A stretch of DNA of 64,000 nucleotides from Solirubrobacter deserti (GTDB lineage Bacteria > Actinomycetota > Thermoleophilia > Solirubrobacterales > Solirubrobacteraceae), in assembly GCF_003344625.1 (NCBI RefSeq), contig NZ_QPKJ02000004.1, forward strand, positions 248,001 through 312,000, written 5' to 3'. How positions within the stretch are numbered: the stretch's first letter is position 1; each line of letters starts with the position of its first letter. The position numbers and the translations under genes are program-made. The notes beneath the pieces are model-generated. The model made no database searches. It saw only the letters and a list, made by a program, of their open reading frames with translations, and had not been told where the DNA came from. Of this stretch, positions 1 to 64,000 are shown piece after piece.

Positions 1-218
1 CATGCGGCATCACCCAGCTCGAGCTGGCGGTCGCAGTCCCACACCGACTGGACCTCGCTCCACAGGAAGCGGATCGGCCGCACCTGCCCCGGCAGCCGCC
101 GGCCCGGGATCCGGCCCTCGCGGTAGTAGCGCAGGATCGTCTCCGGCGACAGCCCGACCCGATCGCCGACCTCCTTCGCCGTGATGTACCGCTCGGCCTG
201 TTGCTCGCCGTTACTCAC
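1..218 (-). CDS. Excisionase-like helix-turn-helix protein (3' end cut by window edge)
   Basis: Reading leftward from a GTG at 218, 72 codons are visible before the window ends. The sequence has the MerR/excisionase HTH pattern: YITAKEVGDRVGLSPETILR, then a Y-Y-R-E-G-R-I-P-G-R turn, and FLWSEV near the end, as in DNA-binding HTH_17 proteins. Such proteins bend att DNA and steer an integrase towards excision. The GTG overlaps the TGA stop of the replication initiator gene (GTGA), so the two are probably translationally coupled. In pSAM2-type elements the integrase gene follows xis directly, so it is expected just left of base 1. The C-terminus is not visible. Confidence 0.82.
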   Translation of the reverse strand, partial: MSNGEQQAERYITAKEVGDRVGLSPETILRYYREGRIPGRRLPGQVRPIRFLWSEVQSVWDCDRQLELGDAA

Positions 219-1600
219 CTTCGTCTCCCTTCGACTGGACTGGACCGAAGTTCCTCGCGCGCCACCCGCCGCTGCCGTACCGCCCGCCTGCGACCGGACT
301 CGGCGAGCCACGCATCGCCCGGGGTCCTGTAACCCGCGCCGCTGTAGCGCCAGTAGCGCACGTCACGGCTGCGGTCGCGCAGCTGGCCCTGGCGGCGCAG
401 CACGTGTTCATGGCGAGCCTGGCGCAGCGCGGTGAAGGTCGTGGAGTAGCGGCGGCTCTTGGTGAAGCAGTGCCCACGAAACCCGAGCTGGTGCGCCCAG
501 CGGCGCAACTTGAGCGGGTGCAGCTCGCGGCGCAGCGCGAGGTCCCACGCCGTCTTGACCAACCGCTGCACGTGCGGGCGGACCTTCAGGCGGTCGATGT
601 CGCCGGGCTCGAGCCGGTAGAGCAGCCCGCCGACGACCTCGGTCGACTTGGTCGCGTACTTGGCGATGTAGCCCGCCGTCAGCTTCGACGTGTCCGCGTC
701 CAGCGGGCGCGCCTCGATCTGCGCGCCCCAACCGATCGGCAGGCCGGGATGCGCTGGCGAGCCGGGGGAGAGGAACGACGCGTGCTGGGCCGCCGCGGTG
801 GCCGCGTCGACGAGCAGCTGCTCGGTGAACCGCGCGGGTGGCGCAACGATCTCGCCGTCATCGTCCAGGACGTCCAGGCGCAGCACGCAGTGGAAATGCA
901 GCGCGCCACGGCGCTGGAATTCGGCCACTTTCACGTAGGACACGCGCGCGCTTAGCTTGTTCTGGCTGACGCCCGTGAGCCGGGCGAGCTCGCGCGGGAA
1001 CTGGATCGCCGTGCGCCGCCACAGCTCGGGCGCCAGCGCGTTCCACAGCACCGCATGCTCGTACTCGAAGCACTCCGTGCACAGCGGCTCGCCGAGGCGC
1101 TCGTCGTCTTCGTCATGGACGAGCGAACAGCCAAGCGGGACACCGTGCGGGCAGATCCCGCCGTCGCGCCGAGGGCGGCAGCGCCGCGCCTGGCCGTCGA
1201 TCACGCGGCGCGAGTGCACCGGCCCGAAGCTCGGGGCCGTGAGGGTCAGGAACACCATCGGATGCTCGATGACGGTCTCGGGGACGCCTTTGCCGCCGCG
1301 CATCCCGCTCACGACGAGCTGGTAGGCGTCACCGCGGTAGACCTCAGCGCACGACGGGCACACGGCCTCGCGCCGGTTGCCGCAGCACTTGAGCAGCGTC
1401 CCGTCCGGCTCATCGTCGGTCGAGTAGCGGCCGACGACCTCGCCCGTCTGCGAGTCGATCGACGTCACGCCGCCCTTCAGCCGCACCGGCCGCCGGCAGT
1501 ACCCCGCCGACTTGAGCTGGCGCTCGAAGCGCTCGCACTCGTTCGGGTCGGCCGCGCGCGCGAACACGTCCTGCAGCAGCGGACTCGCTACGGCCGTCAT
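215..1600 (-). CDS. RepSA-like rolling-circle replication initiator (HUH superfamily)
   Basis: The 461-residue product resembles the replication initiators of actinobacterial integrative elements such as pSAM2 RepSA. Visible marks are CxxC pairs in the N-terminal third (CCGNRREAVCPSC), a VFLTLTAPSFGPVH strand, a GALHFHCVLRLD segment carrying the metal-binding H-F-H, and AGYIAKYATKS with candidate catalytic tyrosines. Such proteins nick the element's origin and start rolling-circle replication after excision. In elements with a type IV secretion system they may also serve as the relaxase. The ATG at 1600 overlaps the FtsK stop as ATGA, which supports this start over upstream in-frame options. 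Its stop overlaps the xis start. Family assignment is by motif recall and no alignment was run. Confidence 0.82.
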   Translation of the reverse strand: MTAVASPLLQDVFARAADPNECERFERQLKSAGYCRRPVRLKGGVTSIDSQTGEVVGRYSTDDEPDGTLLKCCGNRREAVCPSCAEVYRGDAYQLVVSGMRGGKGVPETVIEHPMVFLTLTAPSFGPVHSRRVIDGQARRCRPRRDGGICPHGVPLGCSLVHDEDDERLGEPLCTECFEYEHAVLWNALAPELWRRTAIQFPRELARLTGVSQNKLSARVSYVKVAEFQRRGALHFHCVLRLDVLDDDGEIVAPPARFTEQLLVDAATAAAQHASFLSPGSPAHPGLPIGWGAQIEARPLDADTSKLTAGYIAKYATKSTEVVGGLLYRLEPGDIDRLKVRPHVQRLVKTAWDLALRRELHPLKLRRWAHQLGFRGHCFTKSRRYSTTFTALRQARHEHVLRRQGQLRDRSRDVRYWRYSGAGYRTPGDAWLAESGRRRAVRQRRVAREELRSSPVEGRRR

Positions 1601-2970
1601 GCGCTCACACCCTCCGCGAGCCACTTGTCCGCCCGCGCAGCCGACGCGCGCTCGGCGATCGCCGACACGTCCTCGTCACTGAGGTAGTAGCCGCGCATCC
1701 GCACCGGCCGATCGCCGTCCGCGAGCAGATACCCCACGCCCCGCTGCGCGCCCGGGATGTCGGACGCGTCTGCGCCGGCCGAGGCCCAGCCCTGCCCGAG
1801 AATCGTGTCCGAGGCCTGCGGCGTCGTGCACCGCATCGCCAACCGGAACCCGAACAGGTCCCGCAGCGCCGAGGGCACCACGTCGGCACCGGGCTTCTGC
1901 GTGGCGGCGCAGACGATCACGCCGGCCGCTCGGCCGCGGGCCACCAGGTCGCGCAGCAGCTCGGCGAATTCCTTCTGCACGGCCCTCTCCGGCACCGTCA
2001 GGTAGAACGCCAGCTCGTCGCACACCACCAGGTGCAGCGGCAGCCCGTCGCCGCGACGGACCTTGCGTTGCCCCTTGGCGAGCAGCTCGCGGTAGCGCTC
2101 GTCCATGACGTCCCGCACTTCGCGCAAGAGCGCGAGCGCGTCGTCGCCGCTCGGGCCGGCGACCTTCCGAGCGAGGGGCGCCCACGCCGCCAGCTCCACG
2201 AGCTTGCCGTCCAGCAGCCACACGCGCGTCTCCGGATCGAGCGTGGCCGCAGCGATCACAACCGAGAGCGCCGCGGACTTGCCAGCGCCGGGCTCGCCGC
2301 CGATCAGCACATTGCGCTCGACCAGCGAGACCGCCACGTGCTCGCCCTGCTCGTCCACGCCGAGCGGCACCGGCTCCCACAGCGACAGCCGCTCCGTCGT
2401 GACCGATGGCCATGTCACAGGCGCCGCGTCCTCGAACGGATCACGCCGGATCACGAGCACGCTCGCCCGCGCCGCATTCCGCCGATCACGCAGCACCCGA
2501 ACCTCGCGCGCACGCAGGCACGCCGCCAGGTGCTCGGAGCGAGCGTCCAGGTCAGCGACCGACTGCCCACGCCGCACATGCACGTCGAGCACGTCACCCG
2601 CAGGCACCCGCGAGACCGACCACACCCCCGGACACCGGAACGGACCCGCCGCGACACCCGCGTCGATCGTCGCCCGTGCCCACGCCCGCCGGACATGCAT
2701 CGCCCGCAGCAGATGCCCCAGGAAACGCCGCGTCCTCGGGATCGCCACCACACCCGCGACGCAAGCCACGACAGCGATCCAGCCGAGCACACCACCGACG
2801 AGCCGCTGCATTACCGCGAGCACGAGCACCAGGGCGAGTTCCAGGCGCACGCTCCACACGGCCCACGCGAGCCCGACGAGCAGCGCCTCGACCTCGACCC
2901 TCCAGCGCTCACGCCGCTGCGCGCGGGCCAGTTCATCGACGACGTGGACCACTGACGACCGGCGCCACAT
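1597..2970 (-). CDS. FtsK/SpoIIIE-type DNA translocase (TraSA/TcpA-like)
   Basis: The 457-residue protein starts with hydrophobic segments (about residues 28-75). The ATPase core has Walker A GGEPGAGKSAA at about residues 223-233 and a Walker B-like LHLVVCDELAFYL near 315. The segment GVIVCAATQKPGADVVPSALR is typical of the FtsK/HerA fold. In AICEs this protein pumps double-stranded DNA between mycelia; in Tn916/pCW3 systems the FtsK-like TcpA acts as coupling protein for a type IV channel. Both kinds of neighbour are present here, so its role could be either. It lies 9 bp downstream of the SCO3933-type gene and overlaps the replication initiator by ATGA, forming one operon. Confidence 0.88.
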   Translation of the reverse strand: MWRRSSVVHVVDELARAQRRERWRVEVEALLVGLAWAVWSVRLELALVLVLAVMQRLVGGVLGWIAVVACVAGVVAIPRTRRFLGHLLRAMHVRRAWARATIDAGVAAGPFRCPGVWSVSRVPAGDVLDVHVRRGQSVADLDARSEHLAACLRAREVRVLRDRRNAARASVLVIRRDPFEDAAPVTWPSVTTERLSLWEPVPLGVDEQGEHVAVSLVERNVLIGGEPGAGKSAALSVVIAAATLDPETRVWLLDGKLVELAAWAPLARKVAGPSGDDALALLREVRDVMDERYRELLAKGQRKVRRGDGLPLHLVVCDELAFYLTVPERAVQKEFAELLRDLVARGRAAGVIVCAATQKPGADVVPSALRDLFGFRLAMRCTTPQASDTILGQGWASAGADASDIPGAQRGVGYLLADGDRPVRMRGYYLSDEDVSAIAERASAARADKWLAEGVSA

Positions 2971-2979
2971 GATCGAGAC

Positions 2980-3327
2980 CTACGCCGCGGCCTTCTCGCT
3001 CGGCTTGCCGTTAGGCGACCCGCCGGCGACTCCTACGATTTTCACGGCGCTCGCGCGGAACGCGACGCCCGATCGGTCGTTCATCGACCAGGGCATCGCC
3101 ACGAGCCCTTCGAGCGCCAGCATCGCGCCCTGCGCGACCTGAGGATCACCCGCGACCTTGACCGTGATGATTTGCGCGCCGTCGGGATCGAGCGCGACGA
3201 CCTGGAGGTTGAAGAGCAGTTCGCCGTTCTCGTCGGCTCTCTGCACACGCGTCTCGAAGTCCGTGACCGGTCTCGCCTCGGCTGCGGCCATGAATGTCAT
3301 GCCGGACGTGTCGATTGGCAGCTTCAT
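2980..3327 (-). CDS. SCO3933-type small regulatory protein upstream of FtsK
   Basis: The product is 115 residues and starts MKLPIDTSGMTF. It has a beta-rich pattern (FNLQVVALDPDGAQIITVKV) and ends in a Lys/Ala-rich tail. Short proteins of this appearance sit directly upstream of the traSA/FtsK gene in many Streptomyces integrative elements, where they are annotated as SCO3933-family regulators. The exact function is not established. A longer in-frame ORF reaches 3402, but the ATG at 3327 gives the family-typical N-terminus and leaves the CGACT-repeat region non-coding. It is the first gene of the leftward regulator-FtsK-Rep-Xis operon. Confidence 0.72.
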   Translation of the reverse strand: MKLPIDTSGMTFMAAAEARPVTDFETRVQRADENGELLFNLQVVALDPDGAQIITVKVAGDPQVAQGAMLALEGLVAMPWSMNDRSGVAFRASAVKIVGVAGGSPNGKPSEKAAA

Positions 3328-3345
3328 GACGGACCCCGCTTCGTT

Positions 3346-3438
3346 GTCGACTGGACGGACACTAGACCTCCTAGTCAGTCGGAACCTGACGAATACGTCC
3401 ACAACGGTAGCGACTAATAAGTCGTCTTGTCAACGACT
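3346..3438. promoter_or_regulatory. CGACT-repeat operator region between divergent ICE operons
   Basis: The gap between the leftward replication operon and the rightward XRE-CutA operon holds repeated CGACT half-sites: about 3348, an AGTCAGTCG at 3373-3381, a perfect palindrome CGACT-AATA-AGTCG at 3411-3424, and CGACT at 3434-3438. A CTAG-centred inverted segment lies nearby. Its position beside an XRE repressor gene suggests the repressor's operators, which would control both divergent operons. No promoter hexamers were assigned with confidence. Confidence 0.5.
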
Positions 3439-3452
3439 GATGGGTCTGTACG

Positions 3453-4091
3453 ATGACCTCACCCGTGGAAGCGAGCCAAACCGAGCCCCACTTCGGCGAG
3501 ATCATCAAGCGCCTGCGCCAGGAAGCCGGTCTCTCGCAGGCCGGTCTCGCAGCCGCGGTCGGCATCCACACTCGGCAGATCACGCGGTACGAGAACGGCG
3601 AGCAGCAGCCGGTCCTCGGCGTCGCTCAGCGGCTCGCCCAGGCGCTCGGCGTCTCGCTCGACGAGCTGGCTGGGGCCCCTGGCGACCGCATCAAGCTCGA
3701 AGGCACCTGGTGGGCCGCCTGGCAGACCTTCAACGACGGCCAGGAAGTCATCGCCACCCAGCCAGTCGGCCTGTCGCAACACGGCTCAACGATTCAGATC
3801 GAAGCGCTCGAGCGCAGCACCGAGAACGAGCGCGGGGGCTATCTCTGGCGCGGCGAACTCCGCCTCTGGGACGGTCAGATCCTTATGGGCTACTACGCAG
3901 CGGCCGACGGCAACGTGCGGTCAAAGGGCACCATGTACTTCGTGCTGCACGCCCAAGGCGAACACGCGCACGGCCGCTGGGTCGGCCTCTCCTATGACGG
4001 ACCCGTCGTCAGCGGCCGAGCCGCCTTGGCGCGAACCCGCGAAGAGGCGCAAGGCGTCGTGCGCGAGCGAACCGAACGAGCTGCAACATGA
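3453..4091 (+). CDS. XRE-family regulator with a C-terminal domain of unknown function
   Basis: The product has 212 residues. Residues about 14-75 form a Cro/CI-type HTH: IIKRLRQEAGLSQAGLAAAV, HTRQITRYENGEQQP and a following helix. The C-terminal half (about 80-195) is Trp- and Gly-rich (LEGTWWAAWQTF, GYLWRGELRLWDGQILMGYY) and looks like a small beta-barrel or sensor domain that I cannot name. The ATG at 3453 begins MTSPVEASQ. The stop overlaps the CutA start as ATGA, so the two are coupled. By position it is the likely ICE repressor, acting on the CGACT repeats just upstream, with the C-terminal domain a candidate signal input. Confidence 0.8.
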   Translation: MTSPVEASQTEPHFGEIIKRLRQEAGLSQAGLAAAVGIHTRQITRYENGEQQPVLGVAQRLAQALGVSLDELAGAPGDRIKLEGTWWAAWQTFNDGQEVIATQPVGLSQHGSTIQIEALERSTENERGGYLWRGELRLWDGQILMGYYAAADGNVRSKGTMYFVLHAQGEHAHGRWVGLSYDGPVVSGRAALARTREEAQGVVRERTERAAT

Positions 4092-4450
4092 CGCACGATC
4101 TTTGCGAGGTGATAGTCACCGCGCCCGATCCCGAATGGTTGACGGATCTCTGTCGCGACCTGGTAACCGCGGGCCTCGCCTCGTCTGCGCACGTGGTTCA
4201 CCCAGTGACCAGCATCTACCGTTGGAAAGGCGAGGTGCACCAGGCGAACGAGGCTCGGGCCTTTCTGCGCACCCGGCAGGCACTCGTGGCAGCCATTGTC
4301 GAGTTCGTTGTACCGCGACATCCGTACGAAGTTCCGAACGTGACCGCGCTGCCGGTGATCGCCGGCAACTCGCCCTATTTAGCGTGGATCCGTTCGGAGA
4401 CCCGCAGCGCTTTGGACGCCCGCGAAAGTCGGACCAGCCTGGAGCCCTAA
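4088..4450 (+). CDS. cutA: CutA-like protein (CutA1 family)
   Basis: The 120-residue product matches the CutA1 fold signature. The N-terminal strand is EVIVTAPDPEWL, followed by a helix with LCRDLVTAGLASSAHV, then VTSIYRWKGEV, and HPYEVPNVTALPVIAGN with SPYLAWI near the end. CutA proteins are stable trimers linked historically to copper tolerance, and their general role is still debated. The gene is translationally coupled (ATGA) to the XRE regulator inside a mobile element. This is an uncommon place for cutA and suggests either a signalling partner for the regulator or simple cargo. Confidence 0.85.
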   Translation: MTHDLCEVIVTAPDPEWLTDLCRDLVTAGLASSAHVVHPVTSIYRWKGEVHQANEARAFLRTRQALVAAIVEFVVPRHPYEVPNVTALPVIAGNSPYLAWIRSETRSALDARESRTSLEP

Positions 4451-4519
4451 CGAGACCTCTGGCCATCGACGGCCCGCGTCCCGTGTATCGGCGCGTCCTC
4501 CAGCCGCGATAATGCGCCG

Positions 4520-5716
4520 ATGCCCGGCGACGGACCAACCATCAAGCAGCTAGTGGGTCGCCCTATCGGTGACCTCCTGCTTGATCCCAAAAACCCCCGA
4601 CTTCCGCTAGATCTGGACGGCGACGACCAGTTCGCGCTCATCCAGTTCTTCGACAAGCGCTACGACCTCGACGAACTCGCCGAATCCATGCTTGAAAAAG
4701 GGTTCTTTCCGCAGGAGCCCTTGCTCGTTCTCAAGCCGGACTACATGTCGAACGAGGACGCGGAAGGGCCTCAGCATGACGGCCATGCGCGCGTCGTAGT
4801 CGAGGGCAATCGTCGTCTCGCGACGCTAAAGCTGCTGCTCGATGAGGACGCGCAGAACCACGTGGAGAGGAGTGCACACTGGAGAGGTCTTCGAGAGCGA
4901 GCCGAAGCGGTACGCGATCGGCTCGAGATCGTTCCCACTCAGCAGTACGCTGAGCGTGGCGAAGTCGAGGACTATCTCGGCTTCCGGCACGTCACGGGCA
5001 TCGAGCAATGGACCGCTGAAGCCAAGGCTCGGTTCGTGACCGAGATGGTGGCTGGCGGCGCCTCGTTCAAAGACGCGGCACGAAAGATCGGCAGCCGCCA
5101 AGACGCGGTGCGGCGCCAGGTCATCACCTACGCCTCGCTACGGCAAGCGCAAGATGACGGCCAGGATGTCGAGCGAGCCGTGCGTTTCTTCGGCGTCTTC
5201 TATCGCGCCCTACAGACTCAAGGCATCCGCGAGTTCGTCGGGGTCCCGGACTACCGCGAATTCGATGCGTACGACCCAGCACCGGTTCCGCCCGGAAACG
5301 AGCCGCGCGTGGCCGAACTCGCCAGCTGGCTATTCGGAGACGGCGCGCATGTCAAGCCGCTATTCACGGACTCTCGCCGCTTGACCGATCTAGGTCGGGT
5401 CCTCCGGGCGCCCGACGCAGTAGTGCTTTTGCAAGAAGAGCGGGACTTTGCGGGGGCCCTCGCTCTCAGCGATACAGACAAGAGCAGCATCCAAACGTCA
5501 CTCAACAAGGCGCGCACAGAGCTCGTGCGAGCCAACGGATTGGCCTTCAATTTTGTTGGCGACGCCGAGGTCATCTCACGCGCCCGCGACGTCGCGCGCG
5601 TGCTGGACGCGATCGTCGGCACCCTGGGCGAACCCCGCGCTGACAGCGTCGAGACCTCGCCAGCGACTGGGACCGTTGAGAAAGACAGCGCCGCTTCTGG
5701 GGCTCCCAAGACGTGA
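4520..5716 (+). CDS. ParB/Srx-like N-terminal domain protein of a putative defence island
   Basis: The 398-residue protein has the ParB/sulfiredoxin-type pattern in its first 120 residues: GRPIGDLLLDPKNPR, LAESMLEKGFFPQEPLLVL and VVVEGNRRLATLKLLL, the GxxR-like nucleotide-binding loop. A helix-turn-helix-like segment follows near residues 175-200 (GGASFKDAARKIGSRQDAV). There is no partition partner (ParA) nearby. Instead it is coupled to a putative nuclease (stop overlaps GTG 5713) and followed by a cytosine methyltransferase. A role in DNA sensing or modification within a restriction-like system is therefore more likely than plasmid partition. The family assignment is sound; the function is inferred. 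Confidence 0.72.
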   Translation: MPGDGPTIKQLVGRPIGDLLLDPKNPRLPLDLDGDDQFALIQFFDKRYDLDELAESMLEKGFFPQEPLLVLKPDYMSNEDAEGPQHDGHARVVVEGNRRLATLKLLLDEDAQNHVERSAHWRGLRERAEAVRDRLEIVPTQQYAERGEVEDYLGFRHVTGIEQWTAEAKARFVTEMVAGGASFKDAARKIGSRQDAVRRQVITYASLRQAQDDGQDVERAVRFFGVFYRALQTQGIREFVGVPDYREFDAYDPAPVPPGNEPRVAELASWLFGDGAHVKPLFTDSRRLTDLGRVLRAPDAVVLLQEERDFAGALALSDTDKSSIQTSLNKARTELVRANGLAFNFVGDAEVISRARDVARVLDAIVGTLGEPRADSVETSPATGTVEKDSAASGAPKT

Positions 5717-6720
5717 TAGAGCTGCCAGCCGGAGATCCGACAGTTGAGGAGCTGGCCGACTGGGCTGAGCTCGAGATCATGTTCGGCGACACGCTCGGAA
5801 TGGGCACCGGGCAACTCGCTCAGCTCTTTGCCAACGCTTTCGGAGACGACGAGCCGGATGAGCTTCGTCTTGAGCAGGAACAGCTCACTGACGACGAAAT
5901 GGAGTTCGACGAGCGGTCCCTACGTGAGGACATTCGCGCCGCAGCGGCGGCTGGAGACTCCCCCTCCTCCAGGCGAGCCGACGATGTTCTCCGAGAGCTG
6001 AGCTTCAGGGCGCAGGTGGTCGGGGGCGCCTACCCGCTTTCTGTCGACGGCGGCGGGATCGAGCTGTTGCGCCTCTGGGACGACGACCCGCTTTACGCCT
6101 TCTTGGCACTCGTTGGCGCGCGCCTCGAGTCTGGGCTTGATATTCCGTTCCACGAGCCGGCCTGGCTATTCGAGGAGATTGTGGCTTGCGCCCTGGCTCG
6201 CTACGTCGGGGGAACGGGATACCGGTTCGGGTGGCCGCAGAAGGATGGCGAGCCGATCGAGGACTTCGTCGCCAAGGCACGACGTTTGTCGAAGCGACTG
6301 GGTGAGTTGCCGGGGGCGATGCGAAACGTGTCGCCCGCTGCGAAGGACTACACGCTCGACGTCGTGGCCTGGCGATCGTTTGCGGACGACACGCCGGAAC
6401 AGCCCACGCCAGGGCAACTCGTCGTCCTTTGCCAGTGCGGGATCGGGAAAGACTGGGCGGCGAAGAGCATGCAAGTCGGCAAATGGCGTGAGGTGATCCA
6501 ATTCTCCGTCGAGCCGATCGCTGCGCTCGCGTTCCCGCACACGCCATCACGAGTGGACTCGGAGCTTCATAGATGGCACGACGTCGCCTCCTCGCCCAGC
6601 ATCCCATTTGATCGGCTCCGAATTGCCTCCCTGCTCACAGTTGAAGATTTGCCTGGCGCACTGATCGCTCGTCTAAGGGACTGGATCGAGAGATCGCTCG
6701 ACAAGTTGCCCATCGACTGA
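5713..6720 (+). CDS. Putative PD-(D/E)XK-like nuclease of unknown family
   Basis: The 335-residue product starts at GTG 5713, overlapping the upstream stop. The N-terminal 110 residues are acidic. The C-terminal half has KDYTLDVVAWRSFAD followed by GQLVVLCQCGIGKDW at about residues 215-255. A buried Asp on one strand, then a strand ending in Q-C-x-x-G-K, is the spacing of a PD-(D/E)XK core in which Gln replaces the usual Glu/Asp. I recognise no named family. Its position between a ParB-like protein and a DNA cytosine methyltransferase makes a restriction endonuclease role plausible, but catalysis is an inference from one motif. Confidence 0.6.
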   Translation: MIELPAGDPTVEELADWAELEIMFGDTLGMGTGQLAQLFANAFGDDEPDELRLEQEQLTDDEMEFDERSLREDIRAAAAAGDSPSSRRADDVLRELSFRAQVVGGAYPLSVDGGGIELLRLWDDDPLYAFLALVGARLESGLDIPFHEPAWLFEEIVACALARYVGGTGYRFGWPQKDGEPIEDFVAKARRLSKRLGELPGAMRNVSPAAKDYTLDVVAWRSFADDTPEQPTPGQLVVLCQCGIGKDWAAKSMQVGKWREVIQFSVEPIAALAFPHTPSRVDSELHRWHDVASSPSIPFDRLRIASLLTVEDLPGALIARLRDWIERSLDKLPID

Positions 6721-6891
6721 GTCAGTCGCCGGTCCTCCGCCCGCGGCCCCGGCCGTAGGGGACGCTGGCCGACGGTCATCGTGAGTCGCTCGACTTCTCG
6801 CATCCGTCGGCGGCCACAGCCCAATCCAATTGGGGTTGCCTCCGGCATGTCGGGGCCGTAGCTTCCGGCGGCGAAGGTAGGCTGTCTGAGA

Positions 6892-8196
6892 ATGCCTCAG
6901 CTCGCGCGCACCGCGCTATCTCTTTACACGGGCGCGGGTGGTCTCGACTACGGCCTTGAGGCAGCGGGATTCCGCATCGTGGCGTGTGTCGAGCGCGACA
7001 AGGACGCACGTGCGACCATCGGCGCGAGTCGAGATTGGAGACTTGCCGAGCGGCCAGACATTGCGAGCTACGCTCCAAGCGAGCTCCTCGACGAGTTCTC
7101 CCTTCAGGAAGGCGCGATCGACGTCCTCGCCGCGGGGCCGCCTTGTCAGCCCTTCTCGAAAGCCGGCTGGTGGTACCGGGACGCCCGTAGACTCGCCGAT
7201 CCGAGATCCGACACGCTCCGGATGCTTCTTGACGTTCTTGAGGAGACGCTTCCGCGCATTCTGCTTCTGGAGAACGTTCGAGGCTTCGCTTACCGCGATC
7301 GCGACGAAGCGGTCACTCTGATCCGGAGCCGCCTCGCCGCGCTAAATCACACACGAGGCACAAATTATGTGCTGCGCGCTCTCGAACTCAATTCGGCCGA
7401 CTACGGCGTTCCGCAGCGTCGAGATCGGCTGTTTCTGTACGCGTGCATCGATGGCGCGGAGCTTCAGCTTCCCGAGCCCACACATGGACCCGGCCGACGG
7501 AATCCCTACCGCACAGCCTGGGACGCCCTGGGGGATGAAATCCCGGATGACGTGGAGGAACTCATGCCGTCCGGAAAGTGGGCGGAGCTTCTGCCCACGA
7601 TTCCGGAAGGCCACAACTACTTGTGGCACACGCGACGGGGCGGAGGCGAATCGCTCTTCGGCTATAGGACGCGCTATTGGAGCTTTCTTCTGAAGTTGGC
7701 GAAGGCGATGCCATCGTGGACGCTGCCGGCGACACCCGGCCCATCGACGGGTCCGTTCCACTGGGATTCTCGTAGATTGGCCCGAAGCGAACTCCAGCGG
7801 CTTCAGACCTTCCCGTCCGACGTGACGGTCGTAGGAAGCCACACTTCCGCTCATCGGCAGCTAGGCAATGCTGTCCCTTCCGCCATCGGAGAACTACTCG
7901 GTCGCCTCGCGCTCGACTACCTCGGGAACAAGGCGCCGTCTGGCGAGCTCACCCTCATCCCCGGCGCACGAGCCGGCATGCCTCCTCCTCTGCCGCCGCA
8001 GCCGGTCCCGGGCTGGATTCGGAAGAAACACGCTCGTCCCCACGACGATCATCCTGGCAAGGGGAAGGGGCCGGGCGCGAAGGAGCGAGCCGAGCGTTCT
8101 CGCCCTACGCCGATCGAACCCATTGGCGCGCCTGACATCGTGCAGCTTCCGCATGTGAACCAAGTTGACCAGCCCGAGGAGTCGGTCCGGCGGTAA
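6892..8196 (+). CDS. C5-cytosine DNA methyltransferase
   Basis: The 434-residue protein shows the ordered motifs of m5C methyltransferases. Motif I is LSLYTGAGGLDYGLEAAGF near residue 10, motif IV is AGPPCQPFSKAG with the catalytic Cys near residue 84, motif VI is LLLENVRGF, motif VIII is YGVPQRRDRLFL, and motif X is HRQLGNAVPSAIGELL. The target recognition region lies at about residues 200-300. A basic, Pro-rich tail of about 100 residues follows motif X and is unusual. The enzyme transfers methyl groups from SAM to C5 of cytosine in a specific site, and would protect host DNA if the upstream gene encodes the matching nuclease. It starts 171 bp after the preceding stop. Confidence 0.93.
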   Translation: MPQLARTALSLYTGAGGLDYGLEAAGFRIVACVERDKDARATIGASRDWRLAERPDIASYAPSELLDEFSLQEGAIDVLAAGPPCQPFSKAGWWYRDARRLADPRSDTLRMLLDVLEETLPRILLLENVRGFAYRDRDEAVTLIRSRLAALNHTRGTNYVLRALELNSADYGVPQRRDRLFLYACIDGAELQLPEPTHGPGRRNPYRTAWDALGDEIPDDVEELMPSGKWAELLPTIPEGHNYLWHTRRGGGESLFGYRTRYWSFLLKLAKAMPSWTLPATPGPSTGPFHWDSRRLARSELQRLQTFPSDVTVVGSHTSAHRQLGNAVPSAIGELLGRLALDYLGNKAPSGELTLIPGARAGMPPPLPPQPVPGWIRKKHARPHDDHPGKGKGPGAKERAERSRPTPIEPIGAPDIVQLPHVNQVDQPEESVRR

Positions 8197-8310
8197 TAGG
8201 CAATGCCGCTAGAGAACGTCTCAGCCAGGTGCTAGGGTTTCGCTTTCAATCGACTGCTTCCTGACTTCTCGCCGCGGATCGGCCTGATTTCTCCGAAGCA
8301 AAGGAGTGTG

Positions 8311-9030
8311 GTGCCAGTGCGCACCGTCGAAACGCCTCGCACGGCTGCGGAGATCGCCGAAGCGAAGCACGCTGCCGACCTTGACTTCGCCGCTGCCGTG
8401 GAGGAAGGCTTCAAGGACGTTCTCGTCAAGTCCGGTCTGGCCAACGAGGACGGCGGTCCCGACCTGTCCGTGTGCGCGGACAAGGTGTACGCCGAGATCA
8501 AGACGAAGCACGTTTCCAACATCGGCGAGAACGACGACCGCTTCAGCCCTGCCACGAGTTCCTCTCGTGAGGAACTGACTCGTGTCGTTGTGACCGAAGC
8601 CCCGACTCCCGCCGAGATCGAGCATGACGAGGTTCACGCCGCGATCTGGAAGAAGTGCCACTCGCTGATCTGGAACCTCACCGCGACCAACGGCGATCGC
8701 GGTCGCGTGCAGAAGAAGCTGGACGCCGACAAGCTCATCCTCGTGCGCGGCAAGGTGTACCGGAACGGCAACACCATCAAGGATGGCATCTACGTCTCGA
8801 CTCACGAGGAAGTCGTGCTGCGTGAGTTCATCGGGCCGCATCTCGTGAAGATGCGAAAGCTCGCCGAGGCGCTCGAGGTCGACTTCGAGATGGCGGCCGA
8901 GCGGTCTCCGGCGCTTGCCGCGCCGATGCGCGCTGCGATCGAGCGGGCGCTCATTGAGGTGTCCGCCACTCTGCCAGTTCCGACGCTGGGATCGGGCGAA
9001 TCGAACGGTCGGAAGGCGCTCGGGGCCTAG
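8311..9030 (+). CDS. Hypothetical protein in the ICE defence island
   Basis: The product has about 239 residues and no domain I recognise. Visible features are a helical N-terminus, IWKKCHSLIWNLTATNGDRGRVQKKL in mid-protein (given here for position, about residues 110-135), and a helical C-terminus. It is predicted soluble, with no signal peptide or membrane segment. An AAGGAG at 8301-8306 serves one of three in-frame GTGs (8308, 8311 or 8317); 8311 and 8317 have better spacing. It follows the methyltransferase on the same strand, 114 bp downstream, so it probably belongs to the same acquired cluster. Codon use is natural for this genome, which supports a real gene. Confidence 0.62.
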   Translation: MPVRTVETPRTAAEIAEAKHAADLDFAAAVEEGFKDVLVKSGLANEDGGPDLSVCADKVYAEIKTKHVSNIGENDDRFSPATSSSREELTRVVVTEAPTPAEIEHDEVHAAIWKKCHSLIWNLTATNGDRGRVQKKLDADKLILVRGKVYRNGNTIKDGIYVSTHEEVVLREFIGPHLVKMRKLAEALEVDFEMAAERSPALAAPMRAAIERALIEVSATLPVPTLGSGESNGRKALGA

Positions 9031-9094
9031 GCCCAGCCCGCTGGTGCGTCCTCGCTTCGGAGGGCGCGCCAGCGACGGGTTCCTCTCAAGCGCC

Positions 9095-9937
9095 ATGGCA
9101 GAGCCAAGACCAAGCACAAAGGAAGCGATCCTCGAGGTGATCGGCAGCGGCGCCGCCACCGAGACCGAGATCAAGGCGGCAACCGGGTTCAGCTCGAGCC
9201 GCATAACGCCCGAGCGCATTCGCATGTGGCAGGACGGGATCATCGAGCCCGAGAACGAAGATGGCTGGACCGCAGCTCTGCGGAACCGTCCAAAAACCGT
9301 TCGCTGGCGTCGAGTCGACGATCAGGACCGGCAGAAGGAGGTAGCAGAGCGCGCAGCGACTCGAAAGACCCGCAACGCCAAACCTTCCGCCGAGGAAGAG
9401 GCGCGCAGGATCGTTGAGGCCTTGAGCGATCCGACAGTGAATCGACTCGTGCTGCAGCTTACGAAGGCTGGGCCCGGGTCGCGACGCGCAGTTCGCGAGG
9501 CGGAGAAGGTCCTAAAGCAGCAACACAGTGATGCTCGTCAGCGGGCCCGTCAGGCAGAACGCGACAAGGCGACGAACGCCGACTTTCAACGGATGATCGC
9601 GACCCTGTGGGACGCTCGAGGTGCAGTCGCTGCGATCGACGCACACCTGATTCGAGAGCGTGCTCGCGTGTCCAATGGCGAGCCGAGGCTAATAGCAGAC
9701 GCCGACTGGCTGGTCGCTCTCCGTGACGTTCGCACAATCATCGAGAGCTTCGGCACGATGTGGAAGAACGTACGCGACCTCGGAGACGCTGACGCGCCTT
9801 GTCCTGCTTGTGGTGCGCCCCAAGCAGCTGAGCACCGGGGCCTGAACCCCCAAATCGTGGATACCTCGGCGGAAGAGTTCACCGAGGCCGAAATTGTTTC
9901 GGAGGACATCGTCGACGCTGACGCGGCCGCGATGTAG
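9095..9937 (+). CDS. Hypothetical protein with N-terminal winged-helix-like and C-terminal zinc-knuckle features
   Basis: The 280-residue product begins with a segment resembling a winged helix (EAILEVIGSGAATETEIKAA, then ITPERIRMW), like regulators of phage origin. A long charged helical stretch follows (about residues 90-175, rich in Arg, Lys, Gln and Ala, coiled-coil-like). Near residue 245 there is a CPACG motif, half of a possible zinc site. ATG 9095 fits the visible domain start. It is the last gene of the plus-strand cargo run. No family is recognised; a DNA-binding role in the island is a guess. Confidence 0.6.
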   Translation: MAEPRPSTKEAILEVIGSGAATETEIKAATGFSSSRITPERIRMWQDGIIEPENEDGWTAALRNRPKTVRWRRVDDQDRQKEVAERAATRKTRNAKPSAEEEARRIVEALSDPTVNRLVLQLTKAGPGSRRAVREAEKVLKQQHSDARQRARQAERDKATNADFQRMIATLWDARGAVAAIDAHLIRERARVSNGEPRLIADADWLVALRDVRTIIESFGTMWKNVRDLGDADAPCPACGAPQAAEHRGLNPQIVDTSAEEFTEAEIVSEDIVDADAAAM

Positions 9938-10312
9938 CACTTCCGGCGCGTTGGCGCCGAAAGGGGGTGAGCCCCGGCAACCGGCGACTCGCTGGAATCT
10001 CGTCTCTCCGGCCTGATTCCTCCGACGCCGATCGGGTACCGCTGACGAGGCTTTGCTTCGTCAGCGGGCTCCTCTCTTCACCGCCGTCACTGCAAACGGC
10101 CGCGCGTACTCCACCAGCGCCTGCGACATCCTCTTCCGTATCAGCCTGGGCTACCCGTCGGTACGTGAGGACCTTCACTACGTTGTCAAGGGCGGCTCGC
10201 TTCGCTCGCCGCCGCGCCGGCTGCGGGCGGCCGCAGGCGGCCGTCCTCGCCGGCGTGCACTCGGCTGAATGCGGGACCCGGACCGACACGGCCCGCGCCC
10301 TGCCCACGATCC
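9938..10312. other. Non-coding gap between convergent ICE genes, with hairpins
   Basis: No convincing gene lies in these 375 bp. A stem-loop at 10039-10067 has a 13-bp stem (CCGCTGACGAGGC with a GCTTCGTCAGCGG arm, one G-T pair) and a TTT loop. Further GC-rich inverted pairs occur at about 10191-10240, for example CTGCGG-GCGG-CCGCAG. The hairpins probably terminate transcription from the cargo operon and from the opposing HNH-like gene. Confidence 0.5.
10039..10067. terminator. 13-bp stem-loop, probable transcription terminator
   Basis: The arms 10039-10051 and 10055-10067 pair along their full length with one G-T wobble around a three-base TTT loop. There is no T-tract, which is common for terminators in GC-rich actinobacteria. 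It lies about 100 bp after the last plus-strand cargo gene. Confidence 0.45.
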
Positions 10313-11158
10313 CTAGAGAGGCCTCGGCACGGGCGCAGTCAGGCTGCCCATGACGTTGTAGAGCGCCTTCGTGAACCCGATCAGCGTCTCATGCGTCAGC
10401 AGATTCCGTTGCTTGAAGTCCACACGAGCAGAACTCGGCCAAATCTCCGCAACCGCGAATTCGTCCGGGTACGGAACATCCTTGAAACGCCACTCGTCGA
10501 GCAGACTTCCGGTCACCTGAAGGACGAGCGCAACGGCGGTCATCGTGACGAAGTACACGGTGACTTCGGCGGGCTCCGGCTCGCCACGCTTCCCTAGCCG
10601 TATCCCCTGATACGCGTAATGGCCGATATCCCGCGCCTCGTAGGTCGCCACGCGGATCCAGACGCCGTCGGGTGGCGGCTCCTTGTGCTCGTAGAGAAAT
10701 TGACGGTGCGCCTCCGGCACGGTTCGCTCCGCCGGATGGAGCTCGTCGAAGATGCACGCTTTCAAGAAGGCCCAGGTCGCGAGGGTCCTCTGCATCCGCC
10801 GATGCAGCTGCCGACCTTCCGCCCGGACGAGCGCTTGAAGGATCGGCTTCGCGGCGGACTCGATCTCGGACATCCACCCGTTGTTGCATCGCGCGCAGAC
10901 CGCCTTGACCTGCTGGTTGAACGGCGGGGCAGTCCACGCTTGGTCTCGCGTCGTCGTCCCGTCCGACTCCTGCTGCATCCGCCAGTCGAAACCAGCCTTG
11001 ATCTCCAGCTCACGTCGCAGCCAGTCCGGCCACAGGTGCTCGCGGGTGAGGGGCGTCCCGCCACAGAAGATGCACGCCTTCGAAGCCACCCACTCAATGT
11101 AGGCCCTGGCGATCAAGAGATTCGAACCGCGGGGCAGCGGCGACGCGGCCGTTGGCAT
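10313..11158 (-). CDS. HNH-like zinc protein, putative nuclease
   Basis: The product is about 281 residues from the ATG at 11158. Near the N-terminus it has CIFCGGTPLTREHLWPDWL, then CARCNNGWMSE about 60 residues later. The CxxC...H...CxxCN arrangement is typical of HNH-type nuclease domains. The remaining 180 residues (WIRVATYEARDIGHYAYQG and following) are beta-rich and unrecognised. The open frame extends to 11359 but the extra N-terminal sequence is low quality. The family-like start may even be nearer AYIEWVASKACIFC. It is minus-strand cargo, facing away from the hicAB remnant. Nuclease activity is inferred. Confidence 0.62.
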   Translation of the reverse strand: MPTAASPLPRGSNLLIARAYIEWVASKACIFCGGTPLTREHLWPDWLRRELEIKAGFDWRMQQESDGTTTRDQAWTAPPFNQQVKAVCARCNNGWMSEIESAAKPILQALVRAEGRQLHRRMQRTLATWAFLKACIFDELHPAERTVPEAHRQFLYEHKEPPPDGVWIRVATYEARDIGHYAYQGIRLGKRGEPEPAEVTVYFVTMTAVALVLQVTGSLLDEWRFKDVPYPDEFAVAEIWPSSARVDFKQRNLLTHETLIGFTKALYNVMGSLTAPVPRPL

Positions 11159-11434
11159 CGTAGTGAGCAGAGCACCGCCGTGATCCGTTCGCTGCGGCGC
11201 CATCCGACAGGCGCGACAGGTAGCTACGGCGTCCGTCGGCGTCAAGACGACTGCTTCGCAGCTCGCTGCGCTCGGCCCTGACGGGCTCATCTTGACCCCG
11301 CCGGCCGCCTCCGCTCTTGTGCAGGTGAGGACCGGCTGCGCCGGTTGACAGCGGACCATCCGCTGCGCTCAGGCACGGCGACAACCACGGGGCGGCGAGG
11401 CGGGACGGTCCGCGACGTGGCGTACGGTGCACGC
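11159..11434. other. Intergenic region between divergent HNH-like gene and hicA
   Basis: These 276 bp show no protein with natural codon use. They should carry the divergent promoters of the HNH-like gene and hicAB. I could not assign -10 or -35 elements. HicB-type proteins usually bind such a region, but this HicB lacks a visible DNA-binding tail. Confidence 0.35.
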
Positions 11435-11639
11435 ATGCCGGTGAAGGTCCGAGAGGCGATCAGGCGCATCGAGGCCGCCGGGTGGCAGCTCTCCCGCACG
11501 CGCGGGAGCCATCGGCAGTTCCGGCACCCCGAGCGGCCAGGCTTGGTCACGATCGCGGGCAAGCCGTCGGACTCCTTGCATCCGAAGACCCTGGGCGAGC
11601 ATCATCAAACAGGCAGGACTCCAGGACGAGGACCGATGA
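11435..11639 (+). pseudogene. hicA: hicA toxin gene with a single-base insertion (frameshift)
   Basis: From the ATG at 11435 the sequence reads as a HicA mRNA interferase: MPVKVREAIRRIEAAGWQL, the catalytic-His segment TRGSHRQFRHP, and VTIAGKPSDSLHPKTL. After LHPKTL one extra G in the GGG at 11593-11595 shifts the frame. Removing it restores the normal C-terminus ASIIKQAGLQDEDR and a TGA that overlaps the hicB ATG as ATGA. As written, the frame stays open into HicB, giving a 142-residue HicA'-HicB fusion. The toxin C-terminal helix is lost, so toxicity may be altered. Either a real mutation or a sequencing error in a G run would explain this. Confidence 0.82.
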
Positions 11640-11863
11640 CCGAACGCCAGTACCTGATCGTGATCGAAGGCAACGACGAAGCCGGGTTCTCCGCCTACGT
11701 GCCCGACCTGCCCGGGTGCGTGGCCGCCGGCAAGACCCGAGAGACCGTCGAGCGCGAGATGCACGACGTGATCGCCTTCCACCTCGAAGGCCTGCAGCAA
11801 GCCGGCGAGCCGATCCCCGAGCCCTCCGACCTGACCGCCACGTACGTCAAGGTCGCGGCGTAG
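11636..11863 (+). CDS. hicB: HicB-type antitoxin (partial RNase H-like fold, no DNA-binding tail)
   Basis: The 75-residue product from ATG 11636 matches the HicB core: YLIVIEGNDEAGFSAYVPDL, then PGCVAAGKTRETVEREM and a helix with IAFHLEGL, ending EPSDLTATYVKVAA. HicB masks HicA and often represses the operon through an added HTH or RHH domain, which is absent here. With the frameshift in hicA this region is also read as the C-terminal part of one continuous frame from 11435. Its own start may still be used, since ATG 11636 was the coupled start in the ancestral arrangement. Confidence 0.85.
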   Translation: MTERQYLIVIEGNDEAGFSAYVPDLPGCVAAGKTRETVEREMHDVIAFHLEGLQQAGEPIPEPSDLTATYVKVAA

Positions 11864-11880
11864 CGACTGCAGCTCGCCAG

Positions 11881-12888
11881 TCACGCGTCCATGCCCCAGT
11901 GGATGTGGTCGCAGTGGTCGCCGCGGGCGAACATGCCCGGGTCAGCCGGGTCCGGGTCCCAGCAATAGATCAGCTCGGTCGAGCGCGTCGGGCCAGTCAC
12001 CGCAGCGAGCTCGCGCACCAGGTCCGCGCACGCACCGCGCCGGCCACCGCGGCAGACCTCCCCGTCGACGGCGCCGATGTCGAATGCGCGCCCGGCTTCG
12101 TGGTTGGTTCCCGGCGAGTGATCGGCCCGGAGCGAAGTGACGACGATCGAGCGGCGCTCGCCGATCCAGGCCAGCGTGGAGAGCAGCCGAGCGTCGAAGC
12201 CGCCGGCGCGAAGGTCGGCGCGCTGGCCGACCGTGAAGATCAGGCGCCGGTTGTCGAGCAGCTCGCGGACCGTGGCGCGTTCGGCCGGTGAGGTGTTCGT
12301 CGAGCCGGCGGCCGCGCCGCGATAAATCTCGGCCTGGGCCAGGACGTCGGCGACGTACCACTCGGCGTGGTTGTAGGCGAAGATCGCGCGGTGGTAGTCG
12401 GCCGGGGCGCCCGAGGCCTTCAGGTAGCGGGCGGCCGCGGGGATCGCATCCTGCGGGTCATACGGGGACTTGCGGCCGTCGTTGTTGCCGTCGACGCCGT
12501 AAGCGTCCCAAGTGCTCGGTGAGCCGACGATCGAGAACTGCATCGGGCCGGCACAGCAACCGAAGGCGTTGACGCCCGACCGCACGCCGGGCGCGGCGAG
12601 CCGGCCGTGGTTGGTCTCGATGTGCCCGATGGCAGCAAGAATCCACGGGTCGACGCCGTAGCGCGCACCGGCCTGTTGGTAGAGCTCGAGATAGGCGTGC
12701 GGGATGTCTGCGAGCGCCGTGCGCGACGGCTCGTAGCCGCTGCCCTGCGGCGCCTGGAGGCCGAACAGTGCGCCGAGGACGCCGACCAGGACGATCAGCC
12801 ACACGCACCCGAAGACCAGGAGCGCGATGATCAGCTTGCGGCCGCGGCGTGAGCGGGCGACGCCGATGGCGATCGTCGCAGCGGCCAT
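11881..12888 (-). CDS. Conjugation cell-wall hydrolase: lytic transglycosylase plus M15-type peptidase
   Basis: The product is 335 residues. A membrane anchor lies at about residues 16-42 (LIIALLVFGCVWLIVLVGVL). It is followed by an SLT-type domain with YGVDPWILAAIGHIETNHG (catalytic Glu), FGCCAGPMQFS and AIFAYNHAEWYV. The last 120 residues carry an M15/VanY-like zinc site: HSPGTNHEAGRAFDIG and CDHIHWG. This two-enzyme layout parallels TcpG/CwlT proteins, which pair a muramidase with an NlpC/P60 peptidase, but here an M15-like peptidase is used. It should open the peptidoglycan for the conjugation channel. ATG 12888 sits 4 bp after the upstream stop; the longer frame to 13098 is out-of-frame shadow. 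Confidence 0.85.
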   Translation of the reverse strand: MAAATIAIGVARSRRGRKLIIALLVFGCVWLIVLVGVLGALFGLQAPQGSGYEPSRTALADIPHAYLELYQQAGARYGVDPWILAAIGHIETNHGRLAAPGVRSGVNAFGCCAGPMQFSIVGSPSTWDAYGVDGNNDGRKSPYDPQDAIPAAARYLKASGAPADYHRAIFAYNHAEWYVADVLAQAEIYRGAAAGSTNTSPAERATVRELLDNRRLIFTVGQRADLRAGGFDARLLSTLAWIGERRSIVVTSLRADHSPGTNHEAGRAFDIGAVDGEVCRGGRRGACADLVRELAAVTGPTRSTELIYCWDPDPADPGMFARGDHCDHIHWGMDA

Positions 12889-12892
12889 CGTG

Positions 12893-13477
12893 TCAGCGCT
12901 CCAGCTCGGTGACGAGCCAGCCCGTCGGCGTGTTCGCGAGCTGCAGGTGGATCGAGTAGCGGCGCGCGTCGTCGTCGATGACCGCGAGCAGCTCGGCGCG
13001 CTCGCGGGTGACGCTGTCGCTCTGCAGCAGCTCGACGCGCGCTCGGCGCCGGCGCTCGGTGGCCGGGACGCGCGGGCGCTCGCGGAGGAGCTGCGCACGC
13101 AGCTCAGGTGTCGCCGCGGTGAGCTTGGAGTCGCGGCCGTAGGTGTGTGCCAGGTAGCCCTTCAGGAAGCGGCGAGCGGCGCGCTTGCCGCGGGCGATGT
13201 CGTCAGGGCGCGCCTGCAGGTTCGGCGGCGGGTTGCTCTCCTCGCTCGGCACCTGCGGCGTGGCGGGCGGGGCGAGCACCGGAAGCGGTGCGGGCGGCTG
13301 CACATCACCGTCGCGCGGAGCGGGGGCGGAGGCTGGACGTGGTGACGGGCCCGCGTCGTCGAGCAACGCGAGCGTGGCCACGACACCGAGGATCAGGACG
13401 ACCGCGATCGCGAACAGCCGCGGGCGGTCGCCGTCGGCGATCGGCGTGTTCGCGAACAGGCGCAGGCGGTCAAGCAC
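12893..13477 (-). CDS. Membrane-anchored conjugation protein of unknown family
   Basis: The 194-residue product starts at GTG 13477, overlapping the VirB6-like stop (13470). One membrane helix near residues 20-40 (FAIAVVLILGVVATLALL) is followed by a Pro/Ala-rich linker of about 50 residues. A charged helical region and a short beta-rich end (SIHLQLANTPTGWLVTELE) complete it. The layout of single anchor, linker and extracellular domain resembles VirB8/VirB10-like scaffold parts, but no family is recognised. The longer in-frame extension to 13651 runs antisense in quality and is rejected. Its place inside a coupled operon supports a conjugation role. Confidence 0.68.
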   Translation of the reverse strand: MLDRLRLFANTPIADGDRPRLFAIAVVLILGVVATLALLDDAGPSPRPASAPAPRDGDVQPPAPLPVLAPPATPQVPSEESNPPPNLQARPDDIARGKRAARRFLKGYLAHTYGRDSKLTAATPELRAQLLRERPRVPATERRRRARVELLQSDSVTRERAELLAVIDDDARRYSIHLQLANTPTGWLVTELER

Positions 13478-15437
13478 GGTCCCAGGTGTCGCCGCGGTTG
13501 ATCGGCTCGTGCGGGCGCTCGCGCAGCTCGCGGGCGCGACGCATGACGTCCTCGTGCGAGTCGCGCGGTGTCGGCTCGGCAGCCGGAGCGGACGGCTCAC
13601 GCGTCGCCGGAGCGGAGCGCGGAGGCGTAGCCGGCGACGAGGCAGCCGCACTGTCTGCAGATGACGCAGGTGCCTGCAGCGGATCGCCGAGGACGACGGC
13701 CGGGGCCGCCGTGGCGGTTGCGCTGGGGGCCTCGGCGGGCTTGCTTGGCGGGGCGAGCACGGCGACGCCTCCGCCGCTGTGGCCCTTGCTTGCGGCGGGC
13801 GCGGAGTCGTTGGCGCGGGAGACGTGGCCGTCGGTGGCCGCGAGCGTGCCGTTCGGGCCAGAGGCGGATGCGTGATCGGTCGTCGCGGCCGGTGCGGGTT
13901 CGGGCGTCTTCGCCGAGCGGGTCTTCTCGGAGCCGGCGAGCGCGCTCTCCTGGCGGCTCATGCGACCCGCGGTGACGCCGGCGAGCGCCGTGAACGGATG
14001 GCTGGCGGCGACCGCGCCCTTCTGCACGACGGTCATGCGGGGGACCTTCGGGGCGTCCGGGCTGCCGGAGGTGGCGGCGACGAGCCGGCCGGTGATCTGC
14101 TTGCGGTACAGGAAGATCGCCCAGAAGAAGATCGTCTGCAGCCCGAAGGCCAGCAGGAAGCCCAGCGAGCCGGTGCTCGCGGTCAGCGCCGCGCTCACGG
14201 CGAGGACGATCGCGATCACGAGCGAGTAGAGCGCCTTGATGAAGATCGCGGTCGCCAGCTTGGACAGCCACGTCTTGAAGAAGGCGTGGCCGGCGCCGGG
14301 GAAGATGCCGACGATCAGCGCGACCGGGGCGAAGCCGAGCAGCACGAGCGCGACGACCTGGGCGAGGATCACGGCCAGCGAGAGGAAGCCGAGCAGCGCG
14401 ACGGCCCCGAGCGCGCCGATCAGCACGACGACCGAGAAGGTCAGGCGCTGGTAGGCGCCGCCGGCCTGCTGGGCGTCGACGGCGGGCGCGTCGGCCTTGT
14501 CGACCTGGTAGCCGCGGAACTGCGGATCGTTGGGCGCCTGCCCTTCACGCAGCGCGTCGTACTCGGCCTTCCGTTCCTCCGAGCCCGGGCGCTGAGCGAG
14601 GTAGCGGGACGCGTAGCCGCCGTGGCCGTCCTTGCCCTGCTTGAGGTGGTCGCGGCAGACGTCGCGCGCCGGGTCGTGCGGGCTGACCGGGCGCGGGAAG
14701 CCGTCGTCATCGAGCCGGTCGGTGTCGACACAGTGCGTGAGCCCGCCAAACTGCAGCACCGCCCACGGCTGCACGACCAGCGTCTCGAACAGGTGATCGG
14801 CGACCTGACGCTTGGCGCCCTGCGGATCATCCAAAGAGCCGGAGTTCGCGCCAGAGAGAAACGCGTTCGAGAGCTGGTTCGTCCACTGGGAAGCCTGGCC
14901 GACGGTGCGCTCGGGCTGGTAGACGAAGAACAGCGCCAGCAGCACGAACAGCACCGAGACGGCGAGCGCGCCGGCGGTCTCGGTGTAGCGGCGCTGCACG
15001 AGCGCCTTCCAGATCGCCCAGATGCCGGCGACGAGGATCGCGACGACGATCCAGGCCTGGCCGATGACGTTCTCGTAGAGGTTGGTGATCGCGTCGCCGA
15101 TCGGCTTCAGCGCCCCGTCGCCCCCGTTGAGCAGGTCGAGCGAGAACGCCCACGTGAGCAGGTCGATCGTGCACTTGACCAGCAGCGAGGTCGCGCTCCA
15201 GATCTGCGCGGCGGCCCACTGGGCGATCATCGGCGGGATGCCCTCAGGCTCGGTCACGCCGACGTCGACGTGGTAGTCGAGCGCGTACGCCGACAGCGGA
15301 TAGCGATCGGCGAGCCCGCCGTCGACCTGGGACTGCGGCGAGACGTTCCCGAGCAGGTCGCTGCCGCGGTACTCGGCGCTCGCCCCCGGCCACGCGAGCA
15401 GCACGAGGGCGAGCGCGAGGACGAGCACCTTGGTCAT
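13470..15437 (-). CDS. VirB6/TcpH-like polytopic membrane channel protein
   Basis: The 655-residue product begins with a signal-like segment (MTKVLVLALALVLLAWPG). It has membrane helices around residues 70-90, 125-145 and 155-175, and a cluster of four or more between about 310 and 450 (VLIGALGAVALLGFLSLAVI and following). A long hydrophilic tail of about 190 residues rich in Ala, Pro, Ser and Thr follows. VirB6-family proteins (TcpH and ConG in Gram-positive ICEs) form the inner channel of the transfer machine. ATG 15437 overlaps the VirB4 stop as ATGA. The large extracellular loop (about 190-300), with Cys residues near HCVDTDR and DVCRDH, is a notable variation. Confidence 0.84.
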   Translation of the reverse strand: MTKVLVLALALVLLAWPGASAEYRGSDLLGNVSPQSQVDGGLADRYPLSAYALDYHVDVGVTEPEGIPPMIAQWAAAQIWSATSLLVKCTIDLLTWAFSLDLLNGGDGALKPIGDAITNLYENVIGQAWIVVAILVAGIWAIWKALVQRRYTETAGALAVSVLFVLLALFFVYQPERTVGQASQWTNQLSNAFLSGANSGSLDDPQGAKRQVADHLFETLVVQPWAVLQFGGLTHCVDTDRLDDDGFPRPVSPHDPARDVCRDHLKQGKDGHGGYASRYLAQRPGSEERKAEYDALREGQAPNDPQFRGYQVDKADAPAVDAQQAGGAYQRLTFSVVVLIGALGAVALLGFLSLAVILAQVVALVLLGFAPVALIVGIFPGAGHAFFKTWLSKLATAIFIKALYSLVIAIVLAVSAALTASTGSLGFLLAFGLQTIFFWAIFLYRKQITGRLVAATSGSPDAPKVPRMTVVQKGAVAASHPFTALAGVTAGRMSRQESALAGSEKTRSAKTPEPAPAATTDHASASGPNGTLAATDGHVSRANDSAPAASKGHSGGGVAVLAPPSKPAEAPSATATAAPAVVLGDPLQAPASSADSAAASSPATPPRSAPATREPSAPAAEPTPRDSHEDVMRRARELRERPHEPINRGDTWDRA

Positions 15438-17845
15438 GCCGCGGCCTCCAGGACCGGGCGGGCGCCTGGGGAGGTGTCCAGGATCCGCAGCAGGTGCTCG
15501 TGCACGGTCTCGATCTGCAGCTCGGCGACGCGATCGTCGATGTCGCGCATCAGGCACCGCCCGCGCCGGTAGGAACGGACGCGCTCGACCAGCGCGCGAT
15601 CCTCGGGATCGAGCCCGAGCAGCTCCAGCGCGCGGCGCGCTTCGGCCGCGGTCTCCTGGCCGAAGATGAACCGCGTGCCGATCAGGTTCTCGATCTCGCC
15701 GACGTCGGTGAGCTGCTGGGTGGCGAGGATCAGCGTCGCGTTCTCCGCGCGACCGAGCCGGTTGAGCCGGTCGATCAGGCGCCGGCCGTCGCGGGACGCG
15801 AGCAGGAACCAGGCCTCGTCGAAGAGCACGACCTTGTGCACCGAGCGGTCGCCGGCCACGAGCCGCATCGCGTAGGCGGCGATCAGCTTCAGGGTCGCGA
15901 CGCCGAGCCGCTCGGCCTGGTCGTAGTCGCCGCGGGCGATCCCGGGAGCGGGGAGCGAGAGGCCGCGGGCTTTGATTGTCGTCACCGGACGCTGCGCGGC
16001 GACCCGGGCGCGATCACCGTCGCCGAAGCCGAGGCGGGCGACGCCCGAGTCGGCCCACACGCTCAGCGCCTCACCGGCCGCCCGGGCATCGGAGTCCGAT
16101 GAAGCGAGCAGCAGCTCCAGCACCCGCAGGCAGCTTGGAGCCGGCGACTCGATCGCCTGGCGGACGGCCTTGCGGACCTGCGTCTCCCACGCCGGTGGGG
16201 ACTGCGGCAGCAGATCGACCAGGTAGGAGCTCGCGAGGTCCTCGCGCAGCGACTCGGGCGCGACGGACAGCGGGTCCAGCAGCCCGCGGTAGCGGTCATC
16301 CCCGGAAAGCTCGATCACATGGACACGACCGTCGAGCTCCGGCAGGCCTTCGAGGTTGTGGTCGGGCTTGGGATCGACGTCGACCACCAGCGAGCCGCGA
16401 CGCTCGGCCTGGAAGGCGAGCAGCTCGGCCGCGATCGTCTTCCCGGACCCAAGTGTCCCGGCGAGCAGGATCGACGGCGGCCGTCCGGCGCGAGACGCCT
16501 CGGTCACATCAAAGCGGACAGGTCGTGCGCCGCCGGCGAGCGTGCGGCCGATCAGCACGCCGCGCTCGGAGCCGGCCTGGTGGGTGCCGATCGGCATCAA
16601 CGCGCCGAACTGTTCGATCGTCAGCACGTCGGCGTAGTCACGCACGGTGCCGCCATCGGCGCGTGGCAGGTGATCGAGAAACAGCGCGGGCTGCAGCCCG
16701 AGCGGGCGATGCAGCGCGACGGTGCCGTATCGGTGCACGAGTGCCTCGACGCGCTGCTCCAGCTCCCCCTCCGACGGTGCGCCGACCGCGAGCGAGATCG
16801 CGACGTTGAGCAGCGGCGGCCGCTCATGCGACTGCAGGTAGGCGTCCAGCTCCCGCGCGAGCGCCCGGTTCTCCTCGGCCACGTACGACAGCGGCCCGTG
16901 CGTGGACTGCAGCTGCTCAGAGAAGGCCACGTCGGCGTCGACGATCCGCCGGCGCACACGCGAGATCGCCTCCCGGTTGCCCAGCCAGCGCGCGTGCAGC
17001 ACCACGTCGACCGGGAACGGCAGCGCCTCCAGCGGCGAGAACAGCAGCTCCGCGCCGCCCGGAAACTCGGACTCCTCAGGCAAGGCGCCCATCCCGAGCA
17101 TCGCCTGATGCGTGCGGCCCGCTTCGGCGTCAACCACCAGGGCGCGGTCCTGCTCGAACACCGGCGCGTTGCAGTGACGCACGATGTCGGTGCCGAGCGG
17201 CTCGTAGGCCGGTTGGCCGTACGCGGTCTCAACGATCAGCGCGCTCGGCTCCCAGTGGTCATCGAGTGCGGGCTCGGCGACGCCACGGCTCGCGGCGCGG
17301 CGCAGCAGCCACTGCAGCTCGCGCGTCGTGGCGCGGCGCACGGGCAGTGCCGCTTCGGCGCGGCGGAAGGCGCGTTCCTCGGCGGCGACCAGGGCGTCGA
17401 TGTCTGACGCCGGGATCGGTACCGGATGCTCGACGCCGAACAGGCCCTCGATCCGCCGGCGCATCCGGTCGACACCGGCCGAGCGTTGTGACGGCAGGGA
17501 CACCGCTAGGTAGACCTCGGGCGTGAACGAGCGCAGCTCGCGCAGGTGCGCCTCGTGCCCGTTCAGGTATGCGCGCCACGCCGCCGCGGACTGCCCGCGC
17601 TCGTCGAGCAGCGCCATCGCCTGATCGGCGTAGCCGGCGGCCGGATAGGCGCGGCACACCCGCCACAGCGAGAAGTCGGCCTCGACCGCGAACGCGAACC
17701 GCGCCGGCCGCCGCAGCCACTCGCGCTTGTCCGCGACCGCCAGGAACGGATACGAGACCGTGTCCACGCGAAACAGCGCGGCCCGCGCGTCACCCTGGCC
17801 GACGAGGATGTTCTGATGCGCGTAGCGCAGCGGGAAGCGCGTCAT
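15434..17845 (-). CDS. VirB4/ConE-type conjugation ATPase
   Basis: The 803-residue protein has the VirB4 layout: an N-terminal half without nucleotide motifs, then a RecA-like ATPase. The ATPase has Walker A SILLAGTLGSGKTIAAEL near residues 463-480, Walker B HKVVLFDEAWFLL near residue 690, and ATLILATQQLTDVGEIENL with a later GRCLMRD segment. VirB4 proteins energise substrate transfer and channel assembly at the cytoplasmic face of type IV secretion systems. The gene is coupled at both ends by ATGA overlaps (TcpE-like upstream, VirB6-like downstream). It is the best marker that this ICE transfers through a type IV channel and not by FtsK alone. Confidence 0.93.
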   Translation of the reverse strand: MTRFPLRYAHQNILVGQGDARAALFRVDTVSYPFLAVADKREWLRRPARFAFAVEADFSLWRVCRAYPAAGYADQAMALLDERGQSAAAWRAYLNGHEAHLRELRSFTPEVYLAVSLPSQRSAGVDRMRRRIEGLFGVEHPVPIPASDIDALVAAEERAFRRAEAALPVRRATTRELQWLLRRAASRGVAEPALDDHWEPSALIVETAYGQPAYEPLGTDIVRHCNAPVFEQDRALVVDAEAGRTHQAMLGMGALPEESEFPGGAELLFSPLEALPFPVDVVLHARWLGNREAISRVRRRIVDADVAFSEQLQSTHGPLSYVAEENRALARELDAYLQSHERPPLLNVAISLAVGAPSEGELEQRVEALVHRYGTVALHRPLGLQPALFLDHLPRADGGTVRDYADVLTIEQFGALMPIGTHQAGSERGVLIGRTLAGGARPVRFDVTEASRAGRPPSILLAGTLGSGKTIAAELLAFQAERRGSLVVDVDPKPDHNLEGLPELDGRVHVIELSGDDRYRGLLDPLSVAPESLREDLASSYLVDLLPQSPPAWETQVRKAVRQAIESPAPSCLRVLELLLASSDSDARAAGEALSVWADSGVARLGFGDGDRARVAAQRPVTTIKARGLSLPAPGIARGDYDQAERLGVATLKLIAAYAMRLVAGDRSVHKVVLFDEAWFLLASRDGRRLIDRLNRLGRAENATLILATQQLTDVGEIENLIGTRFIFGQETAAEARRALELLGLDPEDRALVERVRSYRRGRCLMRDIDDRVAELQIETVHEHLLRILDTSPGARPVLEAAA

Positions 17846-18357
17846 GGCCGGATCTCCATCTCAGTCCGCGCGCACAACACGACGGCGCCGCCCGGCTCGC
17901 CGAGCGTCGTGGGCACGTTGAACGTCACGCGCGCCGGCCCCACCACGCGCGCAGGATGCAGGGCGGGAGCGTCAGCGTCCCAGCGCACCGCCAGCTCGCC
18001 GTCCCAGCGCACCGGCTCACCGTCGAGCGGCACGACACGGCCGGCGGAGCGGCGATGCGCCCGCACACGACAACGCAGCCAGTCCCAGGCGAAGCGATGA
18101 GCGGTTCGTCCATCCGGCGCGGCCTGGACGCCGAGCACCGCGACCGCGAGCGGCAGCACCACGTAGCGCAGCGGCGGCGACAGGAACGCCAGCAGGTCGC
18201 CGAGCAGCACGACCAGCAGCACCGTCGCGGCGAAGTAGCCGACCGCCCGCAGCGGCACGCCGCCGGGCACGGGAAGCGCCCAGCGGTCTACGCGGTAGAT
18301 GCGCCGGTCGACCTCGAACACGCGCCGGTAGGAGCGGATGACGAACCGCTCGGACAT
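17842..18357 (-). CDS. TcpE-like conjugation membrane protein
   Basis: The 171-residue product begins MSERFVIRSYRRVFEVDRRI. Two membrane helices follow at about residues 42-62 and 65-85 (FAATVLLVVLLGDLLAFL, then YVVLPLAVAVLGV), with a soluble C-terminal part ending EMEIRP. Tcp conjugation modules carry a two-helix protein of this size immediately before the VirB4 ATPase (TcpE; Orf17 in Tn916), and the order here is the same. ATG 18357 shares one base with the upstream TGA. The longer frame to 18621 is not supported. Confidence 0.75.
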   Translation of the reverse strand: MSERFVIRSYRRVFEVDRRIYRVDRWALPVPGGVPLRAVGYFAATVLLVVLLGDLLAFLSPPLRYVVLPLAVAVLGVQAAPDGRTAHRFAWDWLRCRVRAHRRSAGRVVPLDGEPVRWDGELAVRWDADAPALHPARVVGPARVTFNVPTTLGEPGGAVVLCARTEMEIRP

Positions 18358-18665
18358 CAGCCCGTGATCGTCTTCCAGATGTCCTGGACCGTGCCGGCAA
18401 CATCGTTCGGGGCCATCACGAAGCCGCCCACGATCAGCGCCGCGACCATGAAGACCGCCAAGTCCGCGAACCGCCGGTTCAGCAGGAACATCAGCGCCAC
18501 GACAGCGGCGATGCCGACGTACAGGCTCTGGGCCCAGCCGCCGAGCAGGTTGCCGATGTTCTCGCCGACCTTCTCGCCGTCGCCCTGGGCATAGGCCGAG
18601 GCCGCCACCGACCAAGCGCACGCGGTCACCGCCGCGCCCGTCATCAACTTGCGCATCGTTCTCAT
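18357..18665 (-). CDS. Small pilin-like/TcpD-like conjugation membrane protein
   Basis: The 102-residue product has a signal-like N-terminus ending at ASAYAQ. A Gly-rich stretch (GENIGNLLGGWAQSLYVG) and two hydrophobic helices follow (about residues 48-62 and 68-84). This is the shape of VirB2/TrbC pilins and of the small TcpD/Orf-type proteins of Gram-positive modules. The start ATG at 18665 overlaps the TcpC stop as ATGA. It is the second gene of the transfer operon. Whether it forms a pilus-like structure or only a membrane subunit cannot be told from sequence. Confidence 0.72.
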   Translation of the reverse strand: MRTMRKLMTGAAVTACAWSVAASAYAQGDGEKVGENIGNLLGGWAQSLYVGIAAVVALMFLLNRRFADLAVFMVAALIVGGFVMAPNDVAGTVQDIWKTITG

Positions 18666-19558
18666 CCCGCCTTCTTCGAAGAATTGACCGCCGCGACCAG
18701 CCAGCGGTCTTCGCGAACGAGCTGCAGCCGGTAGCGCAGCCCGTAGGTCGCGCCCGTCGCCGCGTCCTTGGCGCGGACGGTCGCCATCACCTCGCGCACG
18801 CGTCCCTGCGCGGGCGCCACCAAGGCCAACGACGTCACGTCGACCAGCTCGTGCTCGGCCGCGAGCGCACCGATCCGCACGCCGGTCGGCGTGAAAAACG
18901 ACAGCTCCCCCGCATCACCGGCGAGGTAGGCCGTCAGGAACCTCGAGACCACGTCCTCGATCGGCGCGCGCTCACTCGCCGGCAGCGACTCGCCCGACAT
19001 CTGCGGCGCCGACGCCAACGTGGGCGGCGCCGCCAGCGACGGCAGATCCGAGACCACCAGACCGCCGCGCGCATCCCGCGCCACCGGAACCGTCAGATAT
19101 CGCGTACCGCCGGTCGCCGCGGCCGCCACCGTCACCAACGCCCGCGAGTCATCGACCCGGAGCACGCGCGCCACCGAAACCGACCCGACCGCCCGCCGCG
19201 GCGCATCCTCGCCGTACTCCGGCACGACCGAGCTCGCCAGCTCCGGCCCCACGAACGCCCGGATCGCCGACTCAGACGCCTCCGGGTCCTTCGCGTTGTA
19301 CGTCAGATACGCACGCGCGAAATCCGACGCGAACGCCCGGACCTCGTCGTCCGGCCACGATGCAACCGCGGGCTTAGCCGTCGCGGCGACGGCGCCCGGC
19401 CTGCGCGGCTCCATCACGCTCGCCACGCCACGCAGCAACAGCACCAGCACGAGCAGCCACAACACCGCCCGTCCGAGCCGTTTGACCAGCCCGCCAGGAG
19501 TCCGCACAACACCGCGACGCGGACCGCGCGAGACCGCGCCTACTCGCAGGTGGGCCAC
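18662..19558 (-). CDS. TcpC-family (VirB8-like) conjugation protein
   Basis: The 298-residue product has a single membrane helix near residues 33-50 (AVLWLLVLVLLLRGV) and two extracellular NTF2-like domains. The first starts near FASDFARAYLTYNAKD. The second has VSRFLTAYLAGDAGELSFF and ends RYRLQLVREDRWLVAAV. This duplicated VirB8-like fold defines TcpC/ConB, which anchors the Gram-positive conjugation channel. GTG 19558 is preferred because a GGGGAGG lies at 19566-19572, seven bases upstream; an earlier GTG (19564) is too close to it. It is the first gene of the transfer operon. Confidence 0.86.
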   Translation of the reverse strand: MAHLRVGAVSRGPRRGVVRTPGGLVKRLGRAVLWLLVLVLLLRGVASVMEPRRPGAVAATAKPAVASWPDDEVRAFASDFARAYLTYNAKDPEASESAIRAFVGPELASSVVPEYGEDAPRRAVGSVSVARVLRVDDSRALVTVAAAATGGTRYLTVPVARDARGGLVVSDLPSLAAPPTLASAPQMSGESLPASERAPIEDVVSRFLTAYLAGDAGELSFFTPTGVRIGALAAEHELVDVTSLALVAPAQGRVREVMATVRAKDAATGATYGLRYRLQLVREDRWLVAAVNSSKKAG

Positions 19559-19650
19559 AGCCACACCTCCCCGTCGATCGACAGACGACGAACCCGACCG
19601 TTGCACCTGGGCCGGATGTCATCGACCTTCGCCGGGCTGATTCGCAACAA

Positions 19651-19669
19651 CTCAGAAACATCCTCTGAG
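19651..19669. promoter_or_regulatory. Inverted repeat in the promoter region of the transfer operon
   Basis: CTCAGA at 19651-19656 and TCTGAG at 19664-19669 form a 6-bp-arm palindrome with a 7-base spacer. It lies in a relatively AT-rich gap about 95 bp upstream of the TcpC start. On the minus strand a TTGTCA lies just upstream and could serve as a -35 element. This is a plausible regulator site for the conjugation operon; the regulator is unknown. Confidence 0.42.
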
Positions 19670-19700
19670 CAGGAAGTTTTGACTCTGACAACATCGGCCC

Positions 19701-19874
19701 TCATGCCGACCACCGCCGCTCCAGCAGCGCCCGATGCGCACCCACCAGACGGTTCACCGCTTCCCACGGCGTGCGCCCCGACTCGCGCAGCAACGGGTAG
19801 CCCTCCACCTCGGCCTCGAAGCGGCCGGCGCACTCGCGTACGATCAACGCGACCCGCAGCTCGGTCGCCCTCAC
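19701..19874 (-). CDS. Small hypothetical ICE protein
   Basis: Reading left from GTG 19874 gives 57 residues: VRATELRVALIVRECAGRFE, then AEVEGYPLLRESGRTPWEAV and a helical end with HRALLERRW. The beta-beta-alpha pattern recalls the short HicB-like folds seen next to integrative-element genes, but I cannot name it. An in-frame extension to 19961 has poor composition. Its place upstream of the transfer operon and inside the ICE end suggests a small regulator. Confidence 0.5.
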   Translation of the reverse strand: MRATELRVALIVRECAGRFEAEVEGYPLLRESGRTPWEAVNRLVGAHRALLERRWSA

Positions 19875-20252
19875 GAGATCACCCGCACATCCCTTAAGCC
19901 CGCCGAGCCGGCCCGGGGAACAAAGAGATCTCGACCAGCGTCCCGCACCCATGACACACATGTGCGGAACGGACGCAACCGACCGCTTACCCGGTCAAGG
20001 CGAAAACCCCGCGTTTGCAGGCAAGACGCACCTCGACGCCGGACGCCAAGTCGATCCAGGCCAGCATGGTAAGGAAGGGGTCGCCGGTTCGAGTCCGGCA
20101 GAGGGCTCTGGCCTTCGCTCGTCCCTGAATCGCGGGCCGTCAGCGCGCCCACGCCAACGTCCCACCGCCAGCGCCGCCGGAGTGCCGAAGGCGGTGCTCA
20201 AAGCGCGCCGGTCTTTCGCTCGTCAGGATCGTGCGCCGGTACCCTCGAGGGA
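19875..20252. other. ICE right end and junction with the chromosome
   Basis: There is no protein gene in these 378 bp. They hold ICE terminal DNA, a CACATGTG palindrome near 19958-19966, the tRNA-Thr fragment at 20067-20107, and then about 145 bp of chromosome before the next gene. Short ORFs here, such as one on the minus strand over the tRNA fragment, are artefacts of the tRNA-derived sequence. Confidence 0.6.
20067..20107 (+). other. attR: 3' fragment of tRNA-Thr(GGT)
   Basis: The 41 bases run from U33 of an anticodon loop (anticodon GGT at 20068-20070, then AA) through the stem half GGAAG and a 5-base variable loop. The T-arm follows (GCCGG, TTCGAGT, CCGGC at 20083-20099), then the acceptor half AGAGGGC and T73. 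All positions fit a canonical tRNA-Thr. There is no 5' half upstream, so it is not a functional gene. It is the attachment-site copy left by integration into the 3' half of tRNA-Thr. The identity block probably equals the recombination core. The full tRNA is predicted at the other ICE end, outside the window. Confidence 0.88.
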
Positions 20253-20525
20253 ATGGCCGAGCCGTCCAAGCGCCGCCTCCCGGCGACCGTCCGCAACGTC
20301 CCGTGGCCGGAGTTTCGCAAGCAGGCGACGACGGTCTTCCTCATGCTGCAGGCCGGCTGGACGGCGCTCACGCCACAGGAGCGCGAAGAGGCGCGCAAGC
20401 TCGTCACGAAGTCGAAGGGGCGCCCGAGAAACCTCACGAAGCTCGAGGCGCGCCGGCTCGGGAAGCTGGCTGCGAAGGCCGCGCGCGCCGCGGCTAACGA
20501 GCGTTCGCGACGATCGCCTCGATGA
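20253..20525 (+). CDS. Small basic hypothetical protein
   Basis: The 90-residue product is strongly basic and helical: EPSKRRLPATVRNVPWPEF, then WTALTPQEREEARKLVTKSK and a Lys/Ala/Arg-rich tail (KLEARRLGKLAAKAARAAAN). It is the first chromosomal gene after the ICE junction. A CGAGGGA precedes ATG 20253. The composition suggests a nucleic-acid-associated protein; no named family is recognised. Its end overlaps the convergent hydrolase gene by 32 bp. Confidence 0.68.
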   Translation: MAEPSKRRLPATVRNVPWPEFRKQATTVFLMLQAGWTALTPQEREEARKLVTKSKGRPRNLTKLEARRLGKLAAKAARAAANERSRRSPR

Positions 20526-21321
20526 TCCGCGGCCACGCTCCCGGCGGGAGGTCGTGGCCGAGTCCGTCGATCAGCTCGAACCGAGCGCCCGGGATGGCGT
20601 CGGCGGTCGCGCGGCCGCCGCTCGGCGCGCACATGACGTCCGCGGATCCGTGGATGACGACCGTCGGGCACGAAATGGCGCGCAGCGAGCCCGTCCGATC
20701 GCCGGCGCGGCGAACGGCGCGGTGCTGACGGCGCCGCCCCGCGCGACCCTGCGGATCGCGCGCAGCTGCCACTCGCGAGACGCGGCGGATCCAGTCGACG
20801 TCCTGCTCGAACCTGGTCGAGCCGATCACGGAGAACATCCGCACGCGCCGCTCGCCCGCATCGCGAGAGCGGCGCAGCGCGGCCAGGAAGACGCGCGGTG
20901 ACGTGCGGCCGACGCCGCGCGCGCCGGTCGTGGACATCAGCGACGCCAGAGACAGCACGCGCGACGGATGCCGCACGGCGACGACCTGCGCGATCATCGC
21001 GCCCAACGAGGCGCCGGCCACGTGCGCGGCGCTGACGCCCAGCGCGTCGAGGAGGCCGACGGCGTCGTCGGCCATGTCCTCCAGCCCGTACGGCGCGTCC
21101 ACGTGCGTCGAGCGCCCCGCATCGCGGTTGTCGAAGCGGACCACGAAGAACCCGTGGCCGGCCAGCGAGGCGCAGAACGCATCCGGCCAGTGCACGAGCT
21201 GGAACCCCATGCCCATGATCAGCAGCAGCGCCGGATCGCTCGGTGAGCCGAACGTCTCGTAGCACAGCTCCACTTCGCCCACGGAGGCGAATCGCTCGCC
21301 CGCACCGACAACCGAGGTCAT
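20494..21321 (-). CDS. Alpha/beta hydrolase
   Basis: The 275-residue product has the fold's ordered marks. The oxyanion region is LLIMGMGFQLVHWPDAF, the strand FFVVRFDNRDAGRSTHVDA follows, and the nucleophile elbow G-A-S-L-G-A lies within VAGASLGAMIAQ. The acid strand is CPTVVIHGSADVM and the catalytic His is in DGLGHDLPPG. This subgroup is often annotated as esterase or hydrolase of unspecified substrate. ATG 21321 is chosen because the in-frame extension further right runs antisense through the PhoX-like gene. The middle of the cap region (RVAAARDPQGRAGRRRQHRA) is unusually Arg-rich. Confidence 0.85.
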   Translation of the reverse strand: MTSVVGAGERFASVGEVELCYETFGSPSDPALLLIMGMGFQLVHWPDAFCASLAGHGFFVVRFDNRDAGRSTHVDAPYGLEDMADDAVGLLDALGVSAAHVAGASLGAMIAQVVAVRHPSRVLSLASLMSTTGARGVGRTSPRVFLAALRRSRDAGERRVRMFSVIGSTRFEQDVDWIRRVSRVAAARDPQGRAGRRRQHRAVRRAGDRTGSLRAISCPTVVIHGSADVMCAPSGGRATADAIPGARFELIDGLGHDLPPGAWPRIIEAIVANAR

Positions 21322-21420
21322 AGAACGCGCATGATGGCGGCAACCGACGTTGACCGTGGAGTTCTTCCTCTCCGAGAGGCGTAGTGTCCCCCGAGTCCTG
21401 CAAAGCGGGAGAGGAGAGAC

Positions 21421-22962
21421 ATGCAGACAGGACTTGATCGGCGGACGTTTCTGGCGCGCGCCGCCGCGGCGGGCGGCGGTTTGGCGAGCCTGGGCGCGCT
21501 CGAACGGCTCACAGCCGCCAACGCGAGAGCCAATCACGGCCATCGCCCTCAGCCGTACGGGCCGCTGAGACGAACGAAGGATCAGCGGGGCGTCGAGGTG
21601 CTCGCGCTTCCGGCCGGCTTCAGCTACGTCACGTTCAGCCACACGGGCAGCACGATGTCGGACGGGTACCCGACGCCGCTCGCGCTGGACGGCATGGGCT
21701 CGTTCGCGAACCCGAGGCACCGCCGGCACCCGGGCCACGGCCACGGGCACGGCCACGGCGATCACCTCGTCCGTCTCGTCCGCAACAGCGAGGATCGCAA
21801 CCCGGCCGGCACGCCGGGCGGCCTCCTCGGCGATCGCAGCCAGGCGTACGACGCGACGGCGTACGGCGGCACGACGACCCTCGTCTATGACGAGCATCGC
21901 CGCCGGCTCGTGCAGGACTTCGTGAGCCTCAATGGCACGACGGTCAACTGCGCGGGCGGGATTGCCTTCCGGCGGCGGTACTGGCTGACGGGGGAGGAGA
22001 CGGTCGGCGGACCCGATTCTGCAGACCCGGAGGCCCGCTTCGCCAAGCGCCACGGCTACCTCTTCCAGACGCCGGTCGACCGCGACGCGCACGAGCTCGA
22101 ACCGGGCGTCCCGATCACGGCCGCCGGGCGGTTCAGCCACGAGGCCGCCGCCGTCGATCAGCGCACCGGCATCGTCTACGAGACCGAGGACCCGGGCTCG
22201 GGCGTCGGCGCGGGGTTCTATCGCTATACGCCGGTCAACCCCGACGATCTGACGCGCGGCGGGACACTCGAGATGCTGGCGATCGCCGGCCGCCCGAACG
22301 TCGACCTGCGCGAAGGCCAGCGCCGCGGGATGCGGCTGCCGGTGAGCTGGGTGCGGATCGACGAGCCCGATCCGGAGCTCGCGGCGGTCGGCGACCCGCG
22401 CAGCACCTTCAACCAGGGCTGGGCCAAGGGCGGCGCGAAGTTCAACCGCCTCGAGGGGTGCTGGGAGGACGACAGCACGATCTTCTTCGTCTCCACGAGC
22501 GGCGGCAACGCCAAGAACGGGGACGTCAACGACGACGGCTACCGCGAGGGCTTCGGGCAGGTCTGGGCGTACCGGCCCGGCCATCACCGCAGCGGCGGAA
22601 CCCTAACGCTCGTGTACGAGTCCAGCTCCGCGACCGAGCTCGACTCGCCGGACAACCTCACCGTCACGCCGCGGGGCGGCCTGGTCGCGTGCGAGGACGA
22701 CGCGTCCTCGGCCACCGTGGACACGCACCCGCTCGCGCCGGGCATCGAGAACGTCAACCGCCTGATCGGGATCACGCAACGCGGCGAGGCCTTCGAGCTC
22801 GCGGTCAACGTGCTCAACGGCTCCGAGCTCGCGGGCGTCTCGTTCAGCCCGAGCGGGCGGACGATGTTCTTCAACCTGTTCGGCCGGGCGGAGTTCACCG
22901 AGGCGCCGGTCGAGGGGATGACCTGCGCCGTCACCGGCCCCTGGCACCGAGGCCCGCTCTAG
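21421..22962 (+). CDS. PhoX-family (DUF839) secreted phosphatase-like protein
   Basis: The 513-residue product opens with a Tat signal: DRRTFLARAAAAGGGLASLG. The DUF839/PhoX beta-propeller follows, recognisable by GYPTPLALDGMGSF, LNGTTVNCAGGIAF, W-L-T-G-E-E, FSHEAAAVDQRTGIVYETED, W-A-K-G-G-A-K and GRTMFFNLFG. PhoX enzymes are calcium/iron-dependent alkaline phosphatases exported folded by Tat. A His/Gly-rich insertion (residues about 98-117) is unusual. A GGAGAGGAGAG ribosome-binding site precedes ATG 21421. It overlaps the convergent DUF2461 gene by a CTAG. Confidence 0.87.
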   Translation: MQTGLDRRTFLARAAAAGGGLASLGALERLTAANARANHGHRPQPYGPLRRTKDQRGVEVLALPAGFSYVTFSHTGSTMSDGYPTPLALDGMGSFANPRHRRHPGHGHGHGHGDHLVRLVRNSEDRNPAGTPGGLLGDRSQAYDATAYGGTTTLVYDEHRRRLVQDFVSLNGTTVNCAGGIAFRRRYWLTGEETVGGPDSADPEARFAKRHGYLFQTPVDRDAHELEPGVPITAAGRFSHEAAAVDQRTGIVYETEDPGSGVGAGFYRYTPVNPDDLTRGGTLEMLAIAGRPNVDLREGQRRGMRLPVSWVRIDEPDPELAAVGDPRSTFNQGWAKGGAKFNRLEGCWEDDSTIFFVSTSGGNAKNGDVNDDGYREGFGQVWAYRPGHHRSGGTLTLVYESSSATELDSPDNLTVTPRGGLVACEDDASSATVDTHPLAPGIENVNRLIGITQRGEAFELAVNVLNGSELAGVSFSPSGRTMFFNLFGRAEFTEAPVEGMTCAVTGPWHRGPL

Positions 22963-23654
22963 TACTCGACCCGCGTCGCGTCGCACAGGAACCGCATGAA
23001 GTCGCTCGCCCGCGCACAGCGAGCGATGAACTCGTCGAGGAACTCGCCCGACACGGCCTCGTCCTCGGAGAACTCCGAGATCGCCATGAAGTCCTTGCGC
23101 TTGAGCTCCTCGATCAGCGGGTGATCGCGGTCGAAGCCCGCCGGCGGGCGCTTCAGGGACTCGCCGCCGAGCCGAAAGCCGGGGATGTCGCTGACCGCGG
23201 TCCACCGCGCGGGCTTGGCCGCGATCGCCGAGCGGATCGCGTGCAGCGTCTCGCGCTCCGGGTGCCAGACCCCGCACGCCATGAACACCGACCCCGGCTC
23301 CAGGTGCAAATAGAAGCCGGGCGCGTGGACGTCACGCGTCCGCGCGTGTCGGAACTGCACGCCGCAGTGGGTCTTGTAGGGCGTCTTGTCCTTCGAGAAG
23401 CGCGTGTCCCGGTAGATGCGGAACAAGGACCCGCCCGTCGTGCGCGCGTCCGCGACGATGTGGCGGCTGATCTCGGGCATCCGCATCCCGACGTCCTCGA
23501 CGAAGGCCAGTGCGGGCTCCTGGACGTTCGCCACGTACCGATCCTTGTTCTCCGCGAACCACGTTCGATCGTTGTTCGCGGCCAACTCGCGCAGGAACGC
23601 GAAGAGCTCAGGTCCGAAGGAGGGCGCTTCAGCAACAGTCACGGTGACCATCAT
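22959..23654 (-). CDS. DUF2461 (TIGR02453-type) protein
   Basis: The 231-residue product matches the DUF2461 pattern: LFAFLRELAANNDRTWFAEN near residue 18, then FRIYRDTRFSKDKTPYKTH and a central PGFYLHLEPGSVFMACGVW. It ends with helices (DFMAISEFSEDEAV). The family is widespread and biochemically uncharacterised; the conserved core is thought to be an alpha/beta fold. It is a stand-alone gene ending tail-to-tail with the PhoX-like gene. Confidence 0.86.
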   Translation of the reverse strand: MMVTVTVAEAPSFGPELFAFLRELAANNDRTWFAENKDRYVANVQEPALAFVEDVGMRMPEISRHIVADARTTGGSLFRIYRDTRFSKDKTPYKTHCGVQFRHARTRDVHAPGFYLHLEPGSVFMACGVWHPERETLHAIRSAIAAKPARWTAVSDIPGFRLGGESLKRPPAGFDRDHPLIEELKRKDFMAISEFSEDEAVSGEFLDEFIARCARASDFMRFLCDATRVEY

Positions 23655-23775
23655 CGCCGGTGACTCGTGTCACCGGCCAAACACGCGCGCTGGACAACGC
23701 ACATCTCACCCGCGACGCTCCGGCAAGCCGGCGCGGCAGGGGGTCGCGGCCGGCGCATACAGGGAGGAGAGACCC

Positions 23776-25125
23776 GTGCGTTTCATCGTGCTCGCGCTCG
23801 TCGCGCTGGCAGGACTCGTGCCGACGGCGGTCGCCCAAGCGGCGCCCGCACCCGCACCGCCGAACACGGTCGTCAGGACCGACGTCATCACGGAGGTCAA
23901 CCCGCTCGGCTGGCGCGTGGCGGCCGTCGCCATCGAGTACCGCAAGCCGATCAACCTCGGCACCGCGCAGATCCCGAACCAAGCCTTCACGGTCACGGCG
24001 ACGATCAACGGCACCACCGCGCCGCGCACCGTCACCGCCGTCTACACGAGCGACGCGCCGGAGCTGGACACGCGCGGGCCCAAGGGCACGCCCGGCCGCT
24101 TGATCATCATCGAGCTCGACCAGAACGATCCCAACGCGGGCGCGCTCGTCTACGCCCAGGGCCGCAACGAGCCGATCCCGCTCACGGGCGCCTACGCCGT
24201 CCGCCAGACCCAGCCGATCACCGACGATCGCGGCCGGACACGGCTGCCCGCAGCCCCGTACGCTCTCACGAACCAGGGCCAGATCAATCCGCTCGTCGAC
24301 GACTTCATCAGCGCGAACTTCACCGACAGCGCGAACACGACGATCAACTTCCGCCTCCTCCAGCCGCAAGCGCAGCCGGCCCACCGGAAGGACGGCTTCC
24401 CGCTCGTCGTCTTCCTGCACGGCGGCGGCGAACGCGGCGCCTCCAACCTCACGCAGATCACGGCCAACCAGGGCGCCGTCGCGTTCGCCAGGCCCGAGCG
24501 CCAGGCCAGCGACCCGGCCTACGTGCTCGCCGCCCAGGTCCCGGCCGGCCAGACCTGGACGACGCCCACCCAGCAACGCGCGCTGATCGAGCTGATCGAC
24601 ACGCTCACCGCGTCCAACCCGATCGACACCGATCGCATCTACGTCACGGGCATGTCCCTCGGCGGCATCGGCACGTTCGACATCCTCCAGAACAACCCGG
24701 GCAAGTTCGCGGCGGCCTTGCCGATCGCCGCCGCCGGTGACCCCACAAGGATGCCGCTGATCAAGCACGTCCCGATCTGGGCGACGCACTCGATCGACGA
24801 CCCGGTCGTCTCCTACACCAACGGCACGCTCGCGCTCTTCAACGCGCTCGATGCCGCCGGCACGCTCACCACGCGCGCCCAGTGGGCCGGCAACCTGCCG
24901 GAGCTCCAGGCCGAGGCGAACGCGCTCAACCAGTGGGCGCAGGCGGAGGCCAACGACAGCCACGCGCTCCTCACCGCGTTCAGCGCCGGCACGACGCCGG
25001 TGAACGCGCACTGGTCGTGGGTCCCGACCTACCTCAACGACGTCATGCTCGACTGGCTGTTCGAGCAGGACCGGCAGGACCGCGCGCCGAGCCCCGCCGC
25101 CACGGCGCTCCTCCTCGCTCGCTAG
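23776..25125 (+). CDS. Secreted esterase/peptidase-like alpha/beta hydrolase
   Basis: The 449-residue product starts at GTG 23776, just after AGGGAGGAGAG at 23761-23771. The upstream in-frame extension is rejected. A Sec signal (FIVLALVALAGLVPTAVAQA) is followed by an N-terminal beta-sandwich of about 150 residues. A hydrolase domain then has PLVVFLHGGGERG, YVTGMSLGGIGTF (nucleophile Ser), THSIDDPVV (acid) and NDSHALL (possible His). The arrangement resembles predicted peptidases and esterases of the PHB-depolymerase/esterase-D group acting outside the cell. The substrate is unknown. Confidence 0.82.
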   Translation: MRFIVLALVALAGLVPTAVAQAAPAPAPPNTVVRTDVITEVNPLGWRVAAVAIEYRKPINLGTAQIPNQAFTVTATINGTTAPRTVTAVYTSDAPELDTRGPKGTPGRLIIIELDQNDPNAGALVYAQGRNEPIPLTGAYAVRQTQPITDDRGRTRLPAAPYALTNQGQINPLVDDFISANFTDSANTTINFRLLQPQAQPAHRKDGFPLVVFLHGGGERGASNLTQITANQGAVAFARPERQASDPAYVLAAQVPAGQTWTTPTQQRALIELIDTLTASNPIDTDRIYVTGMSLGGIGTFDILQNNPGKFAAALPIAAAGDPTRMPLIKHVPIWATHSIDDPVVSYTNGTLALFNALDAAGTLTTRAQWAGNLPELQAEANALNQWAQAEANDSHALLTAFSAGTTPVNAHWSWVPTYLNDVMLDWLFEQDRQDRAPSPAATALLLAR

Positions 25126-25140
25126 GACAACAACGGAGTC

Positions 25141-25163
25141 GGCCGGCTCGCAAGGAGCCGGCC
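25141..25163. terminator. Bidirectional terminator hairpin
   Basis: GGCCGGCTC at 25141-25149 pairs perfectly with GAGCCGGCC at 25155-25163 around GCAAG. It lies between the ends of two convergent genes. There is no T-tract. Confidence 0.6.
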
Positions 25164-25169
25164 GGCGAC

Positions 25170-25349
25170 TCATCCGGTGGGCTTGTTGGCCCGCGCGCCC
25201 GGGACGCTTCCGAGGATGCCCTCCTCGGTCACGCTCTCATCGGGCTGCTCGTCGCGGCGCTCCTCGGGCGAACGCTCGTCCGGATTGCGCTGCTTGAGCT
25301 CCTCTTCGTGCTCGTGGGAGTCGCCCACGTGCTGCTCGTCAGTGGACAT
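25170..25349 (-). CDS. Small acidic hypothetical protein
   Basis: The 59-residue product reads MSTDEQHVGDSHEHEEELKQ, then Arg/Glu/Asp-rich repeats, ending GARANKPTG. It is hydrophilic, probably disordered, with no cysteines or membrane segment. The plus-strand frame here has poor amino-acid composition, whereas this reading has a clean ATG (25349), a TGA (25170-25172) and a terminator directly downstream. It resembles small stress-linked proteins in composition only. Confidence 0.6.
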   Translation of the reverse strand: MSTDEQHVGDSHEHEEELKQRNPDERSPEERRDEQPDESVTEEGILGSVPGARANKPTG

Positions 25350-25369
25350 GCACGGGCACTACCCAATTC

Positions 25370-25852
25370 CTAGGCCGGGATCGAGAACCAGTTGCGGTTG
25401 TCGAACGGCCCCATCTTGACGACGTGGTTGATGTTGTTGAAGTCGGCGATCGCATGGCTGGCGGGATTGCCGGCGATGAGGCGCGCGCGGTTGGCGAGGC
25501 GGCCGGCGGACAGGATCCACTGCTGCTCGCGCGAGGCCGCGTTGTCGGAGAAGTTGCACGTCGACATGCGCAGGAACGCGTTGTTGGAGGCGCTGGCGCG
25601 CATGCACAGCCCCGAGCTGACGTGGCGGAAGTAGCTCGTCGGCCCCGGGCCCTTGATCTGGTCCCAGCGCTGCTGGCTCGGGGTCGCGGACGTCGTCGGC
25701 TTCATCGTGGGGAACCCGACGGTCGGGTTGTACGTCAGGAACTCGTTGCTGCCGGATACGCCGAGCTTGACGACGGCGGCGTCAGCGGTCATCGGGGCGG
25801 CGAGCGCGACACCCGCGACCGCGAGGGAGAGGAACCTCTTCTTGATGTTCAT
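25370..25852 (-). CDS. Secreted ricin-type beta-trefoil lectin-like protein
   Basis: The 160-residue product has a Sec signal (LSLAVAGVALAAPMTADA). The body has trefoil marks: the RHVSSGLCMRASAS and FLRMSTCNF segments and a QQW-like motif (REQQWILSA), ending DNRNWFSIPA. Ricin-type trefoils bind sugars. Only about one and a half trefoil repeats are obvious, so the fold call is moderate. ATG 25852 begins MNIKKRF, typical of a Sec leader. It is a stand-alone minus-strand gene. Confidence 0.68.
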   Translation of the reverse strand: MNIKKRFLSLAVAGVALAAPMTADAAVVKLGVSGSNEFLTYNPTVGFPTMKPTTSATPSQQRWDQIKGPGPTSYFRHVSSGLCMRASASNNAFLRMSTCNFSDNAASREQQWILSAGRLANRARLIAGNPASHAIADFNNINHVVKMGPFDNRNWFSIPA

Positions 25853-25886
25853 GGCGGTGACGACGCCGTTGCCGCCGCGAACATTC

Positions 25887-26204
25887 CTACTTCAGCGGAT
25901 CGTGGCCCCAGTTCATGAGCGAGTAGCGCCACCTGGAGTGCTCCTTGTCCTCCTTGGGACCGCCCTGCGCGAGGTGCCGGTGCACGTAGCCGACGACCTT
26001 CTTCATGTGGGCGAGGTCGTCGTCGGTCAGCTCGTCCTTCTTCTTGCGCTTGATCTCGACGATCCGCCGCCCGGACTGGTGTCCGAGGGACTCACCTTCG
26101 CCCCAGCCGACCTCCTTGGACTCGTCGGTCTGCAGCCAGTCCTCGAGCTCCTTCGGCGTCATGTTGACCGCGTCGTCGAAGTCCCCGCGGACGTCGTCGC
26201 TCAT
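25887..26204 (-). CDS. DUF3140 protein
   Basis: The 105-residue product (MSDDVRGDFDDAVNMTPKEL, then DWLQTDESKEVGW and LAHMKKVVGYVHRHLAQG, ending WRYSLMNWGHDP) matches the DUF3140 family. This family is small, conserved, and almost always coupled to a DUF2945 gene. ATG 26204 overlaps the DUF2945 stop as ATGA. Function is unknown; the pair is often found in stress-related clusters. Confidence 0.88.
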   Translation of the reverse strand: MSDDVRGDFDDAVNMTPKELEDWLQTDESKEVGWGEGESLGHQSGRRIVEIKRKKKDELTDDDLAHMKKVVGYVHRHLAQGGPKEDKEHSRWRYSLMNWGHDPLK

Positions 26205-26413
26205 CGCCGCTTGAGCGCGTCCGGCTTGTGTACGGCCTCGCCGCCGCCCTTCTCGCTCTTGACCAGATACTGCGGCTCGTCCTTGGAGGCCTTGACCTTC
26301 CGGCCCCCCGCCTCGGTGTCCGACGTGATCTTGCGCTCGACGACGCCGGGCGTGTCGTCCTTGCCGTGTGAGCTCCACACGACCTTGTCGCCCTTCTTGA
26401 ACTCTTCGGCCAT
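26201..26413 (-). CDS. DUF2945 (HVA1/TUDOR-like) protein
   Basis: The 70-residue product (MAEEFKKGDKVVWSSHGKDD, PGVVERKITSDTEAGGRKV, QYLVKSEKGG) is a typical DUF2945 protein with an SH3/TUDOR-like barrel. It is the first gene of a two-gene operon with DUF3140. The pairing is a known conserved arrangement; the role is not established. Confidence 0.88.
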   Translation of the reverse strand: MAEEFKKGDKVVWSSHGKDDTPGVVERKITSDTEAGGRKVKASKDEPQYLVKSEKGGGEAVHKPDALKRR

Positions 26414-26468
26414 GTCATCGGGCTACCCGCCGCGCGAGCGCCCGCGCGCCGACGGGCAGACTGCAGGC

Positions 26469-26732
26469 ATGAAGGACGACCGCCTCAAGCTCCTGCTCGT
26501 GCGGGTGACCTTGCCGGTCACGGTCTTCGTCGTCGGCGTGATCCTGATCATCGTCGGTGGGGAGGTGGCGCAGGGCGCGGGCATCTTCCTGATCGGCTCG
26601 GCGGTGCTCGGCGCGCTCGCGAACGCGTACATGCGGCTCGGGCTGCAGAGCAACGCGGACCGCGAGCGGGAGGAGGCACGCCGGCGGTTCTTCGACGAGC
26701 ATGGCCGCTGGCCGCGGCGCGACGAGATCTAG
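26469..26732 (+). CDS. Small two-helix membrane protein
   Basis: The 87-residue product from ATG 26469 has hydrophobic helices at about residues 13-32 (LPVTVFVVGVILIIVGGEVA) and 35-50 (GIFLIGSAVLGALANAYM). A charged tail ending FFDEHGRWPRRDEI follows. No family name is recognised; small proteins with this tail are common in related genomes. It overlaps the convergent gene's stop by CTAG. Confidence 0.7.
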   Translation: MKDDRLKLLLVRVTLPVTVFVVGVILIIVGGEVAQGAGIFLIGSAVLGALANAYMRLGLQSNADREREEARRRFFDEHGRWPRRDEI

Positions 26733-27049
26733 AGCGGCCGCCCGTGCGTCGACGTCGCGTGGTTCGGCAGCTCGCGCCGCCGTGCGAGCTCGGCGGCCGC
26801 CTCCACGTCGGCGAGGACGACCGTGAACGCGCGGCGGAGCAACTCGGTCGCGCGCTCGAAGTCCGCCGGCGGGACCGTGGCGAGGCGGACGCTCGTCGTG
26901 CCGAAGATCATCGTCAGGATCTCCGCGGTGGCCTCGTCCTCGGAGCAGCCGGCGGATTCGACGTAGCCCTCGATCAGGTTGTCGACGAGCCGGGTGAGCC
27001 GATCGCCGACGTCGAGCAGGGCGAGCATGAACGCTTGAACGGATTCCAT
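26729..27049 (-). CDS. Hypothetical helical protein
   Basis: The 106-residue product from ATG 27049 is helical: MESVQAFMLALLDVGDRL, NLIEGYVESAGCSEDEA, and FERATELLRRAFTVVLADV. It is about the same size as, and similar in pattern to, the gene at 30045-30410, and the two may be distant paralogues. No family is recognised. ATG 27049 is preferred to the longer frame to 27091, which would overlap the promoter-like motif. Confidence 0.6.
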   Translation of the reverse strand: MESVQAFMLALLDVGDRLTRLVDNLIEGYVESAGCSEDEATAEILTMIFGTTSVRLATVPPADFERATELLRRAFTVVLADVEAAAELARRRELPNHATSTHGRPL

Positions 27050-27090
27050 GCTCGTCCTAGGACGGCGCTTCGCGGACTCGCCCCCGCGCA

Positions 27091-27123
27091 CTGCAACGGA
27101 ACTGCATCAACTCTGTGAAAAGT
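27091..27123 (+). promoter_or_regulatory. ECF-like promoter motif upstream of the 27171 gene
   Basis: CTGCAACGGAAC (27091-27102), 15 bases, then AAAAGT (27118-27123). The same two blocks with a 16-base spacer occur on the minus strand at 30495-30462, upstream of the 30045-30410 gene. GGAAC is a common -35 core for extracytoplasmic-function sigma factors. The downstream gene starts 47 bp away. Confidence 0.5.
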
Positions 27124-27170
27124 CACGCGCGCGAGGCCCGACTGCGGTCGCCCCGTGAGACCGTCCGGCC

Positions 27171-27659
27171 ATGCATGACATCAGCCCGCAGGATCGAGTG
27201 ACGCTGCTCAAGGACGGCATCACGGTGCTCACGGTCGAGAGCGACGCGCGCGGGATGCACGTGTGCGTCTCCGGCCGGGACGAGGAGCGGGTGCGCAAGC
27301 GGGTCGGCGAGGTGCTGGGGGACGCGGTGCACGTGTGGGTCGCCGGCGACACGCCGCGCCAGCTGCGTCCGCGCGCGTGCGTCGGGTACCTCGAACGTGA
27401 GCCGGGCATGCTGCAGCTCCGGTACGTCGTCCAGGGCGCACAGCACGTGGACGCCATCTCGCTCGCCGAGGACGACGAGACCGTCGTCGTGTTCGGCACG
27501 GTCTGCATGTCGGTCGCGGGCGAGGACGGCGAGCCGATCGACTGCCCCGCCTACCTGGAGCTTCAGCGCCCGCTCCAGGAACGCACGGTGATCGACGGCG
27601 TCAGCGGTGCTGTCGTGCCGTACCGGAACATCTACGAGGGGATCGAGGAGCCGGCGTAG
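27171..27659 (+). CDS. Hypothetical protein
   Basis: The 162-residue product begins MHDISPQDRVTLLKDGITVL and is rich in beta-strand patterns (VHVWVAGDTPRQLRPRACVG, LQLRYVVQGAQHV). It has no signal peptide or membrane segment. No family is recognised. The ECF-like motif 47 bp upstream suggests stress control. Its stop is immediately adjacent to the Lrp stop on the other strand. Confidence 0.65.
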   Translation: MHDISPQDRVTLLKDGITVLTVESDARGMHVCVSGRDEERVRKRVGEVLGDAVHVWVAGDTPRQLRPRACVGYLEREPGMLQLRYVVQGAQHVDAISLAEDDETVVVFGTVCMSVAGEDGEPIDCPAYLELQRPLQERTVIDGVSGAVVPYRNIYEGIEEPA

Positions 27660-28118
27660 CTACAGCGGGAGCGGGCTCTCGGACTTCACCGTGCGCAGCG
27701 CGAAGTCCGACCGCACGTCGGTCACGTGCGGGAGCTTGAGCAGCGTGTCGAAGAGCAGCCGCTCGTACTCGACGAGGTCCTTGACAACCACTTCCAGCCG
27801 GAAGTCGGCCACGCCGGAGACGATGTGCGCCGAGATGACCTCGGGCGCCGCGGTGAGGGCGCGCGAGATCTCCGCGGCGGACTGGTCGGAATGCCGGTCG
27901 ACCTTCAGGTCGACGAAGACGGTGAGGCCGAGGCCGAGCCGCGGGCGGTCCAGGATGGCGGCGTAGCCCGTGATCACGCCGGAGCTCTCCAGGGCGCGCA
28001 GGCGGCGAAGGCAGGGTGACGGCGACATGTGCAGCCGCTCGGCCAGGGCGGCGTTGGAGATCCGGCCGTCGCTCTGCAGAATGGCCAGCATCTCGCGGTC
28101 GACGCGGTCCAGGGGCAT
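27660..28118 (-). CDS. Lrp/AsnC-family transcription regulator
   Basis: The 152-residue product has an N-terminal HTH (LDRVDREMLAILQSDGRISN, LAERLHMSPSPCLRRLRALE) and a C-terminal RAM domain (VFVDLKVDR, PEVISAHIVSGVADFRLEVV). Such proteins form octamers that sense amino acids. It is divergent from an APC-family permease (28225), so it probably controls that transporter. A long dyad between the two genes is its likely binding site. Confidence 0.92.
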   Translation of the reverse strand: MPLDRVDREMLAILQSDGRISNAALAERLHMSPSPCLRRLRALESSGVITGYAAILDRPRLGLGLTVFVDLKVDRHSDQSAAEISRALTAAPEVISAHIVSGVADFRLEVVVKDLVEYERLLFDTLLKLPHVTDVRSDFALRTVKSESPLPL

Positions 28119-28145
28119 GATCGTCCTCCTCGGGTGAAGTGCGGA

Positions 28146-28198
28146 GCAGATTGTTGCCGAAAGGTGTGGCTAGCACCGCACAAGTCGGCACCATCTGC
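28146..28198. promoter_or_regulatory. Extended dyad, probable Lrp operator
   Basis: Two nested inverted repeats share a centre near 28172: GCAGA (28146-28150) with TCTGC (28194-28198), and TGCCGA (28155-28160) with TCGGCA (28185-28190). GGTG/CACC lies inside them. The dyad fills most of the gap between the divergent Lrp and permease genes. Confidence 0.55.
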
Positions 28199-28224
28199 CC
28201 CAGGATCGGCGAGAAACTGCCTGC

Positions 28225-29430
28225 ATGCTCACCACGCGGACGGCCATCGCCCTCTATGTCGGCGCCGTGCTCGGGCCAGGCGTGCTGTTCATCCCGGCCG
28301 TCGCCGCGCGGGAGGCGGGGCCGGCGTCGGTGCTCGCGTGGGCGGCGCTGCTCGCGCTGTCGGTGCCGCTCGCGGCGACGTTCGCGGCGCTCGGTACGCG
28401 CCAGCCCGAAGCGGGCGGCACGGCGGCCTACGTCCGCCGGGCATTCGGCCGGCGCGCCGGTGCGACGACGGGCTGGTGGTTTCTCGGCGGAGTCATGATC
28501 GGGGCGCCCGCCGTCGCGCTGGTGGGCGGCTTCTACGTCGCCGAGCTGCTGGACGCGGGACGCGGCGCGGCCGTCGCGGCGGCCGTGGCGATGATCGCGA
28601 TCGTGCTGGCCGCGAACGCCGCGAGCCTGCACACCACGGCGCGGCTGCAGCTCGGGCTGGCCGCGGTGCTCGGTGCGCTGCTGCTGGTCGCCGTCGTCAC
28701 CGCGCTGCCGCACGGTCAGGCCGACAACTGGACGCCGTTCGCGCCCAACGGCTGGCTCGCGATCGGCGGTGCCGCGAGCGTGCTGATGTTCTCGTTCGTC
28801 GGCTGGGAGGCCGGCTCCCACCTCGCGGGTGAGCTCAAGGACCCGGCGAGGCAGCTGCCGCGCGCGATCGGCGCCGCGGTCGCGATCGTCATCGTCCTCT
28901 ACCTCGGGCTCGCGGCGGCGACGATCGGCGTCGGCACGACCTCTGATGTCCCGCTCGCCGACCTGATGGGGGCGGGTCTGGGTGAAGCCGGCCGGACGCT
29001 CACGGCCCTGCTGGCGGTGCTGCTCACGATGGGCACGATGAACACCTACGTCGCGGCCGCCACCCGCCTGGCGGGTGCGCTGGCCGAGGAGCGCAACGCG
29101 CCGTCGTTCCTCGTCACGCCCAAGCACGCGCTCGCCGCGATGGCCGCCATCTCGGGCACCCTGCTGCTCGGCCTCGCGGTCGAGTTGATGGACGTCGATG
29201 CGCTGTTGCGGGCGACCAGCGCCCTGTTCGTGGCCGTCTACGTCACCGCCACCGCTGCCGGCAGCAAGCTGCTGGAGGGAGCGGGGCGCGCCGCGGCCCG
29301 CGTCGCGTTCGTCGCGGTCCTGGTGGTGTTCGCCTTCTCCGGCGCGTACATCCTCCTGCCGCTGGCCTTCATCGTGGTCGCCAGTGTCGCGCGGCGCTTC
29401 GTCCGCGCGTCGGTGGCGACGCCGGTCTAG
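28225..29430 (+). CDS. APC-superfamily amino-acid permease
   Basis: The 401-residue product has about 12 hydrophobic helices spread over its length. The first carries the APC-type LYVGAVLGPGVLFIPAVAAR, with the unwound G-P-G in helix 1. Later segments include FSFVGWEAGSHLAGELKDPA and PRAIGAAVAIVIVLYLG. The APC family moves amino acids or related cations by symport or exchange; the substrate is not readable. It is probably regulated by the divergent Lrp protein. Confidence 0.88.
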   Translation: MLTTRTAIALYVGAVLGPGVLFIPAVAAREAGPASVLAWAALLALSVPLAATFAALGTRQPEAGGTAAYVRRAFGRRAGATTGWWFLGGVMIGAPAVALVGGFYVAELLDAGRGAAVAAAVAMIAIVLAANAASLHTTARLQLGLAAVLGALLLVAVVTALPHGQADNWTPFAPNGWLAIGGAASVLMFSFVGWEAGSHLAGELKDPARQLPRAIGAAVAIVIVLYLGLAAATIGVGTTSDVPLADLMGAGLGEAGRTLTALLAVLLTMGTMNTYVAAATRLAGALAEERNAPSFLVTPKHALAAMAAISGTLLLGLAVELMDVDALLRATSALFVAVYVTATAAGSKLLEGAGRAAARVAFVAVLVVFAFSGAYILLPLAFIVVASVARRFVRASVATPV

Positions 29431-30038
29431 CCGGCGAGCCGGTCGATCTCGTCGATGGTCCGGCCCAGCTCTTCGAGCGCGGGCACGGCGCGCGGCCCGA
29501 GCGCGTCGCGGCGGGCGTCGAAGGCGTCGTAGAGGCCGCGGTAATAGGCGCGGACGGCGCCGCTCTCGCCGGCCTGGAACCGGGTCCAGATCGTGTCGCC
29601 GTGCGTGCGGAGGTCGAGCAGGATCGCGCGGGCGTTGTGGAGCTTGTCCGCGAGCGAGACGCGCAGCTCGTCCGGCTGCTTGTGGGCGATCGAGGCGATG
29701 TACGCGCGCTTGCGCTCGCTCCAGGGCGGCTTCGGCTCGGTGTCGCTGTCGGAGTTGGCGAGCACCATGCGGGCGACGTCGGGGCCGAAGTCGGCCTCCA
29801 GGCGCGCGAGCATGGGTGGGCCGCCGCCGTCCTCGACGGCGTCGTGTAACAGCGCGGCGATCGCCTCCGTCTCGCTGCCGCCCATCTCGAGCGTGAGCGC
29901 GGAGACGCTCAGCAGGTGGCTGACGTACGGCACGTCGGTGCCCTTGCGCAGCTGCCGGCGGTGGTGCTCGGTGACGAGCAGCAGCGCGCGGTCGAACGCG
30001 TCGCTGAGCAGCGGGCTGTCCGTGTAGGTCTCGGGCAC
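29427..30038 (-). CDS. HD-domain phosphohydrolase (RelA/SpoT HD-like)
   Basis: The 203-residue product matches the HD domain of SpoT/MESH1 proteins. It has HHRRQLRKGTDVPYVSHLLS, then AIAALLHDAVEDGG with the H-D pair and the E-D that ppGpp hydrolases share, and SLADKLHNARAILLDL. The synthetase part is absent. It may hydrolyse (p)ppGpp or another nucleotide. Stops overlap tail-to-tail with the permease at a CTAG. Confidence 0.84.
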   Translation of the reverse strand: MPETYTDSPLLSDAFDRALLLVTEHHRRQLRKGTDVPYVSHLLSVSALTLEMGGSETEAIAALLHDAVEDGGGPPMLARLEADFGPDVARMVLANSDSDTEPKPPWSERKRAYIASIAHKQPDELRVSLADKLHNARAILLDLRTHGDTIWTRFQAGESGAVRAYYRGLYDAFDARRDALGPRAVPALEELGRTIDEIDRLAG

Positions 30039-30044
30039 GCGCCT

Positions 30045-30410
30045 TCAGTATCGCGTGCCGCGCTTGCGCGGGATGGCGGGACGCTGGAGACGGCGGTGGG
30101 CCGTGCGCGGGTCGCGGCGGGGCACCTCGGCCTCGACGTCGCAGGGGGCGAAGTCGAAGCGCGTCGCTGTGATGTTCGCGGCGGCCTCGACGGCGGCGGT
30201 GGCGGCGCGCAGCTCGCGCGGGCCGAGCAGCAGCGACAGCGGAGCGAGCAGCTCGTGGAACGCTTCGCGCAGGAACTCGACGGCGGCGCCGCGATCAGCG
30301 ACGTCGTGCGCGCGCGTGAGGTCGTCGAGGATGCCGCTGGTGGAGGTGGCGAGCTCGAGCAGCGCGTCGATGAGCTCGGTGTGAGCCTGGGGCAGGGCGA
30401 GTTCTTCCAT
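30045..30410 (-). CDS. Hypothetical helical protein
   Basis: The 121-residue product from ATG 30410 has a helical body (LPQAHTELIDALLELATST, FLREAFHELLAPLSLLLG) and an Arg-rich tail. It is about the same size as the 26729-27049 product. No family is recognised. The minus-strand promoter-like motif at 30495-30462 lies about 52 bp upstream of the start. It ends 6 bp before the HD-gene start. Confidence 0.6.
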   Translation of the reverse strand: MEELALPQAHTELIDALLELATSTSGILDDLTRAHDVADRGAAVEFLREAFHELLAPLSLLLGPRELRAATAAVEAAANITATRFDFAPCDVEAEVPRRDPRTAHRRLQRPAIPRKRGTRY

Positions 30411-30461
30411 GGTGCTTGTAGGGCTGGGCAGCGGTTCTTCGCCCCCCCGGCGAATTGGCAC

Positions 30462-30495
30462 ACTTTTGTTGCAATTACGTCTTGTTCCGTTGCAG
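30462..30495 (-). promoter_or_regulatory. Second copy of the ECF-like promoter motif
   Basis: On the minus strand CTGCAACGGAAC (30495-30484), 16 bases, then AAAAGT (30467-30462). It matches the motif at 27091-27123. It points towards the 30045-30410 gene. Confidence 0.5.
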
Positions 30496-30517
30496 CGCCT
30501 TCGCGCATGCTCCGGGC

Positions 30518-30868
30518 ATGAGATACGAACAGACGTTCGCAGCGGAGCTGAGGAACTTCGAGCGGCCCAACTGGGACCCGCTGCTCGACCTCGTGGGCGC
30601 GCACCTCGTCCGCTTCTTCATGTGGATGAGCGAGTTCGAGGTCGACGGTGTGCACGCGCACGCCTACAAGCACGCGGCGACGCGGCAGTACCTCTACATC
30701 GGGGAGGACGGCCGGTTGTTCGAGCTCGTCGGGCGGTTCCGCTACCGCGTCGCGGACCGTCGGCGGGCGCTCGAGCAGGTCTTCGAGGAGTGGGAAGGGC
30801 TGTCGCCTGAACCCGACGAGGCCGCGCGGGCCGAGCTCGAACGCCTGCGCCGGAGGGCGGCGTCGTGA
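30518..30868 (+). CDS. Hypothetical protein
   Basis: The 116-residue product from ATG 30518 starts [20 protein letters not shown] and includes [20 protein letters not shown] and [13 protein letters not shown] strands ([15 protein letters not shown]). It reads as a compact alpha/beta domain followed by an acidic helical end. No family is recognised. It is divergent from the 30045-30410 gene; a DUF3303-type gene follows 12 bp downstream. Confidence 0.64.
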
Positions 30869-30880
30869 GAGGGTCGGCGC

Positions 30881-31150
30881 ATGCAATTCATGGTGATCGA
30901 ACGCTTCCGGGCCGGCGCCCGTCCGGTCTACGAGCGCTTCGGGGAGCAGGGGCGCCTGATGCCGGACGGGCTCGAGTTCGTGGCGAGCTGGGTGACCGCG
31001 GACCTAGGCCGCGTGTTCCAGGTGATGGAGTGCGACGACGTCACGCTGCTCCAGCGGTGGGTCGCCAGCTGGGAGGACGTCGCGGACTTCGAGATCCTGC
31101 CCGTCGCCGGCGGTGGGGCCGCGGTCGCCGATGCGGTCCTGGGGAACTGA
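30881..31150 (+). CDS. DUF3303-like protein
   Basis: The 89-residue product ([40 protein letters not shown], then [20 protein letters not shown]) has the ferredoxin-like strand-helix pattern of DUF3303 proteins. Function is unknown. It is probably co-transcribed with the upstream small gene. Confidence 0.78.
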
Positions 31151-31197
31151 CTCGCCGCGCGCCGGGTGTGCGTGCGGCGGTTCGTAGAGGCACATCG

Positions 31198-31623
31198 CTA
31201 CGCGGGGTTTGCGACCTGCGTCAGCTGGGACAACCGGAAGTGGTTGCCGGAGGGGTCCCGGAAGCCGCAGTCGATGCCGTACGGGCGCTCCTCGGGCGGC
31301 TCGGTGAACTCGACGCCGCGGGCGCTGAGCGTCTCGTAGTCGGCGCGCACGTCCTCGGTGGTGAAGAAGACGGCGGTCGCGACGCCCTTGCTCATGGCCT
31401 CGTTGGCGAGCTTCCAGCGCTCCTCGTCGAACATCGGGGCGCCGGGAATGGCCATCAGCACGAGCGCGACCTCGGAGCCGGCGGGCGCGACGGTCAGCCA
31501 GCGGAAGTTGCCGAGCTCGGCCATGGTGACATCCTCACGGACCTCGAAGCCGAGCTTCTCCGTGTAGAAGGCGAGGGCTTCGTCCTGGTCGTGAACCCAG
31601 ATCTGTGTCGTGGCGATCTTCAT
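31198..31623 (-). CDS. VOC-family (glyoxalase-like) protein
   Basis: The 141-residue product shows the paired beta-alpha-beta units of the vicinal-oxygen-chelate fold: [20 protein letters not shown] and later [20 protein letters not shown] with [19 protein letters not shown]. Such proteins bind metal and act on varied small molecules, including drug resistance and dioxygenase reactions. It lies 11 bp downstream of an AraC-family gene on the same strand, so it is probably that regulator's operon partner. Confidence 0.87.
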
Positions 31624-31634
31624 GGGGCGGCAAG

Positions 31635-32069
31635 TTACGGCTGGCCGTCCGGGCTGTCTTCTCGAAACGTGCGGTGTTGTGGCCGGCCGTGCGCGCGGAC
31701 GACGCAGCTCGGGACGACGACGCGCGCGGCCGCCGGCGGGAACTGCGCCCGGTACTCGGTCGGGGTGGCGCCGAACATGCGCTTGAAGCTCGTGGTGAAC
31801 GAGCCGACGCTCGTGAGGCCGACGTCGAAGCAGATCTCGGCGATCGAGCGGTCCGTGTTGCGCAGCAGCGCGGCGGCGCGTTCCAGCCGGCGCGTGAGCA
31901 GGTACACGTGCGGGGACTCACCGAACTCGCGCCGGAACGCGCGCGAGAAGTGCGCTCGGGAGAGGCCGGCGGCCGCGGCCATGTCGTCGACGCCGAGCCG
32001 CTCGCTGTACCGCAGGTCCGCGAGGTCCTTGGCCTTCAACAGGTGCCGTGCGGGTGAGACGTACGCCAT
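31635..32069 (-). CDS. AraC-family transcription regulator (short form)
   Basis: The 144-residue product is mostly a double-HTH AraC domain: [59 protein letters not shown], and [20 protein letters not shown]. The usual N-terminal effector domain is absent, so it is either constitutive or regulated by level. ATG 32069 is chosen because the frame further right overlaps the IDH promoter gap. It is co-oriented with the VOC gene. Confidence 0.86.
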
Positions 32070-32136
32070 GCCCGGTCCGAGTATCGCCGATGGATACCCT
32101 CGTCGCCCTAGGTCTCCCGAACGCGAAGAGCAGGCG

Positions 32137-34362
<2,226 letters not shown>

Positions 34363-34380
34363 CTCTCCGGAGCCGGCTGG

Positions 34381-34408
34381 CGTATGCCCGCGGCCGCGCG
34401 GGCATACG
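34381..34408. terminator. Perfect 12-bp stem-loop between icd and the VOC gene
   Basis: CGTATGCCCGCG (34381-34392) pairs perfectly with CGCGGGCATACG (34397-34408) around GCCG. It follows icd by 18 bp and ends 8 bp before the next start codon. It may terminate icd transcripts or control translation of the downstream gene. There is no T-tract. Confidence 0.55.
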
Positions 34409-34416
34409 ATCCGGCG

Positions 34417-35169
34417 ATGGGAGATCGAACGAGCTACGCGCCCGGGACGGTGTCCTGGGCGGAACTGGTGACGAGCGACGCCGAAGCGGCGAAGGGGTTC
34501 TACACGGACCTGTTCGGCTGGACGTACGACGACCGGCCGGTCGGCGAGGACATGGTCTACTCGATGGCGCAGCTGGAGGGCAAGAGCGTCGCAGCGCTGT
34601 ACCGGGCCGACGAGCACCCGCACTGGAACTGCTACGTGACGGTCGAGTCGGTCGAGGACACGTGCGCGCGGGTGGCCGATCTCGGCGGGTCGGTGATCGG
34701 TGACCCGTTCGACGTCATGACCGCGGGTCGCTCCGCCGTGATCAGCGACCCGAGCGGCGCGGTGTTCTTCCTGTGGGAGCCGGGCGACAACATCGGCGCG
34801 TACTACGTCAACGCGCCCGGCGCGATGGCCTGGAACGACTTGGTCACGCCCGACCCGGACGCGGCGGCGGCGTTCTACGGCGCGCTGTTCGGGTGGACGT
34901 TCCAGGAGATCCCGGGGGCTCAGGGCTACCGGTCGATCCAGAACGGCGAGGCCAAGAACGGTGGCGTCTTCCCGATGGAGGGCGCGCGGCCGGGGTGGAT
35001 CCCCTACTTCGGACACGAGGACGTCGATGGCGTCGTCGCGCGGGTGGACGAGCTCGGCGTGCGGATCGTGGCCGGGCCGATCGAGGTGCCCGGCGGCAAG
35101 TTCGCGATCCTCACCGATCCGCAGGGCGCCGCGTTCGGCGTGCTGCAGTCCGACGACTACGACGACTGA
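34417..35169 (+). CDS. Two-domain VOC-family protein
   Basis: The 250-residue product contains two VOC modules. The first runs about residues 10-125 (SWAELVTSDAEAAKGFYTDL, FGWTYDDRPV). The second runs about 130-248 (WNDLVTPDPDAAAAFYGALF, FGWTFQEIPG). Each ends with a D-P-x-G-A-x-F strand. This duplicated form is common in actinobacterial glyoxalase/bleomycin-resistance-like proteins of unknown substrate. ATG 34417 is preferred to an ATG inside the hairpin at 34384. Its stop overlaps the next start (TGATG). Confidence 0.87.
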   Translation: MGDRTSYAPGTVSWAELVTSDAEAAKGFYTDLFGWTYDDRPVGEDMVYSMAQLEGKSVAALYRADEHPHWNCYVTVESVEDTCARVADLGGSVIGDPFDVMTAGRSAVISDPSGAVFFLWEPGDNIGAYYVNAPGAMAWNDLVTPDPDAAAAFYGALFGWTFQEIPGAQGYRSIQNGEAKNGGVFPMEGARPGWIPYFGHEDVDGVVARVDELGVRIVAGPIEVPGGKFAILTDPQGAAFGVLQSDDYDD

Positions 35170-35636
35170 TGGAGCTCGAGACCTGGGCCGCGCCGCCCGG
35201 CGAGACGATCCCGAACCACCCGCGCTACGAGGTGCTCCTCTACCGCGGCGTAGACGTGTCCGACGTGCAGGCGCTGTTCGCCGAGCACGGGTGGGGCGGG
35301 TCGTGGGTGAACGGGGTGTTCGACTACCACCACTTCCACTCGACCTCGCACGAGGTGCTCGCAGTGATCGCGGGCAACGCGCGGCTCGAGCTGGGCGGCC
35401 CGCAGGGCGACACGTTCGTCGTCGCGGCGGGTGACGTGATCGTGCTTCCGGCGGGGACCGGGCATCGGCGCGCCGAGGCGTCCGCCGACTTCCGGGTGGT
35501 CGGCGCGTACCCGGAGGGCCAAGAGGACTACGACCTGCTGCGCGAGGCCGACGAGGCGGCGATCGCGAGGATCGACGCGGTGGCGCTGCCGCGCGCGGAC
35601 CCGGTCGGCGGGGAGGGCGTCGGGCGCTGGAGTTGA
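35169..35636 (+). CDS. Cupin-domain protein
   Basis: The 155-residue product has a single cupin: YHHFHSTSHEVLAVIAGNAR with the metal-binding His pair and Glu, then GDVIVLPAGTGHRRAEAS with the second motif. It resembles small cupins annotated as YjlB-like. It is translationally coupled to the VOC gene. Substrate unknown. Confidence 0.82.
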   Translation: MELETWAAPPGETIPNHPRYEVLLYRGVDVSDVQALFAEHGWGGSWVNGVFDYHHFHSTSHEVLAVIAGNARLELGGPQGDTFVVAAGDVIVLPAGTGHRRAEASADFRVVGAYPEGQEDYDLLREADEAAIARIDAVALPRADPVGGEGVGRWS

Positions 35637-36004
35637 GGGGGAACGGAACTGGCGTCATGCGCCAGTTCGGTTCCCCGCAAGCTCCGCGAGGCGGTCGCGG
35701 CGGCGCACGCGCGCTCGGGCAGCTCGTGCGCGATCGTCCACTGCATCCGGTGGCGCAGCGTGGGGTCGGGCGCGTCGGGCAGCCGCCGGCCGCCCGAGAG
35801 GGAGCGCAGCTGCTCGAGCAGCCCGAGGTCTGGGCGTGGGGCGGACTCGCGTTCGTGCACGGGCGACTCGACGACCGCGACGGCGCGGCACGTGACGGCG
35901 GCGCGCAGGACCGGCTCGAGCTCGACGAGCGCCGGCTTGCGCTTGGCGAAGCCGGACAGGTAGTTCTGGTCGAGATAGACGCGCAGCGGGTAAGGCGCGG
36001 GCAT
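35528..36004 (-). CDS. PIN-like N-terminus, probably truncated
   Basis: The frame from ATG 36004 begins LRVYLDQNYLSGFAKRKPAL, like the first strand and acidic residue of PIN-like RNases. The next 70 residues look natural (LELEPVL-type helices, ESPVHERESAPRPDLGLLEQ). After about residue 110 the composition changes to Ser/Pro/Arg/Ala-rich and overlaps the cupin gene on the other strand. The C-terminal catalytic acids expected in a PIN domain are not visible. It may be a decayed or truncated gene. Its start codon overlaps the divergent ATG at 36003 (CATG), with no room for separate promoters. Confidence 0.42.
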   Translation of the reverse strand: MPAPYPLRVYLDQNYLSGFAKRKPALVELEPVLRAAVTCRAVAVVESPVHERESAPRPDLGLLEQLRSLSGGRRLPDAPDPTLRHRMQWTIAHELPERACAAATASRSLRGTELAHDASSVPPQLQRPTPSPPTGSARGSATASILAIAASSASRSRS

Positions 36005-36257
36005 GGCCAAGAATCACGGTCCGTCCGTGAAGGACGACGAGCAGTACGAGGCACTGCGCGAGAAGGGCGAGAGCAAGGAGAAGGCGGCGCGGATCGCCAA
36101 CTCCAAAACCCAGTCGACGGCGGAGAAGGGTGGGAAGTCGCCCTCGTACGAGGACTGGACGAAGGACGACCTCGAGCAGCGGGCCAAGGAGATCGGCATC
36201 GAGGGACGCTCGGACATGAACAAGGACGAGTTGATCAAGGCGCTGCGCAACCACTAG
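36003..36257 (+). CDS. Small protein with Rho-N/SAP-like C-terminal motif
   Basis: The 84-residue product begins MAKNHGPSVKDDEQYEALRE and is charged (KGESKEKAARIANSK). It ends with DWTKDDLEQRAKEIGIEGRS and KDELIKALRNH, a helix-extended-helix as in Rho N-terminal or SAP domains. Small proteins of this kind are common in actinobacteria and probably bind nucleic acid. A GGGTAAGG lies about 9 bp upstream of ATG 36003. Confidence 0.8.
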   Translation: MAKNHGPSVKDDEQYEALREKGESKEKAARIANSKTQSTAEKGGKSPSYEDWTKDDLEQRAKEIGIEGRSDMNKDELIKALRNH

Positions 36258-36267
36258 CGTTGCGGGC

Positions 36268-36549
36268 TTGAGCGCTGAGGCACCGAGATGGTGGACGGTG
36301 CGGCCGGCGGCGAACCTCAAGCCGGTCACCTATCGCTGCCCGTTCTGCAAGGAGCACCTCCCGGCGCTGATGGAGCACGTGCTCGTGCTGCCTGAAGGCG
36401 ACACCCGTCGGCGCCGGCACGCGCACACGGAGTGCGCGCTGGCCGAGAGCCGCGCCGGGCGGCTGCCGTCGCGCGATCAGTGGCTCGCGACGCAGCCGCA
36501 GCGCCCGGGTCGCTTGGCGCGGCTGTTCGCCAGAAGCCGCGCACGCTGA
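36268..36549 (+). CDS. Small zinc-ribbon-like hypothetical protein
   Basis: The 93-residue product (from TTG 36268; GTG 36298 is an alternative) has YRCPFCKEHLPALMEHVLVL, then an Arg/His-rich stretch and H-T-E-C-A. The C-x2-C plus H-x2-C spacing suggests a zinc site. An Arg-rich tail follows. No family name is recognised. It lies 10 bp downstream of the Rho-N-like gene. Confidence 0.66.
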   Translation: MSAEAPRWWTVRPAANLKPVTYRCPFCKEHLPALMEHVLVLPEGDTRRRRHAHTECALAESRAGRLPSRDQWLATQPQRPGRLARLFARSRAR

Positions 36550-36678
36550 CGTCGCGGGCGCGGACTCGAACCCGCCGCGCCGCGGACTCGAACCGCCGAG
36601 CCGCTTGCGACACCCGCCACGACCTCCTACCTTCCGTCACCGCATGACAAGCAGCCGCCGAGAACTGAATCTGTTCCA
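36550..36678. other. Non-coding region before the Ro60 RNA cluster
   Basis: No protein is supported here. The segment starts with two near-identical 17-20 nt blocks (see the repeat entry) and then runs into the candidate stem-loop RNA. Minus-strand ORFs across it and the tRNA-like gene are artefacts. Confidence 0.5.
36560..36597 (-). repeat. Two T-arm-like direct repeats
   Basis: The block GCGGACTCGAACCCGCC (36560-36576) is repeated almost exactly as GCGGACTCGAACCGCC (36582-36597). On the minus strand each reads like a tRNA T-arm with a GGTTCGAGTCC core. The stems support only about four pairs, so these are not complete tRNA arms. They could be tRNA-derived debris. Confidence 0.45.
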
Positions 36679-36749
36679 CGCCCTCGTCCGGAGGTGCGTC
36701 CACGCCTGAGCCGTGCTCGGACACGTAGACGCATCGCTACACGAGGGCG
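36679..36749 (+). ncRNA. Candidate 71-nt stem-loop RNA (possible Y RNA) upstream of Ro60
   Basis: CGCCCTCGT (36679-36687) pairs perfectly with ACGAGGGCG (36741-36749). Inside, GGTGCGTC (36693-36700) pairs with GACGCATC (36728-36735, one G-T). An apical TGAG/CTCG hairpin lies near 36707-36720. The result is a long interrupted stem with internal loops and an apical loop. A strong intrinsic terminator starts within its 3' arm. Y RNAs bind Ro60 through a long terminal helix with bulges, and this RNA lies about 280 bp upstream of a Ro60 gene. No covariance evidence is available. It could instead be the 3' UTR of the upstream gene. Confidence 0.5.
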
Positions 36750-36770
36750 GCCCGGCGGGCCGCCCTTTTT
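36745..36770 (+). terminator. Intrinsic terminator
   Basis: GGGCGGCCC (36745-36753) pairs perfectly with GGGCCGCCC (36757-36765) around GGC, followed at once by TTTTT (36766-36770). It is one of the few canonical hairpin-plus-T terminators visible in the window. It implies that a plus-strand transcript ends here, just upstream of the tRNA-like gene. Confidence 0.85.
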
Positions 36771-36800
36771 CGTTCTTTGACAACTGAACACGCAACACAG

Positions 36801-36875
36801 ACGCTCGTAGCTCAGTGGACTGAGAGCACCGCCCTGCGACGGCGGAGGCCGCTGGTTCGAATCCAGCCGGGCGTG
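36801..36875 (+). tRNA. tRNA-like gene, formally tRNA-Arg(GCG); candidate Ro60-associated tRNA mimic
   Basis: A full cloverleaf is present. The acceptor is ACGCTCG (36801-36807) with CGGGCGT (36868-36874). The D-arm is GCTC/GAGC, the anticodon arm CCGCC-CTGCGAC-GGCGG (anticodon GCG at 36836-36838), the variable loop 5 nt, and the T-arm GCTGG-TTCGAAT-CCAGC. The discriminator is G and CCA is not encoded. Anticodon GCG would read CGC, but most bacteria read CGN with ACG, so this is unusual. An alternative 8-bp stem can form between GAACACGC (36786-36793) and GCGTGTTT (36871-36878), enclosing the arms. That layout recalls tRNA-mimicking bacterial Y RNAs (YrlA), which are often beside Ro60 genes. 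Either identity remains possible. Confidence 0.7.
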
Positions 36876-36877
36876 TT

Positions 36878-36990
36878 TCACCGCGGGCCGGAGGGTGCCG
36901 GTTATCGCCTGTCACGCGCAGGGACTCGAAACCCCTGCCCCGGCGTCTGCTCGACGCCGGGTTCCGATGCCCACACCACGACCGCGGTGA
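36878..36990 (+). ncRNA. Structured segment between the tRNA-like gene and Ro60
   Basis: TCACCGCGG (36878-36886) pairs perfectly with CCGCGGTGA (36982-36990), closing 113 nt. Inside are a 6-bp hairpin GCAGGG/CCCTGC (36918-36938) with loop ACTCGAAAC, and a strong 9-bp hairpin CCCGGCGTC/GACGCCGGG (36939-36961) with a TGCTC loop. It may be a second small RNA, or a structured 5' leader of the Ro60 mRNA, since the Ro60 start lies 38 bp further on. Confidence 0.45.
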
Positions 36991-37028
36991 TGTCTTGATC
37001 ACACCTGACCCGAAAGGAGGTCGATCCC

Positions 37029-38867
37029 ATGAACTACCTCACCCGCTTCGGCCTCCGGCGCACGCGCCAGAGCGAGCCGATCCCCGGCACCGCCCAGGTG
37101 CGCAACTCGGCCGGCGGCTACGCGTGGGCCGTCGACGACTGGACGCGGCTGCGCCGCTTCCTGATCCTCGGCAGCGAGGGCGGCTCGTACTACGCGCGTG
37201 AGCAGACGCTGACGCGCGAGAACGCGCTGGCCGTCAGCCGGGCGATCGCGGCCGACGGTCCGCGCGCCGTCCGCGAGATCGTGACGATCTCCCGCGAGGG
37301 CCGCGCCCCGAAGAACGACCCCGCGATCTTCGCCCTCGCGCTCGCCGCGGCGGCCGAGGACGAGGCGACGCGCAAGCTCGCCCTCGACGCGCTGCCGGCC
37401 GTGTGTCGCACCGGCACGCACCTGTTCGCGTTCACCCGCTACGTCGAGCAGTTCCGCGGCTGGGGCCGCGGCCTGCGCCGCGCTGTCGGCGCCTGGTACG
37501 TCGACCAGTCCCCGGACCGGCTCGCCTACCAGGCCATCAAGTACCGCCAGCGCGACGGCGTCAGCCACCGCGACGTGCTCCGCCTCGCCCACCCGGGCGC
37601 GAAGACCCGCGCGGGCAACCCGCGCCTGGCCGTCACGGACGAGCAGGCGCGGCTGTTCGAGTGGATCGTGCGCGGCGGCGCGGCCGCGGCGGGCGGCGGC
37701 GATGACGCGGCGCGCGGCGAGGTCGCGGCTCGTGGCGGCGAGGACGCGGCTCGCGGCGACGTGGTGGGCGGCGGCGGGCCCGCGGCCCGTGGCGACGAGA
37801 TCACGGCGCGCGGCGACGTGCCGCGCGGTGACGCGGTGCGCGGTGACGCGGTGCGCGGCGCGGCTTCGGCCGGCGCCGGTGACGGCGTTGCGGTCGGTGA
37901 GGCCACGGATGGCCGTCTCCCGGCCCTCGTCGCCGCGTTCACCGCCGCGCAGGCGGCGGGCACCACGGCCGAGACGGCGCGGCTCGTGCGCGAGCACGGG
38001 CTGCCGCGTGAGGCGGTCAAGCCCGAGCACCTCGACGATGCCGAGGTGTGGGCGGCGCTGCTCGAGCGGATGCCGATGACGGCGCTGCTGCGCAACCTCG
38101 CCACGCTCACGCGTGTCGGGGTCATCGCGCCCGGCTCGTACGGGACCGACTACGCGGCCGAGCAGCTCGCGGACGCGGAGCGCTTGCGCAAGGCGCGGGT
38201 GCACCCGATCGCGGTGCTGTCGGCGATGCGGACCTACGCGAGCGGGCGAGGCGTGCGCGGCCGGCACACGTGGGCGCCGGTGGGGCGGATCGTCGACGCG
38301 CTCGACGCCGCGTTCTACACGGCGTTCGGCAACGTGGAGCCGGCGAACGCACGCATGATGCTCGCGCTCGACGTGTCGGGCTCGATGACGTTCGGTGAGA
38401 TCGCCGGCGTGCCGGGGCTGACGCCGCGGGATGCGTCCGCGGCGCTTGCGCTCGTGACCGCGGCGACGGAGCCGCGCTACGAGATCGTGGGCTTCACCGG
38501 CAGCCTCACGCCGCTGGCGATCAGCCCGCGGCAGCGGCTGACCGACGCGGTGAAGGCCGTGTCGGACCTGCCGTTCGGCTCGACCGACTGCGCGCTGCCG
38601 ATGCGCTACGCGCTCGCCAAGGGGTACGAGATCGACACGTTCGTGATCTACACCGACAGCGAGACGTGGTACGGCGACATCCTCCCGGTGCAGGCGCTGC
38701 GCGAGTACCGCGAGCGGACCGGGATCGCCGCGCGGCTCGTGGTCGTCGGCATGGTCGCGAACCGGTTCACGATCGCCGACCCCGAGGACCCGGGGATGCT
38801 CGACATCGTCGGGTTCGACGCCGCGACGCCGGAAGTGGTCTCCGGCTTCGCGCGCGGGGTGGTGTAG
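37029..38867 (+). CDS. rsr: Ro60/Rsr protein (TROVE plus vWA domains)
   Basis: The 612-residue product is a bacterial Ro60 orthologue. The TROVE HEAT-repeat ring starts at MNYLTRF and includes GGYAWAVDDWTRLRRFLILG, LFAFTRYVEQFRGWGRGLR and RDVLRLAHP. It resumes after an insert with MTALLRNLATLTRVG and KARVHPIAVLSAMRTYASG. The C-terminal vWA domain has an intact MIDAS: DVSGSM, STD and YTDSETW. Ro60 binds Y RNAs and misfolded RNAs and aids RNA decay and stress survival. Residues about 217-292 are an Ala/Gly/Arg/Asp-repeat insert. AGGAGG at 37015-37020 fixes the start. Structured RNAs lie directly upstream. Confidence 0.95.
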   Translation: MNYLTRFGLRRTRQSEPIPGTAQVRNSAGGYAWAVDDWTRLRRFLILGSEGGSYYAREQTLTRENALAVSRAIAADGPRAVREIVTISREGRAPKNDPAIFALALAAAAEDEATRKLALDALPAVCRTGTHLFAFTRYVEQFRGWGRGLRRAVGAWYVDQSPDRLAYQAIKYRQRDGVSHRDVLRLAHPGAKTRAGNPRLAVTDEQARLFEWIVRGGAAAAGGGDDAARGEVAARGGEDAARGDVVGGGGPAARGDEITARGDVPRGDAVRGDAVRGAASAGAGDGVAVGEATDGRLPALVAAFTAAQAAGTTAETARLVREHGLPREAVKPEHLDDAEVWAALLERMPMTALLRNLATLTRVGVIAPGSYGTDYAAEQLADAERLRKARVHPIAVLSAMRTYASGRGVRGRHTWAPVGRIVDALDAAFYTAFGNVEPANARMMLALDVSGSMTFGEIAGVPGLTPRDASAALALVTAATEPRYEIVGFTGSLTPLAISPRQRLTDAVKAVSDLPFGSTDCALPMRYALAKGYEIDTFVIYTDSETWYGDILPVQALREYRERTGIAARLVVVGMVANRFTIADPEDPGMLDIVGFDAATPEVVSGFARGVV

Positions 38868-38869
38868 GT

Positions 38870-38895
38870 GAAGGGGCGCCGCGAGGCGCCCCTTC
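38870..38895. terminator. Terminator hairpin between convergent genes
   Basis: GAAGGGGCGCC (38870-38880) pairs perfectly with GGCGCCCCTTC (38885-38895) around GCGA. It lies between the Ro60 stop and the acetamidase stop and can serve both strands. Confidence 0.75.
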
Positions 38896-38900
38896 GCTCG

Positions 38901-40211
38901 TTAAACGGTGCCGTACTGCTCCATCGCGTAGCCGAGCAGGCCCGCGGCCTCCAGCGCGGCCACCGGCGCGCGGAATGTGACCTGCACCACGCCCGGCGCG
39001 CGGCCGATCTCGATCGCGCCCGTGATGGTCGCGCGGTTCATGACCTCCGGGACGCTCATCTCCAGCAGCGCGGCGGCGCGGCGCAGACCGTTGTCGGTCG
39101 CGGAGTTGAGGTCGGGGCCGGTGCCGATGACCGAGATCGGCAGCGACTCCTCGATCGCGACCCCGCCCTCGCGCTCGGCCAGCGCGGCGGCGCGAGCACG
39201 CTCCTCCGCGGTGAGCGGCTTGGCCAGGAAGGGCAGGTCCTCCTCCAGCGGGAAGAGCACCGGGCCGTCGATGCCCAGGCCCTTGAGCACTTCGACCTGC
39301 AAGGTGACTGTGCCGGCGACGTCCGCGGTGTGCCCGGCGATCTCGCCGTCGCCCTGCATCGCGTGCATGTCGCCCAGGTACACGCCGCCGCCCGGCACCT
39401 TCACCGGGCACACGATGATCGCGCCGGCGCGGACGGCGTCGATGTCCAGGTGCCCGTCCGTCTTGTGCTGCTGCAGGTCCTGCGCGTCCATCGCGAACCG
39501 GTGCGGCGCGCCGACCAGGAACGCGCCGAAGTCGCCCGCGTTGTGGGAATCGGGCATTGTCGCGCTGGGCGTCGTGCCGAGCTGGCCGAGGAACGGGCGC
39601 ATGCGGCTGACGACGCCGACCAGGTGGCTCGGCGCGAACGTCAGGATCGGGTTCTGAACGCTGTTGTCGGGAAGCGCGGCGTAGGCGGCCGCGTCGGCGG
39701 CGATCTCGTGCGCGCGGCGCTCGTCCACCGTCACGCCCAGGCGGCCGTCGAAGGCCATCGTGTAGCCGTTGGTGAACGTGAACGGCGTCGCGTCCGCACC
39801 GCACGCGGCGCAGCGCACGGCGGTCTCGCCGATCCCGTCCAGCCGGGTCTCGGGCCACTGCGCGCCGCACCCGGGACAGACCGCGGCGCAGTACGGGTCA
39901 CCGTTGAAGCGGCCCTCCATCGCCTGGTCGTTGCCCGACGAGGTCGCGCGTGAGGTGACCGCGATCTCCTTGATGCGGATCGCGATCGCGTCGCCCGGCT
40001 CAGCGCCCTCGACGGCGACCGGCGTGCACACCTCGTGCCCGCCGCGGATCGCGGGCGTGATCATCGGGCCCCAGCAGCCCGGGGTGGAGTTCCACACGAT
40101 GTGCCCGCCGTCGGCGACCGGGCCGAGCTGCTGCACGTCCGGGCCGAGCACGCCGTCGGTGAACGTGTCGACGATGACGGTGCGGCGGGTGGTCGTGTCC
40201 TGAATCGCCAT
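38901..40211 (-). CDS. Acetamidase/formamidase-family protein with zinc-ribbon insert
   Basis: The 436-residue product has the family pattern: HIVWNSTPGCWGPMITPAIR, GGGVYLGDMHAMQGDGEIAG, and the end GPDLNSATDNGLRRAAALLE. These enzymes hydrolyse short amides to ammonia and acid. Near residues 105-135 it carries C-P-G-C-G and C-A-A-C-G, a treble-cysteine zinc-ribbon-like insertion that looks extra to the core. ATG 40211 follows AAGGAGTGGAT. It lies 13 bp after a MoaD/ThiS-like gene, suggesting one operon. Confidence 0.87.
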   Translation of the reverse strand: MAIQDTTTRRTVIVDTFTDGVLGPDVQQLGPVADGGHIVWNSTPGCWGPMITPAIRGGHEVCTPVAVEGAEPGDAIAIRIKEIAVTSRATSSGNDQAMEGRFNGDPYCAAVCPGCGAQWPETRLDGIGETAVRCAACGADATPFTFTNGYTMAFDGRLGVTVDERRAHEIAADAAAYAALPDNSVQNPILTFAPSHLVGVVSRMRPFLGQLGTTPSATMPDSHNAGDFGAFLVGAPHRFAMDAQDLQQHKTDGHLDIDAVRAGAIIVCPVKVPGGGVYLGDMHAMQGDGEIAGHTADVAGTVTLQVEVLKGLGIDGPVLFPLEEDLPFLAKPLTAEERARAAALAEREGGVAIEESLPISVIGTGPDLNSATDNGLRRAAALLEMSVPEVMNRATITGAIEIGRAPGVVQVTFRAPVAALEAAGLLGYAMEQYGTV

Positions 40212-40224
40212 ATCCACTCCTTGT

Positions 40225-40470
40225 TCAGCCGCCCGAGACGGGCAGCAGCAGGGCGACCTCTTCACCTGAGACCAGGTGATGGTCGCGGGTCACGTGCGCG
40301 CCTGCGACGACCGGGAGCACCGATCGCAGCGCGGGCGCGAGGTCCGGCTCGTCCTCCGCGAGCCGGGCGAAGAGGTCGCGCACGGTGGCGCCCTCAGCGA
40401 GCTGGACAGACTTGAGCGGCGCGACCGAGAGGCGCGCGAGCCCAGCGCCGAGACGGACCCGAACCGTCAA
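40225..40470 (-). CDS. MoaD/ThiS-like ubiquitin-fold protein
   Basis: The 81-residue product has the beta-grasp pattern and ends in VSGG, the di-Gly tail used for sulfur carriage or conjugation. VRDLFARLAEDEPDLAPAL and HHLVSGEEVALLLPVSGG are visible. No MoaE, MoeB or ThiF is nearby, so its partner is unknown. The start overlaps the RecD2 stop as ATGA-like coupling (40467-40470), and acetamidase follows. Confidence 0.82.
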   Translation of the reverse strand: MTVRVRLGAGLARLSVAPLKSVQLAEGATVRDLFARLAEDEPDLAPALRSVLPVVAGAHVTRDHHLVSGEEVALLLPVSGG

Positions 40471-42611
40471 TCCTCGGCAAGCCTAACCGCCAGGCGCGAA
40501 TACCGACGCGACGTGTCCGGCGTGGCCGCCGCGCGCGTCACGACGGCGCGCGTGCCGACGACCAGCGTCGCCTTTCGCGCGCGGGTCATCGCCGTGTAGA
40601 GCATCTCGCGGCGCAGGAAGTACGGACCGGCGGCGGGGTGCGCGACGACGATCGCCACCGGCAGCTCGATCCCCTGCCCCTTGTGGATCGAGCACGCGTA
40701 CGCGAGCTGCAGGCGCGGCGCCTCCTCGTCGGGCAGCTCGACGACGACGCCGTCCGCGCTCACGACGAGCTTCTCGTCCTGGTGGTCGAGCAGGCGCAGG
40801 ATCGTCCCGTTCATGAGGCCCAGCTCGTGCAGGTTGCGCCCGGAGAGCATCAGCTTGTCGCCGATCCGCAGCCGCCCGCCCATCACCGGGCGCCCGCCGG
40901 CGTTGAGCGCTTGGCGCAGGCGCTGGTTGATCGCTTCGATCCCGAGCGCGCCGCGATAGACGGGCGCGAACACCTGCACGTCGGTCAGCGGGTCCACGCC
41001 GTAGTGCTTGGGCAGCCGCGCGCTCACGAGCGACTCGATCTCGTCCAGCGCCGCCGCGGGATCGCTGCGCTCGATCAGGAACAGGTCGCGCTGCAACCCC
41101 TCGTGAGGCGTGAAGTCGGGCGGCTGGCCCTGGCGCACGGCGTGCGCGCCGCGCACGATCATCGACCCCGCCGCCTGCCGGAAGATGTGCGTGAGCTCGG
41201 CGACCGGCACCGCCTTGGTCGCCACCAGCTCCGCGAACGGCTTGCCCGCGCCGACCGGGGCGAGCTGGTCGGCGTCGCCGACGAGCACGACGTGCATCTG
41301 ATCCCCGACCGCCCGCAGCAACGTGACGAGCAGCTCGAGGTTCGCCATCGACGTCTCGTCCACGACCAGCAGGTCGGCCTCGATCTCGTCGCGCGTCGGG
41401 CCCTGGCCGGGAATCCAGCCGAGCGCGGAGTGGATCGTCGACGCCTCCATGTCCGTGGACTCGGCCATGCGCCGTGCCGCGCGGCCGGTGGGCGCGACGA
41501 GCGCGATCGACGCCTTCTGCGCCTTGGCCGCCGCGCAGATGAGCCGGATCGTCGCGGTCTTGCCGGTGCCGGGACCGCCGGTGACGATCGACAGCCGCGA
41601 CGTGAACGCGGCCGTCACCGCGCCGGCCTGCTCGGGCGCGGGCACGAGGTCGTCGGTGGCGACGACGGCCGGCTCGAGGGTCGGCTGCGCGTTCGCCAGC
41701 CCGTTGACGAGCGCGGCGAGCTCGGCCTCGAGCCGGGCGGTGACGGGCCGATACGCCCACAGGGCCGGCGAGTCCGGCGCGGGCGCGGGCGTGCGTGCGG
41801 GCGGGTCGGCCTCCAGCACGAGGTCTTCGTGCTCGACCATGTCGTGCAGCAGCTGGGCGTCGGGCGGCGGGCCGTTGAGCAGCGTGCCGGCCTTGGCCGT
41901 GAGCTCCGGCACGGGGAGGCACGTCGAACCGTCGCGCTCGGCCTCGATCAGGACGTGGACGACCGCGGCGCGGCGGCGGCCGGGCGAGTCGCGCGGGACC
42001 CCGGCCGCGCGGGCGATCGTGTCGGCGATCTGGAAGCCGACGCCGAACACGTTGGTGAGCTCGTACGGGCGCTTGCGAACCGTGTCGTGCGCGCGCTCGC
42101 CGTACTCGGCGGCGATGCGCGGGACGAGCCAGGCGAGGCCGTGCGGGGCGAGCAGCAGGTGCAGGGCGCGGGTGGAGCGCAGCGCCTGCCAGGACTTCGC
42201 GGCCTCCTTGGAGCGGGCGTGGGAGAGGCCGGCGCGGCGGAAGGCGAGGCCGGGGTCCTCATCGACGATCTCCAGCACGCGTTCGCCGTAGCGCTCGAGC
42301 AGCCGCGCGGCGCGCACGCCGCCGACGTGGCGGACGCGTTTGAGGTAGGCGAGCAGCGCCTCGTCGCCCGACGGCGGCACCGACTCGGCCATGGATACCT
42401 TGACCTGCGGGCCGTAGCGGCGATCCTCGTGCCAGACGCCGCTGATGCGCACGTGCTCGCGCTCCTCCAGGTGCGCCAGCGGGCCGACCAGCACGAGCTC
42501 GTCGCCGCCGCGGTCGGCGTCTATGACCGCGAAGCCCGTGTCCTCGCTGGAGAAGCGGATGCGGCGGATGACGATCTCATCCTCGAACGGGGTGCCGGGC
42601 GCATCCTCCAT
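40467..42611 (-). CDS. recD2: RecD2-type DNA helicase
   Basis: The 714-residue product matches RecD2: an N-terminal OB-like and helix-hairpin-helix region (residues about 1-290, including LTNVFGVGFQIADTIARAAG) and an SF1B motor. The motor has Walker A IVTGGPGTGKTATIRLIC near residues 340-357, LLVVDETSMANLELLVTLL, GDADQLAPVGAGKPFAELV, and the end AYACSIHKGQGIELPVAIVV. It is a 5'-3' helicase in DNA repair, not part of RecBCD. ATG 42611 is the natural start. Coupling to the small MoaD-like gene is odd. Confidence 0.92.
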   Translation of the reverse strand: MEDAPGTPFEDEIVIRRIRFSSEDTGFAVIDADRGGDELVLVGPLAHLEEREHVRISGVWHEDRRYGPQVKVSMAESVPPSGDEALLAYLKRVRHVGGVRAARLLERYGERVLEIVDEDPGLAFRRAGLSHARSKEAAKSWQALRSTRALHLLLAPHGLAWLVPRIAAEYGERAHDTVRKRPYELTNVFGVGFQIADTIARAAGVPRDSPGRRRAAVVHVLIEAERDGSTCLPVPELTAKAGTLLNGPPPDAQLLHDMVEHEDLVLEADPPARTPAPAPDSPALWAYRPVTARLEAELAALVNGLANAQPTLEPAVVATDDLVPAPEQAGAVTAAFTSRLSIVTGGPGTGKTATIRLICAAAKAQKASIALVAPTGRAARRMAESTDMEASTIHSALGWIPGQGPTRDEIEADLLVVDETSMANLELLVTLLRAVGDQMHVVLVGDADQLAPVGAGKPFAELVATKAVPVAELTHIFRQAAGSMIVRGAHAVRQGQPPDFTPHEGLQRDLFLIERSDPAAALDEIESLVSARLPKHYGVDPLTDVQVFAPVYRGALGIEAINQRLRQALNAGGRPVMGGRLRIGDKLMLSGRNLHELGLMNGTILRLLDHQDEKLVVSADGVVVELPDEEAPRLQLAYACSIHKGQGIELPVAIVVAHPAAGPYFLRREMLYTAMTRARKATLVVGTRAVVTRAAATPDTSRRYSRLAVRLAED

Positions 42612-42706
42612 GGCTCGCTGAACCTAGCGGTCGGCCGGACGGATCAGCGTCGGGGCGCGTGAGTCGTCACAGAGTCGGTGCAGAATCGGCGCAGACCGTG
42701 CGCAAG

Positions 42707-43648
42707 TCAGAAGCGGCGGGCGCCGTGGAAGTGCCTGCCCCAGTAGTCGCCGCCGATCGGGTGCTCGCGCACGCCGTGCGTGGTGGCGGAGATCACGGTC
42801 GTCGCGCTGGTGGCGATGCCGACGTGCGACGCGCCCGGGCCGTTGGCGTCGAAGAACACGAGGTCGCCGGCCTGGATGTTCTCGCGCGCGACGGGCGTGC
42901 CGACGTTGAACTGGTCGAAGCTCGTGCGCGGGATCGTGACGCCGGCCTGGGCCATCGCCCACTGCGTCAGGCCCGAGCAGTCCCAGGCCGGACCCTCGCC
43001 GCCGAGCTCGTAGGGCGCACCGAGCTTGGACTGCGCGGCGCCGACCGCCGACATGCCGGAGCCGGAAGGGGCAGAGACGGAACCGGAGCCGGAGGAACCC
43101 TGGGTGTTGCCGGACACGCCGAGCGCGCCGAGCGTCGCCGGACCGGCGATGCCGTCCACGAGGAGCCCGCGGCTGCGCTGGAAGTCCCGCACGGCCTGGC
43201 GCGTGATCGGCCCGTACACGCCGTCGGCGGAGATGCCGAGCGCGCGCTGGATGGCCATGACCGTCGCCGCGTTCGACGACCCGCGCGGGGACGCGGGCGC
43301 AGGCGCGCCCGCGAGCCCGAGCGCGCGCTTGGTGGCCGGGCCGACGATGCCGTCCACGACGAGCCCGCTGCGGGCCTGGAAGTCCCGCACCGCGCGGCGT
43401 GTGACCGGGCCGAAGACGCCGTCGGCCACGATGCCCAGCGCGCGCTGGACGGCGCGCACGTCGTCGCCGGTGTTGCCGCGCTCGAGCTCCTGCGCCGCGG
43501 CGGGGGCCGACGGCACCGCGACCGTCGCCGCGAGCAGCGCGGCCGACACCTGCACGCCCGTCACACGGTGCTTGCTCTGCGCCCGGCGGCGGCGCGAGCG
43601 CTCCAGCGAACGCTCCCACAGCTCGACGCTCGCAAGATCTCGCTCCAT
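42707..43648 (-). CDS. NlpC/P60 peptidoglycan hydrolase with two PG-binding domains
   Basis: The 313-residue product has a membrane/signal segment near residues 30-52, two PG_binding_1 repeats (VRAVQRALGIVADGVFGPVT and VMAIQRALGISADGVYGPIT), a Ser/Gly linker, and an NlpC/P60 domain. That domain has WDCSGLTQWAMAQAGV (catalytic Cys), GDLVFFDANGPGASHVGI (His) and a third polar His near TTHGVREH. It cleaves stem peptides in the cell wall. It is exported. Confidence 0.92.
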   Translation of the reverse strand: MERDLASVELWERSLERSRRRRAQSKHRVTGVQVSAALLAATVAVPSAPAAAQELERGNTGDDVRAVQRALGIVADGVFGPVTRRAVRDFQARSGLVVDGIVGPATKRALGLAGAPAPASPRGSSNAATVMAIQRALGISADGVYGPITRQAVRDFQRSRGLLVDGIAGPATLGALGVSGNTQGSSGSGSVSAPSGSGMSAVGAAQSKLGAPYELGGEGPAWDCSGLTQWAMAQAGVTIPRTSFDQFNVGTPVARENIQAGDLVFFDANGPGASHVGIATSATTVISATTHGVREHPIGGDYWGRHFHGARRF

Positions 43649-43655
43649 CTCGCCA

Positions 43656-44183
43656 TCACACCACGAGCCCCCGACGGATCTGCTCGATGGCGTCGGACAC
43701 GTGCTCGTCCAAGCGCTCGGCCGCGAGCATGCCGCTGTTGATCAGCCCGGCCAGGCCGTGCAGCGTCGCGAAGGCGACCACGCCCGTGCGCTCGGACTCG
43801 AACAGCGCGAACGCGGGCGAGAAGCAGCGGTGGGAGGCGGCCATGAGCTCGCGCGAGCGGTGCTTGCCCGCGAACATCAGCTCCAGCAGCGCGGCGTGCT
43901 CGGTGGCGAAGCGGACATAGGTCCGCGCCCATGCGGCCAGCGGGTCCTCGCCCGCGAGCGCCTCGGCGAGCTGCGCGCCCAGGCGCCGGAAGCCGTCGAG
44001 CGCGAGCTCGTCGAGCAGCTCCTGCTTGTCGAAGAAGTGGCGGCGGGGCGCGGCGTGGCTGACGCCCACCTTGCGCGCGAGCTCGCGCAGCGAGATCTCG
44101 CCGCCCTCGGCAAGCGTCTGCTCGGCGCTCTCGAGCAGCGCCGCGCGCAGGTTCCCGTGGTGGTAGGTCCGGACCGGAGGCAC
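43656..44183 (-). CDS. TetR-family regulator
   Basis: The 175-residue product has the N-terminal TetR HTH (YHHGNLRAALLESAEQTLAE, ISLRELARKVGVSHAAPRRH, FFDKQELLDELA) and a helical ligand domain (WARTYVRFATEHAALLELMF). It is divergent from an SDR gene and lies 61 bp from it. A promoter with an embedded palindrome lies between, so it probably represses the SDR gene in response to a small molecule. Confidence 0.9.
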   Translation of the reverse strand: MPPVRTYHHGNLRAALLESAEQTLAEGGEISLRELARKVGVSHAAPRRHFFDKQELLDELALDGFRRLGAQLAEALAGEDPLAAWARTYVRFATEHAALLELMFAGKHRSRELMAASHRCFSPAFALFESERTGVVAFATLHGLAGLINSGMLAAERLDEHVSDAIEQIRRGLVV

Positions 44184-44208
44184 TTACGGACAGCTTAGGA
44201 TGTTGCCA

Positions 44209-44237
44209 TTGACATCATTGTTGTCATCGTCTACTTT
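44209..44237 (+). promoter_or_regulatory. Consensus promoter with palindromic operator, leaderless SDR gene
   Basis: TTGACA (44209-44214), 17 bases, TACTTT (44232-44237). The spacer holds TGACA-N7-TGTCA (44210-44226), a likely TetR operator overlapping the -35 element. Transcription should start about 7 bases after the -10, at or within a base of ATG 44245, so the SDR mRNA is predicted to be leaderless. Confidence 0.68.
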
Positions 44238-44244
44238 AGAGCGC

Positions 44245-45144
44245 ATGAGCCCCTGGACCGCCACCGACATCCCCGATCAGACCGGCCGCACCTACGTCAT
44301 CACCGGCGCCAACAGCGGCATCGGTCTCGCCGCCGCGCGCGAGGTGGTGCGCAAGGGCGCGCGCGTGATCCTCGCGGTCCGCAACACCGCCAAGGGTGAG
44401 GAGGCGGCGCGTGGCATGCCGGGTGAGACGGAGGTACGCGCGCTGGACCTCGCCGACCTGAGCTCGGTGCGCGCGTTCGCGCAGGCCGTGGACGAGGACG
44501 TCGCCGTGCTGGTCAACAACGCGGGCGTGATGAACATCCCGCTGGCGCGCACGGCCGACGGGTTCGAGATGCAGTTCGGCACCAACCATCTCGGGCACTT
44601 CGCTCTCACGAACCTGCTGCTGCCGCGCATCACCGACCGGGTGGTGGTCGTGGCCTCCGGCGCGCACCGCTTCGGCAAGATGCGCTTCGACGATCTCAAC
44701 TGGGAGCAGGGCTACCAGCGCCACCGCGCCTACGGGCAGGCCAAGCTGTCGAACCTGCTGTTCATGTCCGAGCTGCAGCGCGAGCTGGAGGCGGCCGGCT
44801 CGTCGGTCAGAGCGGTCGGCGCGCACCCGGGATGGGCGGCGACGAACCTGCAGCGCAACTCCGGTAACCCGATCGAGCACCTGCTGGTGCACACCATCGG
44901 TAACCGGCTGTGGGCGCAGAGCGGGGACATGGGCGCGCTGCCGACGCTGTTCGCCGCCACGCAGGACATCCCCGGGGACACCTACATCGGGCCGGACGGG
45001 CGTGGGGAGATGCGCGGGTACCCGACCGTCGTCGGGCGCAGCGCCGCCGCGCAGGACGCCGAGGCAGCCGCGCGGCTGTGGGCCGAGTCCGAACGCCTCA
45101 CCGGCGTGAGTTTTCCGCGCGAGGCGTCAACTTTGGTCCGGTAG
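44245..45144 (+). CDS. Short-chain dehydrogenase/reductase
   Basis: The 299-residue product has the SDR marks: GRTYVITGANSGIGLAAARE (TGxxxGIG), VLVNNAGVMNIP (NNAG), VVASGAHRF and YGQAKLSNLLF (YxxxK). It belongs to the retinol-dehydrogenase-like group that reduces carbonyl compounds with NAD(P)H. ATG 44245 fits the promoter position. It is probably controlled by the divergent TetR protein. Confidence 0.91.
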   Translation: MSPWTATDIPDQTGRTYVITGANSGIGLAAAREVVRKGARVILAVRNTAKGEEAARGMPGETEVRALDLADLSSVRAFAQAVDEDVAVLVNNAGVMNIPLARTADGFEMQFGTNHLGHFALTNLLLPRITDRVVVVASGAHRFGKMRFDDLNWEQGYQRHRAYGQAKLSNLLFMSELQRELEAAGSSVRAVGAHPGWAATNLQRNSGNPIEHLLVHTIGNRLWAQSGDMGALPTLFAATQDIPGDTYIGPDGRGEMRGYPTVVGRSAAAQDAEAAARLWAESERLTGVSFPREASTLVR

Positions 45145-45182
45145 TCCTCCGTTTATCTCCACCGGGCGGAGGAAACACCTCC
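45145..45182 (+). promoter_or_regulatory. Alternative hairpins over the kinase ribosome-binding site
   Basis: TCCTCCG (45145-45151) can pair with CGGAGGA (45167-45173), and the same GGAGG (45168-45172) can instead pair with CCTCC (45178-45182). The GGAGGA is the best Shine-Dalgarno for the kinase GTG at 45187. Mutually exclusive hairpins could control translation. Confidence 0.38.
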
Positions 45183-45186
45183 TCGG

Positions 45187-48100
45187 GTGACGTCACGGCG
45201 GTCGCCAGTCCGCGCGCCGGGGGCCAGCATCCTGCTCGCGGTGGCGGTGCTCGCCGCCATCGCCGCGGTGTTCGCCAACCACCAGCTGTCGCGGAACACG
45301 CTCGAGCACACGTCGCAATGGCGCGAGTATGTGGCGACGATCCGCAACGAGGCTTCGCTCGGCCGGCTCGCCGCCGAGCGACGGGCGGCCGGTTTCCCCG
45401 ACGCGGATGTGGACACGCCGCTGGCCGCCGCCCTGGACGCGTGCGATCGGCTGCGTGCGCGCGGGGACGACGGCGTGCGCAGCGCCGCCAACACGCTCTG
45501 CCGCCAGGTGGTGTTGCTGCGGGCGACGCCGCGCGACGACGTCGTGTTCGGCCGGCTGCTGCGCGAACGTGACCGGACCGTCGCGGCGATCGAGGCGCGC
45601 CGGCACGCGGACGAGGACTGGCTGTTGCGGCTGGCGCTCATCCTCGGGGCGTTGGTCGTGGCGCTGTTCGCCGGGGCGGGCTTCGCGCTGCGTCGCGCGC
45701 GTCTGAAGCTGGCGCTGCAGGCGCGCCAGCACGAAGGCATCCTGCGTTCGGTCGGTGACGGCATCATCACCACCGACGCCGACGGGATCATCACGTACGC
45801 CAACCCGGCGGCGCACGAGTTGCTCGGCGCCGACGATCTGCGCGGACACTCGGTCGCGGAGGGTTCCAGCTCACTCCCGCTCGCGACGCTGCGGGACGGC
45901 AAGACCCGCTACGTGGAGGGTGAGGTCGTGCAAGGTGGCGACGGCGTCGAGCGGGTCCTGTCGTACACATTGAGCGGGCTGCGCCGTCGCGACCGGGTCG
46001 TCGGTGTGGCGTCGGTCTTCCGCGACGTATCCGATCGGGTCCGAAAGCAGCGCCGCACCGATGCCGAGCACGCCGCCACACGCGTGCTGGCCGGTGCCGG
46101 CAACTTCGGCGAGGCGGCTCCGCGGCTCGCCGAGCTCGTCTGCACGGCGCTGCGCTGGAAGGTCGGCGCGGTCTGGCTCGTGGACGGCGGCGAGCTCCGG
46201 CTGGCGGCGCATTGGTCGTCGAATGCCGAGACGGCCGAGGAGATCCGGGCCCGAGCCGGCGATCTTTCGCTCAGACGCGGTGAAGGGCTCGCGGGGCAGG
46301 CGTGGGCGGCGCGAGAGCCGGCCTGGATCGTGGACGCGCAGCAGGACGAGCGCTTCGCGCACGCGCGGGCGCTCGGGCTCCGCGGGGGCCTCGCCGTTCC
46401 GGTCATCAGCGACGGCACGTGCCTCGGCGTGCTCGAGTTCTTCGACGACGCGGTGCACCCGCGCGACGGCGATGTCGAGTCCACGATGACCTCGATCGCC
46501 GTCTATCTCGGCCAGTTCATGCAGCGCCGGCGGGCGGAGGCCGAGCTCGTGGTGGCGCGCGACGAGGCACTGGAGGCGGCGCGCCTGAAGTCGGAGTTCG
46601 TGGCCAACGTCAGCCACGAGATCCGCACCCCGATGAACGGCGTCCTCGGCATGGCCGACCTGCTGCTGGACACGCCGCTCGACGACGAGCAGCGCTCGTT
46701 CGCCGAGACCGTCAAGAGCTCGGGCGGCGCGCTGCTGTCGATCATCAACGACATCCTCGACTTCTCCAAGATCGAGGCCGGCAAGCTCGACCTGGACCCG
46801 GTGGACTTCGACATCCGCGAGGCCGTCGCCGACGTCTGCGACCTCCTCGCGGGACGCGCCCGCGACGACGTCGAGCTCGTTGCGCAGATCTCGGAGGACG
46901 TCCCGCGGACGGTGACCGGCGACGAGGTCCGGCTGCGTCAGGTCCTCACCAACCTCGTCGGCAACGCGCTCAAGTTCACGCACGAGGGCGAGGTCGTCGT
47001 GACCGTGACGGCCGAGACCGGCGGGTTGCGGGTCGCGGTGCGCGACACCGGCATCGGCATCGACCCGGCCAAGCTCGACGGGCTCTTCGACTCCTTCAGC
47101 CAGGCCGACGCCTCGACTACGCGCCGGTACGGCGGCACCGGACTGGGCCTCGCGATCTCGCGCCAGCTGGTGGAGATGATGGGCGGCCGGATCGGCGCCG
47201 AGTCCGTCCCGGGCCAGGGGAGCACGTTCTGGTTCACCGTCCGCATGGCCACGGCGCAGACGCGCGAGCGGACACCGGCGCGCGAGCTGGCCGGGCTGAA
47301 GGTCCTGATCGTCGACGACAACGCGACCAACCGCGAGATCCTCGAGCGCCGGCTGAACTCGTGGCGGATGAACGCCGGAAGCGCCGACGACGGGCACGCC
47401 GGCCTGGCCTGCATCCGCAAGGCGCGTGCCGCCGGCGAGCCGTACGACCTCGTGCTGCTCGACCATCACATGCCCGGCCTGGACGGGCTCGGCGTCGCGG
47501 CCGCGCTCGACGAGGGCGGCCCGCGCGTGATCCTGCTCAGCTCCGCGGGCCGCACGCGCGGCGGCCCGGGCATCAACGCGACGCTCACCAAGCCCGTGCG
47601 CGAGTCGCGCCTATACGACACGATCGCGAACACGATGGTGGGCCGCGCCCCCACGCCCAAGGCACCGGCCGCCCAGCCGCCGGCGTCGGCGCCGGCCCGC
47701 GACGGCGCGCCGATCCTGCTCGCCGAGGACAACCCGACCAACCAGGCCGTCGCGCTCAACGTCCTGCGCCGGCGGGGCTTCCGCGTGCAGGTCGTCGACA
47801 ACGGCGCCGAGGCCGTGGAGGCGATCCGGCGCGAGCCGTTCGCGGCGGTGCTGATGGACTGCCAGATGCCCGTGCTCGACGGCTACGCGGCCACGGCGGA
47901 GATCCGCGAGATCGAGGGCGAGGAGCGCCACACGCCGATCATCGCCATGACCGCGCACGCGATGGAGGGCGCGCGCGAGCGCTGTCTGGCCGCCGGGATG
48001 GACGACTACCTGAGCAAGCCGCTGCACGCGGACGCGCTCGACGAGGTGCTCCGGCGCTGGATCGATGCGCCCAACCCGACCGTGATGGACCGCGGCTTTC

Positions 48101-48420
48101 TCGCCTCGCTGGCCCGCGACATCGGCGGGGAGGACGTCGTGGCCGAGATCTGCGACCTCTTCCTGTCCGACATCGACCCGCGCATGGACGAGCTCCGGCG
48201 CGCCGCCGAGGACGGGGACGCCGAGTCGCTGCGCCGCGGAGCGCACCAGCTCAAGGGCAGCGCGTCGAACATCGGTGCCGTCGCGGTGTCCGGCGCGGCC
48301 GCCGAGCTCGAGCGGCTGGCCAAGGCGGGAGAGCTCGACGCGGTGCAGGCGCCGCTCAGCCGTCTCTCGGACGCGGTGCGGTTGACCCGCGCGGCGCTGG
48401 GTAAACCGTCAACTCAGTGA
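45187..48420 (+). CDS. Hybrid sensor histidine kinase (PAS, GAF, HisKA, HATPase, 2x REC, HPt)
   Basis: The 1077-residue product starts at GTG 45187. Two membrane helices (about 11-28 and 147-165) flank an extracellular loop of about 120 residues. A PAS domain (about 180-280), a GAF domain (about 305-445), HisKA with [17 protein letters not shown] (His477), and a HATPase with DTGIGID and [10 protein letters not shown] follow. A first receiver has Asp759 (LLDHHMPG) and a second has Asp891 ([12 protein letters not shown]). An HPt domain has His1020 ([13 protein letters not shown]). This complete phosphorelay would pass phosphate to a separate regulator; the REC gene coupled downstream is a candidate. 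Confidence 0.94.
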
Positions 48421-48818
48421 AGATCATTGTCGCGGAGGACGATCCGGTTTCGCGCCGCGTGCTCGAAGCAGTGCTGAACCGGATGGGCCACGAGTGCGAG
48501 TCCGCCGAGGACGGCGAATCCGCGTGGGCGCACTTCAAGGCCGCGGTCCCCGACGTGCTCATCACCGACTGGATGATGCCGGGCATGGCGGGCCCGGACC
48601 TGTGCCGCCACGTGCGCGCCGCCTACGGGCCTGATTGCTACGTGATCATGTTGACCGCGCTCAGCGGCGACAACGAGATCCGGACCGCGATCGAGGCCGG
48701 CGCCGACGACTTCCTCAATAAGCCGCTGGACCGCAACCAGCTGACGATGCGCTTGGCGGTCGCCGACCGGTTGCGCGCGCTGCGGCTCAAAGTGGCTGAG
48801 CTCGACGGAAAGGCGTAG
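48417..48818 (+). CDS. Single-domain response regulator
   Basis: The 133-residue product starts at GTG 48417, overlapping the kinase TGA. It has [38 protein letters not shown] with the phospho-Asp, LTALSG (switch Thr) and [11 protein letters not shown] (Lys). There is no output domain, so it acts by protein-protein contact or as a phosphate sink. GDH starts 10 bp downstream. Confidence 0.92.
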
Positions 48819-48828
48819 CGTCCGTGAC

Positions 48829-51800
48829 ATGTCCACTCCAGCGCAGGACGTCGAGTCGGCGCTCATCGAATCGGTCTGTGAACGGGTTCGCGAGCGGGTG
48901 GCCCCGGAGGAGGTCGCCGAAGCCGAAGCGTTCGTCCGCCAGTACTACCGCCGCGCCCCCGCGGCCGACCTGAAGGGCCGCGAGCCGGTCGACCTGTACG
49001 GCGCCGCGCTGGCGCACTGGGCGTTCGGGAAGGATCGCGCCCCGGGCGAGCCGCGCGTGCGCGCGTACAACCCGACGTTCGAGCAGCACGGCTGGCAGTC
49101 GCCGCACACGGCGATCGAGGTCGTCTCCGACGACATGCCGTTTCTCGTGGACTCGGCGAGCATGGAGCTCAGCCGGCGCGAGCTCGGCATTCACGTGCTC
49201 GTCCACCCGGTCATCGGCGACGAGTCCTACATGCACATCGAGGTCGACCGCCAGGCGGACGGCTTCGAGACGCTCGAGCAGGCGATCCTGGGCGTGCTCG
49301 CACAGGTGCGCGCGGCGGTCGAGGACTGGCAGCCGATGCGCGAGCGCATGCAGGCGCTGCTCGAGGAGCCGATGCCGGCGGGCGTGGACACCGACGAGTT
49401 CGAGGAGGCCCGGGCGCTGCTCGCCTGGGTCGCCGACCACCACTTCACCTACCTCGGCTACCGCGAGTACGAGCTGACCGAGGACTCGCTGCGCGCCGTC
49501 GAGGGCTCCGGCCTCGGCCTGCTGCGCGGGGGCGGGGCCGAGTCGACCGGCTTCTCCAAGCTCCCGGTGGCGGTGCGCGCGCTCGCCCGTGAGCCCGACC
49601 CGCTCGTGCTGGCCAAGGCGACGACGCGCTCCCCGGTCCACCGGCCGGCGTACCTGGACTACATCGGCGTCAAGCGCTTCGACGACGACGGCAACGTGAT
49701 CGGCGAGCGCCGCTTCCTCGGCCTCTACACGACCGGCGCCTACCGCGAGGTGCCGGCCAACATCCCGGTGCTGCGGCGCAAGGCGGCCGCGGTCCGCGAG
49801 CGCGCCGGATTCGTGGCAGGCAGCCACGACGACAAGGCGCTCGTCGAGGTCATCGACACCTTCCCGCGCGACGAGCTGTTCCAGATCGGCGTCGACGACC
49901 TGTACGAGATCGCGGTCGGGATCCTCGAGCTCGGCGAGCGCCAGCGCGTGCGGCTGTTCATGCGCACGGACCGCTACGAGCGCTTCGTCTCCTGCCTGGT
50001 GTTCGTCCCGCGCGACCGCTTCAACACGGCCAACCGGATCAAGATCGGCGAGATCCTCACCGAGGCGCTCGGCGCCGAGTCGCTGGACTGGGGGCTGCGC
50101 CTGACCGAGTGGGTGCTGGTGCGCATCCACTACACGCTGCACCTGCCCGCCGGGACCCGCCCGGACTACGACGCGCAGGAGCTGGAGGCGCGGATCGTCG
50201 AGGCCATCCGCTCGTGGGACGACGACCTGTTCGACGCGCTGCTGGAGGAGTTCGGCGAGGAGAGCGGGATGGCGCTCAACCGCCAGTACGGCGCCGCCTT
50301 CCCGCCCGCGTACCGCCACGACCTGCTGGCGCGCTCGGCCGTCGCCGACGTCCAGCGCATCGAAGGCCTGAGCGACGAGAATGACCTGGACCTCTCCCTG
50401 TACCGCCCGCTCGAGGCCCCGCCCGGCGCGCTGCGCTGCAAGGTCTACCGGCGCGGCGAGCGCGTGTCGCTGTCCGACGTGCTGCCGATGTTCGAGTCGC
50501 TCGGCCTCACCGTGACGGACGAGCGGCCCTACCAGGTCACCCCGCGCGAGGGTCCTCCGGCGTGGCTGTACGACTTCGGCCTGCATGCGCAGGGACCGGT
50601 GGACGTGGACGCCATCCGCGACCGCTTCCACGAGGGCTTCGAGCGCGTCTGGCGCGGCGAGGCCGAGCAGGACGGCTTCAACGGCCTCATCCTCGCCGCC
50701 GGGCTCGACTGGCGCGAGGTGACCATGCTGCGCGCGGTCGCCCGTTACCTGCGCCAGGCGGGAATCCCGTTCAGCGACCGCTATATGGAGAACACGCTGC
50801 TCGAGCACGCGGGCGTGGCGCGCGCGCTGGTGGAGCTGTTCCGCGCGCGCTTCGATCCGTCCGGTACCCGCGGCGGCGCCGACCGGATCGCGGAGCGGAT
50901 CGAGCAGGCGATCGACGCCGTGGACTCGCTCGACCAGGACCGCATCCTGCGCGGCTTCCTCAGCGTCGTCACCGCGATGCTGCGCACGAACTACTTCCTG
51001 CCCGGCCCGAAGCCGTACGTCAGCTTCAAGCTCGACCCGCACCAGATCCCGCTCACGCCCCTGCCGCGCCCGAAGTTCGAGATCTTCGTGCACTCCCCAC
51101 GCGTGGAAGGCGTGCACCTGCGCGGCGGCGCGGTCGCGCGCGGCGGGCTGCGCTGGTCGGACCGGCGCGAGGACTTCCGCACGGAGATCCTCGGCCTGAT
51201 GAAGGCGCAGATGGTCAAGAACGCCGTCATCGTGCCGGTCGGCTCCAAGGGCGGCTTCGTGGTCAAGCGGCCCGGTGACCAGGTGGTCGAGTGCTACACG
51301 ACCTTTCTGTCCGGCCTGCTGGACGTGACCGACAACATCGTCGGCGAGGACGTCGTCCCGCCCTCGCACGTCGTCCGCGCCGACGGCGACGATCCGTACC
51401 TGGTCGTGGCCGCGGACAAGGGCACTGCGACGTTCAGCGACATCGCCAACGGCGTCGCGAACCAGTACGGCTTCTGGCTCGGGGACGCGTTCGCTTCCGG
51501 CGGCTCGGTCGGCTACGACCACAAGGCGATGGGCATCACCGCGCGCTCCGCCTGGGTGAGCGTACAACGCCACTTCCGCGAGCTCGGCGTCGACGTCCAG
51601 GCGCAGGACTTCACCGTCGCGGGCATCGGCGACATGAGCGGCGACGTGTTCGGCAACGGCATGATGCTCTCCCCGCACATCAAGCTCGTCGCCGCGTTCG
51701 ACCACCGGCACGTGTTCCTGGACCCCGACCCGGACCCGGCCGCGAGCCTGGCCGAGCGCGAGCGGCTGTTCAAGCTTCCCCGCTCATCGTGGGACGACTA

Positions 51801-53496
51801 CGACCGCGCGCTGATCTCCGAGGGCGGCGGCATCTTCCCGCGCACCGCCAAGTCGATCGACCTCACCCCGCAGGTGCGCGAGGCGCTCGCCGTCGAGGCC
51901 GAGCGCCTCACCCCGTCCGAGCTGATCCAGGCGATCCTGAGGGCGCCCGTCGACCTGCTCTGGAACGGCGGCATCGGCACCTACGTCAAGGCCGCGAGCG
52001 AGACCCACGCCGACGTCGGCGACAAGGCCAACGACGCCGTGCGCGTGAACGGCCGCGAGCTGCGCGCGCGGGTCGTGGGCGAGGGCGGCAATCTCGGCGG
52101 CACGCAGCGCGGACGGATCGAGTTCGCGCTCGAGGGCGGGCGCATCAACACCGACGCGATCGACAACGCGGGCGGCGTCAACTGCTCCGACCACGAGGTC
52201 AACATCAAGGTCCTGCTCGACAGCGTGGTCGCGGCCGGCGACATGACCGTCAAGCAGCGCAACCGCCTGCTGGCGGAGATGACCGACGCCGTCGCCGAGC
52301 GCGTGTTGCGCGGCTCCTACACGCAGACGCAGGCGCTTTCCCTGGCGCGCTTCCAGGCGCCCGCGATGCTCGACGTCCACGACCGCTTCATGCGTGACCT
52401 GGAGGCGTCCGGCCGGTTGGACCGGGCGATCGAGATGCTGCCGGACGCGGACGCGATCGCCGAGCGCCGCCAGGCCGGGCTCGGCCTCACCCAGCCCGAG
52501 CTCGCCGTGGTGCTCGCCTACGCGAAGATCACCCTCTACGCCGCGCTGCTGGACTCCGACCTACCGGACGACCCGGCGCTCGAGGAGGAGCTCGCGGTCT
52601 ACTTCCCGCCGCCGCTGCCCGAGCGCTTTCGCGCGGAGATGGCCCGGCACCGGCTGCGGCGCGAGATCATCGCGACGCGGGTGGCGAACCAGCTCGTCGA
52701 CCGCGCCGGGGTGACGTTCCTGTTCCGCCTGCGCGAGGACACGGGCGCCTCACACGCCGACATCGCGCGCGCGTCGGTGATCGCGCGCGACGTGTTCGAC
52801 ATGCGCACGCTGTGGGCGGACGTGGAGGCGCTCGACGGCCAGGTCACGGCCGACACGCAGACGTTCATGCTGCTGAGCGGGCGCCGGATGGTCGAGCGGG
52901 CGACGCGCTGGCTGCTGCGCACGCGGCCCCGCCCGCTGGACATCGGCGCCGAGGTCGCGCGCTTCGCCGACGGTGCGCGCGCGGTGGCCGAGTTGCTGCC
53001 CGGCGTGCTCGTCGACGCCGAGCAGCAGGCGTGGCGGGAGCGCGTCGGCGGGCTGTGCGACGCGGGCGTGCCGGAGGCGCTGGCGGCGCGCGTGGCCTCG
53101 CAGGGCGCGCTGTTCGCGGCGTTGGACATCGTCGAGGTGGCGGGCGCGACCGAGCGCGGCGTGGAGGAGGTCGCGGCGCTGCACTTCGAGCTCGGCGGCC
53201 GGCTGCACCTGCACTGGCTGCGCGACCAGATCGCTCAGCTCACGCGTGACACGCGGTGGGCGACGATGGCGCGCGCCGCGCTGCGCGACGACCTGTTCTC
53301 CCTGCACGCCGACCTCACGCGTGAGGTGCTGCGCTTCGAGTCGCTGGACGCGTGGTTCGCCGCCAACCGGGCCGCGGTCGAGCGTGCGCAGGAGATCCTG
53401 GGCGAGATCCGGGCGGGCGGGACGTTCGATCTGACAACGTTGCCGGTGGCACTGCGCGAAGTGCGCAATCTCATCGCTCCCGCGGGAAGGACATGA
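48829..53496 (+). CDS. gdh: NAD-specific glutamate dehydrogenase, large (GDH-180-type)
   Basis: The 1555-residue product has the size and order of the large NAD-GDH family: a long N-terminal region with ACT-like domains (about 1-700), a catalytic domain near residues 740-1240 with [40 protein letters not shown] (substrate/catalytic Lys), and [20 protein letters not shown], and a helical C-terminus. It deaminates glutamate to 2-oxoglutarate, usually for catabolism. The gene sits directly behind a hybrid kinase and regulator, suggesting regulated amino-acid use. ATG 48829 fits. Confidence 0.95.
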   Translation: [1555 protein letters not shown]

Positions 53497-53499
53497 CGC

Positions 53500-53904
53500 A
53501 TGCTCTTCGGTGAAGAACACACCCGGAAGTACAAGGAGACCGACGGCGAGGTCGGGCACGACTGGCAGGGCACCCAGACGCTGCTGCTCACCACCAAGGG
53601 CCGCAAGTCGGGCGAGCCGCGCGAGCTGCCGCTGATCTACGCCCCGTGGGAGGACGCCTATCTGATCGTCGCGTCCAACGGCGGCCAGGACCGCCCGCCG
53701 GCCTGGTACCTGAACCTGCAGGCCGACCCGAGTGCGGAGGTCCAGGTCTGGGGCGACCGCTTCCCGGCGAAGGCGCGCGTGGCCACGCCCGAGGAGAAGG
53801 CGCAGATGTGGTCGACGATGATCAAGGAGTGGCCTGCGTACGACGACTATCAAGAGAAGACGGACCGGGAGATCCCGATCATCGTGCTGGAGCGGGCGGG
53901 CTAG
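53500..53904 (+). CDS. F420/deazaflavin-dependent nitroreductase-family protein
   Basis: The 134-residue product has the DDN-type split-barrel: HDWQGTQTLLLTTKGRKSGE, RELPLIYAPWEDAYLIVASN, and PAWYLNLQADPSAEVQVWG. Members use F420 or bind fatty acids. This supports an actinobacterial host. It begins 3 bp after the GDH stop. Confidence 0.88.
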   Translation: MLFGEEHTRKYKETDGEVGHDWQGTQTLLLTTKGRKSGEPRELPLIYAPWEDAYLIVASNGGQDRPPAWYLNLQADPSAEVQVWGDRFPAKARVATPEEKAQMWSTMIKEWPAYDDYQEKTDREIPIIVLERAG

Positions 53905-54193
53905 CCGCCACGGCGGCGATCTCCGACCGGGCCTCCTCGCCCAGGTTCTCGAACCGCAACCCGTAGACCCGATAGCCGCGCTCGTTCACCACACGGGCGC
54001 GGCCGTTGATCCGCGCCCGGTCGGGCAGCTCGAAGTCGAAGGTCTCGTCCACGGCCATGGGCCGGTTCGCCTTGACGCGCATCCCGCCCGGCCCGATGTC
54101 AAGTGTCGTCGCCTCGATCGTCTTGCCCGTACGGCGATGCAGCAGGCACTCGAGTGCGACCTCCGTGCGCCAGGAACGGCGCCGGTCCGTCAT
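53879..54193 (-). CDS. PilZ-domain protein
   Basis: The 104-residue product from ATG 54193 (GTG 54202 is an alternative) has DRRRSWRTEVALECLLHR and TTLDIGPGGMRVKANRPM, the R-rich first and D-x-G/S-x-x-G second PilZ motifs that bind cyclic di-GMP. It overlaps the reductase gene by 26 bp, tail-to-tail. A GGDEF-EAL gene lies close by. Confidence 0.83.
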   Translation of the reverse strand: MTDRRRSWRTEVALECLLHRRTGKTIEATTLDIGPGGMRVKANRPMAVDETFDFELPDRARINGRARVVNERGYRVYGLRFENLGEEARSEIAAVAASPPAPAR

Positions 54194-54222
54194 GGCTCCC
54201 ACATCAACCAGTATGTCTCGCC

Positions 54223-54813
54223 ATGGTCTTCTATGAACCCGATAGGCGCGACCGCGAGCTGCTGCCGCATGATCCGTTCAAGGCGTTCATCGCGCCGCGC
54301 CCGATCGGGTGGGTGTCGACGCTCGGTGCGTCCGGCGCCGTGAACCTCGCGCCGTACTCGTACTTCAACGCCGTCTGCGACACCCCGCCGACCGTCATGT
54401 TCTCCAGCAGCGGGCCGAAGGACTCGGCGACCTTCGCGCGCGAGGGCGGCGAGTTCGTGTGGAACATGGCCACGTGGGAGCTGCGCGAGCCGATGAACCT
54501 CAGCTCGAAGGAACTCGCGCGCGGGGACAGCGAGTTCGAGTTCGCCGGGCTGGAGACGGCGCCGTCGCGCCTGGTCGCACCGCCGCGCGTGGCCGCCGCG
54601 CCGGTCGCGCTCGAGTGCCGCGTGTCCCAGGTGGTGGAGGTCGCGGACGGCCCGAACATCGTGACCTTCGGCCAGGTCGTCGGCGTGCACGTCGACGAGT
54701 CGGTGATCGTCGACGGCCGCGTGGACCTCACGCGGATCCGGCCGATCGCCCGCTGCGGCTATCGCGGCGACTACACCGTCGTCGACTCACTGTTCGAGAT
54801 GCTGCGGCCCTGA
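54223..54813 (+). CDS. Flavin reductase-like (FMN-binding split barrel) protein
   Basis: The 196-residue product has FIAPRPIGWVSTLGASGAVN, APYSYFNAVCDTPPTVMFSS and FVWNMATWELREPMNLSSKE, typical of the flavin-reductase-like family that reduces FMN for monooxygenases. ATG 54223 gives a family-like N-terminus. It is stand-alone. Confidence 0.9.
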   Translation: MVFYEPDRRDRELLPHDPFKAFIAPRPIGWVSTLGASGAVNLAPYSYFNAVCDTPPTVMFSSSGPKDSATFAREGGEFVWNMATWELREPMNLSSKELARGDSEFEFAGLETAPSRLVAPPRVAAAPVALECRVSQVVEVADGPNIVTFGQVVGVHVDESVIVDGRVDLTRIRPIARCGYRGDYTVVDSLFEMLRP

Positions 54814-54861
54814 AACCGGTTCGTTGGCCTTTGCGGGCGCAGTGCGGTTGTATCTGCACTG

Positions 54862-56805
54862 ATGTTCGTGGAGGCGGCTGGTGGGGTGCTCGTCTGCGGG
54901 GGCCTCGCGTGCCTGGCCTCGGCCGTCGCGGGACGCCGCTCGTGGCTCGTCGCCGCCCTGTTCGCGGCGGCGCTGGCGTGCGCGGCGGCGGATGCGTTCG
55001 GGGCGAGCTCGGTCTTCCACACCGTGGCCGGCGCGCTGGGTTTCGCGGGCGCGGCGGCGATGGTGCTGCAACGACTTGGGAGGCCGCTGGCGCTGAGTTG
55101 GCTGGACTTTGTGATGGGCGGGTGCGCCGTCGGCGCGCTGTCGGCCACGACCGGCGCGGAGCTCGGCGCGACGCTGGGCGCCAGCGGCGTCGCGGCGGCG
55201 CTGGGGCTCGCGCGCTGGCGGGTGAGCGGGGCGCTCGCGGCCGCGCTGGTCGGGTTGATCGCGCTCGGCGAGCTGCCGTGGCTGGCGGTGCTGCCGCTGA
55301 CGGCGGCCGTGTGGCTGCGCGAGCCGCCCGCGACGCCCTCGCCCGAGTTCAACCCGGTCGTGCTCGCGGCGCTGTTGGCCTACGCGGCCGCGGCGATGGT
55401 CCTGCTCGTCGTCGGGCAGTTCGTGTCGCTGCCGCCTGACGCGGCCACGCTGGCGACCGTCACGATGCTGACGGGGATGGCGCGGGCCGGGCTCACGCTG
55501 ACGGATCGCCTGAAGCACTCGCAACGCCAGGCCGTCACCGACGACCTGACCGGGCTCGGCAACCGGCGCCATCTGCTGAACGCGCTGGGGACGGCGATCG
55601 AGGACGCACACCACGAGGTGGCGCTGTTGCTGATCGACCTCGACGGCTTCAAGGAGCTCAACGACACGCTCGGCCACCACGCGGGGGACGAGGTGCTGCG
55701 TCAGATCGGGCCGCGCCTGGAGGAGGCGCTGCAGCCGGGGAACACGCTGGCGCGGCTCGGCGGCGACGAGTTCGCGGTGATCCTCGACCCGGGCGACGAA
55801 GCGTCGGCGAGCGCCGCCGGGCTGCGGCTGCGCTCTTCGCTGGAGCGCTCGTTCGCGGTCGGCGGGATCCGCGTGCACATCGACGCCTCGATCGGCATCG
55901 CGCTCTTCCCCGAGCACGCGCGCGACCCGATCGGCCTGCTTCAGCGCGCCGACGTCGCGATGTACGAGGCCAAGCGCACGCGCACCGGCCACGAGGTCTA
56001 CCTGCCCGCGCGCGACACGCACTCACGGCGCCGGCTCGAACTGCTCGGCGAGCTGCGCGACGGGCTGGCCGGCGGCGAGCTGATCCTGCACTACCAGCCG
56101 AAGGCCGAGCTGGCGACGGGCGAGGTGCGCGGCGTCGAGGCGCTCGTGCGCTGGGTGCATCCGCGACGCGGGCTGTTGATGCCGAGCGAGTTCCTCCCAT
56201 TGGCCGACCACAGCGGGCTCGGACGGTCGCTGACGGCGTTCGTGCTCGACCGCGCGCTGGTGGAGATCGGCGAGCGCCGCCGCGACGGCTTCGACCTGAG
56301 CGTCGCCGTCAACCTCTCGCCGGCCGACCTGCTCGACCTCGGCCTGCCCTCCGAAGTCGCGCGCACACTCCAGCGGCGGGACTTCCCGGCCTCGTGCCTG
56401 CGCCTCGAAGTCAGCGAGGACGCCGTGATGGCCGACCCGGAGCGCTCGCTGGAGGTGCTGCGCGAGCTGCGCGCGATCGGCGTCGCCACCGCGCTGGACG
56501 ACTTCGGCTCCGGCCACGTCTCGCTCGGCCATCTCAAGCACCTGGGCGTCGACGAGATCAAGATCGACCGCTCGTTCGTGATGCGCCTTGCCGACGACGC
56601 GCGTGACGCCGCGATCGTCCACACCACGGTGGACCTCGGCCGGCGGCTGGGGATGAAGGTGGTCGCGGAGGGCGTCGAGACGTCGGAGGCGTGGGACACG
56701 CTCGCCGGGCTGCACTGCGACGAGGCGCAGGGCTTCTTCCTCGGGCGCCCGATGACCGCCACCGCGCTCGCGGGGTGGATGCGCGAGCGCGCCGCGGCTA
56801 TGTGA
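54862..56805 (+). CDS. GGDEF-EAL cyclic di-GMP enzyme
   Basis: The 647-residue product has six to seven membrane helices in the first 210 residues. The GGDEF domain runs about 225-390, with [16 protein letters not shown] and [13 protein letters not shown] (intact GGDEF). The EAL domain runs about 405-645, with [22 protein letters not shown] segments ([11 protein letters not shown]), [20 protein letters not shown] and VVAEGVE. Both active sites look intact, so it could make or break cyclic di-GMP. Confidence 0.93.
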
Positions 56806-57637
56806 ACAGGGGCGTGAGGTCCAGCGCGGCCATCTCGTCGTCGCTGGGCCGCGCGACGTAGCGGGAGGCCGCGTCCAGCAGCTTCGGCAGGACGTCGACG
56901 TCGCCGGTCGTGAGCAGGAACACCTGCGGGTTGCCGAGCACCCAGTGGACGGCAGCGTCGATGTCGGCCTGATCGGTCAGCGGCTCGTACCACGTCGCCG
57001 CGGTGTGCGTGCGGCCTTCCCACGGCGCGCGGGCAAGGCACTTGATCGTCTGCAGCGCGACGTCCTGCTCGGCGCACAGCACCGCCAGCTGGTCGAACGT
57101 GGACGCGTAGCGCGGGTCCTGCATCTGCACGTGGTTGTACGGGCACAGGACGCTGTCGAAGTCGAAGCGGGCGAGGCTGCGCTGGTGCATCTTCGGCACC
57201 GACAGCCCGTGGCCGGTGACGCCGATGTGGCTGACCAGGCCCTCCTCGCGCGCCTCCAGGCACGCCTCCAAGGCGCCGCCGGGGCTGAGCGCGATGTCCC
57301 ACTCGATCACGTCCACGAGGTTGTGGAGCTGGATCGAGTCCACGTGATCGACGCCGAGCCGGTCGAGCGAGCGCCGGATCTCCTCGCGCGCCTTGGCGTA
57401 CGTGCGCTGCCCGGTCTTGGTCGCGACGAAGAAGCGGTGCTCCTTGAGCCACGTCGCGATCCGCAGCTCCGCGTCGCCGTAGGAGGCGGCAACGTCGATG
57501 TGGTTGATGCCGTGCTCGAGGAGCAGCTCCAGCGTGCGATCGGCTTCCGCCTTGGAGACGTCGCCGAGCGCCGCGGCACCGAAGATCACGCGGCTGGACT
57601 CGTGTCCGGTCGCGCCGAAGGGGGCGCGCTCGATCAT
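56798..57637 (-). CDS. Aldo/keto reductase
   Basis: The 279-residue product has the AKR barrel marks: [40 protein letters not shown] (Asp, Tyr), [20 protein letters not shown] (Lys), and [11 protein letters not shown]. It reduces carbonyls with NADPH. ATG 57637 overlaps the membrane-protein stop as ATGA. It ends with an 8-bp overlap with the GGDEF-EAL gene. Confidence 0.9.
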
Positions 57638-58677
57638 GGACTGGAGCTTACGTTGCGCGCGAAGCGCGCGTCGTGCACCGGCTTGTAGCGGTCGTAGAGC
57701 GCGAGCAGCAGCGAGATCAGGAATGCGAAGAACAGCGCCGTGCCGAGCGGGAAGTTCTCGGCGGCGGTGAAGAACCGGCTCAGCACGTAGATCAGCGCGA
57801 GGTTCGTCACGAGCAGCGCACCGAGTTCGAGCGTGCGCAGGCGCAGGCTGATCGCGGTGTTGGCGCCGACGATCAGCGCGACACCGACGCCCACCTCGAG
57901 CGCCGACGTCTCCACATCCGGCAGGATCTCCGCGAACAGGATCGAGATCAGCCCGAGCAGCGCCGTCTTCTCGGCGGCCTCGCTCCAGCCGCCGGGGTGC
58001 GACGGCCGGTCCGGCAGCGGCGCGGCCGCGAGGCGCCAGCCGTGCTCGGGGGCGGGCAGGCGGGGGCGGGCGACGAGCTGCAGCAGCGCGGCGAGCACGA
58101 GCAGGCCGAGGGCGCACACGACGCCGAACCACGGATAGTCGGCCACGGTGTCCGTGAAGTCGCGCTGGGCGATGTGAATCCAGTACTCCTGCGGGAGCTT
58201 CACGCACACCCACAGCACGATGGCCGTCCACAGCCAGAAGCGCGGTGACCAGCTCGCCGGCTCCCAGCGCAGCGCGACCAGCGCGTAGGCGATGAAGAAG
58301 TACTCGAACGTGTTCGGGAACACGAGCAGCATCGCGCGCGAGTCGAGCAGCTCGAACGCGAGCACGCCGACCAGCCGGTAGTAGAACAGGAACTGGCCGA
58401 TCCGGAAGGCGGCGTGACTGGTCCAGTTGCGCAGCATCGCGGCGTAGGCGATCGCGAGGTAGTAGACGTCGAGCGCCTTGTCGACGCTCTGGTACGGCCC
58501 ATCCGGGCCCAGGTCGACGTCGGTGAACACGGCCAGCAGCGAGTTGTCGACCGCGTCGAGCACGAGCGCGACCACGATCACCAGCTCGCAGCGCGGGATC
58601 AGCAGCGGCACCAGCAACCGCGCGAGCACGATCCCGACGATCAGCGCCCACTCGGCGGTGCTGGGATCGGGGACCAT
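57634..58677 (-). CDS. Polytopic membrane protein of unknown function
   Basis: The 347-residue product from ATG 58677 has about nine or ten hydrophobic helices (for example [53 protein letters not shown]). No family is recognised. It is coupled to the aldo/keto reductase. An in-frame extension to 58773 is less likely. Confidence 0.72.
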
Positions 58678-58796
58678 CCCGGCGATCGTCCCACTCTCGA
58701 GCTTCTGACCGTCGGTTGGACGAAAGTTGGTTGCATCCGGACCGAAGCGTCCGTAATTTCTCATCCTTCTCACACATAAGCGAGGAGGAGAGTCGG

Positions 58797-61700
58797 TTGT
58801 TGAGGAGGATCGCGGGCGCGGCCGCGCTCGCGCTCGCCGGAGCGCTCGCGGCCAGCGCGAACGCGCAAGCGCCGCAGGAGCCGGGCGTCACGCTGCGCAC
58901 CTACCAGCTCGGGACGACGCCGAACGAGCTGTGCACGATCAAGGCGGGGACGACGCCGAACGTCGACAAGGTCATGCCGGCGATCAACTGGTCGACGACC
59001 GACCAGTTCGGCGCCAGCAACAACTTCCAGTCGCACGTGTACGCCAACCTGCGGATCGAGACCGCCGGTGAGCACACGTTCCGGCTCACCAGCGACGACG
59101 GCTCGCGCCTGAAGATCAACGGCAGCGTCGTCATCGACCACGATCTCACGCACGGCGCCGACCCGCCCAAGGAGGGCGCGGTCACGCTCACGGCGGGAAC
59201 GCACAAGCTCGACATCGACTACTTCGACCGGGGCAACGACAACATCCTCAAGCTCGAATGGCGGCGGCCCGGCCAGTCCGCGTTCGAGGTCGTCCCCACC
59301 GCGGTGCTGAGCACCGACAGCGACGTCGTGCGCGTCGTCGCGCCGGGCAACAAGTACTGCGAGGGCGCGGCCGACACGCCCGGCGACGGCCTGCGGCTGG
59401 AGTCGGTGAACCCGAACTACACGCTCACCAACCTGCGGCCGGAGGGCTTCGAGCCGCGCGTGGCCGCCATGGACTTCCGGCCCGACGGCAAGCTGGCGCT
59501 GCTCACCTCCGGCACGCCTCGCCCGGGCGCCGACCCGACCGTCCAGCCCGGTGAGGTCTTCATCGTCTCCGGCGTCACCGGCGAGACGGGTCCGGACAAG
59601 GTCACATACACGAAGGTCGCCACCGGCCTTGACGTGCCGATGGGCATCGCGGCCATCGGCGACAAGCTCTACGTGACCGAGAAGCACCGCCTCACCGAGC
59701 TCTCCGCCGACACCAACGGGGACGGGCTGATGGAGCACAAGTCGCTCGTCACGCTGCCCAACGGCGGCAACTTCCACGAGTTCAACTTCGGGCTGCTCTA
59801 CGACGAGGACTTCTTCTACGTCAACCGCTCGGTCGCCATCAACCAGGGCGGCGCGACCACGAGCCCGCAGCCCGGCGCCAACCCGGGCACGCACCTGAAG
59901 ATCGATCGCAAGACGTACGAGGTGACGCTCGTCGCGGGCGGCCTGCGCACGCCGAACGGCACGGTCCGCGGCCCCGAGGACCAGCTGTTCGTGATGGACA
60001 ACCAGGGTGGCTGGCTGCCGGCCTCCAAGCTCGTCCACATCAAGCCGGACCGCTTCTTCAACCACTTCACGACGCCCGCCGGCCCGTTCGACCACAAGCC
60101 CGTCACCAAGCCGGTGCTGTGGCTGCCGCAGAACGAGATCGCGAACTCGCCGAGCACGCCGATCATGCTGTCCGACGGTCCGTTCAAGGGCCAGCTGGTC
60201 TTCGGCGACGTCACCTACGGCGGCCTGCAGCGCGCGTTTCTGGAGAAGGTCGACGGTGAGTACCAGGGCGCCGTGTTCCGCCACTCCGCGGGCCTCGAGG
60301 CGGGCGTGAACCGCGTCATCACCGGCCCCGACGGCGCGCTCTACATCGGGGGCATCGGGTCCACCGGCAACTGGGCCGAGCCGGGCAAGCTCAAGCACGG
60401 CCTGCAGAAGCTCACGCCGAACGGCACCAACGTGTTCGACATGGAGAAGCTGGAGGTCGTCGAGGGCGGCTTCAGGATCAGCTATACGCAGCCGCTCTCC
60501 GACGCCACGGTCGCCAAGCTCAAGACCGCGTACACCGTCATGCACTGGCGCTACGGGCCGACCGCCGCGTACGGCGGGCCCAAGCTCGACGAAGAGAAGC
60601 TGATCGTCACGGACGCGGTCGCGTCCGAGGACCGCAAGACGGTCACGCTGAAGATCGCGGGCCTGCGCCCGGACCACGTCGTGCACATCCGCTCCCCGCG
60701 CCCGTTCGCGGCGGCCAACGGCCAGGAGCTGTGGAACACCGAGGCGTGGTACACGCTCAACTCGCTGCCGGGCTACGAGACGCTCGCCGAGCGCGGCTTC
60801 TACGAGGCCGAGGAGTCCGCGCTGCTCGGCGCGATGCAGATCGACACCGAGCACTCGGGCTACTCGGGCTCGGGCTTCGCGGACAACTTCGCCTCCGACG
60901 GCGCCGGCGTCCGCTTCGAGGTCGAAGTCGACGAGGCCGGCACGCACCCCGTGCACGTGCGCTACGCCAACGGGCCTTCGCCCGGCGTCCCGGTCAACAA
61001 GAAGGCGTCGCTGTACGTCAACAACGTCAAGGTCGAGACGCTCACGTTCCCGGGCGGCCCGGACTGGAAGACGTGGCTGAACCTCACGCGCAATCTCCCG
61101 CTCGTCAAGGGCGTCAACCTGATCACGATCAAGCGCGACGCCGGCGACGACGGCCGCGTGAACCTCGACGCGCTCAAGGTCGGCGGCGGCGTCGACCACT
61201 GCGCGCCCGCCACGCTCGAGCCGGGCTACGTCGCGCTGTTCGACGGCACGCTCGCGTCGCTGGACAAGTGGCGCATGGCCGGCCCGGGCTCGTTCGGGCG
61301 CCAGGAGGACTGCTCGATGCGCGGCGTCGGCGGCTCCGGCCTGAACTGGTTCACCGCGCAGGAGTTCGGCAGCTACACGCTCAAGCTCGACTGGAAGCTC
61401 GTCAAGGACGACAACTCCGGCATCTTCGTCGGCTTCCCGAACCCCGGCAACGACCGCACCATCGCGATCAACCAGGGCTACGAGATCCAGATCGACGAGT
61501 CCGACGTGCCCGACCGGCTGACCGGCTCGATCTACACCTTCAAGGGTGCGGACCGCGCGGCCGTGGCGGGTGCGCTGAAGCCGTGGGGCCAGTGGAACGC
61601 GTACGAGATCCGCGTCCAGGGCCAGAACATCAAGGTCCTGCTCAACGGCGTGCTCGTCAATGACTTCACGAGCACGGAGCCGATCCGCGACCTCACGCAG

Positions 61701-62459
61701 GGCTTCATCGGCGTCCAGAACCACGGCGCCGGCGAGCTCATCTGGTACCGCAACGTCCGGCTCAAGAGCGGGCCGGTGGACAGCACGCCGCCCACGGTCG
61801 CGGCGACCGTCGACGGTCCCTCCGCGGGCCCGGTCACGGTGACGCTGACCGGCGAGGACGAGTCACCGGGCGCCGTCGCGCTCGAGTACCGCCTCGACGG
61901 CGGCGGGTGGACGCCGTACACCGCGCCGGTGACGGTCTCCGCCGTCGGTGCGCACACCGTCGAGTACCGCGCCACGGACGCCACGGGCAACGTCTCGGCC
62001 GTGGGCTCGAAGTCGTTCACGATCACGCAGGTGGTCAAGACCGACACCGAGCACGACATCGTGGGCTCCGTGGCGCCGGCGCTCGCCGTCACGCTCGGCG
62101 CGCCGTCCCCGCTGGGCGAGTTCCTGCCCGGCGTGCAGCGCGAGTACACCGCTTCGCTGCTCGCGAAGGTGACCAGCACGGCCGAAGCCGCGACGCTCAC
62201 CGTCGCCGACACGAACACGGCGAACACCGGCAAGCTCGTCAACGGCACGCACGTGCTCGCGCAGCCGCTGCACGTGCGCAGCGGGACGGCGGCGTTCGCG
62301 CCGCTGACGGCGCCGGTCACGCTGCGTGCGCTGGACGCGCCAGTCAGCGGAGAGGACGTGCCGGTGGAGTTCCAGCAGGCGATCGGCGAGCGCGACCCGC
62401 TCCGGACCGGCCGCTACAGCAAGACGCTGACGTTCACGCTGTCGACCACGACACCGTGA
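58797..62459 (+). CDS. Large secreted modular protein: PA14, sugar-dehydrogenase-like propeller, CBM6-like, DUF1080
   Basis: The 1220-residue product starts at TTG 58797 (or 58800) after GAGGAGGAG at 58782-58790. A Sec signal ([20 protein letters not shown]) is followed by a PA14 domain ([20 protein letters not shown]), then a propeller of about 430 residues ([20 protein letters not shown]) like PQQ/sorbosone dehydrogenases. A CBM6-like domain ([20 protein letters not shown]), a DUF1080/3-keto-disaccharide hydrolase-like domain ([20 protein letters not shown]) and Ig-like repeats complete it. It should act on extracellular polysaccharide or sugar. No sortase or dockerin signal is seen. Confidence 0.88.
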
Positions 62460-62464
62460 CGCGT

Positions 62465-62496
62465 GTGGCCGGGCGCTCCGCGGAGCGCCCGGCCAC
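62465..62496 (+). terminator. Perfect 15-bp terminator hairpin
   Basis: GTGGCCGGGCGCTCC (62465-62479) pairs perfectly with GGAGCGCCCGGCCAC (62482-62496) around GC. It begins 6 bp after the secreted-protein stop. There is no T-tract. Confidence 0.7.
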
Positions 62497-62505
62497 GGCG
62501 GGTTC

Positions 62506-62694
62506 CTACGGACGCGTCAGGCCGGCGCGCGCGGCGCCCAGCCGTCGCGCCGGGCGCCGCGCGGGCGAAGCGCTGACGCGGCGCGCCGGCGTGGTCTGAT
62601 CGCGCAGCCACTGGTTGATCACGGCTTCGTCGGCGCGCACGCGCGCGGACGGCGTGCTGATGCGTCGTGGTGCATTCGGGGAGAGAGGGGTCAC
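62506..62694 (-). CDS. Small basic hypothetical protein
   Basis: The 62-residue product from GTG 62694 has a middle segment RADEAVINQWLRDQTTPARR and an Arg/Ala-rich end. AGAAGGA lies about ten bases upstream of the start. It is divergent from the TetR gene and shares the palindromic operator region with it. It could be a short regulated peptide; evidence is weak. Confidence 0.4.
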   Translation of the reverse strand: MTPLSPNAPRRISTPSARVRADEAVINQWLRDQTTPARRVSASPARRPARRLGAARAGLTRP

Positions 62695-62735
62695 AGGCCG
62701 GTCCTTCTGAGACTGGAGGGGGAACTCCGTTTATC

Positions 62736-62773
62736 TGGAGGCTTGCCTCCACTCTACTGGAGGCTATCCTCCA
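62736..62773. promoter_or_regulatory. Two tandem 16-bp palindromes, TetR operators
   Basis: TGGAGG-CTTG-CCTCCA (62736-62751) and TGGAGG-CTAT-CCTCCA (62758-62773) have identical arms and centres 22 bp apart, about two helical turns. A promoter TTGCCT (62743-62748), 16 bases, TATCCT (62765-62770) lies within them, reading towards the TetR gene at 62785. The arrangement fits autorepression by two TetR dimers. Confidence 0.75.
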
Positions 62774-62784
62774 CTTCAAGCGAA

Positions 62785-63357
62785 ATGTCCACTCCGACAC
62801 GTCCGATCCTCGACATCGCCGCCCGCCGCCCGCATCGCGCGGACGCGCGCCGGAACTTCGACGCGGTGCTGGCCGCCGCACGTGAGGCGTTCGCCGCGCA
62901 CGGGACGGACGCTTCGCTGGAGGACATCGCCCGCCGGGCGAACGTCGGCATCGGCACGCTCTACCGCAACTTCCCGACCCGCCAGGACCTGCTCGAGGCG
63001 GTGTACGCCGGGGAGGTGCAGGAGCTCTGCCTGGGGGCGCAGGCGGTCGCCGAGCTCGAGCCGTGGGAGGCGTTCACCACGTGGGTGGACAGCTTCGCGC
63101 GCTACGTGCCGACCAAGCTTGCGCTGCTGCAGGCGCTCAACAAGGACTCGGAGATCTTCCGGGCCTGCAAGAGCGCGATGCTGGCCTCCGCGTTGCCGAT
63201 CTTCGAGCGCGCCCAGCAGGCCGGGGCGCTGCGCCCGGATGTCGAGCTCGACGACGTGCTGCGCATGATCTCCGGCATGATCGGCTCCACCTACGCCGAC
63301 GACGCGCAGCGCCAGCGGGTGCTGGGCATCGCGCTGGACGGGCTCCGGGCCCGTTAG
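62785..63357 (+). CDS. TetR-family regulator
   Basis: The 190-residue product has NFDAVLAAAREAFAAHGTDA, SLEDIARRANVGIGTLYRNF, PTRQDLLEAVYAGEV, and a helical ligand domain (LQALNKDSEIFRACKSAMLA). This sequence type (VGIGTLYRNFPTR) is common in TetR repressors next to short-chain dehydrogenases. ATG 62785 follows the palindromic operators. Confidence 0.92.
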   Translation: MSTPTRPILDIAARRPHRADARRNFDAVLAAAREAFAAHGTDASLEDIARRANVGIGTLYRNFPTRQDLLEAVYAGEVQELCLGAQAVAELEPWEAFTTWVDSFARYVPTKLALLQALNKDSEIFRACKSAMLASALPIFERAQQAGALRPDVELDDVLRMISGMIGSTYADDAQRQRVLGIALDGLRAR

Positions 63358-64000
63358 CGCTCGATCGCGGTCTGTAGACGCGCGGTGAGCTGGTCCGGCG
63401 TCTCGCCCGGCCGCGGCTGCAACGGGCGCGAGAAGGTGACCGTGGTCTTGCCGCGCCGGTTGAGCCCGCGGCCCTTGGGCATGACGAGCGCCGAGCCCTC
63501 GATGTGGATCGGGATGATCGGCACGCCGGCGGTGAGCGCGAGCTCGGCGACGCCCGCGCGGTAGCCCTCCGGGCCGGCGCCGCGGGTGCCCTGCGGGAAC
63601 AGCATGACGTTGCGGCCGTCGCGCAGGTGCGCGGCCGCCGCCGCCAGGCCACGGCGCTGCCCGCCGCCGCGGTCGAACGGGAACGTGTTGATCCAGAAGC
63701 CGGCCGCGAGCGCGAAGCCGCGCTTGCGGTAGAAGCGATCGCTCGCGGCGCCCACGACGGTGCGGCTGCGCCAGGCGTGCGGGAGTGCGAGCAGGACGAG
63801 CGGCGTGTCGATGTCGGACTCGTGATTGGGCGCGAGGATCGCGGGCTGCGGCGCGTGGACGAGGTCCTCGGCGCCGACGATCGTCGGCATCGCGACGACA
63901 CGTGTGGCCGGGAACAGCAGCGTCTGCTGCGCGATCTCGCGCAGCATCGCGGGGCGCGGCTCGCGCAGCCACGCCTGGTCCTCGACGCCGCGCTCGGACC
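63354..64000 (-). CDS. PlsC-type acyltransferase (5' end possibly beyond window)
   Basis: The frame reads 1-acyl-glycerol-3-phosphate acyltransferase motifs: LAPNHESDIDTPLVLLAL (N-H-x4-D), RFYRKRGFALAAGFWINTFP, NVMLFPQGTRGAGPEGYRAG (with Gln in the E-G-T-R position) and GVPIIPIHIEGS. It ends QTAIER. ATG 63947 gives 197 residues, but the frame stays open with natural sequence (EDQAWLREPRPAMLREIAQQ) to the window edge. The protein may therefore be longer, for example fused to another domain. Its stop overlaps the TetR stop by four bases. Confidence 0.84.
   Translation of the reverse strand, partial: SERGVEDQAWLREPRPAMLREIAQQTLLFPATRVVAMPTIVGAEDLVHAPQPAILAPNHESDIDTPLVLLALPHAWRSRTVVGAASDRFYRKRGFALAAGFWINTFPFDRGGGQRRGLAAAAAHLRDGRNVMLFPQGTRGAGPEGYRAGVAELALTAGVPIIPIHIEGSALVMPKGRGLNRRGKTTVTFSRPLQPRPGETPDQLTARLQTAIER

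Follow-up and report, generated by a model that had tools for sequence, protein, structure and literature searches.

A recurrent abutment of tRNA genes on Y RNAs, shown here by sequence comparison of Ro60 loci, is the new point of this analysis. The locus of Solirubrobacter deserti described below (contig NZ_QPKJ02000004.1, of which a 64,000-nt stretch, the window, was analyzed) presents it as a tRNA-Arg(GCG) gene whose 3' end lies one or two bases upstream of a Y RNA. In 5' to 3' order, and all on the + strand, the locus comprises a hairpin with a terminator, a cloverleaf, a closed RNA and the Ro60 gene; the first-pass annotation had placed three structured RNA candidates within 350 bp upstream of Ro60, and the first of them indeed starts 349 bp before the Ro60 start. 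The whole is, with reasonable probability, a chromosomal Ro60 ribonucleoprotein cassette whose tRNA serves both as a working tRNA and as a punctuation mark, with a promoter, read-through, processing, Ro60 binding and function that we infer.

The Ro60 gene and its Y RNA

The protein-coding member of the locus (37029..38867, + strand, 612 aa) had been read as a bacterial Ro60 (Rsr), and is genuine: Pfam TROVE (E 3.3e-43) and vWA_Ro60 (E 6.9e-62) match above cut-off within 37029-38864, and the closest solved structure is D. radiodurans Rsr (2nvo, E 1.6e-127), with which the vWA metal-site motif DVSGSM aligns. In an alignment of KYRQRDGVSHRDVLRLAH to KYKQRNGWSHKDLLRLSH of 1yvp, the Y-RNA-contacting K, R and H of TROVE are kept, their positions and roles being taken from Xenopus Ro60. 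By sequence, a ribosome binding site, AAAGGAGG, lies at 37013..37020 (+ strand).

The closed RNA (RNA 3, or Y2; 36878..36990, + strand) is, judged by fold, covariance model and covariation, a covarying Y RNA with a degenerate tRNA-like interior, and would be bound by Ro60. It has a closing helix, CACCGCGG/CCGCGGTG, and a core, GGGCCGGAG ... CACCACGACC. The 113-nt closed structure first noted here folds with z -3.1 (1 of 200 shuffles equally stable), and the minus strand of the same interval folds as well (z -3.8), so that the strand of RNA 3 cannot be read from its folding by itself. Since no Y RNA or YrlA family of Rfam matched, either in the window at the gathering score (tRNA only) or in the region at E<=5, a covariance model of our own (R1) was built from 15 relatives with S. 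deserti left out; at the gathering score, 14 related loci also gave tRNAs only and no Y RNA family. With this custom model, the covariance-model search that had been proposed for the locus singles out Y2 as the sole match in the window up to E 10 (+ strand, 63.5 bits, E 1.4e-10, R1 E-values being rough) and, across the whole genome, as the stronger of two (E 1.7e-8). At E<=0.01, R1 matches 14 of the 24 Ro60-bearing sources that supplied no sequence to it and none of 13 Ro60-less genomes. Its matches in seven of eight Ro60-bearing genomes are not counted as evidence, all seven having supplied R1 sequences; the eighth, G113, the only one without such input, gave no R1 match.

The suggested covariation among relatives is strong in the closing helix, and the compensatory changes bear out the reading of the whole as a Ro60/Y-RNA locus. 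Pairing holds in 94.7% of the cells of alignment A1, with a structure derived from that alignment itself; covariation amounts to 0.528 vs. 0.184 when shuffled (0 of 500 reach 0.528), and slid versions do not exceed 0.159. A swapped-partner test on 105 Y RNAs in which the 3' motif occurs once, a test independent of A1, found 4.15 of 5 closing pairs formed with the own partner vs. 2.73 with swapped ones, and all five pairs perfect in 67 of the 105 vs. 7.9%. Having several RNAs at one Ro60 locus, which had been expected to be notable, turned out to be usual: 175 Y-like matches (a few of them evidently false) occur in 70 of 83 Ro60 loci, a mean of about 2.5 for each locus with matches.

Y2 stops 39 nt short of the start codon, in the presumed 5' leader of Ro60, and at many of the loci listed the last Y RNA starts ~100-150 nt upstream of Ro60. 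Both observations would suit a Y2 that acts chiefly in cis, as an mRNA leader that Ro60 would bind so as to repress its own translation, with no need for a free Y RNA; we regard this as improbable in view of the additional Y copies farther upstream of Ro60, the phage Y RNAs distant from it (Sixama; ET08 at 92-94 kb) and the standing of bacterial Y RNAs as free RNAs, as given in the consulted part of PMC8394870.

The tRNA-Arg(GCG) gene and the tRNA-Y RNA joint

The cloverleaf (RNA 2; 36801..36875, + strand) had been taken for tRNA mimicry; a full cloverleaf is present, but it is that of a canonical, unpermuted tRNA-Arg gene with anticodon GCG, called by ARAGORN and by the Rfam tRNA model (65.7 bits vs. 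a threshold of 29), with canonical D and T loops. A YrlA mimic is ruled out for this element, which is unpermuted, lies outside the Y RNA and scores like other tRNAs of the genome (23rd of 52 tRNA matches); its free energy is unremarkable (z -1.1, 32 of 200 shuffles equally stable). A20, C35, G36 and G73, which we take to be arginine identity elements, are consistent with arginine identity. RNA 2 is an ordinary-looking tRNA gene, putatively charged and used in translation. It is also supernumerary, because tRNA-Arg genes with anticodons ACG, CCG, TCT and CCT are all found elsewhere in the genome, which rules out an ordinary part of the basic arginine set. The gene stands at the Ro60 locus in all six Ro60-bearing genomes of the genus (five species examined); a fixed-spacing pattern search found it in 2 of 299 genomes of the class, a figure that is not evidence of absence, as this search missed the known G001 copy.

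Among 40 Y RNAs, 11 begin -3 to +2 nt from a tRNA 3' end (2000 null draws gave a mean of 0.28 and never more than 4), although 6 of these 11 come from one genus and are thus not independent. Abutment with other tRNAs is found in another Thermoleophilia family, in a Kofleriaceae MAG and in a Gordonia phage, so that the identity of the abutting tRNA varies (Arg, Arg-like, Asp, His, Glu, Ile) at a constant position; in S. taibaiensis (L012) the abutting gene is Arg-like with an acceptor-stem mismatch (by eye). In the Gordonia phage Sixama, Y RNAs and tRNAs alternate (by eye), two of its four Y RNAs having R1 E<0.01. G005, with a gap of 18, lacks the abutment, as do other cases with gaps of 7 to 138. 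For 19 of the 40 Y RNAs the 150 nt upstream contain no tRNA, and in the majority of named actinobacterial loci any tRNA call next to Ro60 falls on a Y RNA; an abutting tRNA therefore cannot be a universal requirement. Where the two do abut, the comparison suggests that tRNA processing would free the Y RNA 5' end.

It is also conceivable, though rather unlikely, that tRNA-Arg(GCG) is retained for its part in decoding or as a spare tRNA of the phage type, reading CGC/CGU directly and possibly insensitive to nucleases that cut host tRNA-Arg, with the Y2 abutment an incidental compaction. The redundancy with the four other tRNA-Arg anticodons fits this account, as do an anticodon loop (CTGCGAC) identical in five species with varying stems (by eye), a diverged tRNA-Arg(gcg) of the Ro60-less genome G002 that belongs to a group of 15 tRNAs in a phage-like region, the tRNA-Arg(gcg) that phage Comrade carries ~1.3 kb downstream of its own Ro60 gene and the proposal, in the consulted part of PMC10264068, that loop changes let phage tRNAs escape anticodon nucleases. 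It leaves unexplained, however, the constant spacing of differing tRNAs, including the mismatched Arg-like gene of S. taibaiensis, and it is compatible with punctuation, since both can hold.

RNA 1 and the proposed transcript

The first stem-loop with an intrinsic terminator is present as annotated, in the form of a 69-nt hairpin (RNA 1, or Y1; 36680..36748, + strand) followed by a terminator (36743..36770, + strand) that is kept in five species; the terminator scan places it at 36743-36767, the sole terminator-like site of 36300-37060. Positions 36676-36775 fold at -51.9 kcal/mol (z -3.9, none of 200 shuffles equally stable), and GAGGGC is common to the terminator and the closing strand of the hairpin. 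Against R1, RNA 1 scores 8.9 bits (E 0.025, 161 nt searched with filters off), with CCGGAG and ACACGA common to it and the model match; with default filters, R1 gave no match to it at E up to 10. In the five-species alignment, its mean identity is 88% with double changes at 2 of 28 pairs. RNA 1 is a conserved, only weakly Y-RNA-like element, and possibly a diverged Y RNA. These few covarying pairs, and the ease with which GC-rich DNA folds, might suggest that RNA 1 and Y2 are both chance folds; the shuffle controls and the conservation in five species make this very improbable, and for Y2 it is refuted by covariation, with the R1 match also speaking against it.

Upstream of RNA 1 in five species lies a promoter-like site, TTGCGA - 17 nt - TACCTT (36605..36633, + strand; by eye), at which, as in the rest of the region scanned, a sigma-70 scan called no promoter. 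Directly upstream of it are two direct copies of GGACTCGAACC (36562-36572 and 36584-36594), which resemble antisense T arms; comparable boxes are seen by eye in the corresponding position at L012, L013 and L005, and one at L004. Between the terminator and the tRNA, a conserved element, TTCTTTGACAACTG (36773..36786, + strand), is near-identical in five species and putatively boxA-like; it has no second exact copy in the genome and one copy with a single mismatch, at a locus without a tRNA. The upstream gene region of the Solirubrobacter locus also occurs in S. phytolaccae (by eye). A clean empty site could not be read in the Ro60-less G002, where the best formamidase homologue has a different neighbour on the Ro60 side (by eye).

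In the proposed cassette, a promoter near 36605 would yield a transcript of RNA 1 with a leaky terminator, tRNA-Arg(GCG), Y2 and the Ro60 mRNA; given the strong terminator at the end of RNA 1, Y2 and Ro60 would need read-through or an unseen promoter. RNase P would cut the tRNA 5' end and RNase Z or a trimming RNase its 3' end, one or two bases before the Y2 closing helix, so that the same cut would make the Y2 5' end. Y2, either free or still within the Ro60 leader, would bind the Ro60 ring via its conserved bulged helix and act as a gate or tether of Ro60, as for other bacteria.

tRNA-like parts of Y RNAs and known systems

Bacterial Ro60/Y RNA loci were reportedly found widespread by Chen et al. 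in 2014. The S. deserti locus resembles those of the D. radiodurans type in having Y RNA directly upstream of Ro60 on the same strand, and a Y RNA with a 5'/3' closing helix and a conserved core; it differs by the real tRNA gene abutting the Y RNA and by the terminator of RNA 1. The phage tRNA arrays (Gordonia Sixama, Streptomyces Comrade, Rhodococcus Trina) likewise hold Ro60 amid tRNAs, with alternating Y RNAs and tRNAs in Sixama and a tRNA-Arg(gcg) in Comrade, whereas in Solirubrobacter the locus lies on the chromosome and has one or two tRNAs. The Salmonella RNA repair operon rsr-yrlBA-rtcBA, as described in the consulted part of PMC7790460, also combines Ro60 with two or more Y RNAs (RNA 1 being the candidate second one in S. 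deserti), but contains no tRNA gene. Five neighbourhood proteins of S. deserti were scanned and include no RtcB or RtcA; the RtcB matches are found elsewhere, on contigs C1, C93 and C200.

YrlA is a tRNA-mimicking class with D, T and acceptor arms, according to the part of PMC8394870 consulted. In the related loci examined here, tRNA mimicry mostly takes the form of a circularly permuted tRNA within the Y RNA. In our reading, Y2 shares with YrlA the order of anticodon-like hairpin sequence, T-arm-like hairpin and closed acceptor-like stem between two Y strands; it differs in that the D arm is missing and the T arm is degenerate (loop CUCGAAA on a mismatched stem). It is therefore, by its sequence features, YrlA-derived rather than a full YrlA, and a motif scan classed no Solirubrobacter copy with T and D arms. 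Relative to the YrlA description in that part of PMC8394870, the YrlAs of relatives often carry an anticodon-type hairpin, which is kept, by sequence, in about half of their tRNA-like Y RNAs; such YrlA hairpins rest on sequence statistics. Of 57 Y RNAs that have both a T and a D arm, 25 lack a 3-bp, 7-nt hairpin directly after GGTTA. Many of these 25 appear permuted inside the anticodon loop (by eye). Y2 contains CGC CUGUCAC GCG with a pair probability of 0.003 in the predicted ensemble, so that the hairpin is not claimed for S. deserti; it is predicted, with probabilities of 0.57-0.80, for four Y RNAs from other species of the genus, and is absent from the predicted fold of a fifth (L012 copy 1) and from those of four tRNA-like YrlAs folded alike. 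In the parts of the literature covered, which lack key Y RNA papers, we found no description of a YrlA anticodon arm or of tRNA-Y RNA abutment.

A tentative joint reading is that Ro60 loci and Ro60-bearing phages use tRNA punctuation, that the YrlAs of many Actinobacteria are complete tRNAs in circularly permuted form, fit to serve as decoys against anticodon nucleases, and that Y2 is a reduced form. Under it, tRNA processing enzymes may cut Y RNAs from long transcripts, which would couple the provision of an RNA partner for Ro60 to tRNA metabolism; YrlA anticodon arms may copy particular tRNAs, with loops identical to real ones and many triplets; and Solirubrobacter Y2, with its tRNA-Asp-like CUGUCAC, may be the reduced form.

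The 'tRNA-Thr' of prophage prophiGD43A-5 overlaps a Y RNA match (L187:3253-3390), an example of annotated tRNAs beside Ro60 that are Y RNAs. The near-constant tRNA-Y joint in unrelated bacteria and a phage offers a directly testable processing route for the formation of bacterial Y RNA ends, and anticodon-type hairpins offer a testable reason for the tRNA mimicry of Y RNAs.

Ro60 and its Y RNA

The gene at 37029-38867 codes for a protein of 612 aa that carries TROVE and vWA_Ro60 domains. The protein matches Ro60 from S. deserti CPCC 204708 (L011) at 100% over residues 1-612 and has D. radiodurans Rsr as its nearest PDB entry (2nvo, E 1.6e-127), two further Ro60 sequences also being near. A long, repetitive Ala/Gly/Arg-rich insertion (37665-37890) separates two matched TROVE stretches and falls in a part that does not align with Rsr of D. 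radiodurans. The three RNA candidates claimed upstream of this gene by the first-pass annotation were all recovered in place: a hairpin with terminator (RNA 1, 36680-36770), a cloverleaf (RNA 2, 36801-36875) and a closed 113-nt structure (RNA 3, or Y2, 36878-36990). With the Ro60 domains, a covariance model match for Y2 and pairing kept in relatives, this is a real, conserved Ro60/Y-RNA locus, as had been proposed.

Judged by sequence and predicted pairing, Y2 is a Y RNA. In four other Solirubrobacter species, 1-3 copies of an element of its type precede Ro60. They share a constant core (either GGGCCGGAG or GGGCCGAAG, then GGTTAYC, then CACGACC or CATGACC), and their closing stems change among copies yet still pair, which is the conservation of paired bases that the first-pass annotation had proposed to check. 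A 5'-core descriptor, run on both strands of 83 Ro60 loci (75 from named records and 8 others, one of these 8 from the window's own species), yielded 175 matches in 70 loci, including a few evident false ones, compared with 11 in all from one base-shuffled copy per locus. The covariation set comprised 174 matches from 82 loci and 8 phage regions, of which 151 carried the 3' motif and 105 exactly one, so that the partner in these 105 was picked without use of pairing. Here, 4.15 of five outer pairs form with the own partner vs. 2.73 with swapped partners, and all five are perfect in 67 of the 105 vs. 7.9%. In A1, the Y RNA alignment, 94.7% of cells pair and covariation reaches 0.528, where shuffles give 0.184 and slid versions no more than 0.159; these scores are favoured by a structure derived from A1 itself.

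Our covariance model R1, for which 15 Y RNAs from outside S. deserti were used, matches the window at 36877-36991 (63.5 bits, E 1.4e-10) and nowhere else, and Y2 is the better of two matches in the whole genome (E 1.7e-8). The weak second match lies away from the Ro60 locus (G000:C200:805531-805669, 28.6 bits, E 0.14). Across 32 sources, seven of them R1 sequence donors, matches at E<=0.01 were obtained in 14 of the 24 Ro60-bearing sources that had contributed no sequence and not in the sole Ro60-less region. With scoring limited to each genome's 150 best candidates, R1 matched four of eight phage records and seven of eight Ro60-bearing genomes (all seven training donors); at E<=0.01, neither the eighth (G113) nor any of 13 Ro60-less whole genomes gave a match.

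RNA 1 is, at our best guess, a second, diverged Y RNA candidate. Five species retain its hairpin, terminator, an upstream promoter-like site and a TTCTTTGACAACTG-like element after it, and it has CCGGAG and ACACGA in common with Y2; its R1 score is just 8.9 bits, and just 2 of its 28 pairs show double changes. Directly upstream of the promoter-like site (36562-36594) are two direct GGACTCGAACC boxes resembling antisense tRNA T arms, also seen at the same place in other Solirubrobacter species; the pair is possibly an operator.

tRNA-like parts of Y RNAs

The mimicry claim had been attached to the wrong RNA: the cloverleaf at 36801-36875 is a tRNA gene, tRNA-Arg(GCG), and it is Y2 that is related to the tRNA mimics. 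At many related loci, a permuted tRNA sits within the Y loop of one Y RNA, running past GGTTAYC as variable region, T arm, acceptor 3' strand, short loop, acceptor 5' strand and D arm, followed by the 3' Y strand; both the T and the D motif are present in 59 of 172 Y-like matches (45 of 69 loci). Like YrlA, Y2 still has a closed acceptor-like stem, but it lacks the D arm and its T arm is altered (GCAGGGA CUCGAAA CCCCUGC), which makes it a Y RNA that derives from the YrlA class, yet stands outside it. A Y RNA of an Ardenticatenaceae MAG (Chloroflexi; L024:3694-3831, weak R1 score of 15.7 bits) seems to enclose a whole unpermuted tRNA-like cloverleaf in its loop, surrounded by the Y helix.

Among 57 Y RNAs carrying both T and D motifs, 32 show a hairpin with a 3-bp stem and a 7-nt loop immediately past GGTTA, compared with 0-9 at 19 other offsets; a stem-swap control (mean 20.3) is weak because CCA/TGG is the common stem. 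The case for an anticodon-like hairpin rests on loop sequence: the 32 loops have C32 in 30, U33 in 28, A37 in 22 and only A or C at position 38, with 18 different triplets. Y RNAs that have the T motif alone show the hairpin in 6 of 46 cases and those with neither motif in 16 of 71, and U33 is present in 45 of the 54 loops of all classes. Among these 45, 24 are identical to the anticodon loop of a tRNA in the S. deserti genome vs. 16.2 with positions 37-38 permuted (fraction of permutations reaching 24, 0.0008), and 28 vs. 21.6 with a wider tRNA set (0.004), statistics that are approximate because related sequences were counted separately. Solirubrobacter Y2 copies carry CUGUCAA or CUGUCAC, the loops of the genome's two tRNA-Asp, on stems in which both strands vary (AUCGC/GCGAU, ACCGC/GCGGU); in one relative the loop is 6 nt long. 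Predicted folding favoured the hairpin in four Solirubrobacter Y RNAs and not in the window's Y2 or in four full YrlAs.

An extra tRNA-Arg(GCG)

The tRNA gene scores 65.7 bits, ranking 23 among the genome's 52 tRNA matches, and is an extra tRNA-Arg, since ACG, CCG, TCT and CCT are already present. It is found at the Ro60 locus in all six Ro60-bearing genomes of the genus (91-100% identity; one species accounts for two of the six). In the seventh genome (G002), which lacks Ro60, the sole counterpart is a diverged tRNA-Arg(gcg) at 86% over ~61 nt. Because that copy sits in a stretch of 15 tRNAs that looks phage-like, and phage Comrade has a tRNA-Arg(gcg) ~1.3 kb past its Ro60 gene, the gene may be of phage origin. 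Relatives of Ro60 are frequent among phages, 342 records of which match the S. deserti protein. A second S. deserti tRNA cluster (Asp, Glu, Tyr, Thr), on the 10-kb contig G000:C77 (L119, L148), may also be phage-derived.

A tRNA joined to a Y RNA

The S. deserti tRNA has its last base at 36875, and the helix of Y2 begins at 36878. We passed 25 sources through both R1 and ARAGORN and, out of 48 R1 matches listed at E<=10, took as Y RNAs the 40 that reach E<=0.1, from 19 sources. Before counting, we manually removed six tRNA calls, of which five fall on Y RNAs (L024, L133, L185, L187) and one has no clear anticodon (L035), and added a GenBank-annotated tRNA-Tyr of phage Trina. Eleven of the 40 Y RNAs start -3 to +2 nt from a tRNA 3' end, R1 bounds taking in two unpaired bases. 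When positions were drawn at random within 1 kb (2000 draws), the mean was 0.28 and the maximum 4. Six are from Solirubrobacter (tRNA Arg, Arg-like, Asp), one from another family of the class (G209; His), two from a Kofleriaceae MAG (two Glu tRNAs) and two from Gordonia phage Sixama (Arg, Ile), whose sequence reads as a series tRNA - Y - tRNA - Y.

In six Chloroflexi loci (L023, L024, L026, L027, L029, L079), Ro60 lies ~0.5-0.7 kb downstream of 10-20 tRNA calls in runs, with Y-like RNAs between the array and Ro60. Prophage prophiGD43A-5 (L187:3250-3980) has, by eye, about five consecutive Y RNAs upstream of Ro60 (three via R1, E up to 1), the first annotated as tRNA-Thr(tgt).

Ro60 with Y RNAs, YrlA tRNA mimicry and PNPase tethering are already described in passages of PMC8394870 and PMC7790460, the latter also suggesting that YrlA might compete for an anticodon nuclease; passages on a Listeria phage (PMC12282133) consider Y RNAs as one of the explanations for RNAs that are abundant close to tRNA genes. 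In the portions of the Y RNA literature covered by our search, whose scope lay outside the primary Y RNA papers, neither tRNA-Y abutment nor an anticodon arm in YrlA was stated.

Against a shared processing role of the abutting tRNAs stand the wider gaps elsewhere (18 nt in G005; 7, 9, 13 and 83 nt in Chloroflexi; 34 to 138 nt in others), the lack of a tRNA within 150 nt of 19 of the 40 Y RNAs, and the absence of ARAGORN tRNA calls near Ro60 in most named actinobacterial loci. Because abutment arises in four separate contexts and with differing tRNAs, such a processing role appears likelier than a decoding role. What is novel in the S. deserti locus is that a tRNA is joined to its Y RNA, which makes it a new form of the known Ro60/Y-RNA locus.
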